Source: Geothrix oryzisoli
GTDB lineage: Bacteria; Acidobacteriota; Holophagae; Holophagales; Holophagaceae
Assembly (NCBI RefSeq): GCF_022808865.1
Contig: NZ_JAKZLB010000001.1
Span: forward strand, 682,001-746,000
Length of the DNA stretch: 64,000 nt
Direction of reading: 5' to 3'
Positions 1 to 64,000 of the stretch are shown here, in pieces (within the stretch, counting starts at the first letter, position 1; the number at the start of each line of letters is the position of its first letter). The translations under genes were made by a program, and so were the position numbers. The notes beneath the pieces were generated by a model. That model was given only the letters and a program-made list of their open reading frames with translations. It searched no databases and had not been told where the DNA came from.

Positions 1-112
1 CGAGATCGAGGAGCTGAACATCGGCCACAGCCTCATCGGACGAGCCGTGCTGGTGGGCCTGGAACGATCGGTGGAGGAGATGCTGGCGGCCCTGGCGGAG
101 ACCAGGCCTTGA
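1..112 (+). CDS. pdxJ: Pyridoxine 5'-phosphate synthase PdxJ, C-terminal fragment
   Basis: Only the last 36 codons are in the window, read in frame from base 2 to the TGA at 110-112. The visible peptide contains [20 protein letters not shown], close to the conserved C-terminal helix of PdxJ (NIGHSIIARAVFVGLE in other members). PdxJ condenses 1-deoxyxylulose 5-phosphate with 3-amino-2-oxopropyl phosphate in vitamin B6 synthesis, in the cytoplasm. The stop codon overlaps the TTG start of the next gene (TTGA, 109-112), so the two are probably translationally coupled. The identification rests on this short tail. Confidence 0.8.
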
Positions 113-927
113 GCAATCTCCGCGGCACCTTGGAGAGCATTGCCCTCACCGACGTGGTCCAGCTCCTCCACGTCAACCGGAAGGTGGGCATGCTCCAGGT
201 GACCTCAGGGAAGACGAGCGGTGTGCTCTACTTCTCGAATGGCGAGGTGATCCACGCCGAGACCGTCTCGGCCCGCGGTGAGACCGCCGCCTTCGAAATC
301 CTGGAGTGGGTCGCCGGCCACTTCGAGTTTCTCGCCACCCAGATCCAGGTGCCCGCCTCGATCCGCCGCACCGTGCCGGACCTGCTGATGGACTCCGCGC
401 GACTCCAGGACAGCCGAAGGCGCCTCCACGGGATCTTCCCGCGGCTGACTGCGGTGCCCTGGCCCACCATGCGGCCGCCCCAACTCCTGGAGGGCATCAA
501 GGTCTACGCCGAGGACCGCCGGATCATGCCCTTCTTCGACGGCTACCGCGATTTCCAGGATGTCATGGCGGCCACGGGGCAGAACGACGTGGCCGTCCTC
601 CAGGCGGCCTCCCTCCTGAAAGAGGCGGGCCGGCTGGACGTGCTGGAGCCGGATGCCCACGTCACCGTCGTGGAGCTGAAGACCGGCCTCTTCAAGAAGG
701 CGGACCACATCGGGCTGCCCAAGGCCATGGAAGGCTGGTGGACCGTCCTCGGCCCCTACCGCCACGGCGTCGTCAACCTCCGGGTGATCTGGCCCAAGGG
801 ACCGGCCGTGGAGCGGGTGGAGTTCCTGGCCGGACTCCCGGAGAAGCATGTCGCCATCCCCCGGGAAGTCATGCAGGCCTGGGGGCTGTCCGAGGGCGCC
901 CATGTGAAGGTGCGCCCGGCCCCCTGA
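109..927 (+). CDS. DUF4388 (PATAN-like) domain protein
   Basis: The N-terminal ~100 residues match the DUF4388 pattern: a start of the type [17 protein letters not shown], then [23 protein letters not shown] and a GHFEF segment. DUF4388 domains are common in Acidobacteriota, Deinococcus and deltaproteobacteria, often beside two-component or gliding and type IV pilus regulators, and are thought to mediate protein interaction. Residues ~100-190 look like the helical region that often follows DUF4388. Residues ~190-272 form a further globular part I do not recognise. The start is TTG, overlapping the pdxJ stop by 4 bases; this start aligns with the family N-terminus. There is no signal peptide or membrane segment, so it is likely cytoplasmic. 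Function unknown. Confidence 0.75.
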
Positions 928-939
928 GCAGGCGCCGGA

Positions 940-1626
940 TCAGACCAGGACGATCTCCAGCTCGCCGATGTCCTGAATGCCGCAGCGGACCTTGTTCCCG
1001 CGGACCAGGGCCCCCACGCCCGAGGGCGTGCCGGTGAAGATGAGGTCGCCGGGCGCCAGCGCGACGAAGGCCGACAGGTGGGCGATCACCTCGGGCACAT
1101 TCCAGGTCATCTGGGCCAGGTCCCCGCGCTGGCGATCGACCCCGTCCACCGACAGCCAGATGGCGCCGGCGGCCGGATGCCCGCATCGCGCAGCCGGCAT
1201 CACCGCCGACACCGGCGCCGACTGGTCGAAACCCTTGGCCATCTCCCAGGGCTGGCCCTTGTCCTTGAACTTGGCCTGGAGATCGCGGCGGGTGAGGTCG
1301 ATGCCCACGGCGTAGCCGTAAACGCAGGCCAGGGCCTTTTCCGGGGCGATGTCGCGCCCGCCGCCGCCCAGGGCCACCACCAGCTCCACCTCATGGTGCA
1401 GGTTCGAGGTGAGGGGCGGGTAGGCGATGTCGCCGCCGCGGGGCACCACCGTATCCGACGGCTTGCCGAAGAAGAACGGGGGCTCGCGGTCCGGATTCCC
1501 GCCCATCTCCCGGGCATGATCCGCATAGTTCCTTCCGACGCAGTAGATCCGGCGCACCGGGAAGAGGGCGGCGGAATCCGCGACCGGCAGGACCGGGGCC
1601 GAGGGGACGGGGATGACGAAATCCAT
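940..1626 (-). CDS. Fumarylacetoacetate hydrolase (FAH) family protein
   Basis: This is a 228-residue protein with the FAH fold. It has the IYCVGRNYADHAREMG motif near the N-terminus, PPFFFGKPSDTV, the metal-binding HHEVELVVALG and AYGYAVGIDLTRRDLQ-type segments, and a C-terminal GDLIFTGTPSGVGAL loop. The Glu residues of HHEVEL and an Asp are the expected divalent-metal ligands. Its length suits single-domain members such as YcgM/FAHD1-type acylpyruvate hydrolases or oxaloacetate decarboxylases; substrate cannot be assigned from sequence. The ATG has a GGAG ribosome site about 7 bases upstream. It follows xerC on the same strand after 10 bases and is probably cotranscribed with it. Confidence 0.88.
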   Translation of the reverse strand: MDFVIPVPSAPVLPVADSAALFPVRRIYCVGRNYADHAREMGGNPDREPPFFFGKPSDTVVPRGGDIAYPPLTSNLHHEVELVVALGGGGRDIAPEKALACVYGYAVGIDLTRRDLQAKFKDKGQPWEMAKGFDQSAPVSAVMPAARCGHPAAGAIWLSVDGVDRQRGDLAQMTWNVPEVIAHLSAFVALAPGDLIFTGTPSGVGALVRGNKVRCGIQDIGELEIVLV

Positions 1627-1636
1627 GGGGGTGCTC

Positions 1637-2557
1637 CTAGCCTTTCGCCCGGGGGTGGGCTTTTTCGTAGGTCCGGGCCAGTTCCTCCAGGCCCAGATGA
1701 GTGTAGCGCTGCGTGGTGCTCAGGCTCGCGTGCCCCAGCAGCTCCTGGATGGCCCGCAGGTCCATCCCCCGGTTCAGCAGATGGGTGGCGAAGCTGTGGC
1801 GCAGGGCGTGGGGGCTCACGCGGGACCGAACCGCGGCCGCCTCCAGCGCCGATCGCAGGAGGGCGCGCACGCTGGTGGGCGTGAGGCGGCCGCCCCGCTG
1901 GTTGAGGAAGACCGCCGGACTGGGTGGCAGTTCCTTCTGGGCGAGAAAGGCAGACCTGTACCTGAGGTAGGCCTCCAGGATCTCCGCCGCCTGCGCATGG
2001 TAGGGCACCAGCCGCTCCTTGCGGCCCTTGCCCAGCACCCGCAGGGTGCGCTGCTCCGCCAGCAGATCCTGGAGGTCCAGGCCCACCAGCTCTGAGACGC
2101 GCAGGCCTGAGGCATAGAGCAGCTCCAGCAGGCAGGCCAGGCGTGCGGTGGGGAAGTCCACGGCCGCAGGCAGATCCAGCAGGGCCCGGCTCTCGCCCTC
2201 GGTGAGGAACGCGGGGAGGCGCTTGGGCTGCTTGGGGTTCCGCAACCCCGACGCGGGATTCTTGGCGATGCGTCGGGTCTCCCACAGCCAGTGGAAGAAG
2301 GCGCGGACCGTGGAGAGGATGCGCGCCTGACTGGCCGGGTCGAGGCCCCGGTCGCCCAGTTCCAGCGCGAACCCGCGCACGGTGCGGGGACTGACTTCCC
2401 AGTGGTCCCACTGGCCGCGGACGGCATGGTCCAGGAGCTTGTCCAGGTCACCCTTCTGCGCCCGAGCCGTGTGCGGAGACACCCCGCGGGCGCGCTGCTC
2501 CAGATGGAAGGCCTGGATGCCCTCCCCCAGCGGGGCTGCCGTGTTCCCTGTTACCAT
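1637..2557 (-). CDS. xerC: Tyrosine recombinase XerC
   Basis: This is a 306-residue site-specific recombinase. An N-terminal SAM-like core-binding domain (about residues 10-95) precedes the catalytic domain, with LYASGLRVSELVGL (first catalytic Arg), a GKGRKERLVPY lysine hairpin, the HALRHSFATHLL box and GHASLSTTQRYTH with the nucleophilic Tyr. The C-terminus ends in KAHPRAK, as in E. coli XerC, while the other recombinase in the window ends XerD-style. Together they would resolve chromosome dimers at dif. The chosen ATG overlaps head-to-head with an ATG of the divergent acyl-CoA synthetase. Spacing from a GAGGT is poor and in-frame ATGs exist upstream, so the start is uncertain. Confidence 0.88.
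   Translation of the reverse strand: MVTGNTAAPLGEGIQAFHLEQRARGVSPHTARAQKGDLDKLLDHAVRGQWDHWEVSPRTVRGFALELGDRGLDPASQARILSTVRAFFHWLWETRRIAKNPASGLRNPKQPKRLPAFLTEGESRALLDLPAAVDFPTARLACLLELLYASGLRVSELVGLDLQDLLAEQRTLRVLGKGRKERLVPYHAQAAEILEAYLRYRSAFLAQKELPPSPAVFLNQRGGRLTPTSVRALLRSALEAAAVRSRVSPHALRHSFATHLLNRGMDLRAIQELLGHASLSTTQRYTHLGLEELARTYEKAHPRAKG
2549..2557 (+). promoter_or_regulatory. Candidate extended -10 promoter for the acyl-CoA synthetase
   Basis: TGTTACCAT carries a TG one base before a TACCAT -10 hexamer. Transcription would start near 2565, which supports the GTG at 2589 rather than the ATG at 2556 as the synthetase start. No clear -35 is visible. Confidence 0.4.
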
Positions 2558-2588
2558 GACCTCACATCCAAAAGCATCCGGAGTCATT

Positions 2589-4415
2589 GTGGCGCAGCCC
2601 ATCGAGACCATTGCCCAGCTTTTCTATGCGGCAGCGGAAAGGAACCTTCCGGATGCCCTGGCGTCGAAGCGCAATGGCGTCTACGTGCCCATCTCCCATG
2701 CGGAACTGGTGGCCATGGTGGAGCGGCTCGCGCTGGCCATGGCCGCGCGTGGGATCAAGGCCGGGGATCACGTGGCCTTCATGTCCGAGAACCGCCCCGA
2801 GTGGGCCATCGCCGATTTTGCCTGCGCCATCCAGGGCGTTCCGGACGTCACCATCTACGCCACGCTGAACAGCGAGCAGGCGGCCTTCATCCTCCGGGAC
2901 AGCCAGTCCCGGTGGGTGCTCTGCTCGACCTGCGAACAGCTCGACAAGGTGCTCGCCCACTGGGCGGAACTGCCTGATCTCGAAGCCGCCGTGCTCATCG
3001 ACGGGGAACTCCCCGCGGACACGGGCCGGAACCTGATGCTGTGGGCGGATCTCCAGCGTGAAGGGGAGGCCATGGAGGCCCGCCGGCCCGAGGTCCGCGT
3101 CTGGGGCGAGCAGCGGAAGGCCTCGGACGTCCTCACCCTCATCTACACCTCGGGCACCACCGGCGATCCCAAGGGCGCCATCCTCACGCATGGCAACCTG
3201 GTGTCCAATGTCCTCGCGGGCCGGGCCACGGTATCCAACATCACGGACAACGAGCGGGCCCTGAGCTTCCTGCCCCTCACCCACATCTTCGAGCGCATGG
3301 CCGGCCATTTCCTCTGGTTCCATGCCGGCGCCTCGATCTATTACGCCGAGAGCGTCGCCACCGTGGCCGCCGACATGCTGGAGGTCCGCCCCACGCTCAT
3401 GGCGTCGGTGCCCCGCATCTACGAGAAGATCTACGCGAAGATCTACGACACGGTGTCCGCGGGCAGCCTCATCAAGCGGCTGATCTTCCATTGGGCCATG
3501 CTGGCCGGCCGCCAGGCCGTGCCCTACCTGCTGAAGGGCCAGGAGCCCCCTTCCTGGAAGGGCCTGTGGTACCGCACCGCCAAGGCGGTCGTCTTCGAGA
3601 AGATCCGCCAGAAGACCGGCGGCCGGATGAAGATCGCCGTCAGCGGCGGGGCCCCCCTGGGCGGAAGGATCATGGAGTTCTTCTGGATCCTCGGGATCCC
3701 CATCCTCGAGGGCTACGGTCTGACGGAGACCAGCCCGATCATCACCGTGAGCCGCTTCGGCGAGGTGATTCCGGGTTGTGTGGGACGCCCTCTCTACACG
3801 GACTGGAACGGTCGCCCCTTCGTGAAGATCGCGGAGGACGGCGAGATCCTCTGCCAGGGGCCGAACATCATGCTGGGCTACTGGAACAACGAGAAGGCCA
3901 CCCGGGAGGCCATCGACGAGGATGGCTACTTCCACACCGGCGACATCGGGCACCTGGATGACCAGGGGCGCCTCTACATCACGGACCGGAAGAAGGAGCT
4001 CATCGTCACCAGCGGCGGCAAGAAGGTCGCCCCGCAGCCCATCGAGAACCTGCTCAAGGTGGACAAGTACATCTCCCAGGCCGTGCTCATCGGCGACAAG
4101 CGCAACTTCATCAGCGCCCTCATCGTGCCGAACTTCGACAGCCTGGTGCGCTGGGCCGGGTACAAGAAGATCGCGTTCAAGACGCACGCCGAACTCATCC
4201 AGAATCCTCTGGTGTTCGCCAAGATCGGCAGCCGCGTCGAGCGCGTCAACGAACGCCTGTCGAACTACGAGCGCATCAAGAAGATGGTTCTCCTCGACCA
4301 GGAGATGACCCTGGAAGGCGGGCAACTCACCCCCTCACTGAAGGTGAAGCGCCGGGTGATCAACCAGATGTACTCGGCCCAGATCGAGGGGATGTACCAG
4401 GAGCCCAAAGCCTGA
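2589..4415 (+). CDS. Long-chain acyl-CoA synthetase (AMP-forming, FadD15-like)
   Basis: This protein activates fatty acids to acyl-CoA through an acyl-adenylate, probably at the inner membrane face. The AMP-binding P-loop reads LIYTSGTTGDPKGAILTHGN, followed by the LPLTHIFERM segment typical of long-chain synthetases, then GYGLTETSP and a C-terminal YITDRKKELIVTSGGKKVAP hinge. At 608 residues it has full family length. I prefer the GTG at 2589, with GGAG at 2580-2583. An in-frame ATG at 2556 would overlap the xerC start and a candidate -10 box. The gene stands alone, divergent from xerC, without other beta-oxidation genes nearby. Role: membrane lipid remodelling or fatty acid uptake. Confidence 0.9.
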   Translation: MAQPIETIAQLFYAAAERNLPDALASKRNGVYVPISHAELVAMVERLALAMAARGIKAGDHVAFMSENRPEWAIADFACAIQGVPDVTIYATLNSEQAAFILRDSQSRWVLCSTCEQLDKVLAHWAELPDLEAAVLIDGELPADTGRNLMLWADLQREGEAMEARRPEVRVWGEQRKASDVLTLIYTSGTTGDPKGAILTHGNLVSNVLAGRATVSNITDNERALSFLPLTHIFERMAGHFLWFHAGASIYYAESVATVAADMLEVRPTLMASVPRIYEKIYAKIYDTVSAGSLIKRLIFHWAMLAGRQAVPYLLKGQEPPSWKGLWYRTAKAVVFEKIRQKTGGRMKIAVSGGAPLGGRIMEFFWILGIPILEGYGLTETSPIITVSRFGEVIPGCVGRPLYTDWNGRPFVKIAEDGEILCQGPNIMLGYWNNEKATREAIDEDGYFHTGDIGHLDDQGRLYITDRKKELIVTSGGKKVAPQPIENLLKVDKYISQAVLIGDKRNFISALIVPNFDSLVRWAGYKKIAFKTHAELIQNPLVFAKIGSRVERVNERLSNYERIKKMVLLDQEMTLEGGQLTPSLKVKRRVINQMYSAQIEGMYQEPKA

Positions 4416-4422
4416 GCCGACC

Positions 4423-4929
4423 TCAGGTGCGGCCCATCTTGGCCAGGTAGCGCCGCACCGCTTCCTGCGTTTCAGGCAGCTTCAGCCCGGCCTCCGCCGC
4501 GATCCGCATGGCCTCGGCCACCGGCATGCCCCGGTCGAGCACCAGCCAGGGGCAGATGGCGGCAGCGGCGCGGTTGCCATTGTTGCAGTGGACAACCACC
4601 TTCGAGCCCTTCGGCAGGTCGCGCAGCATGGCCCTCAGGAAATCGAAATCGGCGGCCGGAGGCGTCTTGCTGATGGCATAGCGCTGATAGTGGATCCCCA
4701 GCTCCTGCAGGCGGGAGGACTCGGACTCGCAGTCGAGGTTGGGCTCCTCGTCCCGGCGGAGGTCGATGACGTGGGTGATGTGCTCCTTCTTCATGGCATC
4801 GCAGGTCGCCTGGTTCGGCGCGCCCCGCAGGACGAAGACTCCGGAACGCACCTCCACGGAGTTCGGAATGGCCGAATCCTGGGCCTGGAGCGTCAGGGCC
4901 GGGAGCAGCAGGAACAGAGTCCGGTACAT
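4423..4929 (-). CDS. Secreted DUF442/dual-specificity phosphatase-like protein
   Basis: This 168-residue protein has a signal peptide (MYRTLFLLLPALTLQAQ) and so is probably periplasmic. The core resembles DUF442/beta-lactamase-hydrolase-like and tyrosine phosphatase proteins: VFVLRGAPNQATCDAMKKEHITHVIDLR, then VVHCNNGNRA as the P-loop. The Cys and Arg are four residues apart (CX4R), as in DUF442 proteins, rather than the CX5R of classical phosphatases. Whether it is a phosphatase or a sulfur-transfer enzyme is therefore open. GGAGG lies 5 bases before the ATG. It converges with the acyl-CoA synthetase, 7 bases apart, and lies downstream of hemN on the same strand after a 145-base gap with no other gene. 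Confidence 0.7.
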   Translation of the reverse strand: MYRTLFLLLPALTLQAQDSAIPNSVEVRSGVFVLRGAPNQATCDAMKKEHITHVIDLRRDEEPNLDCESESSRLQELGIHYQRYAISKTPPAADFDFLRAMLRDLPKGSKVVVHCNNGNRAAAAICPWLVLDRGMPVAEAMRIAAEAGLKLPETQEAVRRYLAKMGRT

Positions 4930-5074
4930 GGAATCCTCCGCGACATCGCCTGGACAGGCCAGGCAGGTTCGCGAAGACCACCGGAAGGGCCTTCGGCCGG
5001 GAGCCAAGGCCCGGGCGGGCGGGTCTCCACAGCCCTCAATGTAGGCCTTGCGGTCAGCTATTCAATGCCGGGCG

Positions 5075-6445
5075 TCACACCGTCCTGGAAAAAGGAGTCT
5101 TGGCGCTGAGCTTGGCCAGATAGGCATCAAAGGGCTGCACCAGGTTGCGGACGAAGCGCCGGCCCAGGTCCGTGATGAAGATGCCCTCGGGGCGGATCTC
5201 CACCGTGCCCTGAGGTACCTCCTCCTGGAGCTGGGCGACGGCATCGGCGAACAGGACGGGGCCGTCCACCCCGAACCGCTGCTTCAGGTCGTCCCACTTC
5301 AGCTCGAAGTGGCCCATGAGGTGGTGGATCACCCAGCGCCGCAGCTCGTCGTCCTCGGAAAGACGATGTCCCTTGTGGACCGCCAAGTGGCCGTCGGTGA
5401 TGCTCCGCTCCCACTTGGCGAGGATCTTCTCGTTCTGGGCATACACGCCCGCCACGTTCGAGATCGCGCTGGGACCGAAGCCCACCAGGTCCGTGCCCGC
5501 CTTCACGGCGTAGCCCATGAAGTTGCGGATGAGCTTGCCTTCCAGCACGGCCTTGGCCATGGGGTCGTCGGGATGGGCGAAGTGGTCCATGCCGATGGCC
5601 ACGTAGCCCGCCTTCTCCAGGATGTCCGAGGCCAGCAGCAGCAGGTCCAGACGCAGTTCGGGCGTGGGCAGCGTCTCGGCGGGGATGCTCCGCTGGAAGG
5701 GCATGATGCTGGGCAGGTAGGCGAAGCCGTAGATGGCCATGCGGTCCGGGGACAGCTCCAGAGTGGATTCCAGCGTGCGCTTGAAGGTGTCCATGGTCTG
5801 GCCCGGCAGGCCGTAGACCAGGTCCAGGTTCACGCCTTCGAAGCCCAGGTCCCGGCACTGCTTCATGGCCGTGAGGGTGTGGTCCCAGGTCTGGCCGCGG
5901 GTGATGAGGGCCTGCACGTTCTCATCCAGATCCTGCACCCCGAAGGACACGCGGTTGAAGCCCAGCTCGCGGAGCGCAGGCAGCTGGTCCGGCTCCAGGA
6001 AGGTGGGATCCACCTCGATGGCGATCTCGGCGCCGGGCTGGAACTCGAAGCGCTCCTTGAACAGGTTGAAGGTGCGCTTGAGATCCGCCGCCTTCAGGTA
6101 GGTGGGCGTGCCGCCGCCCCAGTGCAGCTGGAGCGCCTTGCGGCGATCCTTGAGGCGGGAACAGACCAGGTCCAGTTCCTTGGTCACCGCGGCCAGGTAG
6201 GCCTCCACGGGATCGTACTGGGGACTCACGACCACGTTGCAGCCACAGTAGGCGCACCGCCGGGGGCAGAACGGGATGTGCAGGTAGAGCGACAGCGCCT
6301 CATCCTGGCGGGCATTGGCACGCTCCAGGGCGGAGAGGACCTCGGGCTCCGGGAAGTCGTCGGACCAGACCGGCGGCATGGGATAGCCGGTGTAGCGCGG
6401 CCCGGGCCGGTCGTAGCGGCGGATGAGATCGGCGAGCTGGTTCAT
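5075..6445 (-). CDS. hemN: Oxygen-independent coproporphyrinogen III dehydrogenase HemN
   Basis: This radical SAM enzyme decarboxylates two propionates of coproporphyrinogen III to give protoporphyrinogen IX without oxygen. The cluster motif is CPRRCAYCGCN (CX3CX2CXC), the arrangement typical of true HemN. It is followed by LHWGGGTPTYL and EVDPTFL, and the C-terminal HemN domain reads AVHKGHRLSEDDELRRW. At 456 residues it matches E. coli HemN. The N-terminus, with a YDRPGPRYTGYP segment, also fits HemN rather than HemW. It is last in the haem cluster; its ATG overlaps the hemE stop by 4 bases (ATGA). Confidence 0.95.
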   Translation of the reverse strand: MNQLADLIRRYDRPGPRYTGYPMPPVWSDDFPEPEVLSALERANARQDEALSLYLHIPFCPRRCAYCGCNVVVSPQYDPVEAYLAAVTKELDLVCSRLKDRRKALQLHWGGGTPTYLKAADLKRTFNLFKERFEFQPGAEIAIEVDPTFLEPDQLPALRELGFNRVSFGVQDLDENVQALITRGQTWDHTLTAMKQCRDLGFEGVNLDLVYGLPGQTMDTFKRTLESTLELSPDRMAIYGFAYLPSIMPFQRSIPAETLPTPELRLDLLLLASDILEKAGYVAIGMDHFAHPDDPMAKAVLEGKLIRNFMGYAVKAGTDLVGFGPSAISNVAGVYAQNEKILAKWERSITDGHLAVHKGHRLSEDDELRRWVIHHLMGHFELKWDDLKQRFGVDGPVLFADAVAQLQEEVPQGTVEIRPEGIFITDLGRRFVRNLVQPFDAYLAKLSAKTPFSRTV

Positions 6446-7431
6446 GCCTTCACCTCGTCAAGGACGGCGGCCACCACGGCGGGATCGGTCTCGGGCGTGA
6501 GCCCGTGGCCGAGGTTGAAGATGTGCGGGTGGCCCTTCATGGCGTCCACGATGGCCCGGGCCTTTCGCTTGGCCGTGTCCGCCCCGGCCAGCAGCGCGAT
6601 GGGGTCGAGGTTGCCCTGGAGCACCATCTTGGGGAAGCGGCGCCGGGCTTCGGCGATGGGCACCTGCCAGGGCACGGCGAGGCCGTTGCAGGACAGCTGA
6701 TTCAGGGAATCCGGCAGGTAGCCGGTGCGGGCGAAGAAGAGCGTCGGGGCGGCCGTCACCTGGGACAGGGTGCGCTCCACGGAAGGCAGTGCGAAGGTCG
6801 CGTAGTCGTCCGCATCCAGTTCGCCGGCCCAGGTATCGAAGAGCTGCACGCCCTGGGCGCCGGCCTCGATGTGCAGGTTCAGCAGGCGGGCGGCGGCATC
6901 CGCCAGCTTGTCCATCCACTTCCGGGCCAGCACCGGCTCCTGGTGGATGAAGGCCTTGGCTTTCGCCCAGGACTTGCTGCCCTTCCCCTCGATGCCGTAG
7001 GCCAGCAGGGTCCAGGGGGCGCCGGCGAAACCCAGCATGGTCACCTTGGCCGGCAGCTCCTTCCTTACCTTGCGGATGGCCTCGCAGACGGGCTCGAAGA
7101 CCTTCTCGTCCAGGGGACGGTCGAGGTCGATCTGGTCCAGCGTCTTGCCGATGCGCGGCCCGCCTTCGGGGATCGTCACCTCGCAGCCCAGGGCGTCGAG
7201 GATCACCAGGATGTCGCTGAAGATGATGGCGCCATCGATCTGGGGGAAGCGGCGGATGGGCTGCAGCGTCACCTCCGCGGCCAGATCCGAGTCGTTGAGC
7301 AGCTGCTCGAAGGTGGCCTTGGCCCGCACGGCGCGGTACTCGGGCAGGAAGCGCCCGGCCTGGCGCATGAACCACACCGGGGGCTTGTCGAGGGCTTCGC
7401 CGTTCAGGACTCGGAGGAGGGGCTGGGTCAT
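6442..7431 (-). CDS. hemE: Uroporphyrinogen decarboxylase HemE
   Basis: HemE converts uroporphyrinogen III to coproporphyrinogen III, removing four acetate carboxyls. The N-terminal signature PPVWFMRQAGRFLPEYR is present, as are FSDILVILDALG, the GFAGAPWTLLAYGIEG motif and the C-terminal NLGHGLTPETDP. It is 329 residues, slightly shorter than the usual 340-355. The gene overlaps hemN by 4 bases and follows hemL after a 72-base gap, the largest gap inside the haem block. That gap contains an 8-base-stem inverted repeat at 7466-7473 and 7489-7496. Confidence 0.96.
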   Translation of the reverse strand: MTQPLLRVLNGEALDKPPVWFMRQAGRFLPEYRAVRAKATFEQLLNDSDLAAEVTLQPIRRFPQIDGAIIFSDILVILDALGCEVTIPEGGPRIGKTLDQIDLDRPLDEKVFEPVCEAIRKVRKELPAKVTMLGFAGAPWTLLAYGIEGKGSKSWAKAKAFIHQEPVLARKWMDKLADAAARLLNLHIEAGAQGVQLFDTWAGELDADDYATFALPSVERTLSQVTAAPTLFFARTGYLPDSLNQLSCNGLAVPWQVPIAEARRRFPKMVLQGNLDPIALLAGADTAKRKARAIVDAMKGHPHIFNLGHGLTPETDPAVVAAVLDEVKA

Positions 7432-7465
7432 TCCATCACCGGAAACATGTCATCACAGAAACAGG

Positions 7466-7496
7466 CGGGATGCAGGCACAGAATCGCCGCATCCCG
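7466..7496. repeat. Small inverted repeat between hemL and hemE
   Basis: CGGGATGC at 7466-7473 pairs with GCATCCCG at 7489-7496 around a 15-base loop. It sits in the only sizeable gap in the haem block. It could stabilise the upstream message or attenuate transcription; there is no T-run for a standard terminator. Confidence 0.4.
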
Positions 7497-7503
7497 GGGG
7501 AAA

Positions 7504-8760
7504 TCAGGCGAAGTCCTTGGCCACGGCGGCCACGGCCTGCTTGAAGTGGGCCAGCTCGGGCTCGCCGTGGGCGGCGCCGAGGAAGGCCACTTCGTAGCCG
7601 CTGGGCGGCAGATAGACGCCCTGGCCCAGGAGGGCCTTGTGCAGGCGGTTGAAGCTGCTGATGGCCTCGCCCTTCACCGCATCGCTGCGACGGACGCCGT
7701 CCTGGAACAGGGGCCAGAGCAGGCTGCCGTAGCGGGGGCAGTGGAGGCCGGGGATGGCCTCGAAGGCCTCGGCCCACTTAGTGGCGTTGGCTTCCAGGTT
7801 CGCGTAGAAGGCCGGGGTCAGCTTCTCCATGGTGGCAAGGCCCGCGGCCATGGCCACTGGGTTGCCCGACAGGGTGCCCGCCTGGTAGACCGGGCCGTCA
7901 GGCGCCACGACGCCCATGATGTCCTTGCGGCCGCCGTAGAGGCCCACGGGCATGCCGCCGCCGATGATCTTGCCGTAGGTGGCCAGATCGGGGGTGATGC
8001 CCAGGCGCTCCGCCGCGCCGCCGGGGGCCACGCGGAAGCCGCTGATGACCTCGTCGAAGATGAGGACCACACCGTGCTTCGTGCAGAGCTCCCGCAGGCG
8101 CTTGAGGAACTCGGGGCGCTGGAGCAGCAGGCCGTTGTTGGCGGGGATGGGCTCGATGATGGCCGCGGCGAGCTCATTCCCGATCTCGGCGAAGGTGCGC
8201 TCCAGGGTCTCCAGGTCATCGAGCGTGACCACGGAGGTCAGCTCGGCGATGCCCTTGGGCACGCCCGCGCTGGTGGGGGCGCCGAAGGTGATGAGGCCCG
8301 ATCCCGCCTTCACCAGCAGGCCGTCGCTGTGCCCGTGGTAGCAGCCCTCGAACTTCAGGATGCGATCCCGGCCCGTGAAGCCGCGGGCGGCGCGCAGCGC
8401 GGACATGACGGCTTCCGTGCCCGAGGACACGAAGCGCATCTTCTCCACGAAGGGCACCATCGCCTTGATCTTGCGGGCCAGGGCCAGTTCGCGGCGGCTC
8501 GGGGCGCCGAAGGTCAGGCCCTCCTGCATGGACTCGGTCACGGCCGCCAGGATGTCCGGGTGGGCGTGCCCCAGGATCAGCGGGCCCCAGGACATGCAGA
8601 GGTCGAGGAAGCGCTGGCCGTCCTCGTCCTCGAACCAGGCGCCGCTGGCCTTCTTGAAGAACTTGGGCGTGCCGCCCACAGCCCGGAACGCCCGCACGGG
8701 GCTGGAGACGCCACCGGGGAAGTGGGTCAGGGCTTCGGCAAACAGGGTGTCGTTGCTCAC
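7504..8760 (-). CDS. hemL: Glutamate-1-semialdehyde 2,1-aminomutase HemL
   Basis: HemL is the second C5-pathway enzyme, isomerising glutamate-1-semialdehyde to 5-aminolevulinate with pyridoxal phosphate. It shows the FPGGVSSPVRAF start, FVSSGTEAVMSALRAARG, the cofactor Asp in LIFDEVISGFRVAPGG, and the PLP lysine in TYGKIIGGGMPVG. Length is 418 residues, normal for the family. The start is GTG (8758-8760), overlapping the hemB stop by 4 bases. HemL together with HemA at the head of the cluster shows that haem comes from glutamyl-tRNA, not from glycine. Confidence 0.96.
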   Translation of the reverse strand: MSNDTLFAEALTHFPGGVSSPVRAFRAVGGTPKFFKKASGAWFEDEDGQRFLDLCMSWGPLILGHAHPDILAAVTESMQEGLTFGAPSRRELALARKIKAMVPFVEKMRFVSSGTEAVMSALRAARGFTGRDRILKFEGCYHGHSDGLLVKAGSGLITFGAPTSAGVPKGIAELTSVVTLDDLETLERTFAEIGNELAAAIIEPIPANNGLLLQRPEFLKRLRELCTKHGVVLIFDEVISGFRVAPGGAAERLGITPDLATYGKIIGGGMPVGLYGGRKDIMGVVAPDGPVYQAGTLSGNPVAMAAGLATMEKLTPAFYANLEANATKWAEAFEAIPGLHCPRYGSLLWPLFQDGVRRSDAVKGEAISSFNRLHKALLGQGVYLPPSGYEVAFLGAAHGEPELAHFKQAVAAVAKDFA

Positions 8761-9734
8761 GAGATCCAGCCTTTCTCGACCGCCTCGCGGCCGGCGTAGG
8801 TGACGATCATGTCGGCGCCGGCGCGCCGGATGGCGATGAGGTGCTCGTACATCAGCTGGTCGCCGTTCACCCAGCCCAGGCGGTCGGCGGCCTTCACGCT
8901 GCTGAACTCGCTGGACACGTGGTAGGCGCAGATGGGCGCCAGGGTGGCCTGGCGCAGGCGCCAGATGAGGTCCAGGTTCGGCAGGGCGGGCTTGACCATG
9001 AGCATGTCCGCGCCCTCGTCGATGTCGAGCAGCGCGTCCCGCAGCCCCTCGCGGGCGTTGCGGGGATCCATCTGGTAGGTCTTGCGGTCGCCGAACTTCG
9101 GGCTGCTGTGGGCGGCCTCCCGGAAGGGTCCGTAGTAGGCGCCGGAGTGCTTGATGGCGTAACTGAGGATGCTGGTCTGCGTGAAGCCGTTCTGGTCCAG
9201 GAGCTCGCGGATGGCTGCCACGCGGCCGTCCATCATGTCGCTGGGGGAGGCCACGTCCGCGCCCGCCTCGGCGTGGCGGAGGGCCATCTCCGCCAGGATG
9301 GGCAGGGTCTCGTCGTTCTGCACCACGCCGTTCTCGTCCACCAGGCCGCAGTGGCCGTGGCTGGTGCAGCCGCAGAGGCAGACGTCGGTCATGACGATGA
9401 GGTCCGTGCCGAAGGCCTGCTTCAGCGCCTTCACGGCCACAGGCACCACGCCGTTGTAATCGCAGGCATAGCGGGCGTCAGGGGTCTTGGAGGCATCGTC
9501 CGGCACGCCGAAGAGCAGCACGCTGGAGAGCCCATTCTTCAGGTCCTTCTCCACCTGCCGCAGCGTCTCCTCCACGCCGGCATTGACGATGCCGGGCATG
9601 CTGGCGATCTCGGTGCTGCCCGCCTGGGGCATCACGAAGTGGGGCTGGATGAGGTGGCGCGGCCGGAGATCGGTCTCGGCGACCAGGTTGCGCATGGCGG
9701 CGCTGGTGCGGAGGCGGCGGGAGCGGTTCAGCAT
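8757..9734 (-). CDS. hemB: Delta-aminolevulinic acid dehydratase HemB
   Basis: HemB (porphobilinogen synthase) condenses two 5-aminolevulinates. The metal site DVCLCGCTSHGHCGL has the Cys ligands of the zinc-dependent class. SPSDMMDGRV precedes the first active-site lysine region, and LMVKPALPNLD contains the Schiff-base lysine. It is 325 residues, normal length. AAGGAGGAG lies 5 bases before the ATG, inside the 3' end of hemD, which overlaps hemB by 7 bases. The GTG of hemL overlaps its stop, so hemD, hemB and hemL are tightly coupled. Confidence 0.97.
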   Translation of the reverse strand: MLNRSRRLRTSAAMRNLVAETDLRPRHLIQPHFVMPQAGSTEIASMPGIVNAGVEETLRQVEKDLKNGLSSVLLFGVPDDASKTPDARYACDYNGVVPVAVKALKQAFGTDLIVMTDVCLCGCTSHGHCGLVDENGVVQNDETLPILAEMALRHAEAGADVASPSDMMDGRVAAIRELLDQNGFTQTSILSYAIKHSGAYYGPFREAAHSSPKFGDRKTYQMDPRNAREGLRDALLDIDEGADMLMVKPALPNLDLIWRLRQATLAPICAYHVSSEFSSVKAADRLGWVNGDQLMYEHLIAIRRAGADMIVTYAGREAVEKGWIS

Positions 9735-10420
9735 GGGGACTCCTCCTTGTTCAGATGTTGCGCGAGCATGGCCCAGAGCAGGCCGGGCTTGGGTTCACAG
9801 CGATCGTGGGCGGGGGCTCCGGCTTGGGCGAAGGCCTCGGCGGTGGCCTCCCCCCAGGCGAAACGCTGCACGCCGCGGGCGATGGGGGCCAGGATCTCCG
9901 CCTGCAGCGGGCTGAGGGCCAGCACCGCCTCCACCTCCGGCAGGGGCGGGAACGGGTCCCGGGCCACCTCGCGGTGGGTGACCCAGGGATGGATTCGCCA
10001 GGCGGTTCCGCGCGTCGCCACCTCGAGGTATTCCCGGCTCCGCTCGCCGCGGGCCAGGATGAAGTCTCCGCCGTCGGGGAAGGTGGTTCGCAGCAGCTCC
10101 CAGAGGGCCTCGGCCCGGGCTTCGAGCGGCAGCCGGATCTCCAGGTCCTCCCGCCCGAGGGCGTCCGCCGTGCCGGCGCCCTGCACCAGGCAGAGCATCC
10201 CCGCAGGCAGGCGAGGCGCGGCCACCTGGGCCCCCGAAGGGCTCAGCACCAGGAGCGCCTGGGCCTCCGTGAAGGGGATCGGCGGCGGCCCTGCGCAGAC
10301 CTTCAGGCTGGTGAAGGCGTACGGCACAGGCTCCCAGCCGGCCTTGCGCACCGTGTCCGCCAGCGGGTGCTGGGCGGGGCGGGCCAGGGCCAGGCGGGGG
10401 AGGACGGCCGCAGCACTCAT
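9728..10420 (-). CDS. hemD: Uroporphyrinogen-III synthase HemD
   Basis: This 230-residue protein is assigned mainly by position between hemC and hemB and by HemD-like patterns. They include an N-terminal LARPAQHPLADTVRKAGWEP segment, LVLSPSGAQVAAP (the usual FTS.NGV region), a central ARGERSREYL stretch resembling the conserved RG..GR..L, and a late CEPKPGLLWAMLAQ. HemD closes and inverts ring D of hydroxymethylbilane to make uroporphyrinogen III. The family is poorly conserved, so divergence is expected. The start overlaps the hemC stop by 4 bases (ATGA). Confidence 0.8.
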   Translation of the reverse strand: MSAAAVLPRLALARPAQHPLADTVRKAGWEPVPYAFTSLKVCAGPPPIPFTEAQALLVLSPSGAQVAAPRLPAGMLCLVQGAGTADALGREDLEIRLPLEARAEALWELLRTTFPDGGDFILARGERSREYLEVATRGTAWRIHPWVTHREVARDPFPPLPEVEAVLALSPLQAEILAPIARGVQRFAWGEATAEAFAQAGAPAHDRCEPKPGLLWAMLAQHLNKEESPC

Positions 10421-11295
10421 GACAGGCCGATACCCTGGAGGACCGTCTTCAGGAGGACCGCATCCTCGGTGCCCCGGGCCTCGGCCCGGCGGAGTTCACC
10501 TTCCGGGGCGTAGGCGGCGCGCAGCAGCAAGGTCCCATCCGCCTGCGGCGTGGCCAGGGCGCCCAGGGGCTGCTGGCAGCCGCCGCCGATGCCCGCGAGT
10601 ACCTTCCGCTCGAGGGCGACGCAGCGGGCGGTCATGGCGTCGTGGAGTTCGGCGAGGGCCTCGATGAGATCAGGCCGGTCCGCCCGGGCCTCGGCCAGAA
10701 GGGCCCCCTGCCCCGGCGCCGAAGGCAGCTCGTCGGGCGTCAGGGGCCGCACGGTGAGGCCGGACAGATCCAGACCCAGGCGCTTCAGGCCCGCGGCGGC
10801 CAGCAGCGTGGCGTGGATGGGTTCATCGCGCAGGACGCCGTCGCGCACACGTTGGAGGCGGGTCTGCACATTGCCGCGGATCCAGGTGAAGCGGGCCTTG
10901 GGGAAGAGCTGGCTCAGCACGCGCTCCCGCCGCACGGCGCTGGTGCCGATGGTGAGGTTCTCAGGTGCGTCGGGGCGCATCACCAGCCAGTCGGACGGAT
11001 CCTCGCGCTTCGGGATGCACGCGGAGATGATGCCCGCAGGCCGTTCCAGGGAGACGTCCTTCAGGCTGTGGATGAGGAGGTCGGCCGCGCCGGCGGCCAT
11101 GGCGTCCTCCAGTTCCTTGGTGAAGAAGCCTCCGCCCACCTGCTTGTCCAGGGGCCCCTGGAGCCACTGGTCGCCGGACGTCGAAAACTTCCGCCAGGAC
11201 ACTTCATAGCCCTTCGATTCGAGGAACCTCACGAGAGGTTCGGCCTGGCCCACGGCCAGGGCGGATCCGCGGGTGGCGACGGTGACGTGCTTCAT
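10417..11295 (-). CDS. hemC: Hydroxymethylbilane synthase HemC
   Basis: HemC polymerises four porphobilinogens into hydroxymethylbilane. The start VATRGSALAVGQAEPL, SLKDV, SAVRRERVLSQLFP and IRGNVQTRLQ are classic motifs. The cysteine that binds the dipyrromethane cofactor is in GIGGGCQQPLGA. It is 292 residues, slightly short of the usual 305-315, with the shortening at the C-terminal domain. ATGA overlaps link it to hemA upstream and hemD downstream. Confidence 0.95.
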   Translation of the reverse strand: MKHVTVATRGSALAVGQAEPLVRFLESKGYEVSWRKFSTSGDQWLQGPLDKQVGGGFFTKELEDAMAAGAADLLIHSLKDVSLERPAGIISACIPKREDPSDWLVMRPDAPENLTIGTSAVRRERVLSQLFPKARFTWIRGNVQTRLQRVRDGVLRDEPIHATLLAAAGLKRLGLDLSGLTVRPLTPDELPSAPGQGALLAEARADRPDLIEALAELHDAMTARCVALERKVLAGIGGGCQQPLGALATPQADGTLLLRAAYAPEGELRRAEARGTEDAVLLKTVLQGIGLS

Positions 11296-12455
11296 GGCTG
11301 GGCTGCCTCTCCGTTCGGGTCCGGTTTGGGCTGGGTCTGGATCAGGGCCCGGAAGGCCAGGGTCCGCCCCCGGGTCAGGATCTCTTTGAGGGCCTCGCGC
11401 TGGGCCTCGTCCAGCCCCTGCATGGAATCCTCCAGAGCCTTCACCTCGGCCTCCAGGGCACCCCAGGCCGAGTCCAGGCGCTCCTGCGCGCTGGCCAGGT
11501 GGCGCTTGTGTCCCCGGGCGTGGGCCCGGTGGCGCAGGCGGCCTGCCGCGCCCACGAGGAAGGCTTCGGCCTTCGTGGCCGCCTCGGCCCGCTGAGCCCG
11601 CGCCGTGGCGGTCTGGGCGAGGAAGGCCGACAGGTCCACCCGGTGGACCCAGGGCAGCTGCTCCAGCCCGGGCTCCGAGTCCGGCGGCAGGGCCAGGTCG
11701 AGGATGCGCAGGATCGGGCGCTTGAGGGTCTGCCAGGCGTCCAGAGTGAAGATCGGTTCCGGGGCGGCGGTGGCGCTCACGATGGCCTGGAAGCCCTCCG
11801 GGTCGCGCTGGAGCCGGGGCAGGTCCACCACCGCGAGGCCCAGGGGATCCGCCAGGTCATGGGCCTTGCTCTTCGTCCGGTTGGCGACGGAGACCTTGAA
11901 GCCCCGCTCCGGCAGGCGCTCGGCCAGATACTGGGTCATGGGGCCCACCCCCACCAAGGCGATGGCCGAGCCCTCCGGCAGTCCCTCGCAAAGGTGCTTG
12001 AGGGCGACGGTGGCGACGCTGACGTTGCCGTCGGCCAGCCCCAAGCGCGAACGGAGTCGCTGCCCCTCCCGGATCACATCCTCGAAGACGGCCTGGGCCT
12101 CGTCACCGGCCACGCCCACCTGACGGGCCGCTTCCAGAGCGTCCTTCATCTGCCCGGGAATCTCACGATCGCCCAGGTTGGCGGACTCCAACCCGGCCGA
12201 CATGGCCAGCATGTGCACCCAGGCCTCTTCTCCTTCGTAGCGGCGGACGCCGGGGCCGGGGTCGAGGGCGCCGGGGTCGCCGCCCCAGATCATCCAGAGC
12301 ACCCGCTGGCAGGTGGCCAGGTAGACGAGCTCGCGGGCGCCGGTAGCGCGCTGCCACTCGCGAAGACGAGCGGGCACGCCATCCCGCACCACATGCTGGG
12401 CCACCTGGTCCAGGTCGTGGACAGGGGCGTGGAAACTGAGGAGGACGGGTTCCAT
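11292..12455 (-). CDS. hemA: Glutamyl-tRNA reductase HemA
   Basis: HemA reduces glutamyl-tRNA(Glu) to glutamate-1-semialdehyde and commits carbon to tetrapyrroles. The catalytic-cysteine region reads LVYLATCQRVLW (family STCNR, here with N changed to Q). GDREIPGQMKDAL matches the GEPQILGQVK motif, IALVGVGPMTQYLAE is the NADPH site, and a helical dimerisation tail follows. The start is taken at the ATG aligning with the family (MEPVLLSFHAPV), giving 387 residues. An in-frame ATG at 12497 would add 14 residues. A perfect 12-base palindrome abuts the chosen start. The gene overlaps hemC by 4 bases and is the first haem gene of the block. Confidence 0.9.
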   Translation of the reverse strand: MEPVLLSFHAPVHDLDQVAQHVVRDGVPARLREWQRATGARELVYLATCQRVLWMIWGGDPGALDPGPGVRRYEGEEAWVHMLAMSAGLESANLGDREIPGQMKDALEAARQVGVAGDEAQAVFEDVIREGQRLRSRLGLADGNVSVATVALKHLCEGLPEGSAIALVGVGPMTQYLAERLPERGFKVSVANRTKSKAHDLADPLGLAVVDLPRLQRDPEGFQAIVSATAAPEPIFTLDAWQTLKRPILRILDLALPPDSEPGLEQLPWVHRVDLSAFLAQTATARAQRAEAATKAEAFLVGAAGRLRHRAHARGHKRHLASAQERLDSAWGALEAEVKALEDSMQGLDEAQREALKEILTRGRTLAFRALIQTQPKPDPNGEAAQP

Positions 12456-12467
12456 ATCGGATCCGAT
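12456..12467. repeat. 12-base palindrome abutting the hemA start
   Basis: ATCGGATCCGAT is a perfect palindrome directly upstream of the preferred hemA ATG, where a ribosome site would normally be. It may be an operator or a coincidence; if hemA starts at 12497 it is coding sequence. Confidence 0.35.
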
Positions 12468-12540
12468 TGTCGATTGGCCTGATGAAGGCAAGGTCATCGG
12501 TTCGTCATGGGGCCGCGCATGTGGCCGTCATCACATTCGT

Positions 12541-13665
12541 TCATTCCGGGAACAGGCCCTCGATGGCTTCCCAGTCCCATTCCGCCACCGGAGCCACGCT
12601 CCCCTCGCGGAGGTCCTGCTGCGTGAGCCAGGCATCGTAGATCACCAGGGCGCACATGGCTTCCGCGACCGGCACGATGCGCGGGGCGATGCAGGGATCG
12701 TGGCGCCCCCGGGTGGAGATGTCAGCCGCGTGCCCCTCACGATCGATGGTCTTCTGGGTCTTGGAAATCGAGCTGGTGGGCTTCACCGCCAGGCGCACCA
12801 CCACCGGGGCGCCCGTGCTGATGCCTCCCAGCGTTCCGCCCGCGTCGTTCTTCAGGGGTCCCTCGGGTCCCAGCGGATCGTTGTTCTCGCTGCCGCGGCA
12901 GCGGGCGCTGGCGAAGCCCGCCCCCAGCTCCACGCCCTTCACCGCCCCGATGGACATGCAGGCCAGGGCCAACAGACCGTCCAGCTTCCCGAAGGCGGGA
13001 TCCCCCAGCCCCACGGGCAGCCCCTCGATCCAGACCTCGCAGACGCCGCCCACGCTGTCGCCGTCGGCAAGGGCGGATTCCACCGCTGCGCGCTGGGCCG
13101 GGAACGCCTCGGGATCCGCCACCCGCAGCGGGTTGGTTTCCACGAAGGCCCAATCCACCGCGGTCCCGGCGAGACCCGCGATCTCGCGGTTGAAGCCGCG
13201 CACCGTAACGCCCAGCGCGGCCAGCTGCTGCTTCGCCCAGGCGCCGGCCGCCACCCGCGCCACGGTCTCCCGGCCGCTGCTGCGTCCACCGCCACGCGGG
13301 TCGCGGATGCCGTATTTGCGATCGTAGGTGAGGTCCGCATGGCCGGGCCGGAACAGGTCCGAGATGGCCTTGTAGTCGCCGCTCCGCTGGTTCTCGTTGA
13401 ACACCGCCAGCGCGATGGGATGGCCGGTGGTCCGGCCCTCGAAGACGCCGCTGAGCACCTGCACCCGGTCCCCTTCGTTCCGCGGCGTCACCAGGTCCGA
13501 CTGGCCGGGGCGCCGGCGATCCAGTTCCTTCTGGATGGCCTCCAGGTCGAAGGGAAGCCCCGGCCTCACCCCGTCCATCACCACGCCCACGGCGGTCCCG
13601 TGGCTCTCGCCGAACGTGACGATGCGGAAGGCGCGGCCGAAGGAGGAGGGGGAATCGAAGAGCAT
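12541..13665 (-). CDS. aroC: Chorismate synthase AroC
   Basis: AroC removes phosphate from 5-enolpyruvylshikimate 3-phosphate to give chorismate, using reduced FMN. Recognisable motifs are RIVTFGESHGTAVGVVMDG at the N-terminus, RRPGQSDLVTPRNEGD, FRPGHADLTYDRKYG, RDPRGGGRSSGRETVARV and the C-terminal ISTRGRHDPCIAPRIVPVAEAM. It is 374 residues, normal length. It lies 85 bases upstream of hemA on the same strand, so read-through into the haem genes is possible. The 27 bases separating it from the glycosyltransferase upstream hold nothing visible. Confidence 0.96.
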   Translation of the reverse strand: MLFDSPSSFGRAFRIVTFGESHGTAVGVVMDGVRPGLPFDLEAIQKELDRRRPGQSDLVTPRNEGDRVQVLSGVFEGRTTGHPIALAVFNENQRSGDYKAISDLFRPGHADLTYDRKYGIRDPRGGGRSSGRETVARVAAGAWAKQQLAALGVTVRGFNREIAGLAGTAVDWAFVETNPLRVADPEAFPAQRAAVESALADGDSVGGVCEVWIEGLPVGLGDPAFGKLDGLLALACMSIGAVKGVELGAGFASARCRGSENNDPLGPEGPLKNDAGGTLGGISTGAPVVVRLAVKPTSSISKTQKTIDREGHAADISTRGRHDPCIAPRIVPVAEAMCALVIYDAWLTQQDLREGSVAPVAEWDWEAIEGLFPE

Positions 13666-13692
13666 CCCCCAGTCTAGTTCAGGGGCCCGGGG

Positions 13693-14919
13693 TCAGGCTT
13701 CCGATAAAAGCGCCATGAGCTGGGGCCCCACGGCCTCGAGGCCGTACCGGGCCCGGCAGGCGCGGTCGGCGGCCTCCCGGCGGCGATCCACTTCGGCATC
13801 GTCGAGGCTCCACACCTGCTCCAGCGCCCCGGCCAGCGCCTCCGGGGAGAAGGCGTCCACGACCCAGCCGAGCCGTCCCCCATCCAGGATCTCCAGAGGA
13901 CCCCCATGGTCGGGCCCCACGAGCAGCAGGCCTTTGGCGGCGGCCTCCGGAAAGACCATGCCGAAGGGCTCGTCCAGCGTCAGCAGGGCCAGGACGTCGC
14001 AGGCCTCGTACACCTGGCGGAGGTCCTGGTCGGAGAGGTAGCCGTGGAACCGGACCGAGCCGGCCCGGCAGGAACCCGCCGCCAGCTGCTGCAGCCGTTC
14101 TGCGAGGGGGCCCGTCCCGACCACATGGAGCTCGCAGGGGACCGGACTGGCGGCCTGGAAGAGGGAGAAGCCGCGGATGACGGTATCGATGTTCTTCAAC
14201 GCCTCCAGGCGGGAGTGGACCAGCACCCGGCGCACGGAGCGCTCCAGGCCTGCGCGGGTCCGGCCGCCCTCGGGAAACCGGACGATGGGATAGATCACTT
14301 CCTCCCGGCACCGGCCATAGATGCGCCGCGCGTTGTCCCGGCTGAACTCGCTGATGGCGTAGATGAGATCCAGGCCCCGTGTGACCTCCAGATCGTAGGT
14401 GTGGCGGGCCCGGACACTGGTGTTCCCGGCCATCCCCCGATCGTGCTGCTCGAGGTTCCGGGCGAAGGCCAGCGTCGCCTCCTCCGGGCCTCCCCCGCCC
14501 GTGGCCAGGACCCTCGCCGTCAGGACGGGATTGGCTTCCCGCCGGTGGATGCCCCGGGGGGGCTCGTTGCACTGCCAGATCTTGCGGGCCTTGATGGGAG
14601 CGGCCCCCAGCATCGCGCTGGCCGGGAAGTTATGCGCGATCACCAGGTCGTAGGCCTCCAGGACCCGGGCGGCCCGCATGCCCCGCCGGCCCAGCTTGGC
14701 CAGGCGGTTCCAGCCATAGAAGACGTCGTTCCATTGGCGCTTCTGCACGGTGTGGACGGGAATACCGGCCAGCCGGGACCCCCAGCGCGCCTCATCGAAC
14801 CCCAAGGTCACGATCTCGGGGGCCGCCCCCTGATCGAGGTAGTACCGTGCCTGGGCCGCCACCAGCAGCTCCGCACCGCCCACCGTCTCGAAAGCGGGAT
14901 GGAACACGCCAAGCCGCAT
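13693..14919 (-). CDS. Family 4 glycosyltransferase (GT-B)
   Basis: This 408-residue GT-B enzyme is probably cytoplasmic or membrane-associated and adds a sugar to a lipid-linked glycan. The N-terminal domain opens with MRLGVFHPAFETVGGAELL, like other GT4 proteins. The C-terminal domain has RRVLVHSRLEALKNIDTVI, ELHVVGTGPLAERL, VRFHGYLSDQDL and the donor-site E-x7-E in EPFGMVFPEAAAKG. A strong AAGGAGG lies 6 bases before the ATG; longer in-frame readings upstream have no ribosome site. It is divergent from the rmd-like gene, so the 140 bases between them should hold both promoters. Donor sugar unknown; GDP-linked deoxysugar is plausible from the neighbours. Confidence 0.88.
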   Translation of the reverse strand: MRLGVFHPAFETVGGAELLVAAQARYYLDQGAAPEIVTLGFDEARWGSRLAGIPVHTVQKRQWNDVFYGWNRLAKLGRRGMRAARVLEAYDLVIAHNFPASAMLGAAPIKARKIWQCNEPPRGIHRREANPVLTARVLATGGGGPEEATLAFARNLEQHDRGMAGNTSVRARHTYDLEVTRGLDLIYAISEFSRDNARRIYGRCREEVIYPIVRFPEGGRTRAGLERSVRRVLVHSRLEALKNIDTVIRGFSLFQAASPVPCELHVVGTGPLAERLQQLAAGSCRAGSVRFHGYLSDQDLRQVYEACDVLALLTLDEPFGMVFPEAAAKGLLLVGPDHGGPLEILDGGRLGWVVDAFSPEALAGALEQVWSLDDAEVDRRREAADRACRARYGLEAVGPQLMALLSEA

Positions 14920-15059
14920 CAGGCCTCCTTGATGAACCGCTTCCACACCCGTGTTCCAGAGGGCTAGATGGTAGCATTTCGCCACGCCTCGCCATGTGGG
15001 GCCCATCCCAGAGTCATGTCAGCCCCACAGCGCACCTTCGGATCCATGGAGCGGAATGC

Positions 15060-15929
15060 ATGAAAGTCCTTGTGGTGGGTGGCTCCGGTTTTGTCGGGAG
15101 GGCACTGGCAGCCCGGCTTCTGGAGGCGGCCCATGAGGTCGAGATCTGGGACCGGACCCCCCAGGCCGGCGCTCCAGGGCTGTCCTGCCGGTCGGTGGAT
15201 CTCCTCGGGAACGGAGCATTGCCGGCCCCAGACGGCCGGCCCTGGGACGCCGCCATCCACCTCGCCGCCTATTCCGTGCCCGGCATGACCTGGACCCAGG
15301 ACCTGGTCATGGCCAACCTGCGGATGACGGCGAGGGTCTTCGATCATCTGGCGGTCAAGGCCCCCGGCTGCAAGGCCATCTTCGCCTCCAGCGCCTTCGT
15401 CTACGCTCCGGCCCCCCAGCCGCTGAAAGAGACGGACCCGCTCGGATCCACCCATCCCTACGCCCTGTCCAAGCACCTGGGAGAAGTCTGGGCGCTGAGC
15501 CTGCGCACCTCCCTGAATGTCGTCATCGTCCGCCCCTTCAACCTGATCGGCCCCGGCATGGCCGCAGGGCTGCTCGTGCCCGATCTCCTGGAGCGCATCC
15601 AGAGTGGCGAGAACCCGCTCCGGATGCAGGGCCGCGATGACATCCGGGATTTCCTCGACTGGCGGGACGCGGTGGAGGCCTATCGCCATCTGCTGGATCT
15701 CGACGCCCCGAGCGGGTCCGTCTGGAACCTCTGCTCCGGCCGCCCCACCCGCGTCTCCGACCTGGTCCGCGCCCTGGTCCAGGCCCACGGCCTCGACCGG
15801 TCCATCCTGTTCGCAAATCCCGGCGTGGAGACCCTGGTCGGGGATCCGTCCCGTCTGATGGCGGCCACCGGCTGGTCCCCCCGCTTCACGCTCGAGGACA
15901 CCGCCAGGGCCATTGCCGCCCCGTGCTGA
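15060..15929 (+). CDS. NAD(P)-dependent epimerase/reductase, probable GDP-6-deoxy-4-keto-mannose reductase (Rmd-like)
   Basis: This is a 289-residue short-chain dehydrogenase of the extended type. The Rossmann motif is VVGGSGFVGRALAARLL, the catalytic serine region is ASSAFVY, and the YxxxK motif is YALSK in HPYALSKHLGE. The stretch VRPFNLIGPGMAAGLLVPDL followed by RDFLDWRDAVEAY resembles Rmd reductases that make GDP-D-rhamnose. The neighbouring gmd would supply their substrate. GGAG at 15048-15051 precedes the ATG. Function as Rmd is inferred from motif and context; another nucleotide-sugar reductase or epimerase is possible. Confidence 0.75.
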   Translation: MKVLVVGGSGFVGRALAARLLEAAHEVEIWDRTPQAGAPGLSCRSVDLLGNGALPAPDGRPWDAAIHLAAYSVPGMTWTQDLVMANLRMTARVFDHLAVKAPGCKAIFASSAFVYAPAPQPLKETDPLGSTHPYALSKHLGEVWALSLRTSLNVVIVRPFNLIGPGMAAGLLVPDLLERIQSGENPLRMQGRDDIRDFLDWRDAVEAYRHLLDLDAPSGSVWNLCSGRPTRVSDLVRALVQAHGLDRSILFANPGVETLVGDPSRLMAATGWSPRFTLEDTARAIAAPC

Positions 15930-16007
15930 GGCCGCGCGAGGACCTGTCCTTCCTCTGGGTTCGTCCACGGGTTAAAGTGGTGGTTTCCCACCTGATCCGA
16001 GGGTCCC

Positions 16008-17051
16008 ATGCAGAAAACCGCACTCATTACGGGCGTGACCGGGCAGGACGGCAGCTATCTGGCCGAGCTGCTCCTGTCGAAGGGCTACCAGGTGCATGGC
16101 GTGGTGCGGCGGGCCAGCCTGTTCAACACGGACCGCATCGATCACCTGCACGTGGGCGAGACGCCGGATCCCTCGTTCTTCCTTCACTACGGCGACCTGT
16201 CCGACGCCGGGGCCCTGCGGAACCTGTTGGACGAAGTCCAGCCCGACGAGGTCTACAACCTGGGCGCCCAGAGCCATGTGCGCGTGAGCTTCGACCAGCC
16301 GGAATACACCGTGGACGTCGTGGGCGTGGGCGTCATCCGGCTGCTGGAGGCCATCCGCAGCTACATGAAGCACACCAAGAAGCAGATCCGCTTCTACCAG
16401 GCCGGCAGCTCCGAGATGTTCGGCAGCGCCAAGCCCCGGCAGCATGAGGGCACCCGCTTCGAGCCGCGCAGCCCCTACGCCTGCGCCAAGGTCTACGCGC
16501 ACTACCAGGTGATCAACCACCGGGAGAGCTACGGCCTCTTCGCCTGCAACGGCATCCTCTTCAACCACGAGAGCCCGCGCCGCGGGGAGACCTTCGTGAC
16601 CCGGAAGATCACCCGGGCCGCCACGCGGATCAAGCTGGGCCTCCAGGACAAACTGTTCCTGGGCAACCTGGACGCCCGGCGGGACTGGGGCTTCGCGGGC
16701 GACTACGTGGAGGCCATGTGGCGCATGCTGCAGCAGGACACGCCGGATGACTACGCGGTGGCGACCGGCGAGAGCATCACCATCCGCGACTTCCTGGGCC
16801 TGACCTTCGGCCGCCTGGACCTGGACTGGCAGAAGCACGTGGAGATCGACCCCCGCTACTTCCGGCCTGCCGAGGTGGACCACCTGGAGGGCGATGCCAG
16901 CAAGGGCCGCCGCATCCTCGGCTGGGAGCCGAAGACGGACATCCGGGCCCTGGCCGCCATGATGGTGGATTCAGACCTCCGGCTGGCCCAGAAGGAGCTG
17001 GTGCTGCGCGACGCCGGGCACGCCGAAGCGCCCCGCGCCGGCTACCGCTGA
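16008..17051 (+). CDS. gmd: GDP-mannose 4,6-dehydratase Gmd
   Basis: Gmd converts GDP-mannose to GDP-4-keto-6-deoxymannose, the precursor of GDP-fucose and GDP-rhamnose. Diagnostic motifs are [73 protein letters not shown] (YxxxK) and [17 protein letters not shown]. It is 347 residues, full length. A TAAAGT at 15973-15978 is a possible -10. It lies between the Rmd-like reductase and an FkbM-like protein, so the likely product is a 6-deoxyhexose for a surface glycan. Confidence 0.95.
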
Positions 17052-17064
17052 GCCCAGGCGAGCC

Positions 17065-18021
17065 ATGCTCCAGGGCCTCCTGCGCAACCTGCGACGTCTC
17101 GGATCCAGCCGGACCGGCCGCCGGATCGAATTCATCAAGGCGGAAGTGGTGGCCCTGCGGCGCCAGATGGCCGCCACCACCGAACTCCTCGGCCGGATCG
17201 AATGCCGGCGGGTGGCCGGTCTTCCGGACCACTCCCCGCTGCGGGAGGCGGAGTTCCGCGTCCATTCGCAGTTCGGTGATGACGGGATCATCCAGTACCT
17301 CTTCAGCCGGATTCCCGCGGTGCGCAGCTTCGTGGAATTCGGCGTCGAGGACTACACGGAAGCCAACACCCGGTTCCTCCTGGTCCATGACGACTGGCGG
17401 GGTCTCATCCTCGACGGCCGCCCCGACCTCGACACCGTGGTGTCGGCCCAGGGCCTGCCGATGCTGCATGACCTGGCCATCCGGAGCGCCTTCATCACCG
17501 CCGAGAACATCAACGAACTGCTCCACGGCGCGGGCTTTTCCGGGGAGATCGGACTCCTGAGCGTCGATATCGACGGCAACGACTACTGGGTGTGGAAGGC
17601 GATCACCTGCGTGGATCCCCAGGTCGTGGTCATCGAGTACAACGCGGTCTTCGGATCCGACCGGGCCATCACCATCCCCTACGCCCCGGACTTCACCCGG
17701 CAGGCTGCGCACCATTCCTGGCTCTACTTCGGCGCGTCCCTCCGTGCCCTCTGCCGCCTGGCGGAAACGAAGGGCTACGCCTTCGTGGGCTGCAACAGCG
17801 CCGGCAACAACGCCTACTTCGTCCGCAAGGACCTGGCCTCCCCCTTCACGATCCTCACACCGGAAGACGGCTTCGCCGACAGCCGCTTCCGCGAATCGCG
17901 CGACGAGCAGGGCCGGATGAACCGCTTGAGCGGCCCGGCCCGCCTGGCCGCCATCGCCCATCTGCCGGTGTTGGACCTCGACACGGACACCATCCGCCCC
18001 CTGCGGGACCTGGCTTCGTGA
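17065..18021 (+). CDS. Uncharacterised FkbM-like protein of a polysaccharide locus
   Basis: This is a 318-residue protein without signal or membrane segments. Its central part has SQFGDDGIIQYLF, FVEFGVEDYTEANTRFLL, WRGLILDGRPD, LLSVDIDGNDYWVWKAI and VVVIEYN. The pattern recalls FkbM-type methyltransferase-fold proteins common in glycan clusters, but the glycine-rich SAM loop is degenerate (FVEFGVEDY instead of a D.GA..G type), so methyl transfer is doubtful. The first ~60 residues are basic and helical. It sits 13 bases after gmd, and its stop overlaps the next start by one base (TGATG). Function unknown; tailoring of a surface sugar is the natural guess. Confidence 0.6.
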   Translation: MLQGLLRNLRRLGSSRTGRRIEFIKAEVVALRRQMAATTELLGRIECRRVAGLPDHSPLREAEFRVHSQFGDDGIIQYLFSRIPAVRSFVEFGVEDYTEANTRFLLVHDDWRGLILDGRPDLDTVVSAQGLPMLHDLAIRSAFITAENINELLHGAGFSGEIGLLSVDIDGNDYWVWKAITCVDPQVVVIEYNAVFGSDRAITIPYAPDFTRQAAHHSWLYFGASLRALCRLAETKGYAFVGCNSAGNNAYFVRKDLASPFTILTPEDGFADSRFRESRDEQGRMNRLSGPARLAAIAHLPVLDLDTDTIRPLRDLAS

Positions 18022-19811
18022 TGAGCCGCCGGGCGTCCACCCTGTTCCTGGCCTGCCTCCCCATCCTGGGCCAGGCCTCGCGGTTCACGACGCGCGACGC
18101 CATCCAGGCCGAGTGGGCGCGACAGCCCCTGGCCTGGAGCGAGACCCGGAAAGCCGCCCTGCCGGCCGAGGACCGGGCACGGCTCGACCGGACGATCCAG
18201 CGCATCGGCGCCCCGGGCGCCCCCGCCCTGCTGCCGCCGGAACTGGACAAGCCCACGGCGGAGGTCTGGGAAGCCCAGGCGAAGGCCGCCCGCACCCCCC
18301 AGGCGCGGTTCACGGCTCTGTTCTTCCTGAACCGGTTCAAGAACCCGAAGGCGCTTGCGGCCCTGGAGGGCCTCACTCCGGCCGATGCCACCGCCTGGCC
18401 GAAGCATCTGCACCTGGAAGCCCAGATCGCCACAGCGCGACTGAACGGTGCCGAGGTCTCTCCAGCTCTTCAGGCCTTCCTCGACGCCCTCCAGACAGCC
18501 GGCAAGGTCGATCCCGTCCGCGCCCAGGCGGCCCGCCTGCGGCTGGTCATGGCCGGGAAGGAAAAGGATCTGCTGCAAGCCGTCCCGGCCACGCCGGGGA
18601 GCATCTTGGCCATGATGGATGCGTGGAACCGCAGCCCCTGGCCCCTCCGCCGAGAGCTGGCCCTGAAGGCCTTCACCATGCTTTCCCCGGAATCACCGGC
18701 CTGGGCACGGATGGGTCTGCGCTCTCCATCCAGGGGGACCTTGGACCAGGCCTGCGTGGGTGTCCTCTCTCGACTGGCGGAGGGGGTTCCGAAGCCCGCA
18801 CCTGCGGAAGCCTTCGAGGTGGTGGGGGGGCCGTGGCCCTGCTCAGGCAGTCCTTTGGCGCGGTGGTACGGGTTCCAGGCGTTGGCCAAACTCGAATCGC
18901 CACAGCCCCGTCTCCGGGCGCTGATGGAAGAGGAGCGCCAGCTGGGCGTTTCATCCCCACTGCTGCTGGGTGCGCTGCTCCCCGCCATGCGGGTCCAGGA
19001 TCCCGCCCAGGCCAACCTGCTCCAATCGCGCCTCCTGGCGGGACTTGACCCCATCGCCCGCGCCGCCGCCATCGAGGACCTTCCGGCGGCACCCGCGGAC
19101 CTGGACGAGCTGACCCGGCGCTGCTGGAGCGATGCCCAGTTCGAGGCGCAGCAGACCCTCATCCAGAGCTACGCCCGCTGGAAGCTGACGCCGGAGGACC
19201 AGAAGGCGCACCTGCGGCCCTGGCTCCAACACCCCAACTGGACCTGCCGCTGGGAGGCCTACCAGGCCCTGGTGAAGCTGGACCCCGCCACGCCCTGGCC
19301 CGCAGCCCCGAACCCCACTGCGACCGACGCCAGGATCCTCAAGGAGGCCATCCGGCTGGCCGGGCACGGCCAGCCGGTGCGCCTGCGCGTGTCCCTGAGC
19401 GGGAAGCGCAGCTTCACGCTCCGCCTCGATCCCGGCGTGGCTCCCATGAACGTGGCCAACCTGGTGCTGCTCACCCGCAGGGGCTACTTCAACGGCCGCC
19501 TCGTGCCCCGGGTGGTACCCGACTTCGTGGTGCAGATGGGCTCGCCCTTCGACACCATGGATGGCGGGCCCGGGTACACGGTGCGCTGCGAGGACAGCCT
19601 GGCCTGGTACGGCCCCGGCAGCGTGGGCATGGCCCTCTCCGGGAAGGACACGGGCGGCAGCCAGTTCTTCATCACCACCAATGCCACGCCCCACCTCACG
19701 GGCAAGTACACGCGCCTGGGCGAGGTGGAGGATCTGGATCGCGCCATGGCGATTCTCGACGACCTGGAACTGGGCGCGAAGATCGTGTCCATCACCGTGC
19801 TGGAACCGTGA
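18021..19811 (+). CDS. Exported cyclophilin-type peptidyl-prolyl isomerase with long N-terminal helical region
   Basis: The C-terminal ~150 residues of this 596-residue protein are a cyclophilin domain: FTLRLDPGVAPMNVANLVLL, GYFNGRLVPRVVPDFVVQMG, VGMALSGKDTGGSQFFITT, PHLTGKYTRLGEV. The segments around the catalytic Arg (R/P-rich PRVVPDFVVQ) and the GGSQFF loop are retained. The N-terminus (MSRRASTLFLACLPILGQAS) is a probable signal peptide. Residues ~25-430 are Ala/Leu-rich and helical, HEAT-like in look, with no family I can name. It overlaps the FkbM-like gene by 1 base and the Wzi-like gene by 4, suggesting a role in periplasmic folding, perhaps of that porin. Confidence 0.8.
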   Translation: MSRRASTLFLACLPILGQASRFTTRDAIQAEWARQPLAWSETRKAALPAEDRARLDRTIQRIGAPGAPALLPPELDKPTAEVWEAQAKAARTPQARFTALFFLNRFKNPKALAALEGLTPADATAWPKHLHLEAQIATARLNGAEVSPALQAFLDALQTAGKVDPVRAQAARLRLVMAGKEKDLLQAVPATPGSILAMMDAWNRSPWPLRRELALKAFTMLSPESPAWARMGLRSPSRGTLDQACVGVLSRLAEGVPKPAPAEAFEVVGGPWPCSGSPLARWYGFQALAKLESPQPRLRALMEEERQLGVSSPLLLGALLPAMRVQDPAQANLLQSRLLAGLDPIARAAAIEDLPAAPADLDELTRRCWSDAQFEAQQTLIQSYARWKLTPEDQKAHLRPWLQHPNWTCRWEAYQALVKLDPATPWPAAPNPTATDARILKEAIRLAGHGQPVRLRVSLSGKRSFTLRLDPGVAPMNVANLVLLTRRGYFNGRLVPRVVPDFVVQMGSPFDTMDGGPGYTVRCEDSLAWYGPGSVGMALSGKDTGGSQFFITTNATPHLTGKYTRLGEVEDLDRAMAILDDLELGAKIVSITVLEP

Positions 19812-21112
19812 CGGGAAGGGGCCCCCGGACCGCACTGCTCGGCCTCGTAGCGGGCATGGCGGGCTGGGCCCAGGCCCCCATGCTCCAGGACGGAGCAGTG
19901 GCGCTCCGGCAGGCCCGGACGGCCTGGACACTGGGCGAGGCCCCACTGCCGCCCCTCGCCCTGCCCTCGTTCGAGGTCGGGTTCGGCGGGGCCGGATCGG
20001 CTGGTGCCTACGCCCCCCTGCTGGACGGTGAAGGCATGGGCCATGGCATCCAGGGCTGGGGCCTCGGCCTCCAGGGTCGCTACGCGGCCGGAGGCTGGTC
20101 GTTCTCGGCCACGCTCCTGGCGCTTCGGAGCGAGGGCCGCACCCTCGGGGTCCTCCACCGCGCCGCGCTCGCCTACCAGTGGGAGTCCGGCTGGCGCCTC
20201 GCCCTGGAGCAGGGTCCCTTCGCCTGGGGATCGGGCCTGTCCGGCGGCGACCTCCTGGGGGATTCCGCGCGACCCTTTCCGCGCCTGTCCCTGGCCTCGC
20301 CGGAAGCCCCGCTGCCCTTCGGCCGGTGGCGGGCGGAGGTCTTCCTGGGCCAGCTGGAGCGCGATCGCCCCATTCCGGCCTGGATCCCCGATCGGGCGGC
20401 ACGGGTCGCCGCCCAGACCAGCGGATGGGATCTCCACCGGCCGGATCTGGTTGGCGGCCTCCTGCGGGCCACCTTCGGCACACAGGTGGAGGCGAGCCTG
20501 GGGGCCGTGACCATGACGGGGGGCCGGGGTGCGCTTGGCCAGCCCGCACCAGCGGCGGCGGCGCGGACCACCACGCTGGCCGACCTGAGCGTGCGGGTCC
20601 CGGCCCTGGCCAGGCTCGTCCACGCCCAGGGCGCCTCCTTCCACGTCAGCCGAAGCGCTGCTCCGGAGGACCGGTCCATCACCTTGGATCCCCCCCGCGA
20701 CCTCGGCGGCCTCCGCCTGGTCTGGGAAGGCTGGGAGGTCGGAGTGGAGTACGCCGGAGCCGCCTCGCCTCCGGCCGCCCCCACCTTCACGCAACCCGCC
20801 CACCTCGCGGGCTTCTCGACCTACGGCGATCCCCTGGGGCCGGCCTTCGGACGGGACGCCGTCACGCGCACGGTGGAACTGGGCCTGCCGCTCCCCCTGG
20901 AGGGCCAGGGGCGCCTCAGGGTGGTGCGGGCGACCGCGGCCCTGGATCATCCCGCCGGGACCGGCTCCTGGTTCGCCCAGGGGGATGTCCAGTGGCGCAC
21001 CCCCACCGGCCGGATCGGCGGTTCCATCGCCTCGCGGCGGGACGAGTTTCCGGGTTCGCCGGCCCGCTGGGGCTGGACCTTCAGCGTCTTCCAGAGCTTC
21101 CGCGTCTTCTGA
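19808..21112 (+). CDS. Wzi-like capsule assembly outer-membrane protein
   Basis: This 434-residue exported beta-barrel candidate starts at a GTG overlapping the cyclophilin stop by 4 bases. A signal peptide ends near GMAGWAQA. Features shared with Wzi are GPFAWGSGLSGGDLLGDSA, then PFPRLSL, and WRAEVFLGQLERDRPIP, followed by alternating barrel strands. The C-terminus is FSVFQSFRVF, with the terminal Phe typical of outer-membrane proteins. Wzi proteins anchor capsule or exopolysaccharide at the outer surface. No lipoprotein box is seen. Context with gmd and a glycosyltransferase supports export or anchoring of a surface glycan. Similarity is by motif, so the family call is moderate. Confidence 0.7.
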   Translation: MTGRGPRTALLGLVAGMAGWAQAPMLQDGAVALRQARTAWTLGEAPLPPLALPSFEVGFGGAGSAGAYAPLLDGEGMGHGIQGWGLGLQGRYAAGGWSFSATLLALRSEGRTLGVLHRAALAYQWESGWRLALEQGPFAWGSGLSGGDLLGDSARPFPRLSLASPEAPLPFGRWRAEVFLGQLERDRPIPAWIPDRAARVAAQTSGWDLHRPDLVGGLLRATFGTQVEASLGAVTMTGGRGALGQPAPAAAARTTTLADLSVRVPALARLVHAQGASFHVSRSAAPEDRSITLDPPRDLGGLRLVWEGWEVGVEYAGAASPPAAPTFTQPAHLAGFSTYGDPLGPAFGRDAVTRTVELGLPLPLEGQGRLRVVRATAALDHPAGTGSWFAQGDVQWRTPTGRIGGSIASRRDEFPGSPARWGWTFSVFQSFRVF

Positions 21113-21125
21113 GGCCCGGGCCGCG

Positions 21126-21136
21126 TAGGCTATCCT
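21126..21136 (+). promoter_or_regulatory. Candidate -10 region for scoB
   Basis: TAGGCT (21126-21131) and TATCCT (21131-21136) are overlapping -10 candidates. With TATCCT, transcription would begin near 21143, downstream of the ATG at 21138, which favours the 21159 start. Confidence 0.35.
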
Positions 21137-21158
21137 GATGGCCCTTCTCGAGGTGCGA

Positions 21159-21821
21159 ATGGCGCTGTCCCGTGATCAGCTCGTCCGCCGCGCGGCGCAG
21201 GAACTGCGCGACGGCTACTACGTCAACCTGGGCATCGGCATCCCCACCCTCATCGCCAACGCCATCCCCGAGGGCATGGAGGTCATCCTCCAGAGCGAGA
21301 ACGGCCTCCTGGGCATCGGCCCCTTCCCCACGCCGGAGGAGGTGGACGCGGATCTCATCAACGCAGGCAAGCAGACGGTGACCACAGCCCCGGGCGCCAG
21401 CTTCTTCAACAGCGCCGACAGCTTCGCCATGATCCGGGGCGGCAAGATCGACCTCAGCATCCTCGGCGCCATGCAGGTGGACATGGAGGGCAACCTCGCC
21501 AACTGGATGATCCCCGGCAAGATGGTCAAGGGCATGGGCGGCGCCATGGACCTGGTGGCCGCCGCCAAGCGCGTGGTGGTGGTCATGGACCACACCAGCA
21601 AGGACGGCGAGTTCAAGATCCTCCGCAAGTGCAACCTACCCCTCACGGGCCAGCGCTGCGTGCATCGCATCATCACCGATCTGGCCGTCATCGACGTGGT
21701 CCCGGGGCGGGAAGGCCTGCGGCTGGTGGAAGTGGCGCCGGGCGTCACCCGCGAGGAGGTCCAGGCCCGCACCGAGCCCCCGCTCGTGATGGACCGCGTG
21801 ACTGAAATGACCGGTGTGTGA
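21159..21821 (+). CDS. scoB: 3-oxoacid CoA-transferase subunit B
   Basis: Subunit B of succinyl-CoA:3-ketoacid (or acetoacetate) CoA-transferase has the catalytic glutamate in [11 protein letters not shown], after [30 protein letters not shown] and the [19 protein letters not shown] loop are also typical. It is 220 residues with the ATG at 21159 (GAGGTG 4 bases upstream); an ATG at 21138 would add seven residues. Active enzyme needs subunit A (ScoA), normally the gene just upstream, but here the upstream gene is the Wzi-like porin and the downstream one a lipoprotein. Subunit A must be elsewhere or lost. Confidence 0.92.
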
Positions 21822-21828
21822 GGCCCCC

Positions 21829-22185
21829 ATGCTGAAACGATCCCTGCCCTTCGCCACCCTCCTGCTGGCCCTCGCCTGCAACGCTCCGGGGGATGCCGTG
21901 CCCGCCAAACCCGCCGAACCCTTCAAGCCCTCCCTGAGCCTCCGTCCCGTGGCCGTCAGCCTGGCCAAGGGCGCCACGCAGGCCTTCCAGGCGGAGATCA
22001 ACTACCCCGAAGGCATGCGCTACATGCGCCAGCCCGTGGCCTGGCGAGTGGTGGAACCCGAGGGTGGCACCATCGACGGCACCGGCCTCTACACAGCCCC
22101 GGCCGCCGCGGGCACCTATCACGTGCAGGTGAAGCGCGAGGACTTCCCGGAGGTTTCGGCCACGGCCACCGTCACGGTGAAGTGA
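21829..22185 (+). CDS. Small lipoprotein with an Ig-like domain
   Basis: This 118-residue protein has a lipoprotein signal, LLALAC, with the modified Cys near residue 17. An Ala/Pro linker follows, then one bacterial Ig-like domain of about 80 residues. That domain ends in the characteristic GGTIDGTGLYTAPAAAGTYHV turn followed by ATATVTV. Such domains are common in secreted Acidobacteriota proteins and act as spacers or adhesion modules. It would sit on the outer or inner membrane. The stop overlaps the pyrD start by one base (TGATG). The biological role is unknown. Confidence 0.75.
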   Translation: MLKRSLPFATLLLALACNAPGDAVPAKPAEPFKPSLSLRPVAVSLAKGATQAFQAEINYPEGMRYMRQPVAWRVVEPEGGTIDGTGLYTAPAAAGTYHVQVKREDFPEVSATATVTVK

Positions 22186-23213
22186 TGGATCTCTACGCCG
22201 CCCTGCGGCCCCTGCTCTTCCGCCTCGATCCCGAAACCGCCCACAACCTGGCTTTCTGGCTGGGGGCGCGCGCCTGCTCCTGGCCCCACCTGCCCAAGCC
22301 GGAGCCTCCAGCCAGCTTGCGCCGCAGCGCGTTCGGGCTCGATTTCCCCACGCCCCTGGGCCTGGCGGCGGGCCTGGACAAGGGGGCCACGCTGCTGCCC
22401 CTGTGGAAGAGCCTCGGCTTCGGCCATGTGGAGATCGGCACGGTCACGCCGCGCCCCCAGCCCGGCAACCCCAAGCCGCGCCTGTTCCGCTTTCCCGAGG
22501 CGGCCCTGATCCTCAACCGCATGGGCTTCAACAGCGAGGGCGCGGAAGTCGTGGCCGCCCGCCTGCGGAACCGCCCCTCGGGCCTCATCGTGGGCGGCAA
22601 CCTGGGCAAGAACAAGGAGACGCCCGAGGCCCAGGCTCTGGACGACTATCGCGCGGCCTACCGCCTCATCGCGCCGATGGTGGACTACACCGCCCTCAAC
22701 GTGAGCAGTCCCAACACGCCCGGCCTGCGGAACCTCCAGGCGCCCGAGGCCCTGAAGCCCCTGCTGGCGGGCATGCTGGACCTGCGCAGGGAGCTGGGGC
22801 TGGAGCGGCAGCCCCTGCTGCTCAAGCTCGCGCCGGACCTCGCCCCGGAAGATCTGGACGCCATCGTGGAGGTGGCCGTGGCCTCGGGCATCTCGGGCCT
22901 CATCGCCACCAACACCACCCTGGACCGCAGCGTGGTGGCCGGGCCTCTGCGCGCCCGGGTGGAGGCCAAGGGGGCGGGCGGCCTCAGCGGCGCGCCGTTG
23001 AAATCCAAGGCCCGCGAAGTCCGGTGCCGCATCCTGGCCGCCCTGCGGGGCCGGCTGCCCCTGGTGGCCTGCGGGGGGCTGGGGTCCGCTGGGGATGTCC
23101 AGGGCGCCCTGGACGATGGCGCGGCCCTGGCCCAGATCTACAGCGCCCTGATCTTCGAGGGGCCGACGCTCATCTCCCGGATCCACCAGGGATTGGCGGC
23201 GAAGGAGTTGTGA
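22185..23213 (+). CDS. pyrD: Dihydroorotate dehydrogenase (quinone), class 2
   Basis: PyrD oxidises dihydroorotate to orotate in pyrimidine synthesis, passing electrons to the quinone pool. The N-terminal helices (LYAALRPLLFRLDPETAHNLAF) are the membrane-contacting extension of class 2 enzymes. Flavin and substrate motifs are PLGLAAGLDKGA, GHVEIGTVTPRPQPGNPKPR, LNRMGFNSEG, NVSSPNTPGLRNLQ, GLIATNTTL, GGLSGAPL and a late ACGGLGSAGDVQGALDDGA loop. It is 342 residues, normal. The ATG overlaps the lipoprotein stop by one base; a GTG three bases earlier is possible. Menaquinone is a likely acceptor, given mqnE next door. Confidence 0.95.
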   Translation: MDLYAALRPLLFRLDPETAHNLAFWLGARACSWPHLPKPEPPASLRRSAFGLDFPTPLGLAAGLDKGATLLPLWKSLGFGHVEIGTVTPRPQPGNPKPRLFRFPEAALILNRMGFNSEGAEVVAARLRNRPSGLIVGGNLGKNKETPEAQALDDYRAAYRLIAPMVDYTALNVSSPNTPGLRNLQAPEALKPLLAGMLDLRRELGLERQPLLLKLAPDLAPEDLDAIVEVAVASGISGLIATNTTLDRSVVAGPLRARVEAKGAGGLSGAPLKSKAREVRCRILAALRGRLPLVACGGLGSAGDVQGALDDGAALAQIYSALIFEGPTLISRIHQGLAAKEL

Positions 23214-23245
23214 AACGGGACCTCGGAGTCCCGGCAGGGCGGCGC

Positions 23246-23251
23246 TACACT
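23246..23251 (+). promoter_or_regulatory. Candidate -10 box for mqnE
   Basis: TACACT lies 18 bases before the mqnE ATG in the 55-base gap after pyrD. A weak hairpin (CGGGAC at 23216-23221, GTCCCG at 23228-23233) precedes it and may end pyrD transcription. No clear -35. Confidence 0.35.
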
Positions 23252-23268
23252 GGGAGCTCGAGGTATCG

Positions 23269-24396
23269 ATGTTGTCACTCCATTCGAAGATCCGCGACGC
23301 CCGGCTGCTGCCCCTGGCGGACAAGGTGCTGCGCGGGGAACGCCTGACCTTTGATGACGGCCTGCTGCTCTACGAGAGCCCCGACCTGACGGGCATCGGC
23401 GCCATGGCGCACCATGTGCGCCTCCAGAAGAACGGCCGGGCCGCCTACTACGTGATGAGCCGCCGGCTGTCGTACACCAACGTCTGCTTCACCCACTGCC
23501 AGTTCTGCGCCTTCCAGGCCAAGCCCGGCGATCCCCGGGCCTACGCCCTCTCGGCGGAGCAGATCATCGCGGAACTGGAGAAGCCCGAGAACGCCGGCGT
23601 CCGTGAGCTGCACATGACCTCGGGCCACAACCCGAAGCTGAAGATCGACTACTTCGAGGACCTGTTCACGAAGATCAAGGCCCACTTCCCGTCCATCCAC
23701 CTCAAGGTCTTCACCATGATCGAGATGGACTACTACGCCCGCATCTCGGGCCTCACCACCGAGGCCTTCCTGGACCGCTGCATGGCCGCGGGCCTGGAGA
23801 GCTGCCCCGGCGGCGGGGCGGAGATCTTCGACGAGGCGCTGCGCGAGCAGATCTGCATCGGCAAGAAGGACGCCCAGGTCTACCTGGACACCGCCGCCCT
23901 CTGCCACCGCAAGGGCCTGCCCACGAACTGCACCATGCTCTACGGCCACATCGAGGAGGCCCGGCATCGCGTGGACCATCTGCTGCGCCTCCGGGACCTG
24001 CAGGACCGCTCCCTGGCCGCCGGCTACCAGGGCTTCCTGGCCTTCATCCCCCTGGCCTACCAGAACGAGGACAACGAGCTGAGCGCCACCCACGTGATCC
24101 ACGAGACCACGGGCACCCAGGACCTGCGCGAGATCGCCGTGGCCCGCCTGCTCCTCGACAACATCCCGCACATCAAGGCCTACTGGGTGATGATCTCGCC
24201 GGGTCTGGCCCAGGCGGGCCTGAGCTACGGGGCGGACGATGTGGACGGCACCGTCATCGCCGAGGAGATCGCCCACGACGCCGGGGCCAAGACCCCCCAG
24301 GGTCTCCGTCGCGACGAGCTGGTGCGGCTCATCGAGGAGGCCGGGTTCGAGGCCCTTGAGCGCGACAATCTCTACCACGTCTACGCGAACGCCTAA
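23269..24396 (+). CDS. mqnE: Aminodeoxyfutalosine synthase MqnE
   Basis: This radical SAM enzyme of the futalosine menaquinone pathway joins the enolpyruvyl ether product of MqnA to the adenosyl radical. The cluster motif is CFTHCQFCAF (CX3CX2C). NVCFTHC, ELHMTSGHNP, GGGAEIFDE and the C-terminal LSYGADDVDGTV stretch are family hallmarks. It is 375 residues, normal length. GAGGT precedes the ATG by 4 bases. Presence implies menaquinone made via futalosine, as in many Acidobacteriota; the other mqn genes are not in the window. It converges with the phospholipase D-like gene with a 4-base overlap. Confidence 0.93.
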   Translation: MLSLHSKIRDARLLPLADKVLRGERLTFDDGLLLYESPDLTGIGAMAHHVRLQKNGRAAYYVMSRRLSYTNVCFTHCQFCAFQAKPGDPRAYALSAEQIIAELEKPENAGVRELHMTSGHNPKLKIDYFEDLFTKIKAHFPSIHLKVFTMIEMDYYARISGLTTEAFLDRCMAAGLESCPGGGAEIFDEALREQICIGKKDAQVYLDTAALCHRKGLPTNCTMLYGHIEEARHRVDHLLRLRDLQDRSLAAGYQGFLAFIPLAYQNEDNELSATHVIHETTGTQDLREIAVARLLLDNIPHIKAYWVMISPGLAQAGLSYGADDVDGTVIAEEIAHDAGAKTPQGLRRDELVRLIEEAGFEALERDNLYHVYANA

Positions 24397-25574
24397 TCGA
24401 CCTTGCGCTTCTCGTAGGTTTTCGCGGGATCCAGGCTGGCGGCGTAGCGGCTGTTCCACAGGCGGTCGTGGATGCGGACCGCCTGGGCGGCCAGCGGCGA
24501 ATCGCGGAAGATCAGCTCCACATTGCGCGAGCCCATGAAATAGCTCTCCTCCCAGTTGCTGGTGCCCAGCACCAGGTGCATCCGGTCCACGACCAGGTAC
24601 TTGCTGTGGACGGTGCGGGCGTAGGGGATGTGACCCTCCGTCGCTTCGGGAATGGAGACCACCTTCACCTCGAGGTTGGGGATCAGGGTGAGGGCCTTGA
24701 GGTGAGGCAGGGCGCGGCCACCCAGCACCCAGTCCGACACCATCAGGCGCACATGCACGCCCCGCACGGCCGCGGCCCGGAGGGCATCGTCCAGCACGGG
24801 CCAGAAACGGTCCTGGCCCGCCACGGGCGAATAGGTGAGGAGCTGCACCCGGACGCTTTCCCGGGCCTGGCCGATCAGTTCCACCAGCGCGTCGATGGCC
24901 GGACGGATGTCCTTCGGCGTCAGGAAGGGCGGGCTGGCCACCAGCTCCACCTCGGGGCGGAGGGTGAGGGCGGGACGGCCCGGGAGTTCCGGCAGCTTGC
25001 CGCTTCCGGCGAAGGCCCAGTCGAGGCTGAACAGCTCGGCCAGACGGACGACGATCCGCGGATCGGTGGTCCGAACCCCCAGTTCATGAATGTGCTCCAG
25101 GGCCCGCCAGTCGAAGTTCTGGCTGCCCAGGGCCGCCTCGCGCCCGTCCACCACGAAGTATTTGGCGTGCAGGATGCCCTTGGAGACGCTCGCCAGGTCG
25201 AAGCTGCGCACCTCGGCTCCGGGGATGCGGCGGATCCGGGCCACAGAGGCGGGATCCTGGTCGAGCATCTTCGCGGAGAGCAGGAAGCGCACCTTCACGC
25301 CCCGGGCCCCGGCCTTCTCCAGCTCGACCAGCACCGCTTCAAGGGCACTGCCGGGTCGGTTGGTGACATAGAACTCCGCGGCGTCCACGCTCACCTTCGC
25401 GCCGCGGAGCATGGCCACCCACACATCCTTGGCAAAGGGCAGCGCGGGGTCGGCCAGGTCCGTCCCCGCGGGGATGGACTGCACCAGCTGGGTGACGGGC
25501 TGCGCCCGCGCCGACCAAGGGGTGCCGAGGGCGAGGCAGGCGGCGAGGATCAACAGCAGGGACCGGCGGTTCAT
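24393..25574 (-). CDS. Secreted phospholipase D-like protein with two HKD motifs
   Basis: This 393-residue protein has a clear signal peptide (MNRRSLLLILAACLALGTPWSARAQ). It has two phospholipase D half-sites: HAKYFVVDGREAALGSQNF (HxKx4D) near residue 185 and HSKYLVVDRMHLVLGTSNW near residue 335. The pair forms one active site for phosphodiester hydrolysis or transfer. Substrate could be phospholipid or nucleic acid; cardiolipin synthases differ in having N-terminal membrane helices, which are absent here. Periplasmic or secreted location is expected. Its end overlaps the end of mqnE by 4 bases in convergent orientation. Confidence 0.85.
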   Translation of the reverse strand: MNRRSLLLILAACLALGTPWSARAQPVTQLVQSIPAGTDLADPALPFAKDVWVAMLRGAKVSVDAAEFYVTNRPGSALEAVLVELEKAGARGVKVRFLLSAKMLDQDPASVARIRRIPGAEVRSFDLASVSKGILHAKYFVVDGREAALGSQNFDWRALEHIHELGVRTTDPRIVVRLAELFSLDWAFAGSGKLPELPGRPALTLRPEVELVASPPFLTPKDIRPAIDALVELIGQARESVRVQLLTYSPVAGQDRFWPVLDDALRAAAVRGVHVRLMVSDWVLGGRALPHLKALTLIPNLEVKVVSIPEATEGHIPYARTVHSKYLVVDRMHLVLGTSNWEESYFMGSRNVELIFRDSPLAAQAVRIHDRLWNSRYAASLDPAKTYEKRKVD

Positions 25575-25639
25575 GGCGTCACTCCAGGTGCGAGGATACT
25601 CCGTTGACGCAGGCCCCGCGCCCCTGCTGAGGTGAATGG

Positions 25640-26191
25640 ATGGACACCAAGGCCGAGTTTCGCGCCCACCTGAAGGCCCGCCGGGAGGCTCTCCCCGAGG
25701 AGGCTCGCGCAGGCTGGTCGAAGGCCATCGTCGACCATCTGGATCGGCTCTGCCGCGAGCGCCATGTCACGCGGATCGGCGCCTTCTGGCCGTTCGGCGC
25801 GGAGATCGATCTGCGGCCCGCCGTCACGGCCCACCCGGACTGGCTCTGGTTCTTCCCCCGCGTGGCTTCCACCCAGCCGCCTCGGCTTGCCTGGGGCACC
25901 GAGCCCCTGGAGAAGGGGCACTGGGGCCTCATGGAGCCGGCCCTGGCCCAGCATTTCCTCCCCCCGGTCCAGCTGCTGCTGGTGCCGGGTCTGGCCTTCG
26001 ATGACGAGGGCTACCGCATCGGCTACGGACGCGGCTTCTACGACGCCCTGTTGGCAAAGCTGCCGGAAGAGGTCCTCACCGTGGGCGTCGGCTTCGAGAC
26101 CCAGATGCACCTGCCCGTGCCCATCGACCCCCACGACTGGCCCGTCCAGGCCCTCCTGAGCGACCGCGGGTTCCGCCTCCTGCGAACCTAG
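25640..26191 (+). CDS. 5-formyltetrahydrofolate cyclo-ligase
   Basis: This 183-residue enzyme converts 5-formyl-THF to 5,10-methenyl-THF with ATP, clearing a folate dead end. Typical are KAEFRAHLKARREAL at the N-terminus, the RIGAFWPFGAEIDLRP region, and the phosphate-binding PGLAFDDEGYRIGYGRGFYD near residue 120. Length fits the family (180-200). It ends in a 4-base convergent overlap with the FHA-GAF gene. A second folate enzyme, FtcD, which yields the same methenyl-THF, lies in the same window at 49.8 kb. Confidence 0.92.
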   Translation: MDTKAEFRAHLKARREALPEEARAGWSKAIVDHLDRLCRERHVTRIGAFWPFGAEIDLRPAVTAHPDWLWFFPRVASTQPPRLAWGTEPLEKGHWGLMEPALAQHFLPPVQLLLVPGLAFDDEGYRIGYGRGFYDALLAKLPEEVLTVGVGFETQMHLPVPIDPHDWPVQALLSDRGFRLLRT

Positions 26192-27345
26192 GGCTGAGGG
26201 TCGTCCCCCGCCCCGAGCTTCAGGATGCTCGAGCCATCGGCGTAGCCTTCCGTGGCGGCCTCCCGGATCTTCTGCAGGCCCTGAAGCAGGGTCTTGATGC
26301 GGTCCGCCATCTCCCCGATCTTGGCCAGCTTGACCTCCTCCGGGTACTTCCGCTGGAGCATCTCCACCTGCATGGAGATGACCGCCAGCGGGTTGTTGAT
26401 CTCGTGCTTGAGGGTTCCCGCCATCTGGCGGAGGGTCTCCAGCCGCTCGGTGGCCAGGGCCTGGCGCGTCTGCCGGTCGGACTGGTCGAGGGCCCGACCC
26501 AGCCGGGCATGGCGGACGACCAGGGAGCCGCGGCGCGCGAAGGCCTGGAGAATGGCCAGATCCAGGCGATCGAAGGGCCGGTCGCTGGAGGTGCGCTCAA
26601 GCCAGAGGGCACCGACGGTGCCTTCCTCATCGGCCAGATCGGCACACAGGAGCGGACCAGACCTCGGGGCCTGGGCGCCCGTTCCCTGGAACCTGGGATC
26701 CGCCTCCGGGCGGTTCGAAAGGACCGCCGTACGCTCCCGCGCCACGTAATCCAGCACGGACTGCACCTGTTCCGGCCCTGCCTCCACGCTTCCGATCTGA
26801 TGGACCGTGCACCAGCCCTCCGGTTCCTGCCGCCGGACGAACAAGCCGCGGTCGCCCGCCGCCAGGCGGAGGGACTCCTCGAGGATGATCTTCTCCAGAG
26901 CGTCCGAATCCACCTCCTCCAGAAGCTTTTCGGTCGCCCCGTACAGCTGTTTCAGCTCAGCGAAGAAGGTCCGATCCGGATGGGCCTGCATTTCATCGAA
27001 GAAATCGCCCACCCGTTCCACGAAGGTGGTCCCGTCCAGGCCAGGGAAGCCTTCGGTGAAGGACAGCCGCCAGGTGCCCAGCAGCAGGACATCCCCCTCC
27101 TGCAGAGGCCGGCCCTGGGAAGGATCCACCGGAAGGCCGTTCAGGGTGGTGCCGCCGGCCGCTCCGAGCGCCTTCACCTGCCACTGGCCCTCCTTCCGGA
27201 AGAGCTCAGCGTGGACAGGGGCCACCGTATCCAGGTCGGGTCGCGCCACGGGGCACACCGAGGAATCGCGGCCCAGCAGGCACGGATCCTCCACCACGGC
27301 ATGCCGGAAGGGCTGGTTCCCCTCCATCCATGACAGATAGGGCAT
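26188..27345 (-). CDS. FHA-GAF sensor with a histidine-kinase phosphoacceptor domain but no ATPase domain
   Basis: This is a 385-residue cytoplasmic protein. Residues ~15-97 form an FHA domain (LLGRD, then TTLNGLPV and GDVLLLG), which binds phosphothreonine. Residues ~145-280 look like a GAF domain (LEKIILEESLRLA ... GALWLERT). Residues 300-365 form a DHp/HisKA helix pair with the H-box LKHEINNPLAVI, His314. The protein then ends within 20 residues; the N, G1 and G2 boxes of a HATPase domain are absent. The next base pairs belong to the convergent gene, so this is not a frameshift visible here. AAGGAG lies 6 bases before the chosen ATG. It may be a scaffold or phosphotransfer partner of Ser/Thr kinases. 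Confidence 0.82.
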   Translation of the reverse strand: MPYLSWMEGNQPFRHAVVEDPCLLGRDSSVCPVARPDLDTVAPVHAELFRKEGQWQVKALGAAGGTTLNGLPVDPSQGRPLQEGDVLLLGTWRLSFTEGFPGLDGTTFVERVGDFFDEMQAHPDRTFFAELKQLYGATEKLLEEVDSDALEKIILEESLRLAAGDRGLFVRRQEPEGWCTVHQIGSVEAGPEQVQSVLDYVARERTAVLSNRPEADPRFQGTGAQAPRSGPLLCADLADEEGTVGALWLERTSSDRPFDRLDLAILQAFARRGSLVVRHARLGRALDQSDRQTRQALATERLETLRQMAGTLKHEINNPLAVISMQVEMLQRKYPEEVKLAKIGEMADRIKTLLQGLQKIREAATEGYADGSSILKLGAGDDPQP

Positions 27346-27393
27346 CGGGACTCCTTTCCCCGGTATCTCGGGACGCGGCACCCCGGGCTTTAA

Positions 27394-27693
27394 TCAGGCG
27401 GGCAGAGGATAGCGCGTGTCGCGGGTGCGGCTGGGGCGGAAGAAGAGCAGGGTATGACCGATGGTCCAGACATGCTCCAGGCCCGGTACGGCGGCACAGA
27501 GAGCCGCCGCAGCCGTGGCCTCGTCCTCGAAGCTGTTCTGGTTGATCTTGATCTTCACCAACTCGAGGCTGTCCATCATCACGTCCAGTTCGGCGGCCTG
27601 GGCGGGGGTCACCCCACCCTTCCCCACGTGCATGACCGGTTTGAGTTTGTGGGCCTGGGCCTTGAGGAACTGGCGCTGTTTCGAGGTGAGCAT
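27394..27693 (-). CDS. yhbY: YhbY/CRS1-type RNA-binding protein
   Basis: This 99-residue single CRM-domain protein shows LTSKQRQFLKAQAHKLKPVM, HVGKGGVTPA (the GxxG RNA-contact loop is GKGG), ELVKIKINQN and a C-terminal VWTIGHTLLFFRPS. YhbY binds pre-50S ribosomal particles and takes part in large subunit assembly. CGGAG sits 6 bases before the ATG; the longer in-frame reading upstream overlaps the peptidase gene and lacks a ribosome site. It is divergent from the M64 peptidase gene, with promoters sharing 44 bases. Confidence 0.92.
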   Translation of the reverse strand: MLTSKQRQFLKAQAHKLKPVMHVGKGGVTPAQAAELDVMMDSLELVKIKINQNSFEDEATAAAALCAAVPGLEHVWTIGHTLLFFRPSRTRDTRYPLPA

Positions 27694-27714
27694 CGTAACT
27701 CCGTGGGACCAGTC

Positions 27715-27720
27715 TATCTT
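27715..27720 (+). promoter_or_regulatory. Candidate -10 box for the M64 peptidase gene
   Basis: TATCTT lies 17 bases before the preferred ATG at 27738, with GAGGTG at 27728-27733 between. The predicted transcript leader is about ten bases. Confidence 0.35.
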
Positions 27721-27737
27721 GGATGGCGAGGTGTCCC

Positions 27738-29129
27738 ATGCTCCGCCCCCTGCTGCTCTCCCTTGCCGCCCTGGCCTGCCTGGCCGCCCCACCCCGCACG
27801 CTGCGGGTGGACTATGGCCACACGGGAGATGCCGTCTCCGAGCGGTTCGGCGTGGACCGCGTGGTGCTGGAGCCCCTGCCCTGGCCCGGGGACCCCGCCA
27901 AGGCCGTCGACGGCAGCAACCTCGGGAAGTACTGCTTCGAGGTGGCGGACAGAGCCACTGGGAAGCTCCTCTATTCCCGGGGCTTCGCCAGCATCTTCGG
28001 CGAGTGGGAGACGACGGACGAGGCCAAGGCCCTGAGCCGCAGCTTCTCCGAATCCCTGCGTTTCCCCCAGCCAGAGGCCCCCGTGCGCGTCCAGGTGAAG
28101 AAACGCGACGAGCAGAACGCCTTCAAGACCCTCTGGACCTTCGACCTCGATCCCAGGGACCCGCTCATCGAGCGGGCTCCCGCACCGGAGGCTGGCGCCC
28201 TCATCACCCTCCAGAAGACCGGCGATCCGGCCGGCAAAGTGGACTTCCTCATCCTGGGCGACGGCTACACCGCCGCCGAGCGCGGCAAGTTCGAAGCCCA
28301 GGCCCGCAAGGTCATGGAGCTGCTCTTCCAGCAGTCCCCCTTCAAGGAGCACCGGCAGGACTTCAACGTGTGGGCCCTCTGCCCCGCTTCCACCGAAAGC
28401 AGCATCTCCCGGCCTTCCACCGGCGTCCACAAGCGCACGCCCCTGGGAGCCACCTATGACGCCTTCGGCAGTGAGCGGTATGTGCTCACCTTTGACAACC
28501 GCGCCTGGCGTGACGTCGCGGCGCAGGCCCCCTACGAGTTCGTGGAGATCCTCACCAACTCCGAGACCTACGGCGGCGGGGGCATCCACAACCTCTACAG
28601 CACGGCCTCCGCGGGCAACAGCACCATCGGCTACCTCTTCGTCCATGAGTTCGGCCACCACTTCGCGGGCCTGGCGGACGAGTACTACACCTCCGACGTG
28701 GCCGTCACCAACAGCCCCGCCCGTCCGGAGCCCTGGGAACCCAACGTCACGGCCACCCCGAAGCAGCCCAAGTGGGGGAACCTCCTGACCCCCGGCGCAC
28801 CCCTGCCCACCCCATGGAAGAAAGACGAGTTCGAGACCCACAGCCACGCCTTCCAGACCGAGCGCCGGGCCATCCGTGCCGCGAACAGGCCCGAAGCCGA
28901 GATGGATGCCCTCTTCGCGCGGGAGAAGGTCTTCGAGACGAAGCTGCTGGGCACCGATGCCCACAGCGGGAAGGTGGGCGCCTTCGAGGGCGCCAACTAC
29001 GAGGCCAAGGGCTACTTCCGCAGCCAGGAGGACTGCATCATGTTCACCCGCGACGATGTGGGCTTCTGTGCCGCGTGCAAGGCCGCCATCGAACGGGTGA
29101 TCCGGCAGTACGCCGCCTCTAAACCTTGA
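27738..29129 (+). CDS. Secreted M64 family (IgA peptidase-like) metallopeptidase
   Basis: This 463-residue exported protein has the signal MLRPLLLSLAALACLAA. The zinc motif HEFGHHFAGLADEYY (HExxHxxGxxD) is the M64 pattern. VDFLILGDGYTAAE and a HRQDFNVWALCPAS segment, also typical of M64, precede it. An N-terminal beta domain (residues ~25-150) corresponds to the M64 N-terminal domain. Two cysteines in FCAACK near the end may bind metal or form a disulfide. Bacteroides and Clostridium homologues include IgA-cleaving enzymes, but here environmental protein degradation is likelier. The start with GAGGTG upstream was chosen over an ATG at 27723. Confidence 0.88.
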   Translation: MLRPLLLSLAALACLAAPPRTLRVDYGHTGDAVSERFGVDRVVLEPLPWPGDPAKAVDGSNLGKYCFEVADRATGKLLYSRGFASIFGEWETTDEAKALSRSFSESLRFPQPEAPVRVQVKKRDEQNAFKTLWTFDLDPRDPLIERAPAPEAGALITLQKTGDPAGKVDFLILGDGYTAAERGKFEAQARKVMELLFQQSPFKEHRQDFNVWALCPASTESSISRPSTGVHKRTPLGATYDAFGSERYVLTFDNRAWRDVAAQAPYEFVEILTNSETYGGGGIHNLYSTASAGNSTIGYLFVHEFGHHFAGLADEYYTSDVAVTNSPARPEPWEPNVTATPKQPKWGNLLTPGAPLPTPWKKDEFETHSHAFQTERRAIRAANRPEAEMDALFAREKVFETKLLGTDAHSGKVGAFEGANYEAKGYFRSQEDCIMFTRDDVGFCAACKAAIERVIRQYAASKP

Positions 29130-29155
29130 ATTTCGTCGGGGGTCCAGGATCCTCC

Positions 29156-29184
29156 TTGGATTTTTGTCCAAGTGCGCCCACAAT
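29156..29184 (+). promoter_or_regulatory. Candidate sigma-70-type promoter of the Ser/Thr kinase gene
   Basis: TTGGAT (29156-29161) and CACAAT (29179-29184) are separated by 17 bases. Transcription would start near 29191, only about 6 bases before the ATG at 29197, and no ribosome site is visible, so the message may be nearly leaderless. Confidence 0.45.
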
Positions 29185-29196
29185 CTTCCCACTCTC

Positions 29197-31758
29197 ATGC
29201 ACCCAACTGGAACCCGTCTTGGCCCCTACGAGATTCAATCGCCCCTGGGTTCAGGGGGCATGGGCCACGTCTACCGCGCCATCGACACCCGGAACCAGCA
29301 GCCTGTGGCCCTCAAAGTCCTGGGGGGGCCGCTGGTCCAGGTCGAGGAGCGGCTGGCCCGGTTCCAGCAGGAGGCGCGGACCCTGGCAGCCATCGAGCAT
29401 CCGGCCCTCCCGGCGATCTACGAATGGAACACGGATGGGGAGACCCCCTACATCGCCATGGAACTCCTCGAAGGGGAGACCCTGCAGCAGCGGCTGATGC
29501 GCGGCCCCATCCCCCCCGGGGAGACCCTGGACCTCGCCCACCAGCTCGCGCTGGGACTGGCGGCCACCCATGAGCGGGGCATCATCCACCGGGACCTGAA
29601 GCCCGGAAACCTCTTCATCACCACCGAGGGCCGACTGAAGATCCTGGATTTCGGGCTGTCCAAGGCACTCCCGGGCCTGTTGGATGAGCAGACCCTGATC
29701 CAACGCCCCGAGACGAGCCACCAGACCCAGGTGGGGACCATGATGGGCACCATCGGGTACATGGCTCCCGAGCAGGTGCGGGGTCGGGAGGTGGATCCCC
29801 GCGCCGACCTCTTCGTCTGCGGCATCCTGCTCTACGAAATGCTCTTCGGGCGGCGGGCCTTCTCGGGGGATTCCCCCGTGGAAGTGCTCAACGCCATCCT
29901 CAAGGAGGAACCGCCCCTGCGGGCCGCCTCCCCGAGTCCCTATTCGCCGGAGCTGATCGGGCTGCTGAAGCACTGCCTCGAGAAGAACCCGGAGGACCGC
30001 ATCGCCTCGGCCCAGCAGCTGGCCTCGCGGCTGGCGGCGCTCCAGCGCAAGGGGATCGCCCCCCATGGCTTCGCCCGGCTGTTCCAGGGCCGGATGGGGC
30101 GGGTGGGCTGGGCCGCCCTGGTCCTGCTGCTGTCCGCCCTCAGCCTCGGCATCGGCCACCACTGGGGGCACCAGGATCCCCCGACCCTCAAGCGCCTCAC
30201 CTTCCGGCAGGGCCTGATCCGGAATGCCCGGTTGAGTCCCGATGGACAGGAGGTGCTCTACAGTGCGGCCTGGTCCGGGGCCCCGCTCCAGATCTTCTCC
30301 ACCCGGCCCGACAGCCCCGAAAGCCACACCCTGCAGCTGCCCGAAGCCGACCTGCTCGGCCTGTCCCGCTCGGGAGATCTGGCGATCGCCCTGGGCAGCC
30401 GGCCCATCCAGAGCTGGCTGTGGCGGGGCACCCTGGCCGTGGTCCCCCTGGCCGGAGGCGCCCCGCGGGCCCTGATGGAGGGCGTCCTGGCCGCGGACTG
30501 GGGCCCGAACGGGTCTGAGCTCCTGGTGGTCCGCAACCAGGAGGGCAAGGCCCGGCTTGAGTTCCCTGCGGGCAACCCCATCGCCGAATCTTCGGGCTGG
30601 ATCAGCCATCCCAGGGTCTCCCCCAGAGGCGACCGCATCGCCTACCTGGAGCACCCGGTCTCCGGAGACGACGCGGGCTATCCCGTGGTGGTGGATCGGC
30701 AAGGTGCCCGGCTCCCCCTGACGGCCCTGTGGCCGAGCATCCAGGGACTGGCCTGGAAGGGGGATGAGGTCTGGTTCACGGCCGCCGAACACGGCGTGGC
30801 CCGCGGCCTCTATGCCGTGAGCGGGAGCGGGGGCACCCCGAGGCTGGTCCTGAAGGTGCCTGCGCCCCTCACCCTGCACGACATCTCCCGGGATGGGAGG
30901 CGCGTGCTCCTCGCCAAGGAGGTCATGCGCACCGGGATCCAGAGCCTCCGGCCCGGAGCGGACCGGGAACGCGAACTCTCGTGGCTGGACTGGTCGCTGG
31001 TGCAGGACCTCTCCGCCGACGGCTCCACGCTGATCTTCAACGAGCAGGGGGAAGGGTCCGGGGCCCACTACGACATCTACCTGCGCAAGACAGATGGAAG
31101 CCCGGCCGTGCGCCTGGCCAAGGGGGCCTACCCGATCCTCAGCCCGGATGGGCACCGCGTCGCCGCCCTCGCCGAGGGGATGCCCCACCGGATCCAGATC
31201 CTCCCCACCGGAGCGGGTGAGGTCCTCACCCTCCCCGATTCGGGCCTGGAGACCTTCCATCGGCTGCGCTGGTTCCCCGACGGGCAGCGCCTGCTGGTCC
31301 AGGCCAACCGCCACGGCGAGGGCACCCGCCTGTTCGCCGTACCCCTCGATGGCAAGCCGGCCGAACCGCTGACTCCGCCGGGGCACCAGATCTTCGGCCA
31401 GCCCATCAGCCCGGACGGCCGCCGCATCGTCACCCGCGTCAGTGAACAGGAGGACCAGATCTTCTCCCTGGACGACGGCAAGTCCCAGCCCATTCCAGGC
31501 CTGCAACCCTCGGAGCGGGTGGTCCGCTGGACGCCGGACGGCAAGGGGCTCTGGGTCGTGGATCTGCACGAGATGCCCTGCCCCGTCCATCACATCGACC
31601 TCGCCACAGGCGCCCGGAAGCGGCTCCTGCAGGTCGCCCCGGAGGATCTGGCGGGACTGGCGGTGAGCAACTTCCTCCTCACCCCCGATGCCAGGGGTTA
31701 CGCCTACGCCTACCGGCGGGTGCTGTCGGAACTCTACCTCTACGAAGGGCTGCGCTGA
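29197..31758 (+). CDS. Membrane Ser/Thr protein kinase with C-terminal beta-propeller (TolB/PD40-like)
   Basis: In this 853-residue protein, residues 10-285 are a PknB-type kinase. The glycine loop is LGSGGMGHVY, the ATP lysine is K40 in VALKVL, the catalytic loop is HRDLKPGN (D133), DFG is at 151-153, and GTIGYMAPEQ follows. One transmembrane helix (about 304-321) follows, and the remaining 530 residues carry repeats of the RLSPDGQEV, ISPDGRRIV, SPDGHRVA type, a WD40/TolB-like propeller facing the periplasm. This architecture is abundant in Acidobacteriota and probably couples an extracytoplasmic signal to phosphorylation. The start is the ATG matching the kinase N-terminus; no SD is seen. 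Confidence 0.92.
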   Translation: MHPTGTRLGPYEIQSPLGSGGMGHVYRAIDTRNQQPVALKVLGGPLVQVEERLARFQQEARTLAAIEHPALPAIYEWNTDGETPYIAMELLEGETLQQRLMRGPIPPGETLDLAHQLALGLAATHERGIIHRDLKPGNLFITTEGRLKILDFGLSKALPGLLDEQTLIQRPETSHQTQVGTMMGTIGYMAPEQVRGREVDPRADLFVCGILLYEMLFGRRAFSGDSPVEVLNAILKEEPPLRAASPSPYSPELIGLLKHCLEKNPEDRIASAQQLASRLAALQRKGIAPHGFARLFQGRMGRVGWAALVLLLSALSLGIGHHWGHQDPPTLKRLTFRQGLIRNARLSPDGQEVLYSAAWSGAPLQIFSTRPDSPESHTLQLPEADLLGLSRSGDLAIALGSRPIQSWLWRGTLAVVPLAGGAPRALMEGVLAADWGPNGSELLVVRNQEGKARLEFPAGNPIAESSGWISHPRVSPRGDRIAYLEHPVSGDDAGYPVVVDRQGARLPLTALWPSIQGLAWKGDEVWFTAAEHGVARGLYAVSGSGGTPRLVLKVPAPLTLHDISRDGRRVLLAKEVMRTGIQSLRPGADRERELSWLDWSLVQDLSADGSTLIFNEQGEGSGAHYDIYLRKTDGSPAVRLAKGAYPILSPDGHRVAALAEGMPHRIQILPTGAGEVLTLPDSGLETFHRLRWFPDGQRLLVQANRHGEGTRLFAVPLDGKPAEPLTPPGHQIFGQPISPDGRRIVTRVSEQEDQIFSLDDGKSQPIPGLQPSERVVRWTPDGKGLWVVDLHEMPCPVHHIDLATGARKRLLQVAPEDLAGLAVSNFLLTPDARGYAYAYRRVLSELYLYEGLR

Positions 31759-31764
31759 ATTCGT

Positions 31765-32139
31765 CTAGCCGGGCCCGAGCATACGCCGGAAGAGCCGCCC
31801 CGCCAGTGCCCCGGCGAAGGCCAGGCCAGCGCCAAGCACGCCCATCATGATGAGTTCGATGGGCCACAGATTGTGGGAGGTCGGGTCCTTCGCCCCGTCC
31901 ACCAGCACGCGGACCATCACCGCGCAAGGCACGGCGGCCCCCGCGACGAGGGTTCCCCGGCCCAGTCCGAGTTCTGTCCACCCGGCCGCCCAGGCGGAGA
32001 TGCCCGCGAACACCAGGCACCCCAGGATGGCGACGGGCCGGGATAGGCTGAACCCGTTGTAGGGGGCCAGCCACCAGGGGATGCCGGTGGCCAGGAAGGC
32101 CGTCGTGAAGCAGACCTGCCAGGGTTTCAGACTGCGCAA
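31765..32139 (-). CDS. Small inner-membrane protein, unknown function
   Basis: This 124-residue hydrophobic protein has about four membrane segments (CFTTAFLATGIPWWLAP, PVAILGCLVFAGISAWAAG, a LVAGAAVPCAVMVRVLV stretch and IELIMMGVLGAGLAFAGALAG) and a basic tail. I do not recognise a family. The start is decided by a TTG at 32139 placed one base after the uvrB stop, with GGAGG in the last uvrB codons 6 bases upstream. In-frame ATGs further up lie inside uvrB and lack ribosome sites. Translation is probably coupled to uvrB. It converges with the kinase gene, 6 bases away. Confidence 0.7.
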   Translation of the reverse strand: MRSLKPWQVCFTTAFLATGIPWWLAPYNGFSLSRPVAILGCLVFAGISAWAAGWTELGLGRGTLVAGAAVPCAVMVRVLVDGAKDPTSHNLWPIELIMMGVLGAGLAFAGALAGRLFRRMLGPG

Positions 32140-32140
32140 G

Positions 32141-34192
32141 TCAGTCCTCCACCGGTCCGGAAGCCATGAGCAGCGGGGAGTCCCCCGCACCCAGCAGCCG
32201 CTCCCGCCGGGCATGCAGGATGCGGTCGCGAACCGCCGCCGCATCCTCGAACTTCATCTGGGAGGCCAGCTCCTTCATGCGCTTCTCGAGCTTGGCCACC
32301 TCGCGCTCGAAGGCCTTGTCCTCCAGGTAGAGCAGTGGTTCCTCTGCTGCCGTCTCGACCTTGGGGACATTGATGAACTCGCGGGCCAGGGCCTCGCCCA
32401 TGACGTCATCCAGGTTGCGCTTCACCGTCTCGGGCGTGATGCCGTGCTCGAGGTTGTGGGCCAGCTGCTTGTTCCGGCGCCGCTCGGTCTCGCCGATGGC
32501 CTGCTTCATGGAGCCGGTCATCACATCGGCGTAGAGGATGGCCCTGCCGTTCACGTGGCGGGCGGCGCGGCCGATGGTCTGGATGAGGCTGCGGGTGTTG
32601 CGGAGGAAGCCCTCCTTGTCCGCGTCCAGGATGGCCACCAGGCTCACCTCCGGCAGGTCGAGGCCCTCCCGCAGCAGGTTGATGCCGACCAGCACATCGA
32701 ACACGCCCCGCCGCAGGTTCTTCAGCAGCTCCACCCGCTCCAGCGTGTCGATCTCGCTGTGCAGGTATTCGGCCTTGATGCCCAGCTCCTGGTAGTAGGC
32801 GGTGAGCTGTTCGGCCAGCTTCTTCGTGAGCACCGTCACCAGCACCCGCTCGTCCCGCGCCACGGTCTTGCGGATCTCCTCCAGCAGGTCGTCCACCTGG
32901 CTGCCCACGGGCCGCACCTCGACCATGGGATCGACAAGGCCCGTGGGCCGCACCACCTGCTCCACGAAGGCCCCGCCGCTCTGCTGCAGCTCGTAGTCGC
33001 CGGGGGTGGCGGAGACGTACACCACCTGCTTCACCCGGGTCTCGAATTCTTCGAACTTGAGGGGGCGGTTGTCGAGGGCGGAGGGAAGGCGGAAGCCGTA
33101 GTCCACCAGGGTCGTCTTGCGGGAGCGGTCGCCGTTGTACATGCCGTGGAGCTGGCCTGTGGCGACGTGGCTCTCGTCCATGAAGACGATGAAATCTTCG
33201 GGGAAGTAGTCCAGCAGGGTGTGGGGCGGCTGGCCGGGCTGGCGGCCGTCCAGGAAGCGGCTGTAGTTCTCGATGCCGCTGCAGTGGCCCATCTCCTTCA
33301 TCATCTCCACGTCGTAGATGACGCGCTGATGGAGCCGCTGGAGTTCCACGATCTTGCCGGCGGCGCGGAACGCGTTCTCCCGTTCCTCCAGCTCGACCTT
33401 GATGTCCCTGATGGCGGCCTTGAGCTTGTCCTCGGGCGTCACGTAGTGGGTCTTGGGCCAGATGGTGAGCTCGTCCAGCTTCTCGAGGACCACGCCGCGC
33501 AGGGGATCGACCTTCGAGAGGCGCTCCACCTCGTCGCCCCAGAGCTCGATGCGGTAGGCCACGTCCTCGTAGGCGGGGTACACCTCCACCACATCGCCCC
33601 GCACCCGGAAGATGCCCGGCTCGAAGCTGAGGTGGTTGCGCTGGTACTGGATGGCCACCAGATCGCGCAGGAGCATGGCCCGGTCGATGCTCTGCCCGGT
33701 CTTCAGGCTCACCGAGAGGTTCAGGTACGACGAGGGGTCGCCCAGGCCGTAGATGCAGCTCACGGAGGCCACCACGATGGTGTCGCGGCGCTCCAGCAGG
33801 CAGCGGGTGGCGCTGAGGCGCAGCTTCTCCAGCTCCTCGTTGACCTTCGCGTCCTTGTCGATGAACAGGTCCCGCTCGGGCACATAGGCCTCGGGCTGGT
33901 AGTAGTCGTAGTAGCTGACGAAATACTCGACGGCGTTCTCGGGGAAGAACTGCTTGAACTCGCTGAACAGCTGGGCGGCCAGCGTCTTGTTCGGAGCGAA
34001 GATCAAGGCGGGGCGGCCCGCCCGGGCGATGGTGCTGGCCATCGTGTAGGTCTTGCCGGAGCCCGTCACCCCCAGCAGCGTCTGGGCCCGCTCGCCGCGC
34101 TCCAGCCCCGCCACCAGCTGCGTGATGGCCTCCGGCTGGTCCCCGGCGGGCTGGTAGGGCGATACGAGCTTGAAGGGGATTGCCTTGGCCAT
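32141..34192 (-). CDS. uvrB: Excinuclease ABC subunit UvrB
   Basis: UvrB is the damage-verifying helicase-like subunit of nucleotide excision repair. It shows Walker A in [14 protein letters not shown], the beta-hairpin region [31 protein letters not shown], the DESH-type box FMDESHV, helicase motifs RPTGLVDP and [13 protein letters not shown], and the C-terminal UVR domain that contacts UvrC ([18 protein letters not shown]). It is 683 residues, full length. No ribosome site precedes the ATG; the upstream 195 bases contain a repeat-like, low-GC polypyrimidine tract. Confidence 0.97.
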
Positions 34193-34387
34193 GGGAAGAA
34201 AAGGAAACCACGAAGACGCGAATAAAAAAAGAAAGAATAACCACTCACGCCGAGGACCGCGGAGAAAGCGGAAACCGCGGAGAAGAGGCAGGCCTTCCTC
34301 GTCCGCGATCTCTGTTTATCTCTTCGTTTCTCTGCGAGTGTGTTGGTCCGTTCTGCTTCCGGTCTTCGCGGCCGATTGGCCTGCCGT
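34193..34387. repeat. Low-GC intergenic block with repeat-like motifs between fabF and uvrB
   Basis: This stretch is compositionally unlike its surroundings. It carries CCACGAAGACGCGAA, an A-rich run (34221-34240), ACCGCGGAGAA twice (34256-34266 and 34274-34284, 18-base period) and a TCTCTG/TTTATCTC/TTCGTTTCTCTGCG stretch. Motifs of the CACGAAG and CTCTGCG type recur as dispersed intergenic elements in many bacterial genomes. Only one copy lies in this window, so repeat status is inference. The uvrB promoter must lie here. Confidence 0.5.
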
Positions 34388-35641
34388 TCAGACCTTCCGA
34401 AGGATCAAGCACCCGTTGGTGCCGCCGAAGCCGAAGCCGTTGTTCATCACGTATTCGGAATCCAGCTTGCCCGCCACATTCGCGGTGACGTCCAGATCAC
34501 ACTCGGGATCCTGGTGGTCCACGTTGATGGTCGGGGGGATCAGTCCGGTCTGGACCGCCTTGACCGCCACGATGGTCTCCAGGCCACCCGCGGCGCCCAG
34601 CAGGTGCCCGTGCATGGACTTGGTGCTGCTCACCTTGATCTTCTTCGCGTGATCCCCGAACACCTTCTGGATGGCCATGCACTCCAGCTTGTCGCCCACG
34701 GGCGTGCTGGTGCCGTGCATGTTCACGTAGCCCACCTCCTCGGCCGCGATATCCGCGTCCTTGATGGCCGCGCGCATGACGCGCTGGCCGCCTTCGCCCT
34801 CGGGGGCGGGGGTGGTGATGTGGTTGGCGTCCCCGCTCATGCCGTAGCCGGCAACCTCAGCGTAGATCTTGGCGCCGCGGGCCTTGGCCAGCTCGTATTC
34901 CTCGAGGATGACGATCCCGGCGCCCTCGCCCATGACGAAGCCGTCGCGGTCCACATCGAAAGGACGGGACGCGCGCTCGGGCTCATCGTTGCGGGTGCTG
35001 AGGGCGCGCATGGAGGCAAACCCACCCACGCCCAGCTGGTTGATCACCGAATCGCTGCCACCGGCCATCATGCGGTCGGCATAGCCGAAGGCGATGAGGC
35101 GGGCCGCGTCGCCAATGGCGTGGGCGCCCGTGGCGCAGGCCGTGGCGACCGCGCTGTTGGGGCCCTGGAGGCCATACTTGATGCTGGCCTGGCCGCTGGC
35201 CATGTTCACGATGAGGCTGGGGATGAAGAAGGGGCTGGTGCGGCGGGGCCCGCGGTAGCCGTTGGCCTCATCCCAGATCGTGCTGAGCCCGCCGATGCCG
35301 CTGCCGATGTACACCCCGAACAGCTCGCGCTCGGCCTTGGTGAGCTGCACCTGGTCGAAGCCCGCATCCGCCCACGCCTCGTGGGCCGCGCCCAGAGCGT
35401 AGTGGATGAAGATGTCCATCTTCTTCTGTTCCTTCTTGTCGATGAAGGGATCGGGGTCGAAGCCCTTCACCTGGCCCGCGATCTTGCAGGCGAAGTCGGT
35501 GACGTCGAAGCGGTCGATGGTGCTGATGCCGCTCTTCCCGGCCAGCAGGTTGTTCCAGGTCTCGGGCACGGTGAGACCGCAGGGGTTGATGGTCCCCATG
35601 CCGGTGATGACGACGCGACGGCGCTGAACGGTCCTGGTCAT
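34388..35641 (-). CDS. fabF: 3-oxoacyl-ACP synthase II FabF
   Basis: FabF elongates acyl-ACP by condensation with malonyl-ACP. It shows RRVVITGMGTINPCGLTV at the start, the catalytic cysteine in AVATACATGAHAIGDA, and the histidines in NMHGTSTPVGD and MHGHLLGAAGGLE. The end is NGFGFGGTNGCLILRK. It is 417 residues from the ATG at 35641, which has GAGGTG upstream. It follows acpP on the same strand after 77 bases, the common acpP-fabF arrangement. Confidence 0.97.
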   Translation of the reverse strand: MTRTVQRRRVVITGMGTINPCGLTVPETWNNLLAGKSGISTIDRFDVTDFACKIAGQVKGFDPDPFIDKKEQKKMDIFIHYALGAAHEAWADAGFDQVQLTKAERELFGVYIGSGIGGLSTIWDEANGYRGPRRTSPFFIPSLIVNMASGQASIKYGLQGPNSAVATACATGAHAIGDAARLIAFGYADRMMAGGSDSVINQLGVGGFASMRALSTRNDEPERASRPFDVDRDGFVMGEGAGIVILEEYELAKARGAKIYAEVAGYGMSGDANHITTPAPEGEGGQRVMRAAIKDADIAAEEVGYVNMHGTSTPVGDKLECMAIQKVFGDHAKKIKVSSTKSMHGHLLGAAGGLETIVAVKAVQTGLIPPTINVDHQDPECDLDVTANVAGKLDSEYVMNNGFGFGGTNGCLILRKV

Positions 35642-35718
35642 GGGTTCACCTCGTAGAACGGAAAACAAACGTGCCGCAGGCCGTCGGGGGCGCTGCGGCA
35701 CGTCATGATCGCGATGGA

Positions 35719-35958
35719 TCAGGCCTTCGCGTGCTTCTCGATGTAGGCGATGGCATCGCCCACCGTGCGGATCTTCTCCTGCTCGCTCTCGGGGATCTCA
35801 AGGCTGAAGGCCTCTTCGATGGCCATGATGATCTCGACGGTGTCGAGGCTGTCGGCGCCGAGGTCGTCCACGAAATGGCTGGACTCGGAGATGGAATCTT
35901 CGGGCTTGGCCAGCTGCTCAGCAATGATCGCAATGACCTTCTTACGCACATCAGCCAT
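35719..35958 (-). CDS. acpP: Acyl carrier protein
   Basis: This 79-residue acidic helical protein carries the phosphopantetheine site Ser in GADSLDTVEIIMAIEE. It delivers acyl chains to FabF (next gene) and other fatty acid enzymes. The ATG has GGAG upstream. Longer in-frame readings add five residues without support. A TATGTT on the minus strand upstream (about 35992-35997) may be the -10. The gene is divergent from xerD. Confidence 0.97.
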   Translation of the reverse strand: MADVRKKVIAIIAEQLAKPEDSISESSHFVDDLGADSLDTVEIIMAIEEAFSLEIPESEQEKIRTVGDAIAYIEKHAKA

Positions 35959-36094
35959 CGTGGGCTCCTCCAAACGAACCTGGAAACCCTAACATACCCC
36001 CGCCCCGATGTCCAAACCCTGGGTAAAGGTGGTCCCCGGTTTCCTTTGCGACAGTGGGGATTGCGCCTCCGCTCCGGCCGTGGAGGATGATCCC

Positions 36095-37030
36095 ATGCCC
36101 CGTCCCCGAACCCACGAGGAACCCGAACACGGCTGGCCGCTCGGCTGGGGCGCGAGCCTCCGGGAATTCAGGACCCACCTCGCGGTCGAGCGTGGGCTGT
36201 CGCCTCACACGGCCGCGAGCTACCTCTCCGATCTGAACCATCTCGCGGTCTGGGCCTGCGGCCGGGAGCTCCCCGCCACGGAGCTCACCCGGGATCACCT
36301 CACCGCCTTCCTGGTCGCCCAGCAGTCCGAAGGCAAGGCCCCCCGCAGCCTCGCCCGCCTGAGCTCGAGCCTGCGGGCCTTCCTCTCCTTCCTGCGAATG
36401 GAGGGTGGGGACGGCGCCGGCCCCGAGGCAGTCGTGAAGCCGCCCCGCCCGCCCCGCATCCTCCCCCGCACTCTGGGGGAAAGCCAGGTGGAGGCCCTGC
36501 TCAACGCCCCGGACACCGCCACCCCGCTGGGTGTCCGGGACCGCGCCTGGCTGGAGCTGCTCTACGCCTCGGGCCTGCGTGTGTCCGAACTGGCGGGCCT
36601 TCCGGCCTTGTCGGTGTTCCTGGATGAAGGCTTCCTCAAGGTCATGGGCAAGGGCCGCAAGGAGCGCCTGATTCCGTTCGGCCAGGGTGCCGAGCGGTGG
36701 ATCCGCGCCTGGCTGGTCCTGCGCCCCGGCTTCAAGCCCAGGGGCGGCGAGCTCTTCGTGGGCCAGCGCGGAGATGGCCTCACGCGGCAGCACCTCTGGC
36801 GCCTGCTGAAAGGCTACGCCCGCGCCGCGGGCCTGCGGCCCGGAGCCGTGAGCCCCCATGTGCTGCGGCACGCCTTCGCCACCCATCTCCTGGATCACGG
36901 CGCCGACCTCCGCGCCGTCCAGGCCATGCTCGGCCACGCCGATATCAGCACGACCCAGATCTACACGCACGTCCATCAGGCCCGCCTCCGCGCCCTCTAC
37001 GACCAGATGCATCCCCGGTCGGGCGGATGA
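36095..37030 (+). CDS. xerD: Tyrosine recombinase XerD
   Basis: This is a 311-residue recombinase. The core-binding domain includes FRTHLAVERGLSPHTAASYLSDL. The catalytic domain has LYASGLRVSELAGL (Arg), MGKGRKERLIPFG (Lys), the HVLRHAFATHLLDHG box and GHADISTTQIYTH with the nucleophile Tyr. The C-terminus THVHQARLRALYDQMHPR resembles E. coli XerD, as against the KAHPRAK end of the xerC gene at 1.6 kb. GGAGG lies about 8 bases before the ATG. Both XerC and XerD encoded within 35 kb indicates a host dimer-resolution system, not an integron or phage integrase. Confidence 0.88.
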   Translation: MPRPRTHEEPEHGWPLGWGASLREFRTHLAVERGLSPHTAASYLSDLNHLAVWACGRELPATELTRDHLTAFLVAQQSEGKAPRSLARLSSSLRAFLSFLRMEGGDGAGPEAVVKPPRPPRILPRTLGESQVEALLNAPDTATPLGVRDRAWLELLYASGLRVSELAGLPALSVFLDEGFLKVMGKGRKERLIPFGQGAERWIRAWLVLRPGFKPRGGELFVGQRGDGLTRQHLWRLLKGYARAAGLRPGAVSPHVLRHAFATHLLDHGADLRAVQAMLGHADISTTQIYTHVHQARLRALYDQMHPRSGG

Positions 37031-37036
37031 GGGGCC

Positions 37037-37915
37037 TCACAGCTGGGTGAGCAGCACACCCCCCAGCACCAGCGCCGCGCCCGCAGCGAAGGCCGGGGTG
37101 ATGGCCTGCCCGTAGAAGACCCAGGCCAGCAGGGCCGTGGCCACGGGCTGGCCGTTGGTGGCGATGGCCACGCGGCTCGGCTCCTTGGTGGAGAGGGCGT
37201 GGAACCAGAGCAGGTAGGACACCACGCTCGTCATCAGGCCGAGGTAGACCAGGCCCACCCAGGCCATGGGCGGCACCGTGGCCACCGCCAGCTTCGGGAG
37301 GCCCAGGGCGCCGAGGGGCGCGAACATCGCGAGGCCGAAGAGGATGGACAGCGTGGTGGCCCGCTGGGCGCCGTGTTTCTGCACCAGGGGGCGGCTCATG
37401 ACCGTATAGCCACCCCAGGCGATGACCGCCACCAGCACCAGCAGGTCCCCCAGGATCCACCGGGGCGGCAGGGTACCGCCCGCCCGGCCCGAGAAGAGCA
37501 CCAGCACCCCCGAGAAGGCCAGCGCCAGGCCGCCCAGCTTCCTCGGCCCGGGCCGCTCCTGACCGCGGGCCCAGGCCAGCAGCAGCACCACCGTGGGCGT
37601 CAGCGCATACAACAGTGCCGCATGCGAGGGCAGCGTGAGCGAGAGGCCACCGAGGAAGGCCAGCTGGTTGAGGGTCACGCCCAGGAATCCGGCCAGGAGA
37701 TACGCCCGCCATTCCGTGCGGGCCACGGTCCACAGGTCCAGGCGCCGCAGCCGCGCCAGGACCAGGAATCCGGCTCCGGCGATGAGGAAGCGCAGCAGGC
37801 CCAGAGCCAGGGTCGGAATCGCGTCGGCCGCGGTCTTCCCCAGCAGGTAGGTTCCCGCGGAGATGACCGTGTGGAGTCCCATGACGACGGCGAAGCGGAG
37901 GTTGCGATGGCCCAT
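37037..37915 (-). CDS. EamA family (DMT) transporter
   Basis: This 292-residue inner-membrane protein has ten predicted helices in two EamA repeats; AGAGFLVLARLRR and GLSLTLPSHAALLYALTPTV belong to the first, GDLLVLVAVIAWGGYTVMSR and SVVSYLLWFHALSTKEPSRVA to the second. Members export amino acids or small metabolites. Substrate unknown. The ATG at 37915 has GGAG nearby and starts just before the first helix. The longer in-frame reading upstream runs over the divergent WYL gene. It converges with xerD 6 bases apart. Confidence 0.9.
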   Translation of the reverse strand: MGHRNLRFAVVMGLHTVISAGTYLLGKTAADAIPTLALGLLRFLIAGAGFLVLARLRRLDLWTVARTEWRAYLLAGFLGVTLNQLAFLGGLSLTLPSHAALLYALTPTVVLLLAWARGQERPGPRKLGGLALAFSGVLVLFSGRAGGTLPPRWILGDLLVLVAVIAWGGYTVMSRPLVQKHGAQRATTLSILFGLAMFAPLGALGLPKLAVATVPPMAWVGLVYLGLMTSVVSYLLWFHALSTKEPSRVAIATNGQPVATALLAWVFYGQAITPAFAAGAALVLGGVLLTQL

Positions 37916-38015
37916 CTCTCCAGCATGGCCGCAGGAGCGGACGGGGCCGCCACCGAAATGGGCATGGACCATCCGTGGCGGAATGGGCGATGATGGGCCA
38001 GGAGCCAATGACCCC

Positions 38016-39050
38016 ATGGCCGTGACCAAGACCCCCCGCAAGAAGCCCATCGCCACCGTCGCTGAGGTGGAGAAACCCGCCGCCAAGACGAAGGCCACCC
38101 CCACGAAGAAGGCGGCCCCCAAGAAGGCCGATGCCCCGGAGCCCAAGGCCAGGAAGACCGCCAAGACCCCTGTGAAGACCAAGGTCCCGGAGGTTGTCGA
38201 GCCCGCCGCCGCGGCCGTGGAACCCGCTGTCCCGGCCCCCCCGGCCCCGAAGCCGGTTGCGAAAAAGGCCACCCCAGCGTCCGCCCTGCCGCCCCTGGTG
38301 GAGGCGGTCCTCGCGGCCATCCGCGACGGCCGCGCCGTGGAATTCATCTTCGCCGACACGGAAGCCAATGCCCCGCGCACCTTCGAGCCCCGGCAGCTCA
38401 CCTTCGACGCCCTCAGCCAGGCGTGGTTCGTCTGGGGCTGGGACCGCCGCTACAACGCCGAGCGCCACCACCGGGTGGATCTGCTGGCCGAAGTGAACGA
38501 CGTGGAAGGCGTGGGCCGCGCGGCCCAGGGTCCCTACACCGAGGGCACGGCCGCCAATCAGATCGGCGGCTGGCTGGGTGGCGAACCCATCGCCGTGAAG
38601 GCCACCCTGCTCAAGCAGTGGGTCTTCGCCGTGAAGCAGGCGCCTCCGGCCTTTCCGCACTTCAAGCTCGAGGAGCAGGGTGATGGCCAGGCGCTCGTGA
38701 CCTTCACCGCCACGGACCTTCGCGCCATCGCCCGCTGGGCCATGCAGTTCGGCGATGGCATCCAGGTGCTGGAGCCCGCCCGGCTGGTGGACCGGATCAA
38801 GCAGGTGGGCGCCGTGTGGGCCGGGCGGGACCGCCAGGCCGCCGCTCCCGCCCCCAGGCCCGCACCCCGGCCCGAGCCCAGGCCCGAGCAGGAACCCCGC
38901 CGGCACGAGCCCAGGCATCACGCAGAGGCCAAGCCCGAAGCCCGCCCCGAACCGAAGCCCCACCGCGAGCCCCGTCCCGAACGGGAGCGGGAGGAAGCCC
39001 CCAAGGGCAAGCCGGGCAAAGTCGAGGTCATCCACTTCGACCGGCTCTAA
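38016..39050 (+). CDS. WYL/WCX-domain protein with histone-like N-terminal tail and charged C-terminal tail
   Basis: This is a 344-residue protein. Residues 1-92 are a low-complexity Lys/Ala/Pro tail (repeats of KKAAPKK and KTPVKTK type) like bacterial histone H1-like tails. Residues ~95-160 match a WYL domain (AIRDGRAVEFIF, FEPRQLTF, AWFVWGWDRR, HRVDLLAEV). Residues ~190-262 match the WCX extension (VFAVKQAPPAFPHFKL, FTATDLRAIARWAMQFGDGIQVLEPARLVDRI). Residues 270-335 are a Pro/Arg/Glu-rich charged tail. Usual WYL regulators begin with a helix-turn-helix, which is missing here. The basic tail may bind DNA or RNA non-specifically, with the WYL core sensing a nucleic-acid ligand. No operon partner is evident. 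Confidence 0.75.
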   Translation: MAVTKTPRKKPIATVAEVEKPAAKTKATPTKKAAPKKADAPEPKARKTAKTPVKTKVPEVVEPAAAAVEPAVPAPPAPKPVAKKATPASALPPLVEAVLAAIRDGRAVEFIFADTEANAPRTFEPRQLTFDALSQAWFVWGWDRRYNAERHHRVDLLAEVNDVEGVGRAAQGPYTEGTAANQIGGWLGGEPIAVKATLLKQWVFAVKQAPPAFPHFKLEEQGDGQALVTFTATDLRAIARWAMQFGDGIQVLEPARLVDRIKQVGAVWAGRDRQAAAPAPRPAPRPEPRPEQEPRRHEPRHHAEAKPEARPEPKPHREPRPEREREEAPKGKPGKVEVIHFDRL

Positions 39051-39056
39051 GGCGGT

Positions 39057-40622
39057 CTACTCCTCCAGCCGCCAACCCCGCTTGCCGGGCCAGAAGCCGT
39101 ACCCCTGGCCGAGCACGTTGAAGCCCACGCCCCGGAGTTTCGAATCCGCCAGCACCCTCACGAGGATGTAGTTGAGGGGTATGACCGGTTTGTCCCGCCA
39201 GATGATCTCGGAGAGCTTCAGGTAGATCTTCCGCCGGGCCACCCGGTCCAGGGTGTAGCGTCCCTCCTCGAAGAGCCGGTCCACCTCTGGATTCAGGTAG
39301 CCGCTCACGTTCGCCTTGGTGCGATAACCCTCCTTGGTAAACAGGGGGGCATCCACGTCGGGGTCCAGGGAGGTCGTCCATCCGTAGGACCAGATGTCCC
39401 CGTCATGGTTCGCGGACTTCTCCGTGAGCGCTTCGAAGGACAGCCGCCGGACCTCGATGCGCATGCCCACCTTGGCCGCCTGCTCGGCCAGCAGGCGGGA
39501 CGAGCTGCGGCTGACGGACGAGGCCTGCTCGTAGGCCACCAGAACCAGGGGCCGCCCCTGGCCATCGTGGCGGATCCCGTCCCGGCCCATCCGCCATCCG
39601 GCCGCGTCCAGGATCGCCTCCGCCCGCCCGACCTGAGGCAGGGGCCGCGGCGTGTCGTCGTGGGCCCAGTTCTCGGGCGGCCAGAAGGCCGAGGCCAACC
39701 GGGCCGGGAAGAAGCGCCGGGCCCGGGCCATCTCCTGCCAGGGCACCAGCTCAGCCAGGGCCTGGCGCAGGGCGAGGTCACCCAGCAGGCTCAATTTGGG
39801 ATCGCAGTTCAGGAAGAAGGCCCCGAAGGCGGCCTGGGGTACGGAGTAGGCCTGGAGCCGCCCTCCGCCCTCGGCGCCCTTCCGGACCAGGTAGTGGGGC
39901 AAGGCCCCCACCAGGGCGTAGTGGTACCGGTGGTCCAGGAGGGCCTGGACCAGGTTCTTGTCGTTCGAGGAGTCCACGAATTCGAAGGCGGGCCAGGTGC
40001 CCGGATGCGCGCCCCGGTAACCGGCCCATAGCTCCAGCCTCACGCGGGTGGGCGTGGAGCGGCCGACGACCCGGTACGGACCCGAGCCCACGGGTTGGAA
40101 GTTCACGGGGCTCGACAGGGGGTTCGCGCCGACCTGGTAGTGGCGGCGGGGGACAGGGATGAAGTTGTAGAGATCGGACAGCAGCGTTCCCCTGGGCCGG
40201 GCCAACCGGACCCGCACCCGGAGCGGGCCCTCGGCCACCAGGCTGTCCAGGGAGGCCACCCCCCCGGCCGTGTCCGCGATGGCCCGGACCTGAGGCAGCC
40301 GAAGGGCCTTCCAGGTGAAGACCAGGTCCTCGGCCTCGATGGGGGTGCCATCGTGCCAGGTCATGCCGGGGCGGAGCTCCAGGACGACTTCCCGCCCCCC
40401 CTTGAAGACCGTCCAGCCCTGCAGCAGACCGGGAATGAAGGTCCCTTCGGCATCCATGGTCACCAGGCGGTCGAAGACCAGGTCCACCGCCTCGCCGTCC
40501 GTGTCGCGGGACATGAGCAGCGGATTCAGCGTGGTCCAGCCGTCCAGCCCCACCCGGATGGGTTCAACGGCGCCCAGGCCCCAGAAGAGGCCGGTGATCA
40601 GGATGATGGCGCGCCAGTGCAT
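39057..40622 (-). CDS. Extracellular solute-binding protein family 5 (peptide/nickel ABC transporter type)
   Basis: This 521-residue periplasmic protein has the signal MHWRAIILITGLFWGLGA. SBP_bac_5 features are TLNPLLMSRDTDGEAVDLVFDRL, the signature stretch LRPGMTWHDGTPIEAEDLVFTWKAL, GSGPYRVV and a late SGYLNPEVDRLFEEGR. There is no lipobox, so it is probably soluble. No permease or ATPase genes are adjacent; the partner transporter is elsewhere or the protein has another role. It lies 49 bases downstream of the thioredoxin-fold gene, on the same strand, and ends 6 bases from the convergent WYL gene. Confidence 0.88.
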   Translation of the reverse strand: MHWRAIILITGLFWGLGAVEPIRVGLDGWTTLNPLLMSRDTDGEAVDLVFDRLVTMDAEGTFIPGLLQGWTVFKGGREVVLELRPGMTWHDGTPIEAEDLVFTWKALRLPQVRAIADTAGGVASLDSLVAEGPLRVRVRLARPRGTLLSDLYNFIPVPRRHYQVGANPLSSPVNFQPVGSGPYRVVGRSTPTRVRLELWAGYRGAHPGTWPAFEFVDSSNDKNLVQALLDHRYHYALVGALPHYLVRKGAEGGGRLQAYSVPQAAFGAFFLNCDPKLSLLGDLALRQALAELVPWQEMARARRFFPARLASAFWPPENWAHDDTPRPLPQVGRAEAILDAAGWRMGRDGIRHDGQGRPLVLVAYEQASSVSRSSSRLLAEQAAKVGMRIEVRRLSFEALTEKSANHDGDIWSYGWTTSLDPDVDAPLFTKEGYRTKANVSGYLNPEVDRLFEEGRYTLDRVARRKIYLKLSEIIWRDKPVIPLNYILVRVLADSKLRGVGFNVLGQGYGFWPGKRGWRLEE

Positions 40623-40671
40623 GGTTCCACCTCATCGGCGCCCCGGCCGGAGGCTTGAAATCCGGAGCGGA

Positions 40672-41247
40672 TCAAGGCTGCTGGGCGGAAGCCTCCACCA
40701 GTTCCACCAGGGCCTCGGCCATGCGCTGCCCCGCTCGGGGCGGATTCTCCACCACGGTGCCCACCAGCTGTTCACCGCCCCCCGGCTGGGTGGCGAACAG
40801 GTAGAAAGTCGGCACCCGGAGCACGGTCTGGGGCTCGCAGCCGCGGGGCCACTGGGCATCGGCCAGCTGCTTGTCCCGGTTGACCCCCAGGTAATGCACC
40901 TCGATGAATGGATGGGGCTCCGCCTCCAGGGCCAGGAGATCCGGCAGCTGGTACTGGCTGTCGCCGCACCAGGATCCGAATACGGCCACCAGGATGAGCG
41001 GGCGCTTCACGGCCTGCCAGCGGGCCTTGAGGTCCCCCGGCAGCTGCGTCCGGGCCAGGTTCTCCCGGAAGACGGCCCGGTGGGCGAGGATCTCCTTCGC
41101 CGTCGTCGGCCCCAGCAGCAACGGCTGCTGATCCCTCGGATCGGTGGGCAGGGTGGCCGTCGGAGCGGCGGAGATGGGCGGCGGGGGAACCACGGGCGGC
41201 CCAGCCTGCAATCCCAGGGTTCCAAGGGCCAGGAAGGCAGCTTTCAT
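40672..41247 (-). CDS. Exported thioredoxin-fold protein with a single active-site cysteine
   Basis: This 191-residue protein has a short signal-like start (MKAAFLALGTLGLQAG) and a Pro-rich linker. The thioredoxin fold follows, with LVAVFGSWCGDSQYQLPDLLALEA and the cis-Pro region VLRVPTFYLF. The active-site motif is WCGDS: Cys94 is kept but the second Cys is replaced by Ser97. WCGDS proteins form a known subgroup of thioredoxin-like proteins with unclear activity. GGAG lies about 6 bases before the ATG. It is divergent from the Rrf2 regulator gene. Confidence 0.78.
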   Translation of the reverse strand: MKAAFLALGTLGLQAGPPVVPPPPISAAPTATLPTDPRDQQPLLLGPTTAKEILAHRAVFRENLARTQLPGDLKARWQAVKRPLILVAVFGSWCGDSQYQLPDLLALEAEPHPFIEVHYLGVNRDKQLADAQWPRGCEPQTVLRVPTFYLFATQPGGGEQLVGTVVENPPRAGQRMAEALVELVEASAQQP

Positions 41248-41284
41248 GGGGATCTCCAGGGTTCAGTCTAGCCTTCCGATAAAC

Positions 41285-41308
41285 TTGACTCAATCACTCA
41301 GGAATACT
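41285..41308 (+). promoter_or_regulatory. Possible IscR-type operator upstream of the Rrf2 gene
   Basis: TTGACT at 41285-41290, then CAATCACTC, AGGAAT and ACT. The order resembles the E. coli iscR site (TTGACCAATTTACTCGGGAAT). It lies 24 bases before the GTG start, suitable for autoregulation. Based on resemblance only. Confidence 0.45.
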
Positions 41309-41332
41309 AGTCTGGATTCTGGAGCACCTCTC

Positions 41333-41839
41333 GTGAAGATTTCGGCTCGAGGCAGGTACAGCATGCAGGCCCTGTTCGACCTGGCCCACCACAGCCATGG
41401 CCAGCCGGTGCCGTTGCATGTCATCGCCGAACGCCAGAAGCTCTCCCTCCCCTTCCTGGAGCAGATCTTCAACAAGCTCAAGAAGGCCGGCGTCGTCGCC
41501 AGCGTGCGTGGCCCCAAGGGCGGCTACATCCTCACGCGGCCCTGCAACCAGGTGAGCGTGGGCGAAGTGCTGCGCCTGACGGACAGCAGCTTCTACGCCG
41601 TGGCGAAGGAGGATCCCAGGGCCGCCAACCAGGCGCTCATGGCCGACGAGCGCATGAGCCTCATGCTCTGGAACCGCCTCTCCGACCACATCTCCGCCTT
41701 CATGGAGAAGGTGACCTTCGCGGACCTGTGCTCCGAGACCTCCAGCAACACCTGCCCCGACTGCACCTGTCCGGAATACGTGAAGGACGTGCAGGGCCAG
41801 ATCGTCCGCGGCGAGCGCAAAGCCTGCGGCGTGATGTAA
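41333..41839 (+). CDS. Rrf2 family transcriptional regulator (IscR-like)
   Basis: This 168-residue regulator has the Rrf2 start KISARGRYSMQALFDLA, the winged helix (HVIAERQKLSLPFLEQIFNKLKKAGVVASVRGPKGGYIL) and the effector region. Cysteines at 133, 141, 144 and 146 (CSETSSNTC-PDCTC) are good candidates for a 2Fe-2S cluster, though spacing differs from IscR (C92, C98, C104). Start is GTG at 41333 with GGAG at 41320-41323. Downstream, after 11 bases, is ttcA, whose product uses a 4Fe-4S cluster, suggesting Fe-S or redox control of tRNA thiolation. No isc or suf genes are adjacent; a cysteine desulfurase lies 6 kb away. Confidence 0.88.
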   Translation: MKISARGRYSMQALFDLAHHSHGQPVPLHVIAERQKLSLPFLEQIFNKLKKAGVVASVRGPKGGYILTRPCNQVSVGEVLRLTDSSFYAVAKEDPRAANQALMADERMSLMLWNRLSDHISAFMEKVTFADLCSETSSNTCPDCTCPEYVKDVQGQIVRGERKACGVM

Positions 41840-41850
41840 GGTCCGGCCCG

Positions 41851-42702
41851 TTGAGCAATCCCTGCGCCCTTCCCAGCCTGGCCCTGCCGCCCACCGAGGC
41901 TGAGCTCAAGACCCTGCCCCGGCTCGAGAAGAAGCTCGCCCGGCGCGTGGGCGAGACGAACGCAGCCTACCGGCTCATCGAGGATGGCGACCGCATCCTG
42001 GTGGCCGTCAGCGGCGGCAAGGACTCCTGGGCCCTGCTCGATGTGCTGGAGCGCCTGCGCAAGCGGGCCCCCGTGGCCTTCGCCGTGGAGGCCGTCACGG
42101 TGGATCCCGGCTTCCCCCAGTTCAACCCCGATCCCATCGCCGAGACCTGCGAACGCCTCGGGGTGCCCCACCACATCATTCCGGCCCCCATCGACAAGAT
42201 GGTGCGCAGCAAGCCCGAGGAGCTGCCCTGCATCATCTGCTCGCGGCTGCGGCGCGGCGTGCTCTATTCCTTCGCCAAGCAGCGCGGCTTCTCCAAGATC
42301 GCCCTGGGCCACCACCTGGACGACCTGCTGGAGACGCTGCTCATCAACCTCTTCTTCGAGGGCCGCCTCAGCACCATGCCCCTGCGCCTGGAGAGCGACG
42401 ATGGTGCCAACACGGTCATCCGCCCCCTGGGCACCTGCGAGGAGAAGGACCTGCAGCGCTACGCCTGGCTGCGCGGTTTCCCCATCGTGCCCTGCGGCTG
42501 CCCCCTCTGCGGCTGCTCCAGCCTGGAGAGCCGCCGCAAGCAGGTGAAGGAACTCGTCGCTTCCATGGAAGGCAGCATCCCGCGCCTCAAGGCGTCCATG
42601 CTCGGCGCCATGGGCAACGTCAAGCTGAGCCACCTCCTGGATCTGAGCCAGGGGGCGCTGAGCGCGAAAGGCGTGGACGAGGCCGTGGAGCGGCTGGGGT
42701 AG
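41851..42702 (+). CDS. ttcA: tRNA 2-thiocytidine biosynthesis protein TtcA family
   Basis: This PP-loop ATPase family protein thiolates cytidine 32 of tRNA. It shows the P-loop VAVSGGKDSWALLDVL, the first CxxC in LPCIICSRLRRG, GHHLDDLLETLLINLFFEG, and a Cys-rich C-terminal stretch VPCGCPLCGCSS. TtcA holds a 4Fe-4S cluster bound by three cysteines; the extra C-terminal cysteines are more than usual. It has 283 residues from a TTG start at 41851. It is probably cotranscribed with the Rrf2 regulator. Other TtcA/TtuA-like substrates cannot be excluded. Confidence 0.85.
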   Translation: MSNPCALPSLALPPTEAELKTLPRLEKKLARRVGETNAAYRLIEDGDRILVAVSGGKDSWALLDVLERLRKRAPVAFAVEAVTVDPGFPQFNPDPIAETCERLGVPHHIIPAPIDKMVRSKPEELPCIICSRLRRGVLYSFAKQRGFSKIALGHHLDDLLETLLINLFFEGRLSTMPLRLESDDGANTVIRPLGTCEEKDLQRYAWLRGFPIVPCGCPLCGCSSLESRRKQVKELVASMEGSIPRLKASMLGAMGNVKLSHLLDLSQGALSAKGVDEAVERLG

Positions 42703-42720
42703 GCGTTCGGCGGAGGCGGA

Positions 42721-43509
42721 TCAGAACAGGCCGGGCCGGGCCTGCCGGATGGCCTGAAGGATGGTGTCGCCGGCGAACCAGAAGGCCAGACCAAGGCAGC
42801 CGCCGAGGCAGACCAGGAAGAGAAGGCTTGGGATCCAGGCGCCGGCCACCCCGCGCCAGGTCTCGACCTGGTGGGTCCTCGCCAGCATGATCCCCTGGTA
42901 GGTCGTGGGCAGCACGAGGAGCAGCAGCGCCGCCAGGACCTGGAACACCTGGCCGGGGAGGCCCGGAAGCGACTTCCCGAGGTTGAAGGGGAGGAGGATC
43001 CAGGCGAACACGCCGGCCGTGTAGAGGGTGGACCGGAGGGAGGAACTCAGCCCGTGGCCATGCGTCGTACCCCGCGCCATCCACAGCCCCACGTGGTTGA
43101 GCAGACCTCCGACCAGGCCGCCGATCAGCAGGCCCACCGGTGCGAACACCAGGACGGACACGAGGGTCATCACCCGCAGGAACCCCTGGGTGGGGGCCGC
43201 GGATGGCAGCTGCAGCCAGGTCATCCAGAACGGCGTGCGGGGCAGGAACACGGCCAGGAGACCGGGGATCACGGCCGGCAGGTACCCCAGGAGGCACATG
43301 AACCAGAGGGGTGATCCGAGGCCATCCGTCCCCCGGAACGCCTCACCGGCCCGCTCCCGGTCGCGGAGAACCCAGCGGAAGGTCTCCAGGATCCGGGTTC
43401 CCAGGTCCGGGTAGGTGCCCCTGTCTTCGAAGGGCACGAGCGGCCCGGCGGAAGCGGGAGGGACATCCTCCAGGAATGCCTGGGGAGAGGCGTAGTGGTC
43501 GTGGTCCAT
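42721..43509 (-). CDS. YIP1 family membrane protein
   Basis: This 262-residue inner-membrane protein has a soluble N-terminus of about 65 residues, including TFRWVLRDRERAGEAFRG. Five helices follow (around WFMCLLGYLPAVIPGLLAVFL, VMTLVSVLVFAPVGLLIGG, YTAGVFAWILLPFNL, VLAALLLLVLPTTYQGIML and LLFLVCLGGCLGLAFW). The pattern fits bacterial Yip1-domain proteins, whose role is unknown. It lies 19 bases downstream of the rRNA methyltransferase gene on the same strand and converges with ttcA. Confidence 0.7.
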   Translation of the reverse strand: MDHDHYASPQAFLEDVPPASAGPLVPFEDRGTYPDLGTRILETFRWVLRDRERAGEAFRGTDGLGSPLWFMCLLGYLPAVIPGLLAVFLPRTPFWMTWLQLPSAAPTQGFLRVMTLVSVLVFAPVGLLIGGLVGGLLNHVGLWMARGTTHGHGLSSSLRSTLYTAGVFAWILLPFNLGKSLPGLPGQVFQVLAALLLLVLPTTYQGIMLARTHQVETWRGVAGAWIPSLLFLVCLGGCLGLAFWFAGDTILQAIRQARPGLF

Positions 43510-43528
43510 GGCGGCCTCTGGAGGGGTG

Positions 43529-44719
43529 TCACTCCACGCTAAGCCACAACCCCTTCAGGTAGAACCCCTCAGGATGGTTCAGCGAGTACGGATGGTCGGC
43601 GGGCTGCCCGAGATGCGCCAGGACGCGTGCTTCGCGACCCGCCTCGAGCAGGGCCGTCCACACGGCCTCCTGGAAGCGCATGCGGTCCAGGTGCTGGCTG
43701 CAGGAGAAGACCCACAGCATCCCCCCGGGAGCCGTGGCACGGGCGCCGAGGCGGAAGACATCCTTGTAGGCCTTGAAAGCCTTGTCCACGTCCTTGCGCT
43801 GCTTGGCGAAGGCAGGCGGATCGACGATGACGCGGTCCCAGCCGCCGGGCTCCAGCTGGCGCATCAGCTCGAAGGCATCGCCCTCCAGGCGGGTGTGCGC
43901 CGCGGGGTCCAGGCCGTTTGCGGCCCAGTCGCGCTCTGCCTGGTCCAGGGCCGGGGCGCTGATGTCCAGGGTGGCCACCTGCGAGGCCCCGCCCAGGCCC
44001 GCATGGATGCTGAAGCCACCGGTGTAGCCGAAGGTGTTGAGCACGCGGCAGCCCTCGGCGTGGGCGCCCACCTGCAGCCGATGCGCCCGCTGGTCCAGGA
44101 AGAAGCCCGTCTTCTGGCCCCGCAGCAGATCCACGCTGAGCCGTGCCGCACCCTCCTGCACCGTCACCGGGCCGGCGAGGCTGCCCTTGAGCAGGCGATT
44201 CACCGGTTCGAGCCCCTCCTCCCGGCGGCCCGACTGGCTGCGCTCCACGAAGGCGGTGATGCCCTCCCGCTTGCCGATCTCGAAGAGGATGGGCCACCAG
44301 CGGTCGCGCAGGATCTCCAGTCCCGCCGTGCCCACCTGGAGCACCAGGGCCCGGGCGTAGCGGTCCACCACCAGGCCCGGCAGGCCGTCGCCCTCGCCGA
44401 AGATCCAGCGGCAGCCGCCTTCGGGGTCCCACAGGCCCAGGCTCTTGCGCAGGGCCAGGGCGGACTCGAACCGCGCCCGGAAGAAGGCCTCGTCCAGGGG
44501 GGCATCCTCGAAGCGGAAGATGCGCGCCGCCAGTGGGTTCGCCGGGCTCGCCGTGCCGACGCCCAGCACCTGGCCCGAATCATCGGCCAGCCGTACCAGA
44601 TGGACTTCCGAAGGCCGGGCCAGGGCCCCGGAGAACACCCAGGGATGGCGCTTGGAGAGCATCACCTCCTTGCCGGGCTTCAGGCGGAGCAGGGGATAGG
44701 GCCAGCGGGGCGTGTTCAT
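43529..44719 (-). CDS. Class I SAM-dependent 23S rRNA methyltransferase (RlmI/RlmK family)
   Basis: This 396-residue protein starts with a PUA-like domain (LLRLKPGKEVMLSKRHPWVFSGAL). The methyltransferase part follows, with KTGFFLDQRAHRLQVG, VLNTFGYTGGFSIHAGLGGA (SAM loop), ATLDISAPALDQAERD and the catalytic-type motif IVDPPAFAKQRKDVDKAFKAY. This layout is that of RlmI, which makes m5C1962 in 23S rRNA. The site methylated here is not proven. It is divergent from the phosphodiesterase gene with 30 bases between starts. Confidence 0.9.
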   Translation of the reverse strand: MNTPRWPYPLLRLKPGKEVMLSKRHPWVFSGALARPSEVHLVRLADDSGQVLGVGTASPANPLAARIFRFEDAPLDEAFFRARFESALALRKSLGLWDPEGGCRWIFGEGDGLPGLVVDRYARALVLQVGTAGLEILRDRWWPILFEIGKREGITAFVERSQSGRREEGLEPVNRLLKGSLAGPVTVQEGAARLSVDLLRGQKTGFFLDQRAHRLQVGAHAEGCRVLNTFGYTGGFSIHAGLGGASQVATLDISAPALDQAERDWAANGLDPAAHTRLEGDAFELMRQLEPGGWDRVIVDPPAFAKQRKDVDKAFKAYKDVFRLGARATAPGGMLWVFSCSQHLDRMRFQEAVWTALLEAGREARVLAHLGQPADHPYSLNHPEGFYLKGLWLSVE

Positions 44720-44737
44720 GGCTTCAGATTAGCTTGA

Positions 44738-44743
44738 TAGGCT
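44738..44743 (+). promoter_or_regulatory. Candidate -10 box for the phosphodiesterase gene
   Basis: TAGGCT lies 6 bases before the ATG at 44750, with TTCATG 17 bases upstream as a weak -35. Transcription would start at or next to the ATG, implying a leaderless message. Confidence 0.4.
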
Positions 44744-44749
44744 GGAAGG

Positions 44750-45925
44750 ATGCGCCGCTCCGCCCTGCTCGCCCTCCTGCTCGCCTTCTTCCCCGCCCGG
44801 GCCGGGGATCCCCCGGAGGCCGCCGCGGGCCCGGTGCTGCTCATCAGCGAGGACGGCCTGGGCGCCGACCAGTTCCGCCCGGACACCATGCCCGGGCTCT
44901 GGGCCCTGGCGGAACAGGGCCGCCGCGCCGCGGTCCGCCCCCCCTTCCCCGCCACCACCTTCAACGGGCACGTGACGCTGGCCACCGGCTGCTGGCCCGA
45001 ACACCACGGCGTCGTGGCCAACGGCTACCTGCGCCCGGAGGACCGCCAGCGCGTCCCCGCCGCCAACCGGGTGGAGGACATCCAGCGCGAGCCACTGTGG
45101 GTCGCTGCCACCCGCAGCGGCGTCCGTACCGCCGTCTTCCACTGGGTGGGCTCCAACGGTCCCTGGGAGGGCGTGACCCCCTGGCGCATGGAGGCCTTCC
45201 AGCCGGGCGTGCCCGATGCGCAGGGTCTGGCCTTCTGCGAATCCGCCCTGGCGGAGGGGGCCCGCCTGGTCATGGCCTATCTGTCGGGCACTGACGAGGA
45301 AGGCCACCTGCACGGCCCCCACAGCCCGGAAGCGGTGGCGAAACTGCGGATCCTCGACAAGGAACTGGCCCCCTGGCTGGCGCGCATGATGACCCTCCAT
45401 CCCGACCTGCGGGTGATCCTCACGGCCGATCACGGCATGACCGCCATGAAGCGCCGGATCCACCTGCCCACCGTCCTCGACGGCATCCCCGTGGACCTCA
45501 TCACCCACGGCGGCAGCGCCTATGTCTACCTGCGGCAGCCCGGCGACCGGGCCCGCGTCCTGGCCCGTCTGCGCAGGGCCGGGCTCAAGGCCTGGCCCCG
45601 GGAACAGGTGCCCACGCGCTACCACCTGGGCGGCAGCCCCCGCGTGGGCGATGTCGTCGTCCTGGCACCCCTCGGCACCTGGCTCTCCCAGGCCCGCAGC
45701 AGCCGCGAGGATGAGTCCGAGCGCCACGGCCGCGCCGGGGCCCACGCCTATGCCCCGGAGTCCGCCCCCATGCGCTCCTGGCTGGTGGTCCTCGGCGCGG
45801 GTCGTGGGCCCCTGGCCGACCTGCCCGCCTGGGACGTCGCCCCCACGATCGCCTCCTGGCTCGACCTCCGGTGGGCCCAGGCCCCGGACGGCAAGCCCGC
45901 GCCGGCGCTGGTATCCGCCCGCTGA
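44750..45925 (+). CDS. Exported alkaline phosphatase/nucleotide pyrophosphatase (NPP) family protein
   Basis: This 391-residue protein has the signal MRRSALLALLLAFFPARAG. It shows LLISEDGLGADQF (metal Asp), PPFPATTFNGHVTLATGCWPEHHG with the nucleophilic Thr in ATTFNGH, GTDEEGHLHGP and the metal site LTADHGM. It belongs to the type I phosphodiesterase/NPP branch of the alkaline phosphatase superfamily, which cleaves phosphate mono- or diesters in the periplasm. Substrate unknown. It converges with the AspT/YidE-type transporter gene one base apart. Confidence 0.88.
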   Translation: MRRSALLALLLAFFPARAGDPPEAAAGPVLLISEDGLGADQFRPDTMPGLWALAEQGRRAAVRPPFPATTFNGHVTLATGCWPEHHGVVANGYLRPEDRQRVPAANRVEDIQREPLWVAATRSGVRTAVFHWVGSNGPWEGVTPWRMEAFQPGVPDAQGLAFCESALAEGARLVMAYLSGTDEEGHLHGPHSPEAVAKLRILDKELAPWLARMMTLHPDLRVILTADHGMTAMKRRIHLPTVLDGIPVDLITHGGSAYVYLRQPGDRARVLARLRRAGLKAWPREQVPTRYHLGGSPRVGDVVVLAPLGTWLSQARSSREDESERHGRAGAHAYAPESAPMRSWLVVLGAGRGPLADLPAWDVAPTIASWLDLRWAQAPDGKPAPALVSAR

Positions 45926-45926
45926 G

Positions 45927-47609
45927 CTATCGGATCAGCGCCAGCAGCACCTGGGCCAGGACGATCTTCAGGATGGTCGCCAGGGGATAGACCGTGGCGA
46001 AGCCCATGTTGGGCAGCTCGTTGCCCGTGTGGTGGCTGGCGTAACCCAGCACCACGGGCTGGGTGTGGGTGCCCGCCAGGATGCCGAACATGATGTTGAG
46101 CGGGATGCCGAACAGCTTGTGGCCCAGCAGCATCGTCAGCGAATCCGCCACGAAGCAGACCAGGAGCGCCGCCCCGAGGAAGAGGGGCAGCACTCCGGCG
46201 TTCTGGGACACGATGGCCCGGAAGCCCTCCCCGGAGATCACGCCGATGCCCGCGGCGAACAGCACCAGGCCGAACTGGCGGACCGTGTGGTTGGCGCTGT
46301 AGGGGAAATTCCAGACCAGCGGTCCGATGCGGTGGAACCGCCCCAGGACCAGCGCCACGGCCAGCGGCCCGCCGGCAAACCCCAGCTTGAAGACGATGCC
46401 GTGGCCCAGCGGGATGGGCAGCTGGCCCAGGGCGAGGCCCGCGGCCAGGCCCATGGCGAAGGTGAGGAAGCTGACCTCGCTGATGGCGCGGTAGCTGTCC
46501 CCGAAGAAGGCCTCGATGGCTTCGATGTTGTCCCGGCGGGTGGTGACGCGCACCCGGTCGCCCAGCTCCAGCACCGTGTCGCCGTCCGGCACGAACCAGA
46601 GATCGCCGCGGCGCACGCGGGTGATGATGGCCTGGTGCTGGTTCGCCAAGTCGAGCTTGCCGAGGGGCACGCCCACCACGTCCCAGCGCGAAACGAAGAT
46701 CCGCGTGGCATCCAGGGCGCTCTGGTCCCGGTCCAGCTCCACATGGCTGCGCTCCCCGATCAGGGCCTCCACCTGGGCCAGATCGTCCGGTGAGCCGACC
46801 ACCGTGACCAGGTCATCCAGCCTCAGGCGGAAGTCCGGGCCCGGCAGCAGCAGCTCCGCCTTGCGCAGCACCCGGCCGAAGACCACATGGAGCCTGCCTG
46901 CACGGCAGAGGTCCCGCTTGCTCATGGCCTCGGCCTCGGCCTTCGTCACCCGCACCGTCCAGACCTCCAGCTTGTGGTGGCCCGTCTGGTAGTCCTTGAG
47001 GCCGTCCGCCTCCTCCCGCAGGTTCACGCGGAACACCTTCGAACTGAGCAGGATGACCAGCATGGGCACCAGGACGCCGATGGGATAGGCGATGGCGGAA
47101 GCCACCGTGGGCTGCGCCAGTTCCACGGGCCCGGCGCCCATGGACTTCACGCGCTCGATGACGCCCGCCAGGGCCGGCATGTTGGTGAAGCTGCCCGTGA
47201 GCAGGCCCGCCGCGTAGCGGGCGTTGAAGCCCATGGCCCGCGCCAGCAGCACCACGAAGAACGTGGAGGCGACCATCACCAGGAAGACCACCGCATTCTT
47301 CTTGATGCCTTCGCGGCTGAAGGCGGCCCAGAAGCTGTGGGAGATGGAGAGGCCCATGGCATAGACGAACACCGCGAGGCCCAGCTCGTAGACCAGCTTC
47401 ATCTCCTTGGAGATGTCCTTCTTCAACCCGGCGTCCAGGCCCGGCGCCATGACCAGCGCGCCCAGGGCGATGCCCGCGAAGAGGATGCTGGCGATGCCGA
47501 AGGAGGCGCCGGCGATGCGGATCTTGCTGATGGGATACCCCAGCGCCACCACCGCGAAGAGCATCAGGAGCGGGTTCTGTGCGAAGAAGAAGAGGGTCTG
47601 CTCGATCAT
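45927..47609 (-). CDS. AspT/YidE/YbjL-type transporter with TrkA_C domains
   Basis: This 560-residue inner-membrane protein has about ten helices in two AspT repeats (LLMLFAVVALGYPISKIRIAG ... and FLTFAMGLAAGLALGQLPIPLGHG ...). They are separated by two cytosolic TrkA_C/RCK-like domains (GRVLRKAELLLPGPDFRLRLDDLVTVVG and GDLWFVPDGDTVLELGDRVRVTTRRD). AspT itself exchanges aspartate and alanine; YidE/YbjL substrates are unknown. GTHTQPVVLGYAS near the end is typical of the second repeat. RCK domains usually bind nucleotides, so gating by a nucleotide is plausible. It stands between the phosphodiesterase and cysteine desulfurase genes. Confidence 0.88.
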   Translation of the reverse strand: MIEQTLFFFAQNPLLMLFAVVALGYPISKIRIAGASFGIASILFAGIALGALVMAPGLDAGLKKDISKEMKLVYELGLAVFVYAMGLSISHSFWAAFSREGIKKNAVVFLVMVASTFFVVLLARAMGFNARYAAGLLTGSFTNMPALAGVIERVKSMGAGPVELAQPTVASAIAYPIGVLVPMLVILLSSKVFRVNLREEADGLKDYQTGHHKLEVWTVRVTKAEAEAMSKRDLCRAGRLHVVFGRVLRKAELLLPGPDFRLRLDDLVTVVGSPDDLAQVEALIGERSHVELDRDQSALDATRIFVSRWDVVGVPLGKLDLANQHQAIITRVRRGDLWFVPDGDTVLELGDRVRVTTRRDNIEAIEAFFGDSYRAISEVSFLTFAMGLAAGLALGQLPIPLGHGIVFKLGFAGGPLAVALVLGRFHRIGPLVWNFPYSANHTVRQFGLVLFAAGIGVISGEGFRAIVSQNAGVLPLFLGAALLVCFVADSLTMLLGHKLFGIPLNIMFGILAGTHTQPVVLGYASHHTGNELPNMGFATVYPLATILKIVLAQVLLALIR

Positions 47610-47642
47610 GCTCGCTCCGCGCCAGAGGGCCTTCCTAGGGGC

Positions 47643-48677
47643 TCATGTCAACCGCCGGATGGCCGCCGCCAGGGCCTCCACCTCGTCGGGTCGCGCGTCC
47701 GGGAGCATCGAGAAGCGAAGCACCGATCGCGCGTCGTCCGAACTATACCCCAAGGTCAAGATTGCATGGCTGGGCTTCACCGCCCCGCTGTGGCAGGCGC
47801 TGCCCGTGCTGACCGCGAACCCCGCCAGGTCCAGGGCCACCTGCAGGGCCTCGCCGTTGCGGCCCCGGAACAGCACGCAACTTGTATTCGGCAGCCGGGG
47901 CGAGCCCTGGCCGATGACCTCGATATCCCGGCCCCAGGCGGCGATTTCCGCTTCGAAGGCATCCCGGATCGGGGCCAACGCCGCATTCAGGGCTTGACGC
48001 TCCGTCAAATGGCGCGCCGCCGCCGCCAGCCCCAGGATGGCAGGGAGATCCTCCGTGCCGCCCCGGCGGCGCCGCTCCTGGGGACCTTCCATGACGGGCT
48101 CCCAGGGCAGCCCCGGCCGCATCCACAGCAGGGCCGCGCCCCGGGGTCCCCCCATCTTGTGGCCGCTGAACACGGCCGCATCGCAGTCCGACAGGTCCAC
48201 GGGCACCTTGCCCCAGGCCTGGCAGCAGTCCTTGAGGCGAACGGCATCCAGGGCGGAGGGCATGGCGTAGCGGATGCCCGTCTCGTTGCTGGCGGCCATC
48301 TGCACCACCGTGGCGCAGTCCGCCGGCACCTCGGGCAGCATGGCCACCCGCGACCAGTCCCGCAGGGGGTTCAGGCAGGCGCTGTGCTCCCCCGGGAACA
48401 CAGCCGCGGGACGGTCCCCCAGGGTTGGATGAAGGCCGCGGATGAGCAGGTGCAGGGCCTCGGTGGCGCTGGCGCAGAACACCAGCTCCCCCGGCGCCAC
48501 CGTCAGGGCTGCCGCGAGCTCCCGACGGGCCTCCTCGAGGCGGAACCGCGCCCGCTGGCCCTCCCGGTGGGTGCTGGTGGGATTGGCCCAGTCCTCCACC
48601 ATCGCCCGCCGCACCGCCTCCACCGCCTCCGGATGGGGCGGCGTCGTGGCGTTGGCATCGAAGTAGAGCCTGGACAT
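47643..48677 (-). CDS. Cysteine desulfurase (NifS/IscS-like)
   Basis: This 344-residue class V aminotransferase-fold enzyme releases sulfur from cysteine for Fe-S clusters and tRNA thiolation. The start is LYFDANATTPPHPEAVEAV; FCASATEALHLLI, the PLP lysine K174 in FSGHKMGGPRGAALL and the persulfide cysteine C295 in STGSACHSGAV follow. It is somewhat shorter than IscS (about 400), nearer to NifS-like variants. The ATG at 48677 aligns with the family start; longer readings cross the divergent nucleotidase start. No scaffold genes adjoin; it could feed TtcA, 6 kb away. Confidence 0.9.
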   Translation of the reverse strand: MSRLYFDANATTPPHPEAVEAVRRAMVEDWANPTSTHREGQRARFRLEEARRELAAALTVAPGELVFCASATEALHLLIRGLHPTLGDRPAAVFPGEHSACLNPLRDWSRVAMLPEVPADCATVVQMAASNETGIRYAMPSALDAVRLKDCCQAWGKVPVDLSDCDAAVFSGHKMGGPRGAALLWMRPGLPWEPVMEGPQERRRRGGTEDLPAILGLAAAARHLTERQALNAALAPIRDAFEAEIAAWGRDIEVIGQGSPRLPNTSCVLFRGRNGEALQVALDLAGFAVSTGSACHSGAVKPSHAILTLGYSSDDARSVLRFSMLPDARPDEVEALAAAIRRLT

Positions 48678-48699
48678 GACATCAATGTACCCTGGGCCC

Positions 48700-49626
48700 A
48701 TGCCCAAATCCCTGGAAGGCAAGCTCGTCGTCGCCATCTCCTCCCGGGCCCTCTTCGATTTCGAGGAGGAGAACCGGGTCTTCGAGGAAACCGACGATCG
48801 GGCCTACATGGAACTCCAGCTCTCGCGCCTGGACGTGCCCGCCAAGCCGGGCGTGGCCTACCCGCTGGTGAAGAAGCTGCTGGCCTTCAACGCCGGGAAC
48901 GAGGGCCGCGTGGCCGTGGTGATCCTCTCCCGCAACGACCCCGTGAGCGGCCTGCGGGTCTTCCGCAGCGCCCAGGAGGCGAACCTCCAGCTGGAGCGCG
49001 GCGTCTTCACCCGGGGCCGGAACCCCTACCCCTACCTCACCTCCCTGGGGGCGAACCTGTTCCTCTCCGCCAAGGAGGACGACGTCCGCGCCGCCCTCAA
49101 TGCCGGCTTCGCCGCCGCGCGGGTCTACCCCGACAGCGCCATGGCCGCGGACCGCCACCCGGACGAGATCCGCATCGCCTTCGACGGTGACGCCGTGCTG
49201 TTCAGCGATGAGGCGGAGCGTGTCTACGCCGAGAGTGGCCTGGCAGCCTTCCAGGCCCATGAGATCAAGCACGCGGCCACCCCCCTGCCCCCGGGGCCCT
49301 TCAAGCCCCTGCTGCAGGCCCTCCAGCCCCTGCAGGACATGGGCACCGGGGCCCCCATGCGCATCCGCACCGCCCTCGTCACCGCCCGCAGTGCCCCCGC
49401 CCACGAGCGCGCCATCCGCACCCTCATGGCCTGGAACATCCAGGTGGACGAGGCCATGTTCCTCGGTGGCCTCGAAAAGGCCGACTTCCTCCGGGAGTTC
49501 GAGCCGGACTTCTTCTTCGACGACCAGACCGGCTACTGCGACACCGCCGCCAAGGTGGGGCCCACCGGCCACGTGGTGAGCGGCGTGAAGAACGAGGCGG
49601 GGGGGCCTGAACGGACGCCTCGGTAG
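48700..49626 (+). CDS. 5'-nucleotidase (NT5C1-like family)
   Basis: This 308-residue protein resembles cytosolic 5'-nucleotidase I and its bacterial relatives (Pfam 5-nucleotidase). It shows LVVAISSRALFDFEEENRVFEE, AFNAGNEGRVAVVILSRNDPVSGLRVF, IAFDGDAVLFSDEAERVY (HAD-like Asp motif) and EFEPDFFFDDQTGYC. It would dephosphorylate nucleoside monophosphates in the cytoplasm. The chosen ATG at 48700 aligns with the family; 22 bases separate it from the divergent desulfurase start, and no strong ribosome site is seen. A stem-loop at 49631 follows the stop. Confidence 0.87.
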   Translation: MPKSLEGKLVVAISSRALFDFEEENRVFEETDDRAYMELQLSRLDVPAKPGVAYPLVKKLLAFNAGNEGRVAVVILSRNDPVSGLRVFRSAQEANLQLERGVFTRGRNPYPYLTSLGANLFLSAKEDDVRAALNAGFAAARVYPDSAMAADRHPDEIRIAFDGDAVLFSDEAERVYAESGLAAFQAHEIKHAATPLPPGPFKPLLQALQPLQDMGTGAPMRIRTALVTARSAPAHERAIRTLMAWNIQVDEAMFLGGLEKADFLREFEPDFFFDDQTGYCDTAAKVGPTGHVVSGVKNEAGGPERTPR

Positions 49627-49630
49627 ACCC

Positions 49631-49649
49631 CGGAACGCTGCGCGTTCCG
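49631..49649 (+). terminator. Stem-loop after the 5'-nucleotidase gene
   Basis: CGGAACGC (49631-49638) pairs with GCGTTCCG (49642-49649) around TGC, 4 bases after the stop. No T-run follows, so it may be a weak terminator or a message-end stabiliser. Confidence 0.5.
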
Positions 49650-49669
49650 AGATGGGAAAAGACTTCTCC

Positions 49670-49684
49670 TTAACAAGTTGTTAA
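49670..49684. promoter_or_regulatory. AT-rich palindrome, possible operator
   Basis: TTAACAAGTTGTTAA is a perfect 7+1+7 inverted repeat in GC-rich DNA, located between two hairpins and about 60 bases before the ftcD -10 region. It has the look of a repressor site; the cognate regulator is unknown. Confidence 0.45.
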
Positions 49685-49686
49685 CT

Positions 49687-49727
49687 ATCTCCAAAGGCGG
49701 GCCGCCTCGCGGCCCGCCTTTGGAGAT
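49687..49727. terminator. Perfect 19-base-pair GC-rich hairpin upstream of ftcD
   Basis: The left arm is 49687-49705 (starting ATCTCCAAAGGCGG) and the right arm 49709-49727, perfectly complementary, with loop CTC. Stem ends are A/T-rich (CCAAAGG and CCTTTGG). It could stop transcription in both directions or act as an attenuator if transcription starts upstream. Confidence 0.65.
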
Positions 49728-49742
49728 GCGATGCGGCGCCAC

Positions 49743-49751
49743 TGCTAGAGT
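49743..49751 (+). promoter_or_regulatory. Candidate extended -10 promoter for ftcD
   Basis: TGCTAGAGT (TG, one base, TAGAGT) lies 20 bases before the ftcD ATG and just downstream of the large hairpin. GGAGG at 49763-49767 is the ribosome site. Confidence 0.4.
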
Positions 49752-49771
49752 TGGATCGTCACGGAGGAATC

Positions 49772-51619
49772 ATGTCCCGCAGGCTGGTGGAGTGCGTGCC
49801 GAACATCTCGGAAGGCCGGGATGCCGCGAAGATCAGGCAGGTGGTGGACGCCATCAGCGCCGTGCCCGGCGTGCAGGTGCTGGACGTGGATCCGGGGGCG
49901 GACACGAACCGCACGGTCATCACCTTCGTCGGCGAGCCCGAGGCCGTGCTGGCGGGCGCCTTCGCGTGCATCGCCGAGGCCGCCAAAGTCATCGACATGC
50001 GCCAACACCACGGGGCCCACCCCCGCATGGGCGCCACGGATGTGACCCCCTTCGTCCCGGTGGAGGGCGTGACCATGGCGGACTGCGCCGAGCTGGCCCG
50101 CCGCCTGGGCGCCCGCGTGGCCGCCGAACTGGCCATCCCCGTCTACCTCTACGAGTCCGCCGCCTCGCGGCCCGAGCGCCGCAACCTGGCCGAAGTGCGC
50201 CGGGGCGAGTACGAGGGCCTGGAGAAGAAGCTGACATCCCCCGAGTGGACGCCCGACTTCGCCGCGCCCTTCAACGCCCAGGCTGGGGCGGCCATCATCG
50301 GCGCCCGAGAGTTCCTGGTGGCCTACAACGTCACGCTGAACTCCAACGACAAGGCCCACGCGACGGACATCGCCTTCGAACTGCGCGAGAAGGGCCGCGT
50401 GGCCCGCCGCGGCCGCGTGAAGCCCTACTACCAGGCGGGCGAGCTGATCTACTACGCCGAAGGGTCGTTCCCCTGCGGAAACTGCGACTTCACCGGCGCC
50501 ACCTTCCAGGAGACCGTGGATCACTGCGCCTCCGCCCACGGCTACGACCTGCCCGCTCTCATGCGGCTGAACGATGTGGATCCCGCGAACCCCGTGGGCC
50601 AGAAGGTCCGCCGCCGGGGCCTCTACGACCACTGCAAGGCCATCGGCTGGTATGTGGACACCTACCGCCGCGCTCAGATCAGCGTGAACCTCACGGACTA
50701 CAAGCAGACCGCGCCCCACACGGTCCTCGAAGAGGCCCGCAGGTTGGCCGCCGAACGCGGCCTGGTGGTCACCGGCAGCGAGATCGTGGGCCTGGTGCCC
50801 TTCCAGTGCCTGCTGGCCTCAGGCCGCCACTACCTGAAGGCCATGGGCAAGTCGACGGGCGTGCCCACCTCCGACATCCTCCAGACCGCCGTGTTCTCCA
50901 TGGGCCTCGGGGACGTGGCGCCCTTCGAGGTCGAGAAGAAGGTCCTGGGCCTGCCCACCTACGATGCGAAGTCCCTCGTCGCCATGCCCGTCCACGCCTT
51001 CACGGATGAGGTCAGCCGCGACACGCCGGCCCCCGGCGGCGGCTCCATCGCGGCCCTGGCCGGCAGCCTGGGCGCGGCGCTGGCCAGCATGGTGGCCAAC
51101 CTGGCCCAGGGCGGAGCGGACGCCGGGAAGGACGCCAAGCTCATCACCCTGGCCGAACAGGCCCAGGTGCTGAAGGACCGCCTCATGGTGGCCGTCGATG
51201 CCGACACCAACGCCTTCAACGCCTTCATGGACGCCCGCCGCCTGCCGGACGCCACGCCCGAGCAGAAGGCCGCCCGCCACGAGGCCATGCAGGCCGGCCT
51301 GAAGGTGGCCATCGAGGTGCCCCTGGACACCGCGAAGACCAGCTTCGAGGCCCTGGAACTGGCCGGCCAGGCCGCCCGGCTGGGCAAGGTGGCCTCCATC
51401 ACCGATGCGGCCGTGGGCGCGCAGATGGCCTACGCCGGGGTGCGCGGCGGCGTCTGGAACGTGGTCATCAACCTCAAGGACATCACCGACGCGGCGTATG
51501 TCGCCGACATGCAGCGGGAATGCGCCAGCCTGCTGGCGCAAGCCGGTGCGGCCTTGAAAGAAGTGACGGATCACGTGGATCAGAAGCTGCTCGATCGGCT
51601 GACGAAAGCGAAAAAGTAG
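49772..51619 (+). CDS. ftcD: Fused glutamate formiminotransferase / formimino-THF cyclodeaminase
   Basis: In this 615-residue bifunctional enzyme, residues 1-180 form the N-terminal transferase domain (LVECVPNISEGRD, DPGADTNRTVITFVG, HHGAHPRMGATDVTPFVPV). The second transferase domain follows (FNAQAGAAIIGAREFLVAYNV, QISVNLTDYK). Residues ~415-610 are the cyclodeaminase (DEVSRDTPAPGGGSIAALAG). It moves the formimino group from formiminoglutamate to THF and then forms methenyl-THF, finishing histidine breakdown. Residues ~230-262 carry an insert with C235-x2-C238-x12-H251-x4-H256, a C2H2 zinc-finger-like pattern. GGAGG precedes the ATG. No hut genes are adjacent. Confidence 0.93.
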   Translation: MSRRLVECVPNISEGRDAAKIRQVVDAISAVPGVQVLDVDPGADTNRTVITFVGEPEAVLAGAFACIAEAAKVIDMRQHHGAHPRMGATDVTPFVPVEGVTMADCAELARRLGARVAAELAIPVYLYESAASRPERRNLAEVRRGEYEGLEKKLTSPEWTPDFAAPFNAQAGAAIIGAREFLVAYNVTLNSNDKAHATDIAFELREKGRVARRGRVKPYYQAGELIYYAEGSFPCGNCDFTGATFQETVDHCASAHGYDLPALMRLNDVDPANPVGQKVRRRGLYDHCKAIGWYVDTYRRAQISVNLTDYKQTAPHTVLEEARRLAAERGLVVTGSEIVGLVPFQCLLASGRHYLKAMGKSTGVPTSDILQTAVFSMGLGDVAPFEVEKKVLGLPTYDAKSLVAMPVHAFTDEVSRDTPAPGGGSIAALAGSLGAALASMVANLAQGGADAGKDAKLITLAEQAQVLKDRLMVAVDADTNAFNAFMDARRLPDATPEQKAARHEAMQAGLKVAIEVPLDTAKTSFEALELAGQAARLGKVASITDAAVGAQMAYAGVRGGVWNVVINLKDITDAAYVADMQRECASLLAQAGAALKEVTDHVDQKLLDRLTKAKK

Positions 51620-51626
51620 CTCTCGG

Positions 51627-51666
51627 CTATCAGCTGTCAGCTCTCAGTGACTGACAGCTGATAGCT
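51627..51666. repeat. Inverted repeat between ftcD and a DUF6445-like gene
   Basis: GCTATCAGCTGTCAG (51627-51641) and its exact complement (51652-51666) flank a 10-base loop, 8 bases after the ftcD stop. The AGCTGATAGCTGA-type sequence recalls dispersed intergenic repeats of many bacteria. It may also terminate both converging genes. Confidence 0.6.
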
Positions 51667-51678
51667 GACTGCTCCCTT

Positions 51679-52353
51679 TCACTCCGCCATCCAGAAGAAC
51701 AGCGCCGTCATGCGCTTGGTGGCGAGGTCGTGACCGAAGTAGCCGGTGGCGGAGTGCACCAGGTCCGCCCGGTAGAGCAGCAGGCGGTTGAACGCGTTGG
51801 GCACCGACACATCGGGATGCCAGGCCTGCAGGGGCAGCCCGGTCACGCCCAGCGCCTCGCGCAGGTTGGCATGCGGCGGCGGGCAGAGGTTCCCGCCCAG
51901 GGCGCCGTTGGGATAGCGCAGCCGGTAGAAGGTCGTGCCCGCGGCCGCAGGGGCCTTCGGCGTCAGGTAGATCACGGCGGCGTACCGGCAGAGCCGCCGC
52001 GAGTCCGTGTGGGGGCGGGGGCCCGACTCCGTGGCGCCGACCACCTGCACCACGTTGTGGTTGAGGTAGGCACCATCCGGCGCGGTCTCGGTCCACAGCC
52101 GCTTCACCCCCGTTAGCTCGCGGACCTTGGCCTCGATGGGGGCCAGCTCCTCCGGCGACAGCGCGTTCCGCGAGCGCATGCCCGGCCAGGTCTCCTGGGT
52201 GTGGGGGAACCCCATCTCCCAGGCCTCCAGGGCCCGGAACCGCGCCACCAGCGCCATCGCATCCGGCAGGATGCCGTCCACCACCCAATAGTCCCGCCCT
52301 TCGGTGGGCTTCCGATACGGGAGCCGGGGGGGAGCTGGGGGGCGCATGGACAT
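51679..52353 (-). CDS. DUF6445-like, putative 2-oxoglutarate/Fe(II) oxygenase-fold protein
   Basis: This is a 224-residue cytoplasmic protein. WVVDGILPDAMALVARF and LNHNVVQVVGATESGPRPHTDSRRLCRYAAVIYLTP give an HxD-type metal pair (HTD), and a later His in LYRADLVHSATGYFG could complete a facial triad. TKRMTALFFW ends the fold. This resembles the DUF6445 family, often associated with prolyl-hydroxylase-like oxygenases. Substrate unknown. The ATG at 52353 has GAGG upstream; a second ATG lies two codons later. It converges with ftcD and is divergent from the RluA-like gene. Confidence 0.65.
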   Translation of the reverse strand: MSMRPPAPPRLPYRKPTEGRDYWVVDGILPDAMALVARFRALEAWEMGFPHTQETWPGMRSRNALSPEELAPIEAKVRELTGVKRLWTETAPDGAYLNHNVVQVVGATESGPRPHTDSRRLCRYAAVIYLTPKAPAAAGTTFYRLRYPNGALGGNLCPPPHANLREALGVTGLPLQAWHPDVSVPNAFNRLLLYRADLVHSATGYFGHDLATKRMTALFFWMAE

Positions 52354-52470
52354 GGATCGTGCCTCGGAAAGGAGAACCCACAGCCTAACCTGGGCCGAAA
52401 ATAAGGGGAGGCCTCGGGCCCCAGCGGGGCGGACCGCGCGAGCTCCGGTTCCGCTCCCGGCGCCCCGGGA

Positions 52471-52476
52471 CATAAT
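52471..52476 (+). promoter_or_regulatory. Candidate -10 box for the RluA-like gene
   Basis: CATAAT is a near-consensus -10 hexamer 36 bases before the ATG at 52513. The -35 is not clear. Confidence 0.4.
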
Positions 52477-52512
52477 GGGGAACCGGGGGGTCCGGAGGGG
52501 GCGGTCGACCGC

Positions 52513-53415
52513 ATGGGGCTCAACCAGGGCTATGTCCACCGGGAACAGGTCGGGGCCGAAGGGGCCGGGCGCACCCTGCTGGCCTACCTTTCGGCCCGGC
52601 ATCCGAGGGCGGACTCAGACCTCTGGCGGACGCGGATCCTGGAAGGCCAAGTCCACCTCGACCTGCGGCCCGCCAGCCCGGAATCCCCCTTGAGCCCAGG
52701 CCAGTGGATCACCTGGGCCCGACCGCCCTGGCTCGAGCCGGAAGTCCCCCTCGCCACGGCGGTGCTCTACGAGGACGAGGACCTGCTGGCCGTGGCCAAA
52801 CCCAGCGGCCTGCCCACCCTGCCCGGAGGCGGGGAGTTCCTGGAGCACACCCTCCTGGCCGTGGTGCGCCGCCGGGCCCCGGAAGCCAGCCCCATGCACC
52901 GGCTGGGCCGGGGCACCTCCGGGCTGGTGCTGTTCGCCCGCACGGCCGCCGCGCGGGGCCCCCTCCAGGCCGTGTTCCAGGAGCGCCGGACCCGCAAGGT
53001 CTACCGCACCCTCTGCCAGGGGCATCCCGCCGAGGATGCCTTCGAAGTCGCGTCTCCCATCGGAGAAGTCCCCTACGAGCCCCTGGGCCTCCTCCATGCG
53101 GCCACGCCCGGCGGCCGGCCCTCCCGCAGCCGCGTGACCGTCCTGGAACGGCGGGAGGACGCCTCCCTCCTGGAGGTGGAGATCTTCACAGGCCGTCCCC
53201 ACCAGATCCGCATCCACCTGGCCTTCGCCGGGCATCCACTGGTGGGCGACCCCCTCTACGGGCCCGGCGGCACGCCCAGGCCCGGCACGGGCGCCGTCCC
53301 CGGCGACCCGGGCTACCTGCTGCACGCCCAGCGCCTGGAGCTGGAGCACCCCCGCACCGGGGCCTGGCTCACGCTCATCTGCCAGCCGCCGCCAGCGCTG
53401 CGGACCTCAGCCTAG
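52513..53415 (+). CDS. RluA family pseudouridine synthase with altered catalytic motif
   Basis: This 300-residue protein has an S4-like N-terminal part (LLAYLSARHPRADSDLWRTRILEGQVHLD), then VLYEDEDLLAVAKPSGLPTLPGGG and the active-site motif SPMHRLGRGTSGLVLFA. TRKVYRTLCQG and TGRPHQIRIHLAFAGHPLVGDPLYG follow. In RluA enzymes the motif is HRLDxxTSG and the Asp attacks the uridine base; here Gly132 occupies that position. The rest of the fold is intact. It may bind RNA without catalysis or use a different acid. It converges with the ABC-F gene. Confidence 0.82.
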   Translation: MGLNQGYVHREQVGAEGAGRTLLAYLSARHPRADSDLWRTRILEGQVHLDLRPASPESPLSPGQWITWARPPWLEPEVPLATAVLYEDEDLLAVAKPSGLPTLPGGGEFLEHTLLAVVRRRAPEASPMHRLGRGTSGLVLFARTAAARGPLQAVFQERRTRKVYRTLCQGHPAEDAFEVASPIGEVPYEPLGLLHAATPGGRPSRSRVTVLERREDASLLEVEIFTGRPHQIRIHLAFAGHPLVGDPLYGPGGTPRPGTGAVPGDPGYLLHAQRLELEHPRTGAWLTLICQPPPALRTSA

Positions 53416-53431
53416 TCGCCCTGCGACGGGC

Positions 53432-55063
53432 TCAGTTGTGCACGCCCGGGGCCTCGCGGCCCATGCTCTCCACGTATTCCGCGTAGGAACCACCGAAGGC
53501 CAGGGGGTCCGAGTGTTCCTCGCCGCCCAGCTCCAGCACCCGGTTGGCCAGGCCGCGCAGGAAGGAGCGGTCGTGGGACACGAAGAGCATGGTGCCCTCG
53601 AAGTCCTTCAGGGCCTCGATGAGCATCTCCTTGGTCGCCAGGTCCAGGTGGTTGGTGGGCTCGTCCAGCACCAGGAAATTGGGCGGATTGAAGAGCATGC
53701 GGGCCATCACCAGCCGGGATTTCTCCCCGCCCGAGAGCGACCGGATCCGCTTGTCCACATCGTCCCCGGAGAACTGGAAGGCCCCCAGCAGGTTGCGCAG
53801 CACGCCCAGGCCCTCCATGGGGAAGTCCTGCTGCATCTGCTCCAGCACCGTCAGGTCCGGATCCAGCAGATCCAGGGCCTGCTGGGAGAAGTAGCCCAGC
53901 TTGAGGCTCGCCCCCAGCTTCACGACCCCCGCATCGGGCTGGATGGCCCCCGCCACCATCTTCAGCAGGGTGGACTTGCCGGCGCCGTTCCGGCCCATGA
54001 CGCACCAGCGCTCACCGCGCCGGACGTGGAAGGCGAACTGGTCATAGAGTTTCTTCGTGCCATAGGCCTTGCAGACGCCCTCCAGCATGGCCACGTCGTC
54101 GCCGGAGCGGCCGGGGATGCGGAAATCCCACTTCACGACGCGGCGCTTCCGGGGCGGCTCGATGCGCTCGATCTTGTCGAGGGCCTTCACGCGGCTCTGC
54201 ACCTGGGCCGCCTTCGCGGCGTGGGCGGAGAACCGCTCGATGAAGCGCTGCTCCTTCGCCAGCTTGGCCTGCTGCCGGGCGTAGGCGGCCTCCTGGTTGG
54301 CCTCGCGCTGTTCCCGCTCCCGCACGTAGAAATCGTAGTTGCCCGAATAGGTGACGATGTCGCCGCCGTCGATCTCCAGGACCTTGGTGACCACACGGTT
54401 CATGAAGTCGCGGTCGTGGCTGGTCATCAGCAGCGTCGCCGGCACGGACTTGAGGAAGGTCTCCAGCCAGAGGATGGATTCGATGTCCAGGTGGTTGGTG
54501 GGCTCGTCCATGAGCAGGACGTCGAAGTTGCCCAGCAGCACCTTGGCCATGGACACGCGCATCTTCCAGCCGCCGGAGAGCGCGCCCACGTCGCCGTCGA
54601 TCTGCTCGTCCTCGAAGCCGAGGCCGTGCAGGCAGGCCCGGGCGCGGGCCTCCAGCTCGTAGCCCCCGAGATGCTGGTACTCCTCCTGGACGTGGCCAAA
54701 GCGCTCCAGGATGGCCTCCAGCTCGTCCCCGCGGTCCGGGTCGGACATGGCGTGTTCCAGGTCGAGCAACTCGTGGTGGAGGTCGCCGAGGCGGCCGCTC
54801 CCAGCGATGGCCTCATCCAGCACCGGCCGGCCGGCCATCTCGTCCACTTCCTGCCGGAAGTAGCCCAGGGTGAGCTTCTTCGGCAGGGTCACGGAGCCCT
54901 CATCCGGGGACTCCTCGCCCATGATCATGCGGAACAGCGTGGACTTGCCGGCCCCGTTCGGGCCGACCAGCCCCACCTTCTCGCCGGGATTGAGCTGGAA
55001 ATCCGCCTCGATGAAGAGGACCTGCTTGCCGTACTGCTTGCTGACGCTGGAGAACGAGATCAT
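53432..55063 (-). CDS. ABC-F family ATPase (ribosome-associated type)
   Basis: This 543-residue soluble protein has two ABC domains and no membrane segments. Walker A motifs are GPNGAGKSTLFRM and GRNGAGKSTLLKM; signature motifs are LSGGWKMRVSMAK and LSGGEKSRLVMAR; Walker B regions are DVLLMDEPTNHLD and FLVLDEPTNHLD. The charged linker between domains (around residues 240-300, YVREREQREANQEAAYARQQ) is the P-site tRNA interaction motif region of ABC-F proteins. It is closest in style to YbiT/Uup-like housekeeping members rather than antibiotic-resistance types. About 150 bases separate it from the MscS gene upstream, with nothing evident. Confidence 0.92.
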   Translation of the reverse strand: MISFSSVSKQYGKQVLFIEADFQLNPGEKVGLVGPNGAGKSTLFRMIMGEESPDEGSVTLPKKLTLGYFRQEVDEMAGRPVLDEAIAGSGRLGDLHHELLDLEHAMSDPDRGDELEAILERFGHVQEEYQHLGGYELEARARACLHGLGFEDEQIDGDVGALSGGWKMRVSMAKVLLGNFDVLLMDEPTNHLDIESILWLETFLKSVPATLLMTSHDRDFMNRVVTKVLEIDGGDIVTYSGNYDFYVREREQREANQEAAYARQQAKLAKEQRFIERFSAHAAKAAQVQSRVKALDKIERIEPPRKRRVVKWDFRIPGRSGDDVAMLEGVCKAYGTKKLYDQFAFHVRRGERWCVMGRNGAGKSTLLKMVAGAIQPDAGVVKLGASLKLGYFSQQALDLLDPDLTVLEQMQQDFPMEGLGVLRNLLGAFQFSGDDVDKRIRSLSGGEKSRLVMARMLFNPPNFLVLDEPTNHLDLATKEMLIEALKDFEGTMLFVSHDRSFLRGLANRVLELGGEEHSDPLAFGGSYAEYVESMGREAPGVHN

Positions 55064-55213
55064 GGGAATCCGATGCGCAGAATGGGTCGCCCGGCAGGCC
55101 TGGGCGGCGGTAGATCCAGAGACAGGGGATCGAGGTCGCGGAAAGCAGGATCCTCAAGCCTACGGTGCCTCCAGGGTACCACAGGGCCCCGCTGCACCCG
55201 GCCCGGCCGAGGG

Positions 55214-57055
55214 TCAGGCCGAAGCGCCCGCCCGCGGACCGTGCATCAGCTCAACCACGGCCTGGTTCAGCCGGAGCCGCGTCTCGTGCCGCTCGAAGGC
55301 CCGGGTGAGGTAGCGGGCCCGGACTTCCATGCCGTTGGGACCCGGCACCACCTGGACGCCCGGGATGGCCGAGAAGGCCTTCACCTTGTAGCGGGCGGCC
55401 GTCTGCTGCCATTCCGCCTCGGCGATCTTCGCGTTGGCCGAGGTCTGCTGCTCCACCAGCTTCTGCACGCCATCGATGACCAGGTAGGGGTCCTGTCCCG
55501 CGGGGACGGCGACGTTGAGTTCGTCCCACATCCACTTCCCGGAGGTGGAGAAGTTGAAGAAGTGCCCCTCGATGGCGAAGTTGTTCACGAAGGCCACCCG
55601 GCGGCCCGTGGGATGGCCCGCATCGCTCCAGCTGCCGGTCTCCAGGATGACCGTGCGGAGCAGGCCGATCTCGACCACCTCGCCGCCCACGCCCCGGATC
55701 TCCACCCAGTCGCCCAGGCGGATGCCGTTCTTCCCCATGAGGATGAACCAGCCGAAGAAGGCCACGATGAAGTCCTTGAGGGCCACGGTGAGGCCGGCGC
55801 CGGCGAGGCCGAAGACCGTGGTGGCCTGGGCCGGCATCCCCACGACCATGAACCCGATGGTGAGCACGGCCACCACCCGGATGATCACCTTCAGCACGGA
55901 CTTCGAGGCCCCCACGGAGGCCCGTTCCACCGCGGCGGGACGCCGATGCAGCCAGTCGATGAGCAGGCCGAGCAGGTAGGCGACGACCACCACGCCGAGG
56001 ATGGCCAGGCCCTGGGACAGCAGCTTGTGCAGGGCGACGTTGCGGTAGCCATCGGCCAAGCCGAGCCACGCTCCGTAGGTTTCCGCCAGGCCCTGCTGAT
56101 CCTGGATCCGCTTGGCCATGGTGGCCAGCCTGCGCTGCACGTCCCCGAACTGCTTCAGGGAGGACACGGCTGCCTTGGCCTCCCCCCGCTCCAGCCCATG
56201 GCTCGAGGCGCCCTTCATGAGGCTCGAGGCCGTGCTGCGGGCCGCCTCGCGGTCCTCCTGCTCCTTCTTCGCCTGGGCCTCGACTTCGGCCCGGCGCTTG
56301 GCCATGGCCTGCTCCTTGACCTGGGCTTCGGCCCGGGCCTTCTCCAGCCGCGCGCACTTGTCCCGCTGGGTACGCCATTCCAGCACCCGGCCGACCAGGC
56401 TGCCGGGCTGGAAGGCGCTGGGAGGCCTAGCCGCCGCCATGATCTGGGAGGATTCCCGGTCGGCGGCCTCGTGGGCCTCCTTCAGCCGCCGGATCTTGGC
56501 CTGGGGATCGCCGCCAACCTGCGCCAGGTCGTTCGAGGCCGTCTCCAGCTCATCCTTGTCCAGTTCCAGCTGGGCCTTGGTGAGGTCGATCTGGTCTTCC
56601 AGCGCATCCTTCTTGGACTCCGGGGCCGCCGCGAGCAGCCGGCCCAGGCGGGCCACCTGCTGTTCCCCGGACTCCACGGCTGCCTGGGCCTTGGCCTTGG
56701 CCTCCGACAGCTCCTTGATCTCCGGCGTGTTCGGCACCGCCGCGGTGGCCGCCGTCCGGAGCGCGTAGGAGAAGGCGAGGTCCACCGAGTGGTTGCCGAG
56801 ACGTTCCGCCTGGACGGCCAGCTGCTTTTCCTCGAAGGTCGTGGCCAGGGGCATCAGGCTCCGCGCGGTGAGCAGCGGCGACTGGTCCACCAGGCGCTGC
56901 TGCACGGGCGCCCCCCGGCGGCCCCGCTTCTGCGGCTGGACCGGCGCCTCCTGACCCTGGGGTTGCGGCACGTCCCGGGTCCACATCCAGCCGGCCACGG
57001 TACCGGCGGTCAAAGCCAACAGGATGGCGCCAGGGAGCAGGGTGCGGATCTTCAT
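55214..57055 (-). CDS. MscS family mechanosensitive ion channel with long coiled-coil periplasmic region
   Basis: This is a 613-residue protein. An N-terminal membrane helix or signal (MKIRTLLPGAILLALTAGTVAGW) is followed by ~300 residues of heptad-rich helix (EIKELSEAKAKAQAAVESGEQ ... AQAKKEQEDREAARSTAS). Membrane helices begin near residue 350. The MscS pore helix and beta domain are GLAGAGLTVALKDFIVAFFGW, then GIRLGDWVEIRGVGGEVVEIGLL. The coiled-coil N-terminal part resembles MscK/YnaI-style enlarged channels. It opens under membrane tension to release solutes. The ATG at 57055 is preferred over one at 57091 that overlaps the terminator. Confidence 0.88.
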   Translation of the reverse strand: MKIRTLLPGAILLALTAGTVAGWMWTRDVPQPQGQEAPVQPQKRGRRGAPVQQRLVDQSPLLTARSLMPLATTFEEKQLAVQAERLGNHSVDLAFSYALRTAATAAVPNTPEIKELSEAKAKAQAAVESGEQQVARLGRLLAAAPESKKDALEDQIDLTKAQLELDKDELETASNDLAQVGGDPQAKIRRLKEAHEAADRESSQIMAAARPPSAFQPGSLVGRVLEWRTQRDKCARLEKARAEAQVKEQAMAKRRAEVEAQAKKEQEDREAARSTASSLMKGASSHGLERGEAKAAVSSLKQFGDVQRRLATMAKRIQDQQGLAETYGAWLGLADGYRNVALHKLLSQGLAILGVVVVAYLLGLLIDWLHRRPAAVERASVGASKSVLKVIIRVVAVLTIGFMVVGMPAQATTVFGLAGAGLTVALKDFIVAFFGWFILMGKNGIRLGDWVEIRGVGGEVVEIGLLRTVILETGSWSDAGHPTGRRVAFVNNFAIEGHFFNFSTSGKWMWDELNVAVPAGQDPYLVIDGVQKLVEQQTSANAKIAEAEWQQTAARYKVKAFSAIPGVQVVPGPNGMEVRARYLTRAFERHETRLRLNQAVVELMHGPRAGASA

Positions 57056-57089
57056 CCCATCCAGACAATCACGAACCAGCCCGGAACGC

Positions 57090-57119
57090 AAAAACCCCGG
57101 AACCAGGGTCCGGGGTTTT
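57090..57119 (-). terminator. Rho-independent terminator after the cysteine-rich protein gene
   Basis: AAAACCCCGGA (57091-57101) pairs with TCCGGGGTTTT (57109-57119). On the minus strand the stem ends in a run of five T. It lies 37 bases after the small gene's stop and just before the MscS start, so it separates the two units. Confidence 0.8.
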
Positions 57120-57156
57120 CACGTTCCGGAGCCGTGTGGCGCCGGGAAAGGGACCA

Positions 57157-57342
57157 TCAGCCCTTCTTGGGAGCGGCATCCTTCTTCTTGCAGCACTCAG
57201 TGCAATCCTTGCAGGAGGCGGCCTTGTTCTTTTCGCAGCAGGCCATCCCGCAGCCCTTCTTGGGCTCGGGCTTCTTGTCCTCGGCGGCATAGCCCGCCAG
57301 GGCGAAAGAGCTCATCAGGACCAGCGCCAGCATCTTCTTCAT
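57157..57342 (-). CDS. Small exported cysteine- and lysine-rich protein
   Basis: This 61-residue protein has a signal peptide (MKKMLALVLMSSFALAGYAA). The mature ~40 residues contain seven cysteines (positions 31, 35, 36, 44, 47, 50, 51; pattern CxxxCC-x7-CxxCxxCC) and about a third lysine. Such a composition suggests metal binding or redox buffering in the periplasm, but I recognise no family. The ATG is preceded by CGGAG; it has its own TATGTT -10-like box on the minus strand near 57381-57386 and a terminator behind it, so it is an independent transcript. Confidence 0.75.
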   Translation of the reverse strand: MKKMLALVLMSSFALAGYAAEDKKPEPKKGCGMACCEKNKAASCKDCTECCKKKDAAPKKG

Positions 57343-57420
57343 GGAATTCTCCGTCTGCGTGGGACACGGCCCCACAGGAGCAACATAGCCGCGTCCGGGG
57401 GATCGTCCAAGGGGTTGTGA

Positions 57421-58317
57421 TCAGTGCCCGAACAGGTTCTTCAGCACCATGGCGGCCATGGCCGGATTGGCCCCCAGCCGGCGCTTCATGTAGGCCACGG
57501 CGTACTTCCAGTCCTCGGCGAAGGGGACGTAGAGGCGCATGATCTGGCCACGCTTGACGATCTCCTGCTGGATCTCCGCGCGGGGGACGCCCATCAGCAT
57601 CTGGAACTCGTAGGCGTCCTTGGCCACGCCCTTCTTGTCCAGGTGGTCGAGGCAGCGGCGGATCAGGGGCTCGTCGTGGGTGGCGATCTCGGGATAGTGG
57701 CCATGGTCCAGCAGCAGCTGCACGTACTCGAAGAGCTTCTCCTTCATGTCCCGCTTGTCCTGCAGGGCGACCTCCGCAGGTTCGCGGTAGATGCCGATGC
57801 AGATGCGGACCTTGCAGGGCTTGAGGTGGAGGGCCTTGATGTCCTCGCCGGTGCGGAAGAGTCGGCTCTGCAGCACGATGCCGAAGTTGTCGAACTCGTT
57901 CCGGATGGCCTTGAACATGCGCAGGGTGACATCCGTGAAGTGCCGGTCCTCCATGTCCAGCGTGATGTGGACGCCGTGCGCCGCCGCGGCGCCGACGATG
58001 CGGCGGAGGTTCTCCTGGCAGTAGGCCTCGCTCTCATTGATGCCCAGCTGCGTGGGCTTGAGGCTGATGCTGGCATTGGGGCGGTCCTTCACCGCCTCGA
58101 TCATCCGGAAGTACACCTGGACCGTGGCTTCCACGTCCTCCCGCTTGAAGACTTCCTCGCCCAGCAGATCCAGCGTCGAGTAGAGCCCGCTCTTGGCGTG
58201 GATCTCGTCCACCTTGGCCACGCCACTGCCGATACCCTTGCCCGCGCAGTACGGCGCGGCAAAGGTCCGGACCAGGGCATCCGGCATGAGGTCGAGAATG
58301 ATGCGTTTCAAATCCAC
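57421..58317 (-). CDS. Proline dehydrogenase
   Basis: This 298-residue monofunctional PRODH is an FAD enzyme oxidising proline to pyrroline-5-carboxylate, passing electrons to quinone. It shows ISLKPTQLGI, GVHITLDMEDRHFTDVTL, LQSRLFRTGEDI, EIATHDEPLI, YEFQMLMGV and the substrate-site end RLYVPFAEDWKYAVAYMKRRLGA. The start is the GTG at 58317, with GGGAGG 6 bases upstream; in-frame ATGs further up lack ribosome sites and would add a non-homologous stretch. A TATATT on the minus strand (58379-58384) is a good -10. The partner P5C dehydrogenase is not in the window. Confidence 0.93.
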   Translation of the reverse strand: MDLKRIILDLMPDALVRTFAAPYCAGKGIGSGVAKVDEIHAKSGLYSTLDLLGEEVFKREDVEATVQVYFRMIEAVKDRPNASISLKPTQLGINESEAYCQENLRRIVGAAAAHGVHITLDMEDRHFTDVTLRMFKAIRNEFDNFGIVLQSRLFRTGEDIKALHLKPCKVRICIGIYREPAEVALQDKRDMKEKLFEYVQLLLDHGHYPEIATHDEPLIRRCLDHLDKKGVAKDAYEFQMLMGVPRAEIQQEIVKRGQIMRLYVPFAEDWKYAVAYMKRRLGANPAMAAMVLKNLFGH

Positions 58318-58378
58318 GGTGTTCCTCCCGTCGTTCCTGGGTTTCCCGGCCCATCTGGGGAGACTGGGCGGCCCTACA

Positions 58379-58384
58379 AATATA
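58379..58384 (-). promoter_or_regulatory. Candidate -10 box for the proline dehydrogenase gene
   Basis: TATATT on the minus strand, 61 bases before the GTG start, in GC-rich surroundings. No convincing -35 is visible. Confidence 0.45.
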
Positions 58385-58444
58385 GCTGGCCAAGCCATGA
58401 TGGCACCGCCGCGCGCGGAGACATGTGACCGTGGAGACAGCACG

Positions 58445-58476
58445 AAAAAGCCCGCAGACTTTGGATCTGCGGGCTT
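58445..58476 (-). terminator. Rho-independent terminator after tRNA-Lys
   Basis: On the minus strand AAGCCCGCAGA and TCTGCGGGCTT form an 11-base-pair stem (58466-58476 with 58448-58458) around a 7-base loop, followed by T residues. It begins 7 bases after the tRNA CCA end. Confidence 0.85.
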
Positions 58477-58482
58477 CTGGTC

Positions 58483-58560
58483 TGGTGGTCCCTCCCGGAC
58501 TCGAACCGGGGACCCTCTGATTAAGAGTCAGATGCTCTAACCAACTGAGCTAAGGGACCA
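58483..58560 (-). tRNA. tRNA-Lys (anticodon CTT)
   Basis: The 78-base cloverleaf on the minus strand has acceptor TGGTCCC/GGGACCA with encoded CCA, D-arm region TAGCTCAGTTGGTTAGAGC, anticodon stem TCTGA/TCAGA with loop CTCTTAA (anticodon CTT, lysine AAG codons) and T-arm with GGTTCGAGTCC. It forms a single-gene unit with its own promoter and terminator. Confidence 0.96.
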
Positions 58561-58572
58561 CGAGCAAAAGAA

Positions 58573-58600
58573 AGTCTACCAGGACTGCAAGGGAACGCAA
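58573..58600 (-). promoter_or_regulatory. Candidate promoter of tRNA-Lys
   Basis: On the minus strand, TTGCGT (58595-58600) and TAGACT (58573-58578) are 16 bases apart, placing transcription start a few bases before the tRNA 5' end. Confidence 0.5.
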
Positions 58601-58621
58601 GAGCCGGTTCCCCACCCGTTC

Positions 58622-59611
58622 CTAGAGGGCAGGCATCTTCATGGCCCGACGGACCGCCACCATGGTTTCCGCCGCCACGGCCCGCGCCCGGGCGCTGCCG
58701 TCGTGCAGCACCGCTTCGATGGTCCCGGGGTGGGCCAGGTGGGCCTCGATCTTCTCCCGCAGGGGTTCGATGCGCTGGATCATGGCCTGCGCCACGCGCT
58801 TCTTGCAGTCGAAGCACCCGATGCCGGCGCGCCGGCACTCGGTGTCCACCAGCTGCACCGTGGCGTCATCGCTGAAGAGCTTGTGGAAGTCCATGACCGG
58901 GCAGATGTCCGGGTTGCCGGGATCGGTCTTGCGGACCCGCGCGGGGTCTGAGGCCATCTGGCGGGTGCACTTCTCGAGGATCACCTCGTTGGTGTCCCGC
59001 AGGTAGATGCAGTTCCCGTAGCTCTTGGACATCTTGCGCCCGTCGAGCCCCGGCACCTTGGGCGTCTTGGTGAGCACGGCCTCCGGCTCGGGGAAGACCT
59101 CCTCCTTGTAGAGGAAATTGAAGCGGCGCAGCACCTCCCGGGCGAGCTCGATGTGGAAGAGCTGGTCCTCGCCCACGGGCACCTTGTGGGCCCGGTAGAT
59201 GATGATGTCCGCGGTCATCAGCAGGGGGTAGCCCAGGAAACCGTAGCTGCCGAGGTCCGCCACGGCGTTCTGCAGCTTCTCCTTGTAGGTGGGCACCCGC
59301 TCCAGCCAGGTCAGCGGCGTCACCATGGACAGCAGCAGGTGCAGCTCCGCATGCTCCTTCACCAGGCTCTGAACGAAGATGGTCGCCTTCTCCGGATCCA
59401 GCCCGGCGGCCAGGTAGGTGGCGGTGAGCTCGAGCGTGGCGGGCCAGATCTCCTCGACGGATTCGTATTTCGAGGTGAGCGCATGCCAGTCCGCGATCAT
59501 GTAGAAGGCTTCGCCCTGCCCCTGCAGCCGCGTGAAGTTGTCCAGGGCTCCCACCAGGTGGCCGATGTGCTGGGAGCCCGAGGGCTGGATGCCGGAAAGG
59601 ATGCGTTGCAT
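58622..59611 (-). CDS. trpS: Tryptophanyl-tRNA synthetase
   Basis: TrpS charges tRNA-Trp. It shows ILSGIQPSGSQHIGHLVGAL (HIGH-type motif), MIADWHALTSKY, VPVGEDQLFHIELAREV and the KMSKS loop in GRKMSKSYGN. A CRRAGIGCFDCKKR segment near the C-terminus has three cysteines, as in many bacterial TrpRS. It is 329 residues, normal length. It follows the site-2 protease gene on the same strand after 24 bases and ends 61 bases before the tRNA-Lys gene. Confidence 0.96.
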   Translation of the reverse strand: MQRILSGIQPSGSQHIGHLVGALDNFTRLQGQGEAFYMIADWHALTSKYESVEEIWPATLELTATYLAAGLDPEKATIFVQSLVKEHAELHLLLSMVTPLTWLERVPTYKEKLQNAVADLGSYGFLGYPLLMTADIIIYRAHKVPVGEDQLFHIELAREVLRRFNFLYKEEVFPEPEAVLTKTPKVPGLDGRKMSKSYGNCIYLRDTNEVILEKCTRQMASDPARVRKTDPGNPDICPVMDFHKLFSDDATVQLVDTECRRAGIGCFDCKKRVAQAMIQRIEPLREKIEAHLAHPGTIEAVLHDGSARARAVAAETMVAVRRAMKMPAL

Positions 59612-59635
59612 GGAGACTCCGAGGGGGCGCGGGGA

Positions 59636-60385
59636 TCAGAAGTGGAGAACGAGGCGGGCGATGAGCTCGATGCCGTAGAACAACAGCCCGAACACGGGTC
59701 CCAGGACATAGCCGAGGAGACCGGTGAGGGCCAGCACGATGAGGATGCCCCCCATCCAGGGCTGGACCCGGTCGAACTTCGGCAGCCAGCGCCAGGGCAG
59801 GAAGCCCCGCAGGATGCCCGCTCCATCGAGAGGCCCCATGGGCAGCAGGTTGAAGAGGGCAAGGCCGAGGTTGATCAGCACCAGGCGACCCAGGAGCGCC
59901 AGGAAGAGCGTGGCCGTGGTGCCCAGCTGGAGGACCTGCAGGCTCTCCACCTTCGCGGCCAGGAGCGCCCGGGCGAAGACCCGGAACTCCATGTCGGGGA
60001 CGGGTACCACGGCCTTCACGACCAGGAACATGATCCCGAGGAAGATCACGGCCTGGATCAGGTTCGAGAGGGGCCCGGCGCTGGCCACGAAGGCGTAGCC
60101 CACCCGCTGGGTGAACCGGCGGGTCAGCTTGCGGGGATCCACGGGCACGGGCTTGGCCCAGCCGATGAAGGGGAAGCCCGTCGCCAGGCCCAGGAGGGGA
60201 AACACGAAGGTGCCCAGCAAGTCCATGTGGGCCAGAGGGTTCAGGGTCATCCGGCCCAGCCGTGCCGCCGTATCGTCCTCCAGCCAGTAGGCCATCGAAG
60301 CGTGGCTGGCTTCGTGCACGCTCAGGCTGAAGAGCAGGGCCACATAGCTGACGAGGATGGTGGGGATGGAGATGTTGTCGAACAC
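59636..60385 (-). CDS. Site-2 protease family (M50) membrane metalloprotease
   Basis: This 249-residue polytopic membrane protein has a zinc-ligand motif SVHEASHASMAYW (HExxH type) in the first helix and a second site NLLPMGPLDGAGIL (NxxPxxxLDG) in a later helix. FIGWAKPVPVDPRKLTRR is the usual loop of small M50B proteases such as YwhC or SpoIVFB relatives. There is no PDZ domain. It would cleave substrates within the inner membrane; target unknown. It lies between tlyA and trpS on the minus strand. Confidence 0.9.
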   Translation of the reverse strand: MFDNISIPTILVSYVALLFSLSVHEASHASMAYWLEDDTAARLGRMTLNPLAHMDLLGTFVFPLLGLATGFPFIGWAKPVPVDPRKLTRRFTQRVGYAFVASAGPLSNLIQAVIFLGIMFLVVKAVVPVPDMEFRVFARALLAAKVESLQVLQLGTTATLFLALLGRLVLINLGLALFNLLPMGPLDGAGILRGFLPWRWLPKFDRVQPWMGGILIVLALTGLLGYVLGPVFGLLFYGIELIARLVLHF

Positions 60386-60422
60386 CCGGGCTCCGGTAAT
60401 CCCCCAGTGTACAGGCTGGGGC

Positions 60423-61202
60423 TCAGAGCCCCAAAGCCGCGAGGGCCGGTCCCAGGCTTCCGCTCGGGGCCCCCAGGCCCAGCCGCAGCAGGAATTCGAT
60501 GTTCCCCTCGCCCCCCTTGATGGGGCTCTCGGCCAGATCCAGGGGGCGCAGCTCCGTGCCCTCGAAAAAGGCCCAGGTTTCCACCAGCACGCGCCGGTGG
60601 ACGGCGGGATCGCGCACGATGCCGCCCGGACCCACGTCGTCGCGGCCCGCCTCGAACTGGGGCTTCACCAGCAGCACGGCCTCGGCCCGGGGTTCGAGAC
60701 TGGGCAGTATCGGCGGAATGGCCAGCCGCAGAGAGATGAAGCTGAGGTCCGCCACCAGCAGGCTGCACCGTTCGGGGATGCAGGCGGGATCCCAGGTGCG
60801 CAGGTTCACCTGCTCCATGGAGACGACCCGGGCATCGGTCCGCAGCTTCCAGTGGAGCTGGTTGGTGCCCACATCCACCGCGTAGACCTTCGCCGCGCCC
60901 CGCTGGAGCAGGCAGTCGGTGAAACCGCCGGTGCTGGCCCCGGCGTCGAAACAGGTGCGGCCCGTGGGGTCGATGCCCCAGCGATCCAGGGCCCCGGCCA
61001 GCTTCAGTCCGCCCCGGCTCACGAAGGGCAGCGCCTCCCCCCGCAGGCGGATGGGGGCCAGCTCGTCCACGCCCGTGCCCGCCTTGGTGACCGGGCGGTC
61101 GCTCACCAGCACGTCCCCCGCGAGGATGCGCGCCTGGGCCCGGGCGCGGGTCTCGCACAGGCCACGCTGCACGAGGAGCTGGTCCAGCCGGACCTTAGCC
61201 AC
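60423..61202 (-). CDS. tlyA: TlyA family rRNA 2'-O-methyltransferase
   Basis: In this 259-residue protein, residues 1-65 are an S4 RNA-binding domain (VRLDQLLVQRGLCETRARAQARILAGDV). The methyltransferase part has SRGGLKLAGALDRWG, the SAM loop DAGASTGGFTDCLLQRGA, YAVDVGTNQLHWKLR, LLVADLSFISLRLAIPPILP, and LLVKPQFEAGRDDVGPGGIV. Mycobacterial TlyA methylates C1409 of 16S and C1920 of 23S rRNA; many relatives are annotated as haemolysin A. It overlaps the mltG end by 8 bases and is likely cotranscribed. Confidence 0.92.
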   Translation of the reverse strand: MAKVRLDQLLVQRGLCETRARAQARILAGDVLVSDRPVTKAGTGVDELAPIRLRGEALPFVSRGGLKLAGALDRWGIDPTGRTCFDAGASTGGFTDCLLQRGAAKVYAVDVGTNQLHWKLRTDARVVSMEQVNLRTWDPACIPERCSLLVADLSFISLRLAIPPILPSLEPRAEAVLLVKPQFEAGRDDVGPGGIVRDPAVHRRVLVETWAFFEGTELRPLDLAESPIKGGEGNIEFLLRLGLGAPSGSLGPALAALGL

Positions 61203-62211
61203 GGGCCGACTTCCGCTGCCGGGCGAGTTCCTTGCGGTAGAGCCCCACGTTCCGGTTGTGGTCCCGCAGGTTGGGGGCGAAGTTGTGGCCGCCCTGGCCC
61301 GTGGCCACGAAGTAGAGGTCCTTGCCGGAGAGCGGCTCCTTCGCCGCTTCGATGGCTGCGGGGCTGGGCACGGCGATGGGCGTGGGCGGCAGGCCCTTCA
61401 CCGCATAGGTGTTGAAGCGGCTGGAGCGGCGGATGTCCTCCGGCGTGGGCGCCGTGAACCGCAGGTCGCCCGTGATCCACCGGGCGTAGAGGCTCGTGGG
61501 ATCGCACTGGAGCCGCATGCCGATCTTCAGCCGCTTCAAGTAGACGCCCGCCACCCGCGGCTGTTCCTCGGGCAGCTTCGTCTCCTTCTCCACCAGGCTG
61601 GCCAGGATCAGGGTCTCGTACGGCGGCAGCGGGCCCCCCTCGAGCTTCGGCCGGACCTGGTTCCGGAAGGCCTCCACCAGCATGAGCATGATCTCCTCGG
61701 GCTCCAGGGCATGGTGCAGCTTGTAGGTGGCCGGGGCCACAAGGCCTTCCAGGCTTTCCGCATCCTCGAAGCCGGCGGTCCGGGCCAGCCGTGGGCTCTT
61801 CCAGAGGGTCCAGAAGACCTCTTCGGGCACGAAGTCCTTGAGCCGCTTCTGCACGGCCCAGGCATGGGCCCCCTCGGGAATGGAGACGGCGGTGTAGTGG
61901 ATCTCGGCCCGCCGCAGCTTGCCGGCCACGTCGGACAGGCTGGCCCGGGGCGTGAAGGTGTACTCGCCCCGGATGAGCTGGAGCTTCCGCGCCCGGGCCC
62001 AGAGCTTGAAGAGCGAGGCGGACCGGATCACCCCGTCCCGTTCCAGCTGATCGGCGATCTGGTTGATGTTGGCGCCCTTCTTCACCAGGACCGTGGCGTC
62101 CTGCCGGAGGGGGCCCTGGCCCTTCCAGGCCCACCAGCCACCTGCGACCGGAGCCGCGGCCAGGAGGAGGGTGGCCAGGAAGAACCTGAGGGACATGGAA
62201 GATCGCGCCAT
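61195..62211 (-). CDS. mltG: Endolytic murein transglycosylase MltG
   Basis: This 338-residue inner-membrane protein has one N-terminal helix (LRFFLATLLLAAAPVAGGWW). A LysM-like/YceG part (ATVLVKKGANINQIADQLERDG) and the catalytic domain with SIPEGAHA, LASLVEKETKL (catalytic Glu), YLKRLKIGMRLQCDPTSLYA and NTYAVKGLPPTPIAVPS follow. It cleaves nascent glycan strands and so sets their length. The start is between an ATG at 62211 (GGAGG very close) and 62196; long upstream in-frame reading overlaps the divergent permease and is not coding. Confidence 0.93.
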   Translation of the reverse strand: MARSSMSLRFFLATLLLAAAPVAGGWWAWKGQGPLRQDATVLVKKGANINQIADQLERDGVIRSASLFKLWARARKLQLIRGEYTFTPRASLSDVAGKLRRAEIHYTAVSIPEGAHAWAVQKRLKDFVPEEVFWTLWKSPRLARTAGFEDAESLEGLVAPATYKLHHALEPEEIMLMLVEAFRNQVRPKLEGGPLPPYETLILASLVEKETKLPEEQPRVAGVYLKRLKIGMRLQCDPTSLYARWITGDLRFTAPTPEDIRRSSRFNTYAVKGLPPTPIAVPSPAAIEAAKEPLSGKDLYFVATGQGGHNFAPNLRDHNRNVGLYRKELARQRKSARG

Positions 62212-62259
62212 GCCTCCAGAATGCCGTGATAGCGTGGATCCATCCACCCAAGGAACCCA

Positions 62260-63690
62260 ATGAGCGCCCCCGGCTACCGCCGTCACGTCGGATTGTTCTC
62301 GGCCACCATGCTCATCGCCGGCTCGATGATCGGCTCGGGCGTGTTTATCGTCGCCGCCGACATGGTCCGCACGGGGGGCTCCGGCGGCTTCCTGCTGGTG
62401 GCCTGGGGCCTCACGGCGGTGCTCACGCTCTTCGCGGCCCTCAGCTACGGCGAGCTGGCGGGGATGTTCCCCCAGGCTGGCGGCCAGTACACCTACCTTC
62501 GCGAGACCTACGGACCCGCCGTGGGGTTCCTCTACGGCTGGACCTTCTTCGTGGTCATCGAGTGCGGCACCATCGCCGCCGTGGCCGTGGGGTTCGGGAA
62601 GTACCTGGGCAGCTTCCTGCCGGCGGTCACGGATTCGGCCTGGATGGGGCCCCACCTCGACGTGCCGCTCATGAAGGTCACCCACGCCATCGCCGTAGGG
62701 CCCTACCACCTGGGGCTCACGCCCTCCCGGCTGTCCGGCATCGCCGTGGTGGTGCTGCTGAGCGCGGTGAACCTCTACGGCGTGCGGCTGGGTTCCCGCA
62801 TCCAGGACCTGTTCACCGTGGCCAAGATCGGCGGCCTGGCCGCCCTGATCCTGCTGGGCCTGCTGCTGAAACCCGCCGTCGCGCCCTCCCAGGCCCCCTT
62901 CATCGCCACGGACGGCGCCGCCCTGCCCTTCCTCACGGCCCTGCTGGTGGTGCAGACCGGCAGCCTGTTCTCGGCGGACGCCTGGAACGCCATCACCTTC
63001 ATCGCCGGGGAGGTGAAGGAGCCGAGGCGGACCATCCCATTCGCCCTCCTCATCGGCACGACCATGGTCTGCGGCCTCTACGTGCTGGCCAACGCCGCCT
63101 ACCTGAAGGTGCTGGGGCCCTCGGGCATCGCCCACGCCCCCCAGGACCGCGTGGGCAGCGCCGCCCTTCAGGCCCTGCTGGGCAGCGGCGGCGGGCTCAT
63201 CATGGCGGGCAGCATCCTGGTATCGATGTTCGGCTGCCTCAACGGCCTGGTGCTGTCCGGCGCCCGGGTCTACCAGCGCATGGCGGAGGACGGCCTGTTC
63301 TACCCCCGCGCGGCCCTCCTCAACGACCATGGCGTCCCGGGCTTCGGGCTCTGGATCCAGGCCCTGTGGACCTGCCTGCTCACCCTCACGGGCACCTACG
63401 GGCAGCTGCTGGACTTCGTCATGCTGCCCACGATCCTCTTCTACGTCCTGGCCGTGGGCGGGATCTTCCTCCTCCGCTGGCGGCGGCCCGACCTGGAGCG
63501 CCCCGTGAAGGTCTGGGGCTACCCCTTCGTCCCGGGACTCTACCTCCTCGGCGCCCTCGCCATCATCGGCGCCCTCTTCATCCACCGGCCCAGCTATTCC
63601 TGGCCCGGCCTGGCCCTGGTGGCCCTGGGCTGGCCGGTCTACCTCGCCGTGAAGCCCCGCGTCACGGCCCCTGAAGGGAGTCTCTCATGA
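62260..63690 (+). CDS. APC superfamily amino acid permease
   Basis: This 476-residue inner-membrane protein has about twelve helices. TMLIAGSMIGSGVFIVAADMV is the helix 1 substrate-binding motif, followed by LTLFAALSYGELAGMFPQAGGQYTYLRETYGP (helices 2-3). SADAWNAITFIAGEVKEPRRTIP is the helix 6 region. It belongs to the LAT/PotE-like branch of APC transporters. Substrate unknown. It overlaps the next gene by 4 bases (ATGA), a saccharopine-dehydrogenase-like enzyme, so lysine or a related amino acid is a guess. Confidence 0.9.
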   Translation: MSAPGYRRHVGLFSATMLIAGSMIGSGVFIVAADMVRTGGSGGFLLVAWGLTAVLTLFAALSYGELAGMFPQAGGQYTYLRETYGPAVGFLYGWTFFVVIECGTIAAVAVGFGKYLGSFLPAVTDSAWMGPHLDVPLMKVTHAIAVGPYHLGLTPSRLSGIAVVVLLSAVNLYGVRLGSRIQDLFTVAKIGGLAALILLGLLLKPAVAPSQAPFIATDGAALPFLTALLVVQTGSLFSADAWNAITFIAGEVKEPRRTIPFALLIGTTMVCGLYVLANAAYLKVLGPSGIAHAPQDRVGSAALQALLGSGGGLIMAGSILVSMFGCLNGLVLSGARVYQRMAEDGLFYPRAALLNDHGVPGFGLWIQALWTCLLTLTGTYGQLLDFVMLPTILFYVLAVGGIFLLRWRRPDLERPVKVWGYPFVPGLYLLGALAIIGALFIHRPSYSWPGLALVALGWPVYLAVKPRVTAPEGSLS

Positions 63691-64000
63691 CCCATGTCGT
63701 CGTTCTTGGAGCCGGCCGCGTCGGCGGCGCCATGGCCAAGGACCTGGCCTCGGAGTTCAAGGTCACGGTGGCCGACCGCTCCGAAGGCGCCCTGGCCCGC
63801 ATGCGCGGGGCCGGACTGGCCACGCGCCCCGCCGATCTCGCCACGCCGGCCGGCGTGAAGGCCGCCGTGGCGGATGCGGACCTGGTGGTCGGCGCCGTGC
63901 CGGGCTTCATGGGCTTCGCCACCGCCAAGGCCGTGCTGGAGGCCGGGAAGCCCCTGGTGGACATCTCCTTCTTCGACGAGGACTGCTTCGAGCTGGACGC
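63687..64000 (+). CDS. Saccharopine dehydrogenase-like NAD(P)-binding protein, 5' part
   Basis: The window ends after ~104 codons. The N-terminus is a Rossmann fold: VVVLGAGRVGGAMAKDLA, then VTVADRSEGALARM, DADLVVGAVPGFMGFATAKAVLEAGKPLVDISFFDED. This is the pattern of saccharopine dehydrogenase (lysine- or carboxynorspermidine-forming) and related lysine 6-dehydrogenases. The ATG overlaps the permease stop by 4 bases, with GGGAG upstream, so uptake and oxidation may be coupled. The specific reaction needs the missing C-terminus. Confidence 0.8.
   Translation, partial: MTHVVVLGAGRVGGAMAKDLASEFKVTVADRSEGALARMRGAGLATRPADLATPAGVKAAVADADLVVGAVPGFMGFATAKAVLEAGKPLVDISFFDEDCFELD

Follow-up and report, generated by a model that had tools for sequence, protein, structure and literature searches.

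A WYL-WCX protein with a disordered basic tail in place of a helix-turn-helix, conserved within the Holophagaceae

According to one survey, the classes covering more than 90% of WYL sequences carry a helix-turn-helix (HTH) before the WYL domain (PMC6789036), which raises the question of what a WYL protein does when a lysine-rich, disordered tail stands in that place. Such a protein is encoded in the stretch of DNA analysed here, 64,000 nucleotides from Geothrix oryzisoli (the window). ORF calling and translation gave a frame of 344 aa at 38016-39050 on the plus strand, with an AGGAG ending 11 bases before the ATG start. The reading that we tentatively favor, with a probability of roughly two in five, is that this protein binds single strands, tethered by its basic tail, and recruits a partner via its C-terminal tip, with no operator-reading head. 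The features used in the argument are as follows.

38016-39050, plus strand: whole gene, an HTH-less WYL-WCX protein of 344 aa (ORF, translation, orthologues; dN/dS below 1 in every segment)
37966-37995, plus strand: upstream block GGACC-N18-GATGATG, which may be the gene's own promoter (seen in the window and in 36 of 56 loci)
38016-38279, plus strand: N-terminal Lys/Ala/Pro tail, residues 1-88, starting MAVTKTPRKKP (composition, low pLDDT, dN/dS)
38295-38492, plus strand: WYL domain, residues 94-159, an Sm-like barrel (Pfam PF13280, AlphaFold2, fold matches to DriD, PafBC, BrxR and CapW)
38505-38585, plus strand: linker between WYL and WCX, residues 164-190, strongly conserved (invariant at 13 of its 27 positions across 56 sequences)
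38586-38834, plus strand: WCX domain, about residues 191-273 by the model (Pfam PF25583, AlphaFold2)
38829-39005, plus strand: C-terminal Arg/Pro/Glu/His polyampholyte tail, residues 272-330 (composition, dN/dS 0.11-0.12)
39006-39047, plus strand: conserved C-terminal peptide, residues 331-344, ending KVEVIHFDRL (conservation; dN/dS 0-0.04)

The sequence-only reading had proposed a WYL plus WCX core, and both Pfam profiles scored above their curated cut-offs: WYL (PF13280) at residues 94-159 with 28.7 bits (cut-off 21.8; E 1.3e-6) and WCX (PF25583) at residues 217-263 with 44.3 bits (cut-off 23.9; E 2.3e-11). Both domains were also listed in all 56 sequences of our family alignment (profile search, E ≤ 0.1), which comprises the window protein and 55 of 57 loci; L097, whose N-end is open, and L083, whose tails are the same as those of L082, were left out (L097 also from the composition counts), and the start of L059 was corrected by hand. 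An HTH was found in 0 of the 56 sequences, and none of the five families listed at E ≤ 0.1 is an HTH family, in a scan where the called start of about six rows may lie too far downstream, which could conceal N-terminal sequence. The AlphaFold2 model, a single chain built from the 56-sequence alignment, has a helix at 93-104, five strands at 108-162 and mixed helix and strand at 192-273, with low confidence before about residue 89, in the linker (164-190) and after about 273; its overall confidence is modest (mean pLDDT 65.4, pTM 0.36). It contains neither an HTH nor a three-helix bundle, and residues 1-89 are without structure. The proposed replacement of the HTH by a disordered tail is thus borne out by profile and model alike, as are the two disordered charged arms, which are low-confidence in the model and conserved in composition. 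Neither a failed WYL/WCX profile search nor homologues with an HTH, the results named beforehand as contrary to that reading, was obtained.

Structural comparison points to the origin of the core. Chains of DriD and PafBC fill the best 15 Foldseek rows (E 1.2e-10 to 1.2e-7), CapW, BrxR and the CRISPR-related protein 6oaw come next, and the best sequence match among solved structures was PafC (E 9.5e-5). In VIA-align, the match to DriD extends over 160 residues with Z 12.0 and an rmsd of 9.3 A, and that to BrxR over 74 residues with Z 11.6 and 2.3 A, which indicates that the WYL barrel fits well and that the relative placement of WYL and WCX differs or is poorly predicted. We infer that the WYL-WCX core is of DriD/PafBC-like stock. 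Of the three other WYL loci in the genome, one encodes an HTH_11 protein, one a Helicase_C_3 protein and the third a WYL-WCX paralogue whose N-terminal part is long.

The residues lining the putative groove are largely retained. In the alignment to PafC, R150-H-H-R153 stands at R-L-F-R; R150 occurs in 56 of 56 sequences and R153 in 49, with Cys (4), Gly (1), Asn (1) or Leu (1) in the remaining seven; where the PafC motif has Phe, all 56 have His. W137 and a Tyr or Phe at 138 are likewise found in all 56, the WYL triplet reading W-[YF]-[VAIT]. PafB is reported to need both groove arginines and the Tyr of the WYL triplet to bind ssDNA, and in PafC ssDNA binding is reported to stay near wild type when the same arginine pair is mutated (PMC11804915). 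The conserved residues would favor a retained single-strand groove, although the seven sequences without R153 and the PafC mutant result weaken this support.

Such a groove might also serve RNA. The protein could then act more like RspWYL1 or Hfq than like a sensor of DNA damage, as an RNA binder with an Sm fold and basic tails. This would be consistent with the reported preference of RspWYL1 for ssRNA over ssDNA and dsDNA (PMC6547453) and with the many Hfq and Sm chains matched by the barrel in VIA-align (Z 8.0-9.2 over 61-75 residues). However, two designed small barrels outscore Hfq (Z 9.5 and 9.6), values of Z near 8 are common, and the Hfq profile PF17209 matched neither the window protein at E ≤ 10 nor the 56 sequences at E ≤ 0.1. 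The distribution of Hfq itself is suggestive, as Hfq scoring at least 76 bits was found in 0 of 40 Holophagaceae genomes versus 14 of 16 genomes of two other families of the same class, but this difference is that of one lineage, and 39 of the 40 Holophagaceae genomes retain a divergent, longer Hfq-like protein (at most 30.9 bits, above the Pfam cut-off in 4). Furthermore, one Holophagaceae genome (G204) has neither the WYL-WCX protein nor the Hfq-like protein, and two other-family genomes (G031, G035) lack a strong Hfq, yet are without the WYL-WCX protein. In the window's own genome, the divergent Hfq-like domain lies inside a longer protein (C1:459859-460023, minus strand; L150:1076-1711, minus strand). 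We consider a role on the RNA side improbable. A bolder version, in which a family-specific Sm-fold single-strand sensor or chaperone on the chromosome or RNA, its DNA-reading head replaced by histone-like and polyampholyte arms, took over part of the role of canonical Hfq and recruits an effector via its tip, appears a long shot; Hfq replacement is a thin lead rather than evidence.

The distribution of the protein is narrow in the collections searched. The sequence-only reading had suggested looking across Acidobacteriota for homologues with the same tails, and such a family was found, only in the Holophagaceae, whose members inhabit soil and sediment: in a draw of 297 genomes, matches at E 1e-12 or better occurred in 26 of 27 Holophagaceae genomes and in 0 of 270 other Acidobacteriota, the sole Holophagaceae genome without a match being one of 1.2 Mb. 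Within the genus Geothrix, 24 of 25 genomes have the protein, with a core 85-100% identical to that of the window; the genome without it has a completeness of 80%. A two-peptide-pattern scan of 84,980 species genomes, in which E-values are relative to the candidates only, returned 57 loci plus three weak matches in Treponema. By title, 44 of the 57 belong to Geothrix or Holophagaceae, nine to 'Acidobacteria bacterium', and one each to Holophaga, Holophagales, Bacillota and Deltaproteobacteria. The Bacillota- and Deltaproteobacteria-titled loci (L099, L103) are 72% identical copies in metagenome bins; these titles are probably wrong, since L099 has the match coordinates of a Holophagaceae genome (G307). 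The three Treponema loci (17-25% identity) and a same-class locus (L030, 23% identity) have an N-terminus that looks HTH-like by eye, and were read as ordinary WYL regulators outside the family. A scan of viral contigs yielded 0 relatives from eight pattern matches. The tailed, HTH-less WYL-WCX protein is a conserved family limited to the Holophagaceae within the collections searched, and its distribution and neighbors suggest vertical inheritance.

Conservation along the protein is uneven. The core across the family is 60-97% identical to that of the window. In the 56-sequence alignment, mean identity to the window is highest in the linker (164-190; 86%) and WCX (85%), followed by the helix with WYL (76%), residues 1-11 and the last 14 residues (73% each), the C-tail (51%) and residues 12-88 (37%). 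Starts were chosen by script, and the GTG-start rows (L088, L090, L093, L095, L102 and L106) are probably too short, which lowers the N-tail identities, the 5% minimum included. Across three hand-picked sets of close relatives, comprising 13 pairs that share sequences and are not independent, dN/dS was highest in residues 12-88 (0.30-0.55), lower in WYL (0.02-0.13), the linker (0.05-0.16), WCX (0.04-0.13) and the C-tail (0.11-0.12), and 0-0.04 at either end, both in residues 1-11, where computable, and in the last 14 residues. This pattern implies that the C-tail and tip are constrained about as strongly as the core, and that the N-tail is retained mainly as composition. The strongly conserved linker and the conserved C-terminal peptide are features beyond those of the sequence-only reading. 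The domain content, the lack of any HTH found, the conservation of linker, tails and tip, the selection acting on them and the lineage restriction within the collections searched are what the data show directly.

These values bear on the possibility of a degenerate regulator, an HTH-WYL-WCX protein that lost its head and, in a GC-rich genome, grew neutral low-complexity tails. An N-tail dN/dS reaching 0.55 and a tail length that varies among homologues would be consistent with such decay. However, a core at least 60% identical throughout the family and kept in 26 of its 27 genomes, a C-tail dN/dS of 0.11-0.12 with both ends near 0, and a tail composition that is rare in the sampled genome all argue against it, and we regard degeneration as very improbable.

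To judge the composition of the tails, genes were called crudely in 400 kb (about 12%) of the same genome, which gave 275 of 120 aa or longer. Residues 2-86 are 65% K+A+P and 21% K, against N-terminal maxima of 36% and 13% among these calls; R/P/E/H/K/D make up 81% of residues 271-332, where the highest value among the calls is 63%. When any 60-residue stretch was considered, one of 302 calls exceeded the K/A/P stretch of the window protein (a protein with the fold of indole-3-glycerol-phosphate synthase, IGPS; 0.98 versus 0.70) and none reached its R/P/E stretch (0.83 versus a maximum of 0.65). Within this 12% sample, such rarity suggests that the tails are more than chance or general genome composition. 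Over the 56 loci the N-tail averages 18% Lys and has almost no aromatic or Cys residues. The C-tails of five proteins (L074, L075, L078, L079 and L082) contain tandem REARPERE-type repeats of variable copy number. Pfam matches of the C-tail to Trypan_PARP (22.4 bits, cut-off 100) and SrfA (6.8 bits, cut-off 150) were rejected as composition matches.

The earlier description of the N-tail as 'histone H1-like' holds as a statement of composition, and no further. The IGPS-fold protein (PF00218, residues 10-239; own genome contig C2, L121:9242-10696, minus strand) carries a long histone-H1-like AAPKKAAAKK tail of its own. A search of 11 Holophagaceae genomes from four genera found it in every one, at 70-96% identity and at full or nearly full length; nine of the 11 have an additional 22-27% match elsewhere, perhaps the ordinary enzyme. 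A strong K/A/P tail on such a protein indicates that these tails need not mark regulators. In composition, the N-tail also resembles the KPAA tail of AlgP, so that, as with AlgP and PhaF, a Lys/Ala/Pro tail could link a granule or condensate to the nucleoid, with the WYL-WCX core as adaptor. This polyphosphate or granule tether is improbable in our judgment: the core has an Sm-like fold and not the helical N-domain of AlgP, and the tail is at the opposite end of the protein and lacks a long run of KPAA repeats.

The C-terminal tip is highly conserved. Glu337 and Leu344, as well as Asp or Glu at 342 and Arg or Lys at 343, are present in 56 of 56 sequences; apart from single exceptions, the Geothrix form is [KR]-[VIL]-E-[VI]-x-[RH]-[FIVY]-[DE]-[RK]-L. 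One residue is missing from 18 of the 56 rows. A loose version of the pattern matched all 56 loci with a complete frame, and the tip was found in 0 of 302 gene calls elsewhere in the 400 kb sample (about 12% of the genome). The tip looks like a docking peptide, which would be consistent with a co-regulator that joins another transcription factor or RNA polymerase, for instance as a WCX heterodimer with its own WYL-WCX paralogue, the tails serving as spacers. WCX is reported to take part in PafBC heterodimer formation (PMC11804915), and each of the 25 genomes of the genus has a second match (30-34% identity, partial in one), with WYL-WCX content seen in the own genome's copy only. This copy (L002:1156-2454, minus strand, contig C3; 31% identity to the core) lies beside a response-regulator-like ORF. 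Its N-terminal part looks HTH-like by eye, but Pfam finds no HTH and the PDB match spans WYL-WCX only, and no HTH is therefore claimed for it. The gene and its paralogue are on different contigs (C1 and C3), however, and a co-regulator leaves the Lys-rich tail unexplained; we consider this explanation unlikely, while granting it appreciable weight.

In the window, the genes on both sides of the WYL-WCX gene run in the opposite direction and encode an EamA-type transporter and a peptide-binding protein; similar neighbors recur in part of the loci (names from reading of the translations). Most loci that extend far enough have genes resembling fabF and xerC upstream, including six loci of 69-81% core identity (L087, L088, L091, L098, L102 and L106). 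A same-strand xerC gene lies upstream in 44 of the 57 loci, some loci of the 57 being too short to show one, and in 15 of these 44 it is within 250 bases of the WYL-WCX gene. No conserved operon partner was found, the directly adjacent xerC being confined to the same 15 of 44 loci, and the setting looks housekeeping-like. Two more distant loci (L087 and L091) have a short ORF, ArgR-like by eye, between xerC and the WYL-WCX gene; in L091 this interval also overlaps with a longer frame that runs the other way. Two CRISPR-labelled PADLOC WYL profiles matched the protein (E 7.3e-21 and 8.4e-7) and were taken, by inference, as general WYL models; with fabF- and xerC-like genes as the recurrent neighbors, a link to defence or CRISPR was judged unlikely.

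Just 5' of the gene, the pattern GGAC[CG]-N-GAT[CG]ATG recurs in the 36 of 56 loci and the window listed above, and it has a single match in the 64 kb window. From sequence alone, the block at 37966-37995 suggests that the gene may have a promoter of its own; a scan for the sigma-70 consensus found none. The GGACC-N18-GATGATG block is also present where another gene separates xerC and the WYL-WCX gene, as in the window.

The favored reading, a tethered single-strand binder that recruits a partner, may be outlined as follows. By analogy with DriD and PafBC, the WCX domains would pair, and the protein is probably dimeric. The conserved residues suggest that the arginine groove of the Sm-like WYL barrel could bind short ssDNA or RNA, and the Lys/Ala/Pro tail, to judge from its composition and from CarD and AlgP, may tether it to DNA or RNA irrespective of sequence. 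The Arg/Glu/Pro tail could act as a flexible arm presenting the fixed C-terminal peptide (KVEVIRFDRL in Geothrix) to a partner protein, as its conservation suggests. The output would be a partner recruited to exposed single-stranded nucleic acid, and not the binding of one operator. This scheme is supported by the retention of the tip in 56 of 56 complete-frame loci while the N-tail averages 37% identity, and is opposed by the N-tail being the fastest-evolving segment, with a dN/dS of up to 0.55.

Among the open-licence papers listed by our searches, none, judged by title and the start of its abstract, describes a tailed, HTH-less WYL-WCX family, and the layout looks undescribed. For the N-tail, the closest functional precedents may be CarD and AlgP. 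CarD of Myxococcus xanthus, like the window protein, joins a folded regulatory module to a disordered basic tail; its basic domain is reported to be replaceable by others, histone H1 included, and CarD without its tail to retain some function (PMC8156234). However, DNA binding is known for the tail of CarD, which has RGRP AT-hooks, whereas the RGRP core, the mark of HMGA-like and other AT-hook proteins, is absent from the window protein, and the folded module of CarD is a Tudor-like domain that binds RNA polymerase. AlgP and PhaF of Pseudomonas share the disordered Lys/Ala/Pro tail but differ in their core, in bearing the tail at the other end and in their long KPAA repeats; AlgP is reported to be associated with polyP granules, whose spacing depends on its tail (PMC9239181).

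For the core, the nearest systems are DriD and PafBC, ssDNA-sensing activators that it matches in both cases. DriD, a WYL transcription activator of Caulobacter crescentus, has the same WYL-WCX fold and order, but its residues 1-133 are described as an N-terminal wHTH, a linker and a three-helix bundle (PMC12340889) where the window protein has a disordered tail, and the C-terminal tail and tip of the latter are extra. Actinobacterial PafBC has an R-x-x-R in the WYL groove, to which R150 and R153 of the window protein align; it is a heterodimer with an HTH in both subunits that works with RNA polymerase, whereas no HTH is found in the window protein by profile. RspWYL1, the Cas13d accessory protein, likewise stands outside the wHTH scheme, but has ribbon-helix-helix motifs and its own C-terminal domain. 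The neighbors seen around the WYL-WCX gene look housekeeping-like. Finally, the class A HTH-WYL-WCX regulators (PMC6789036) share the WCX after WYL and differ in their N-terminal HTH. Set beside them, a conserved HTH-less family implies that evolution separates the sensing module from the DNA-reading head, and cautions against naming such genes transcription factors from a WYL match alone. It would also provide a clean system for studying the WYL-WCX core by itself, the addition of a histone-like tail, and the partner that reads the tip.
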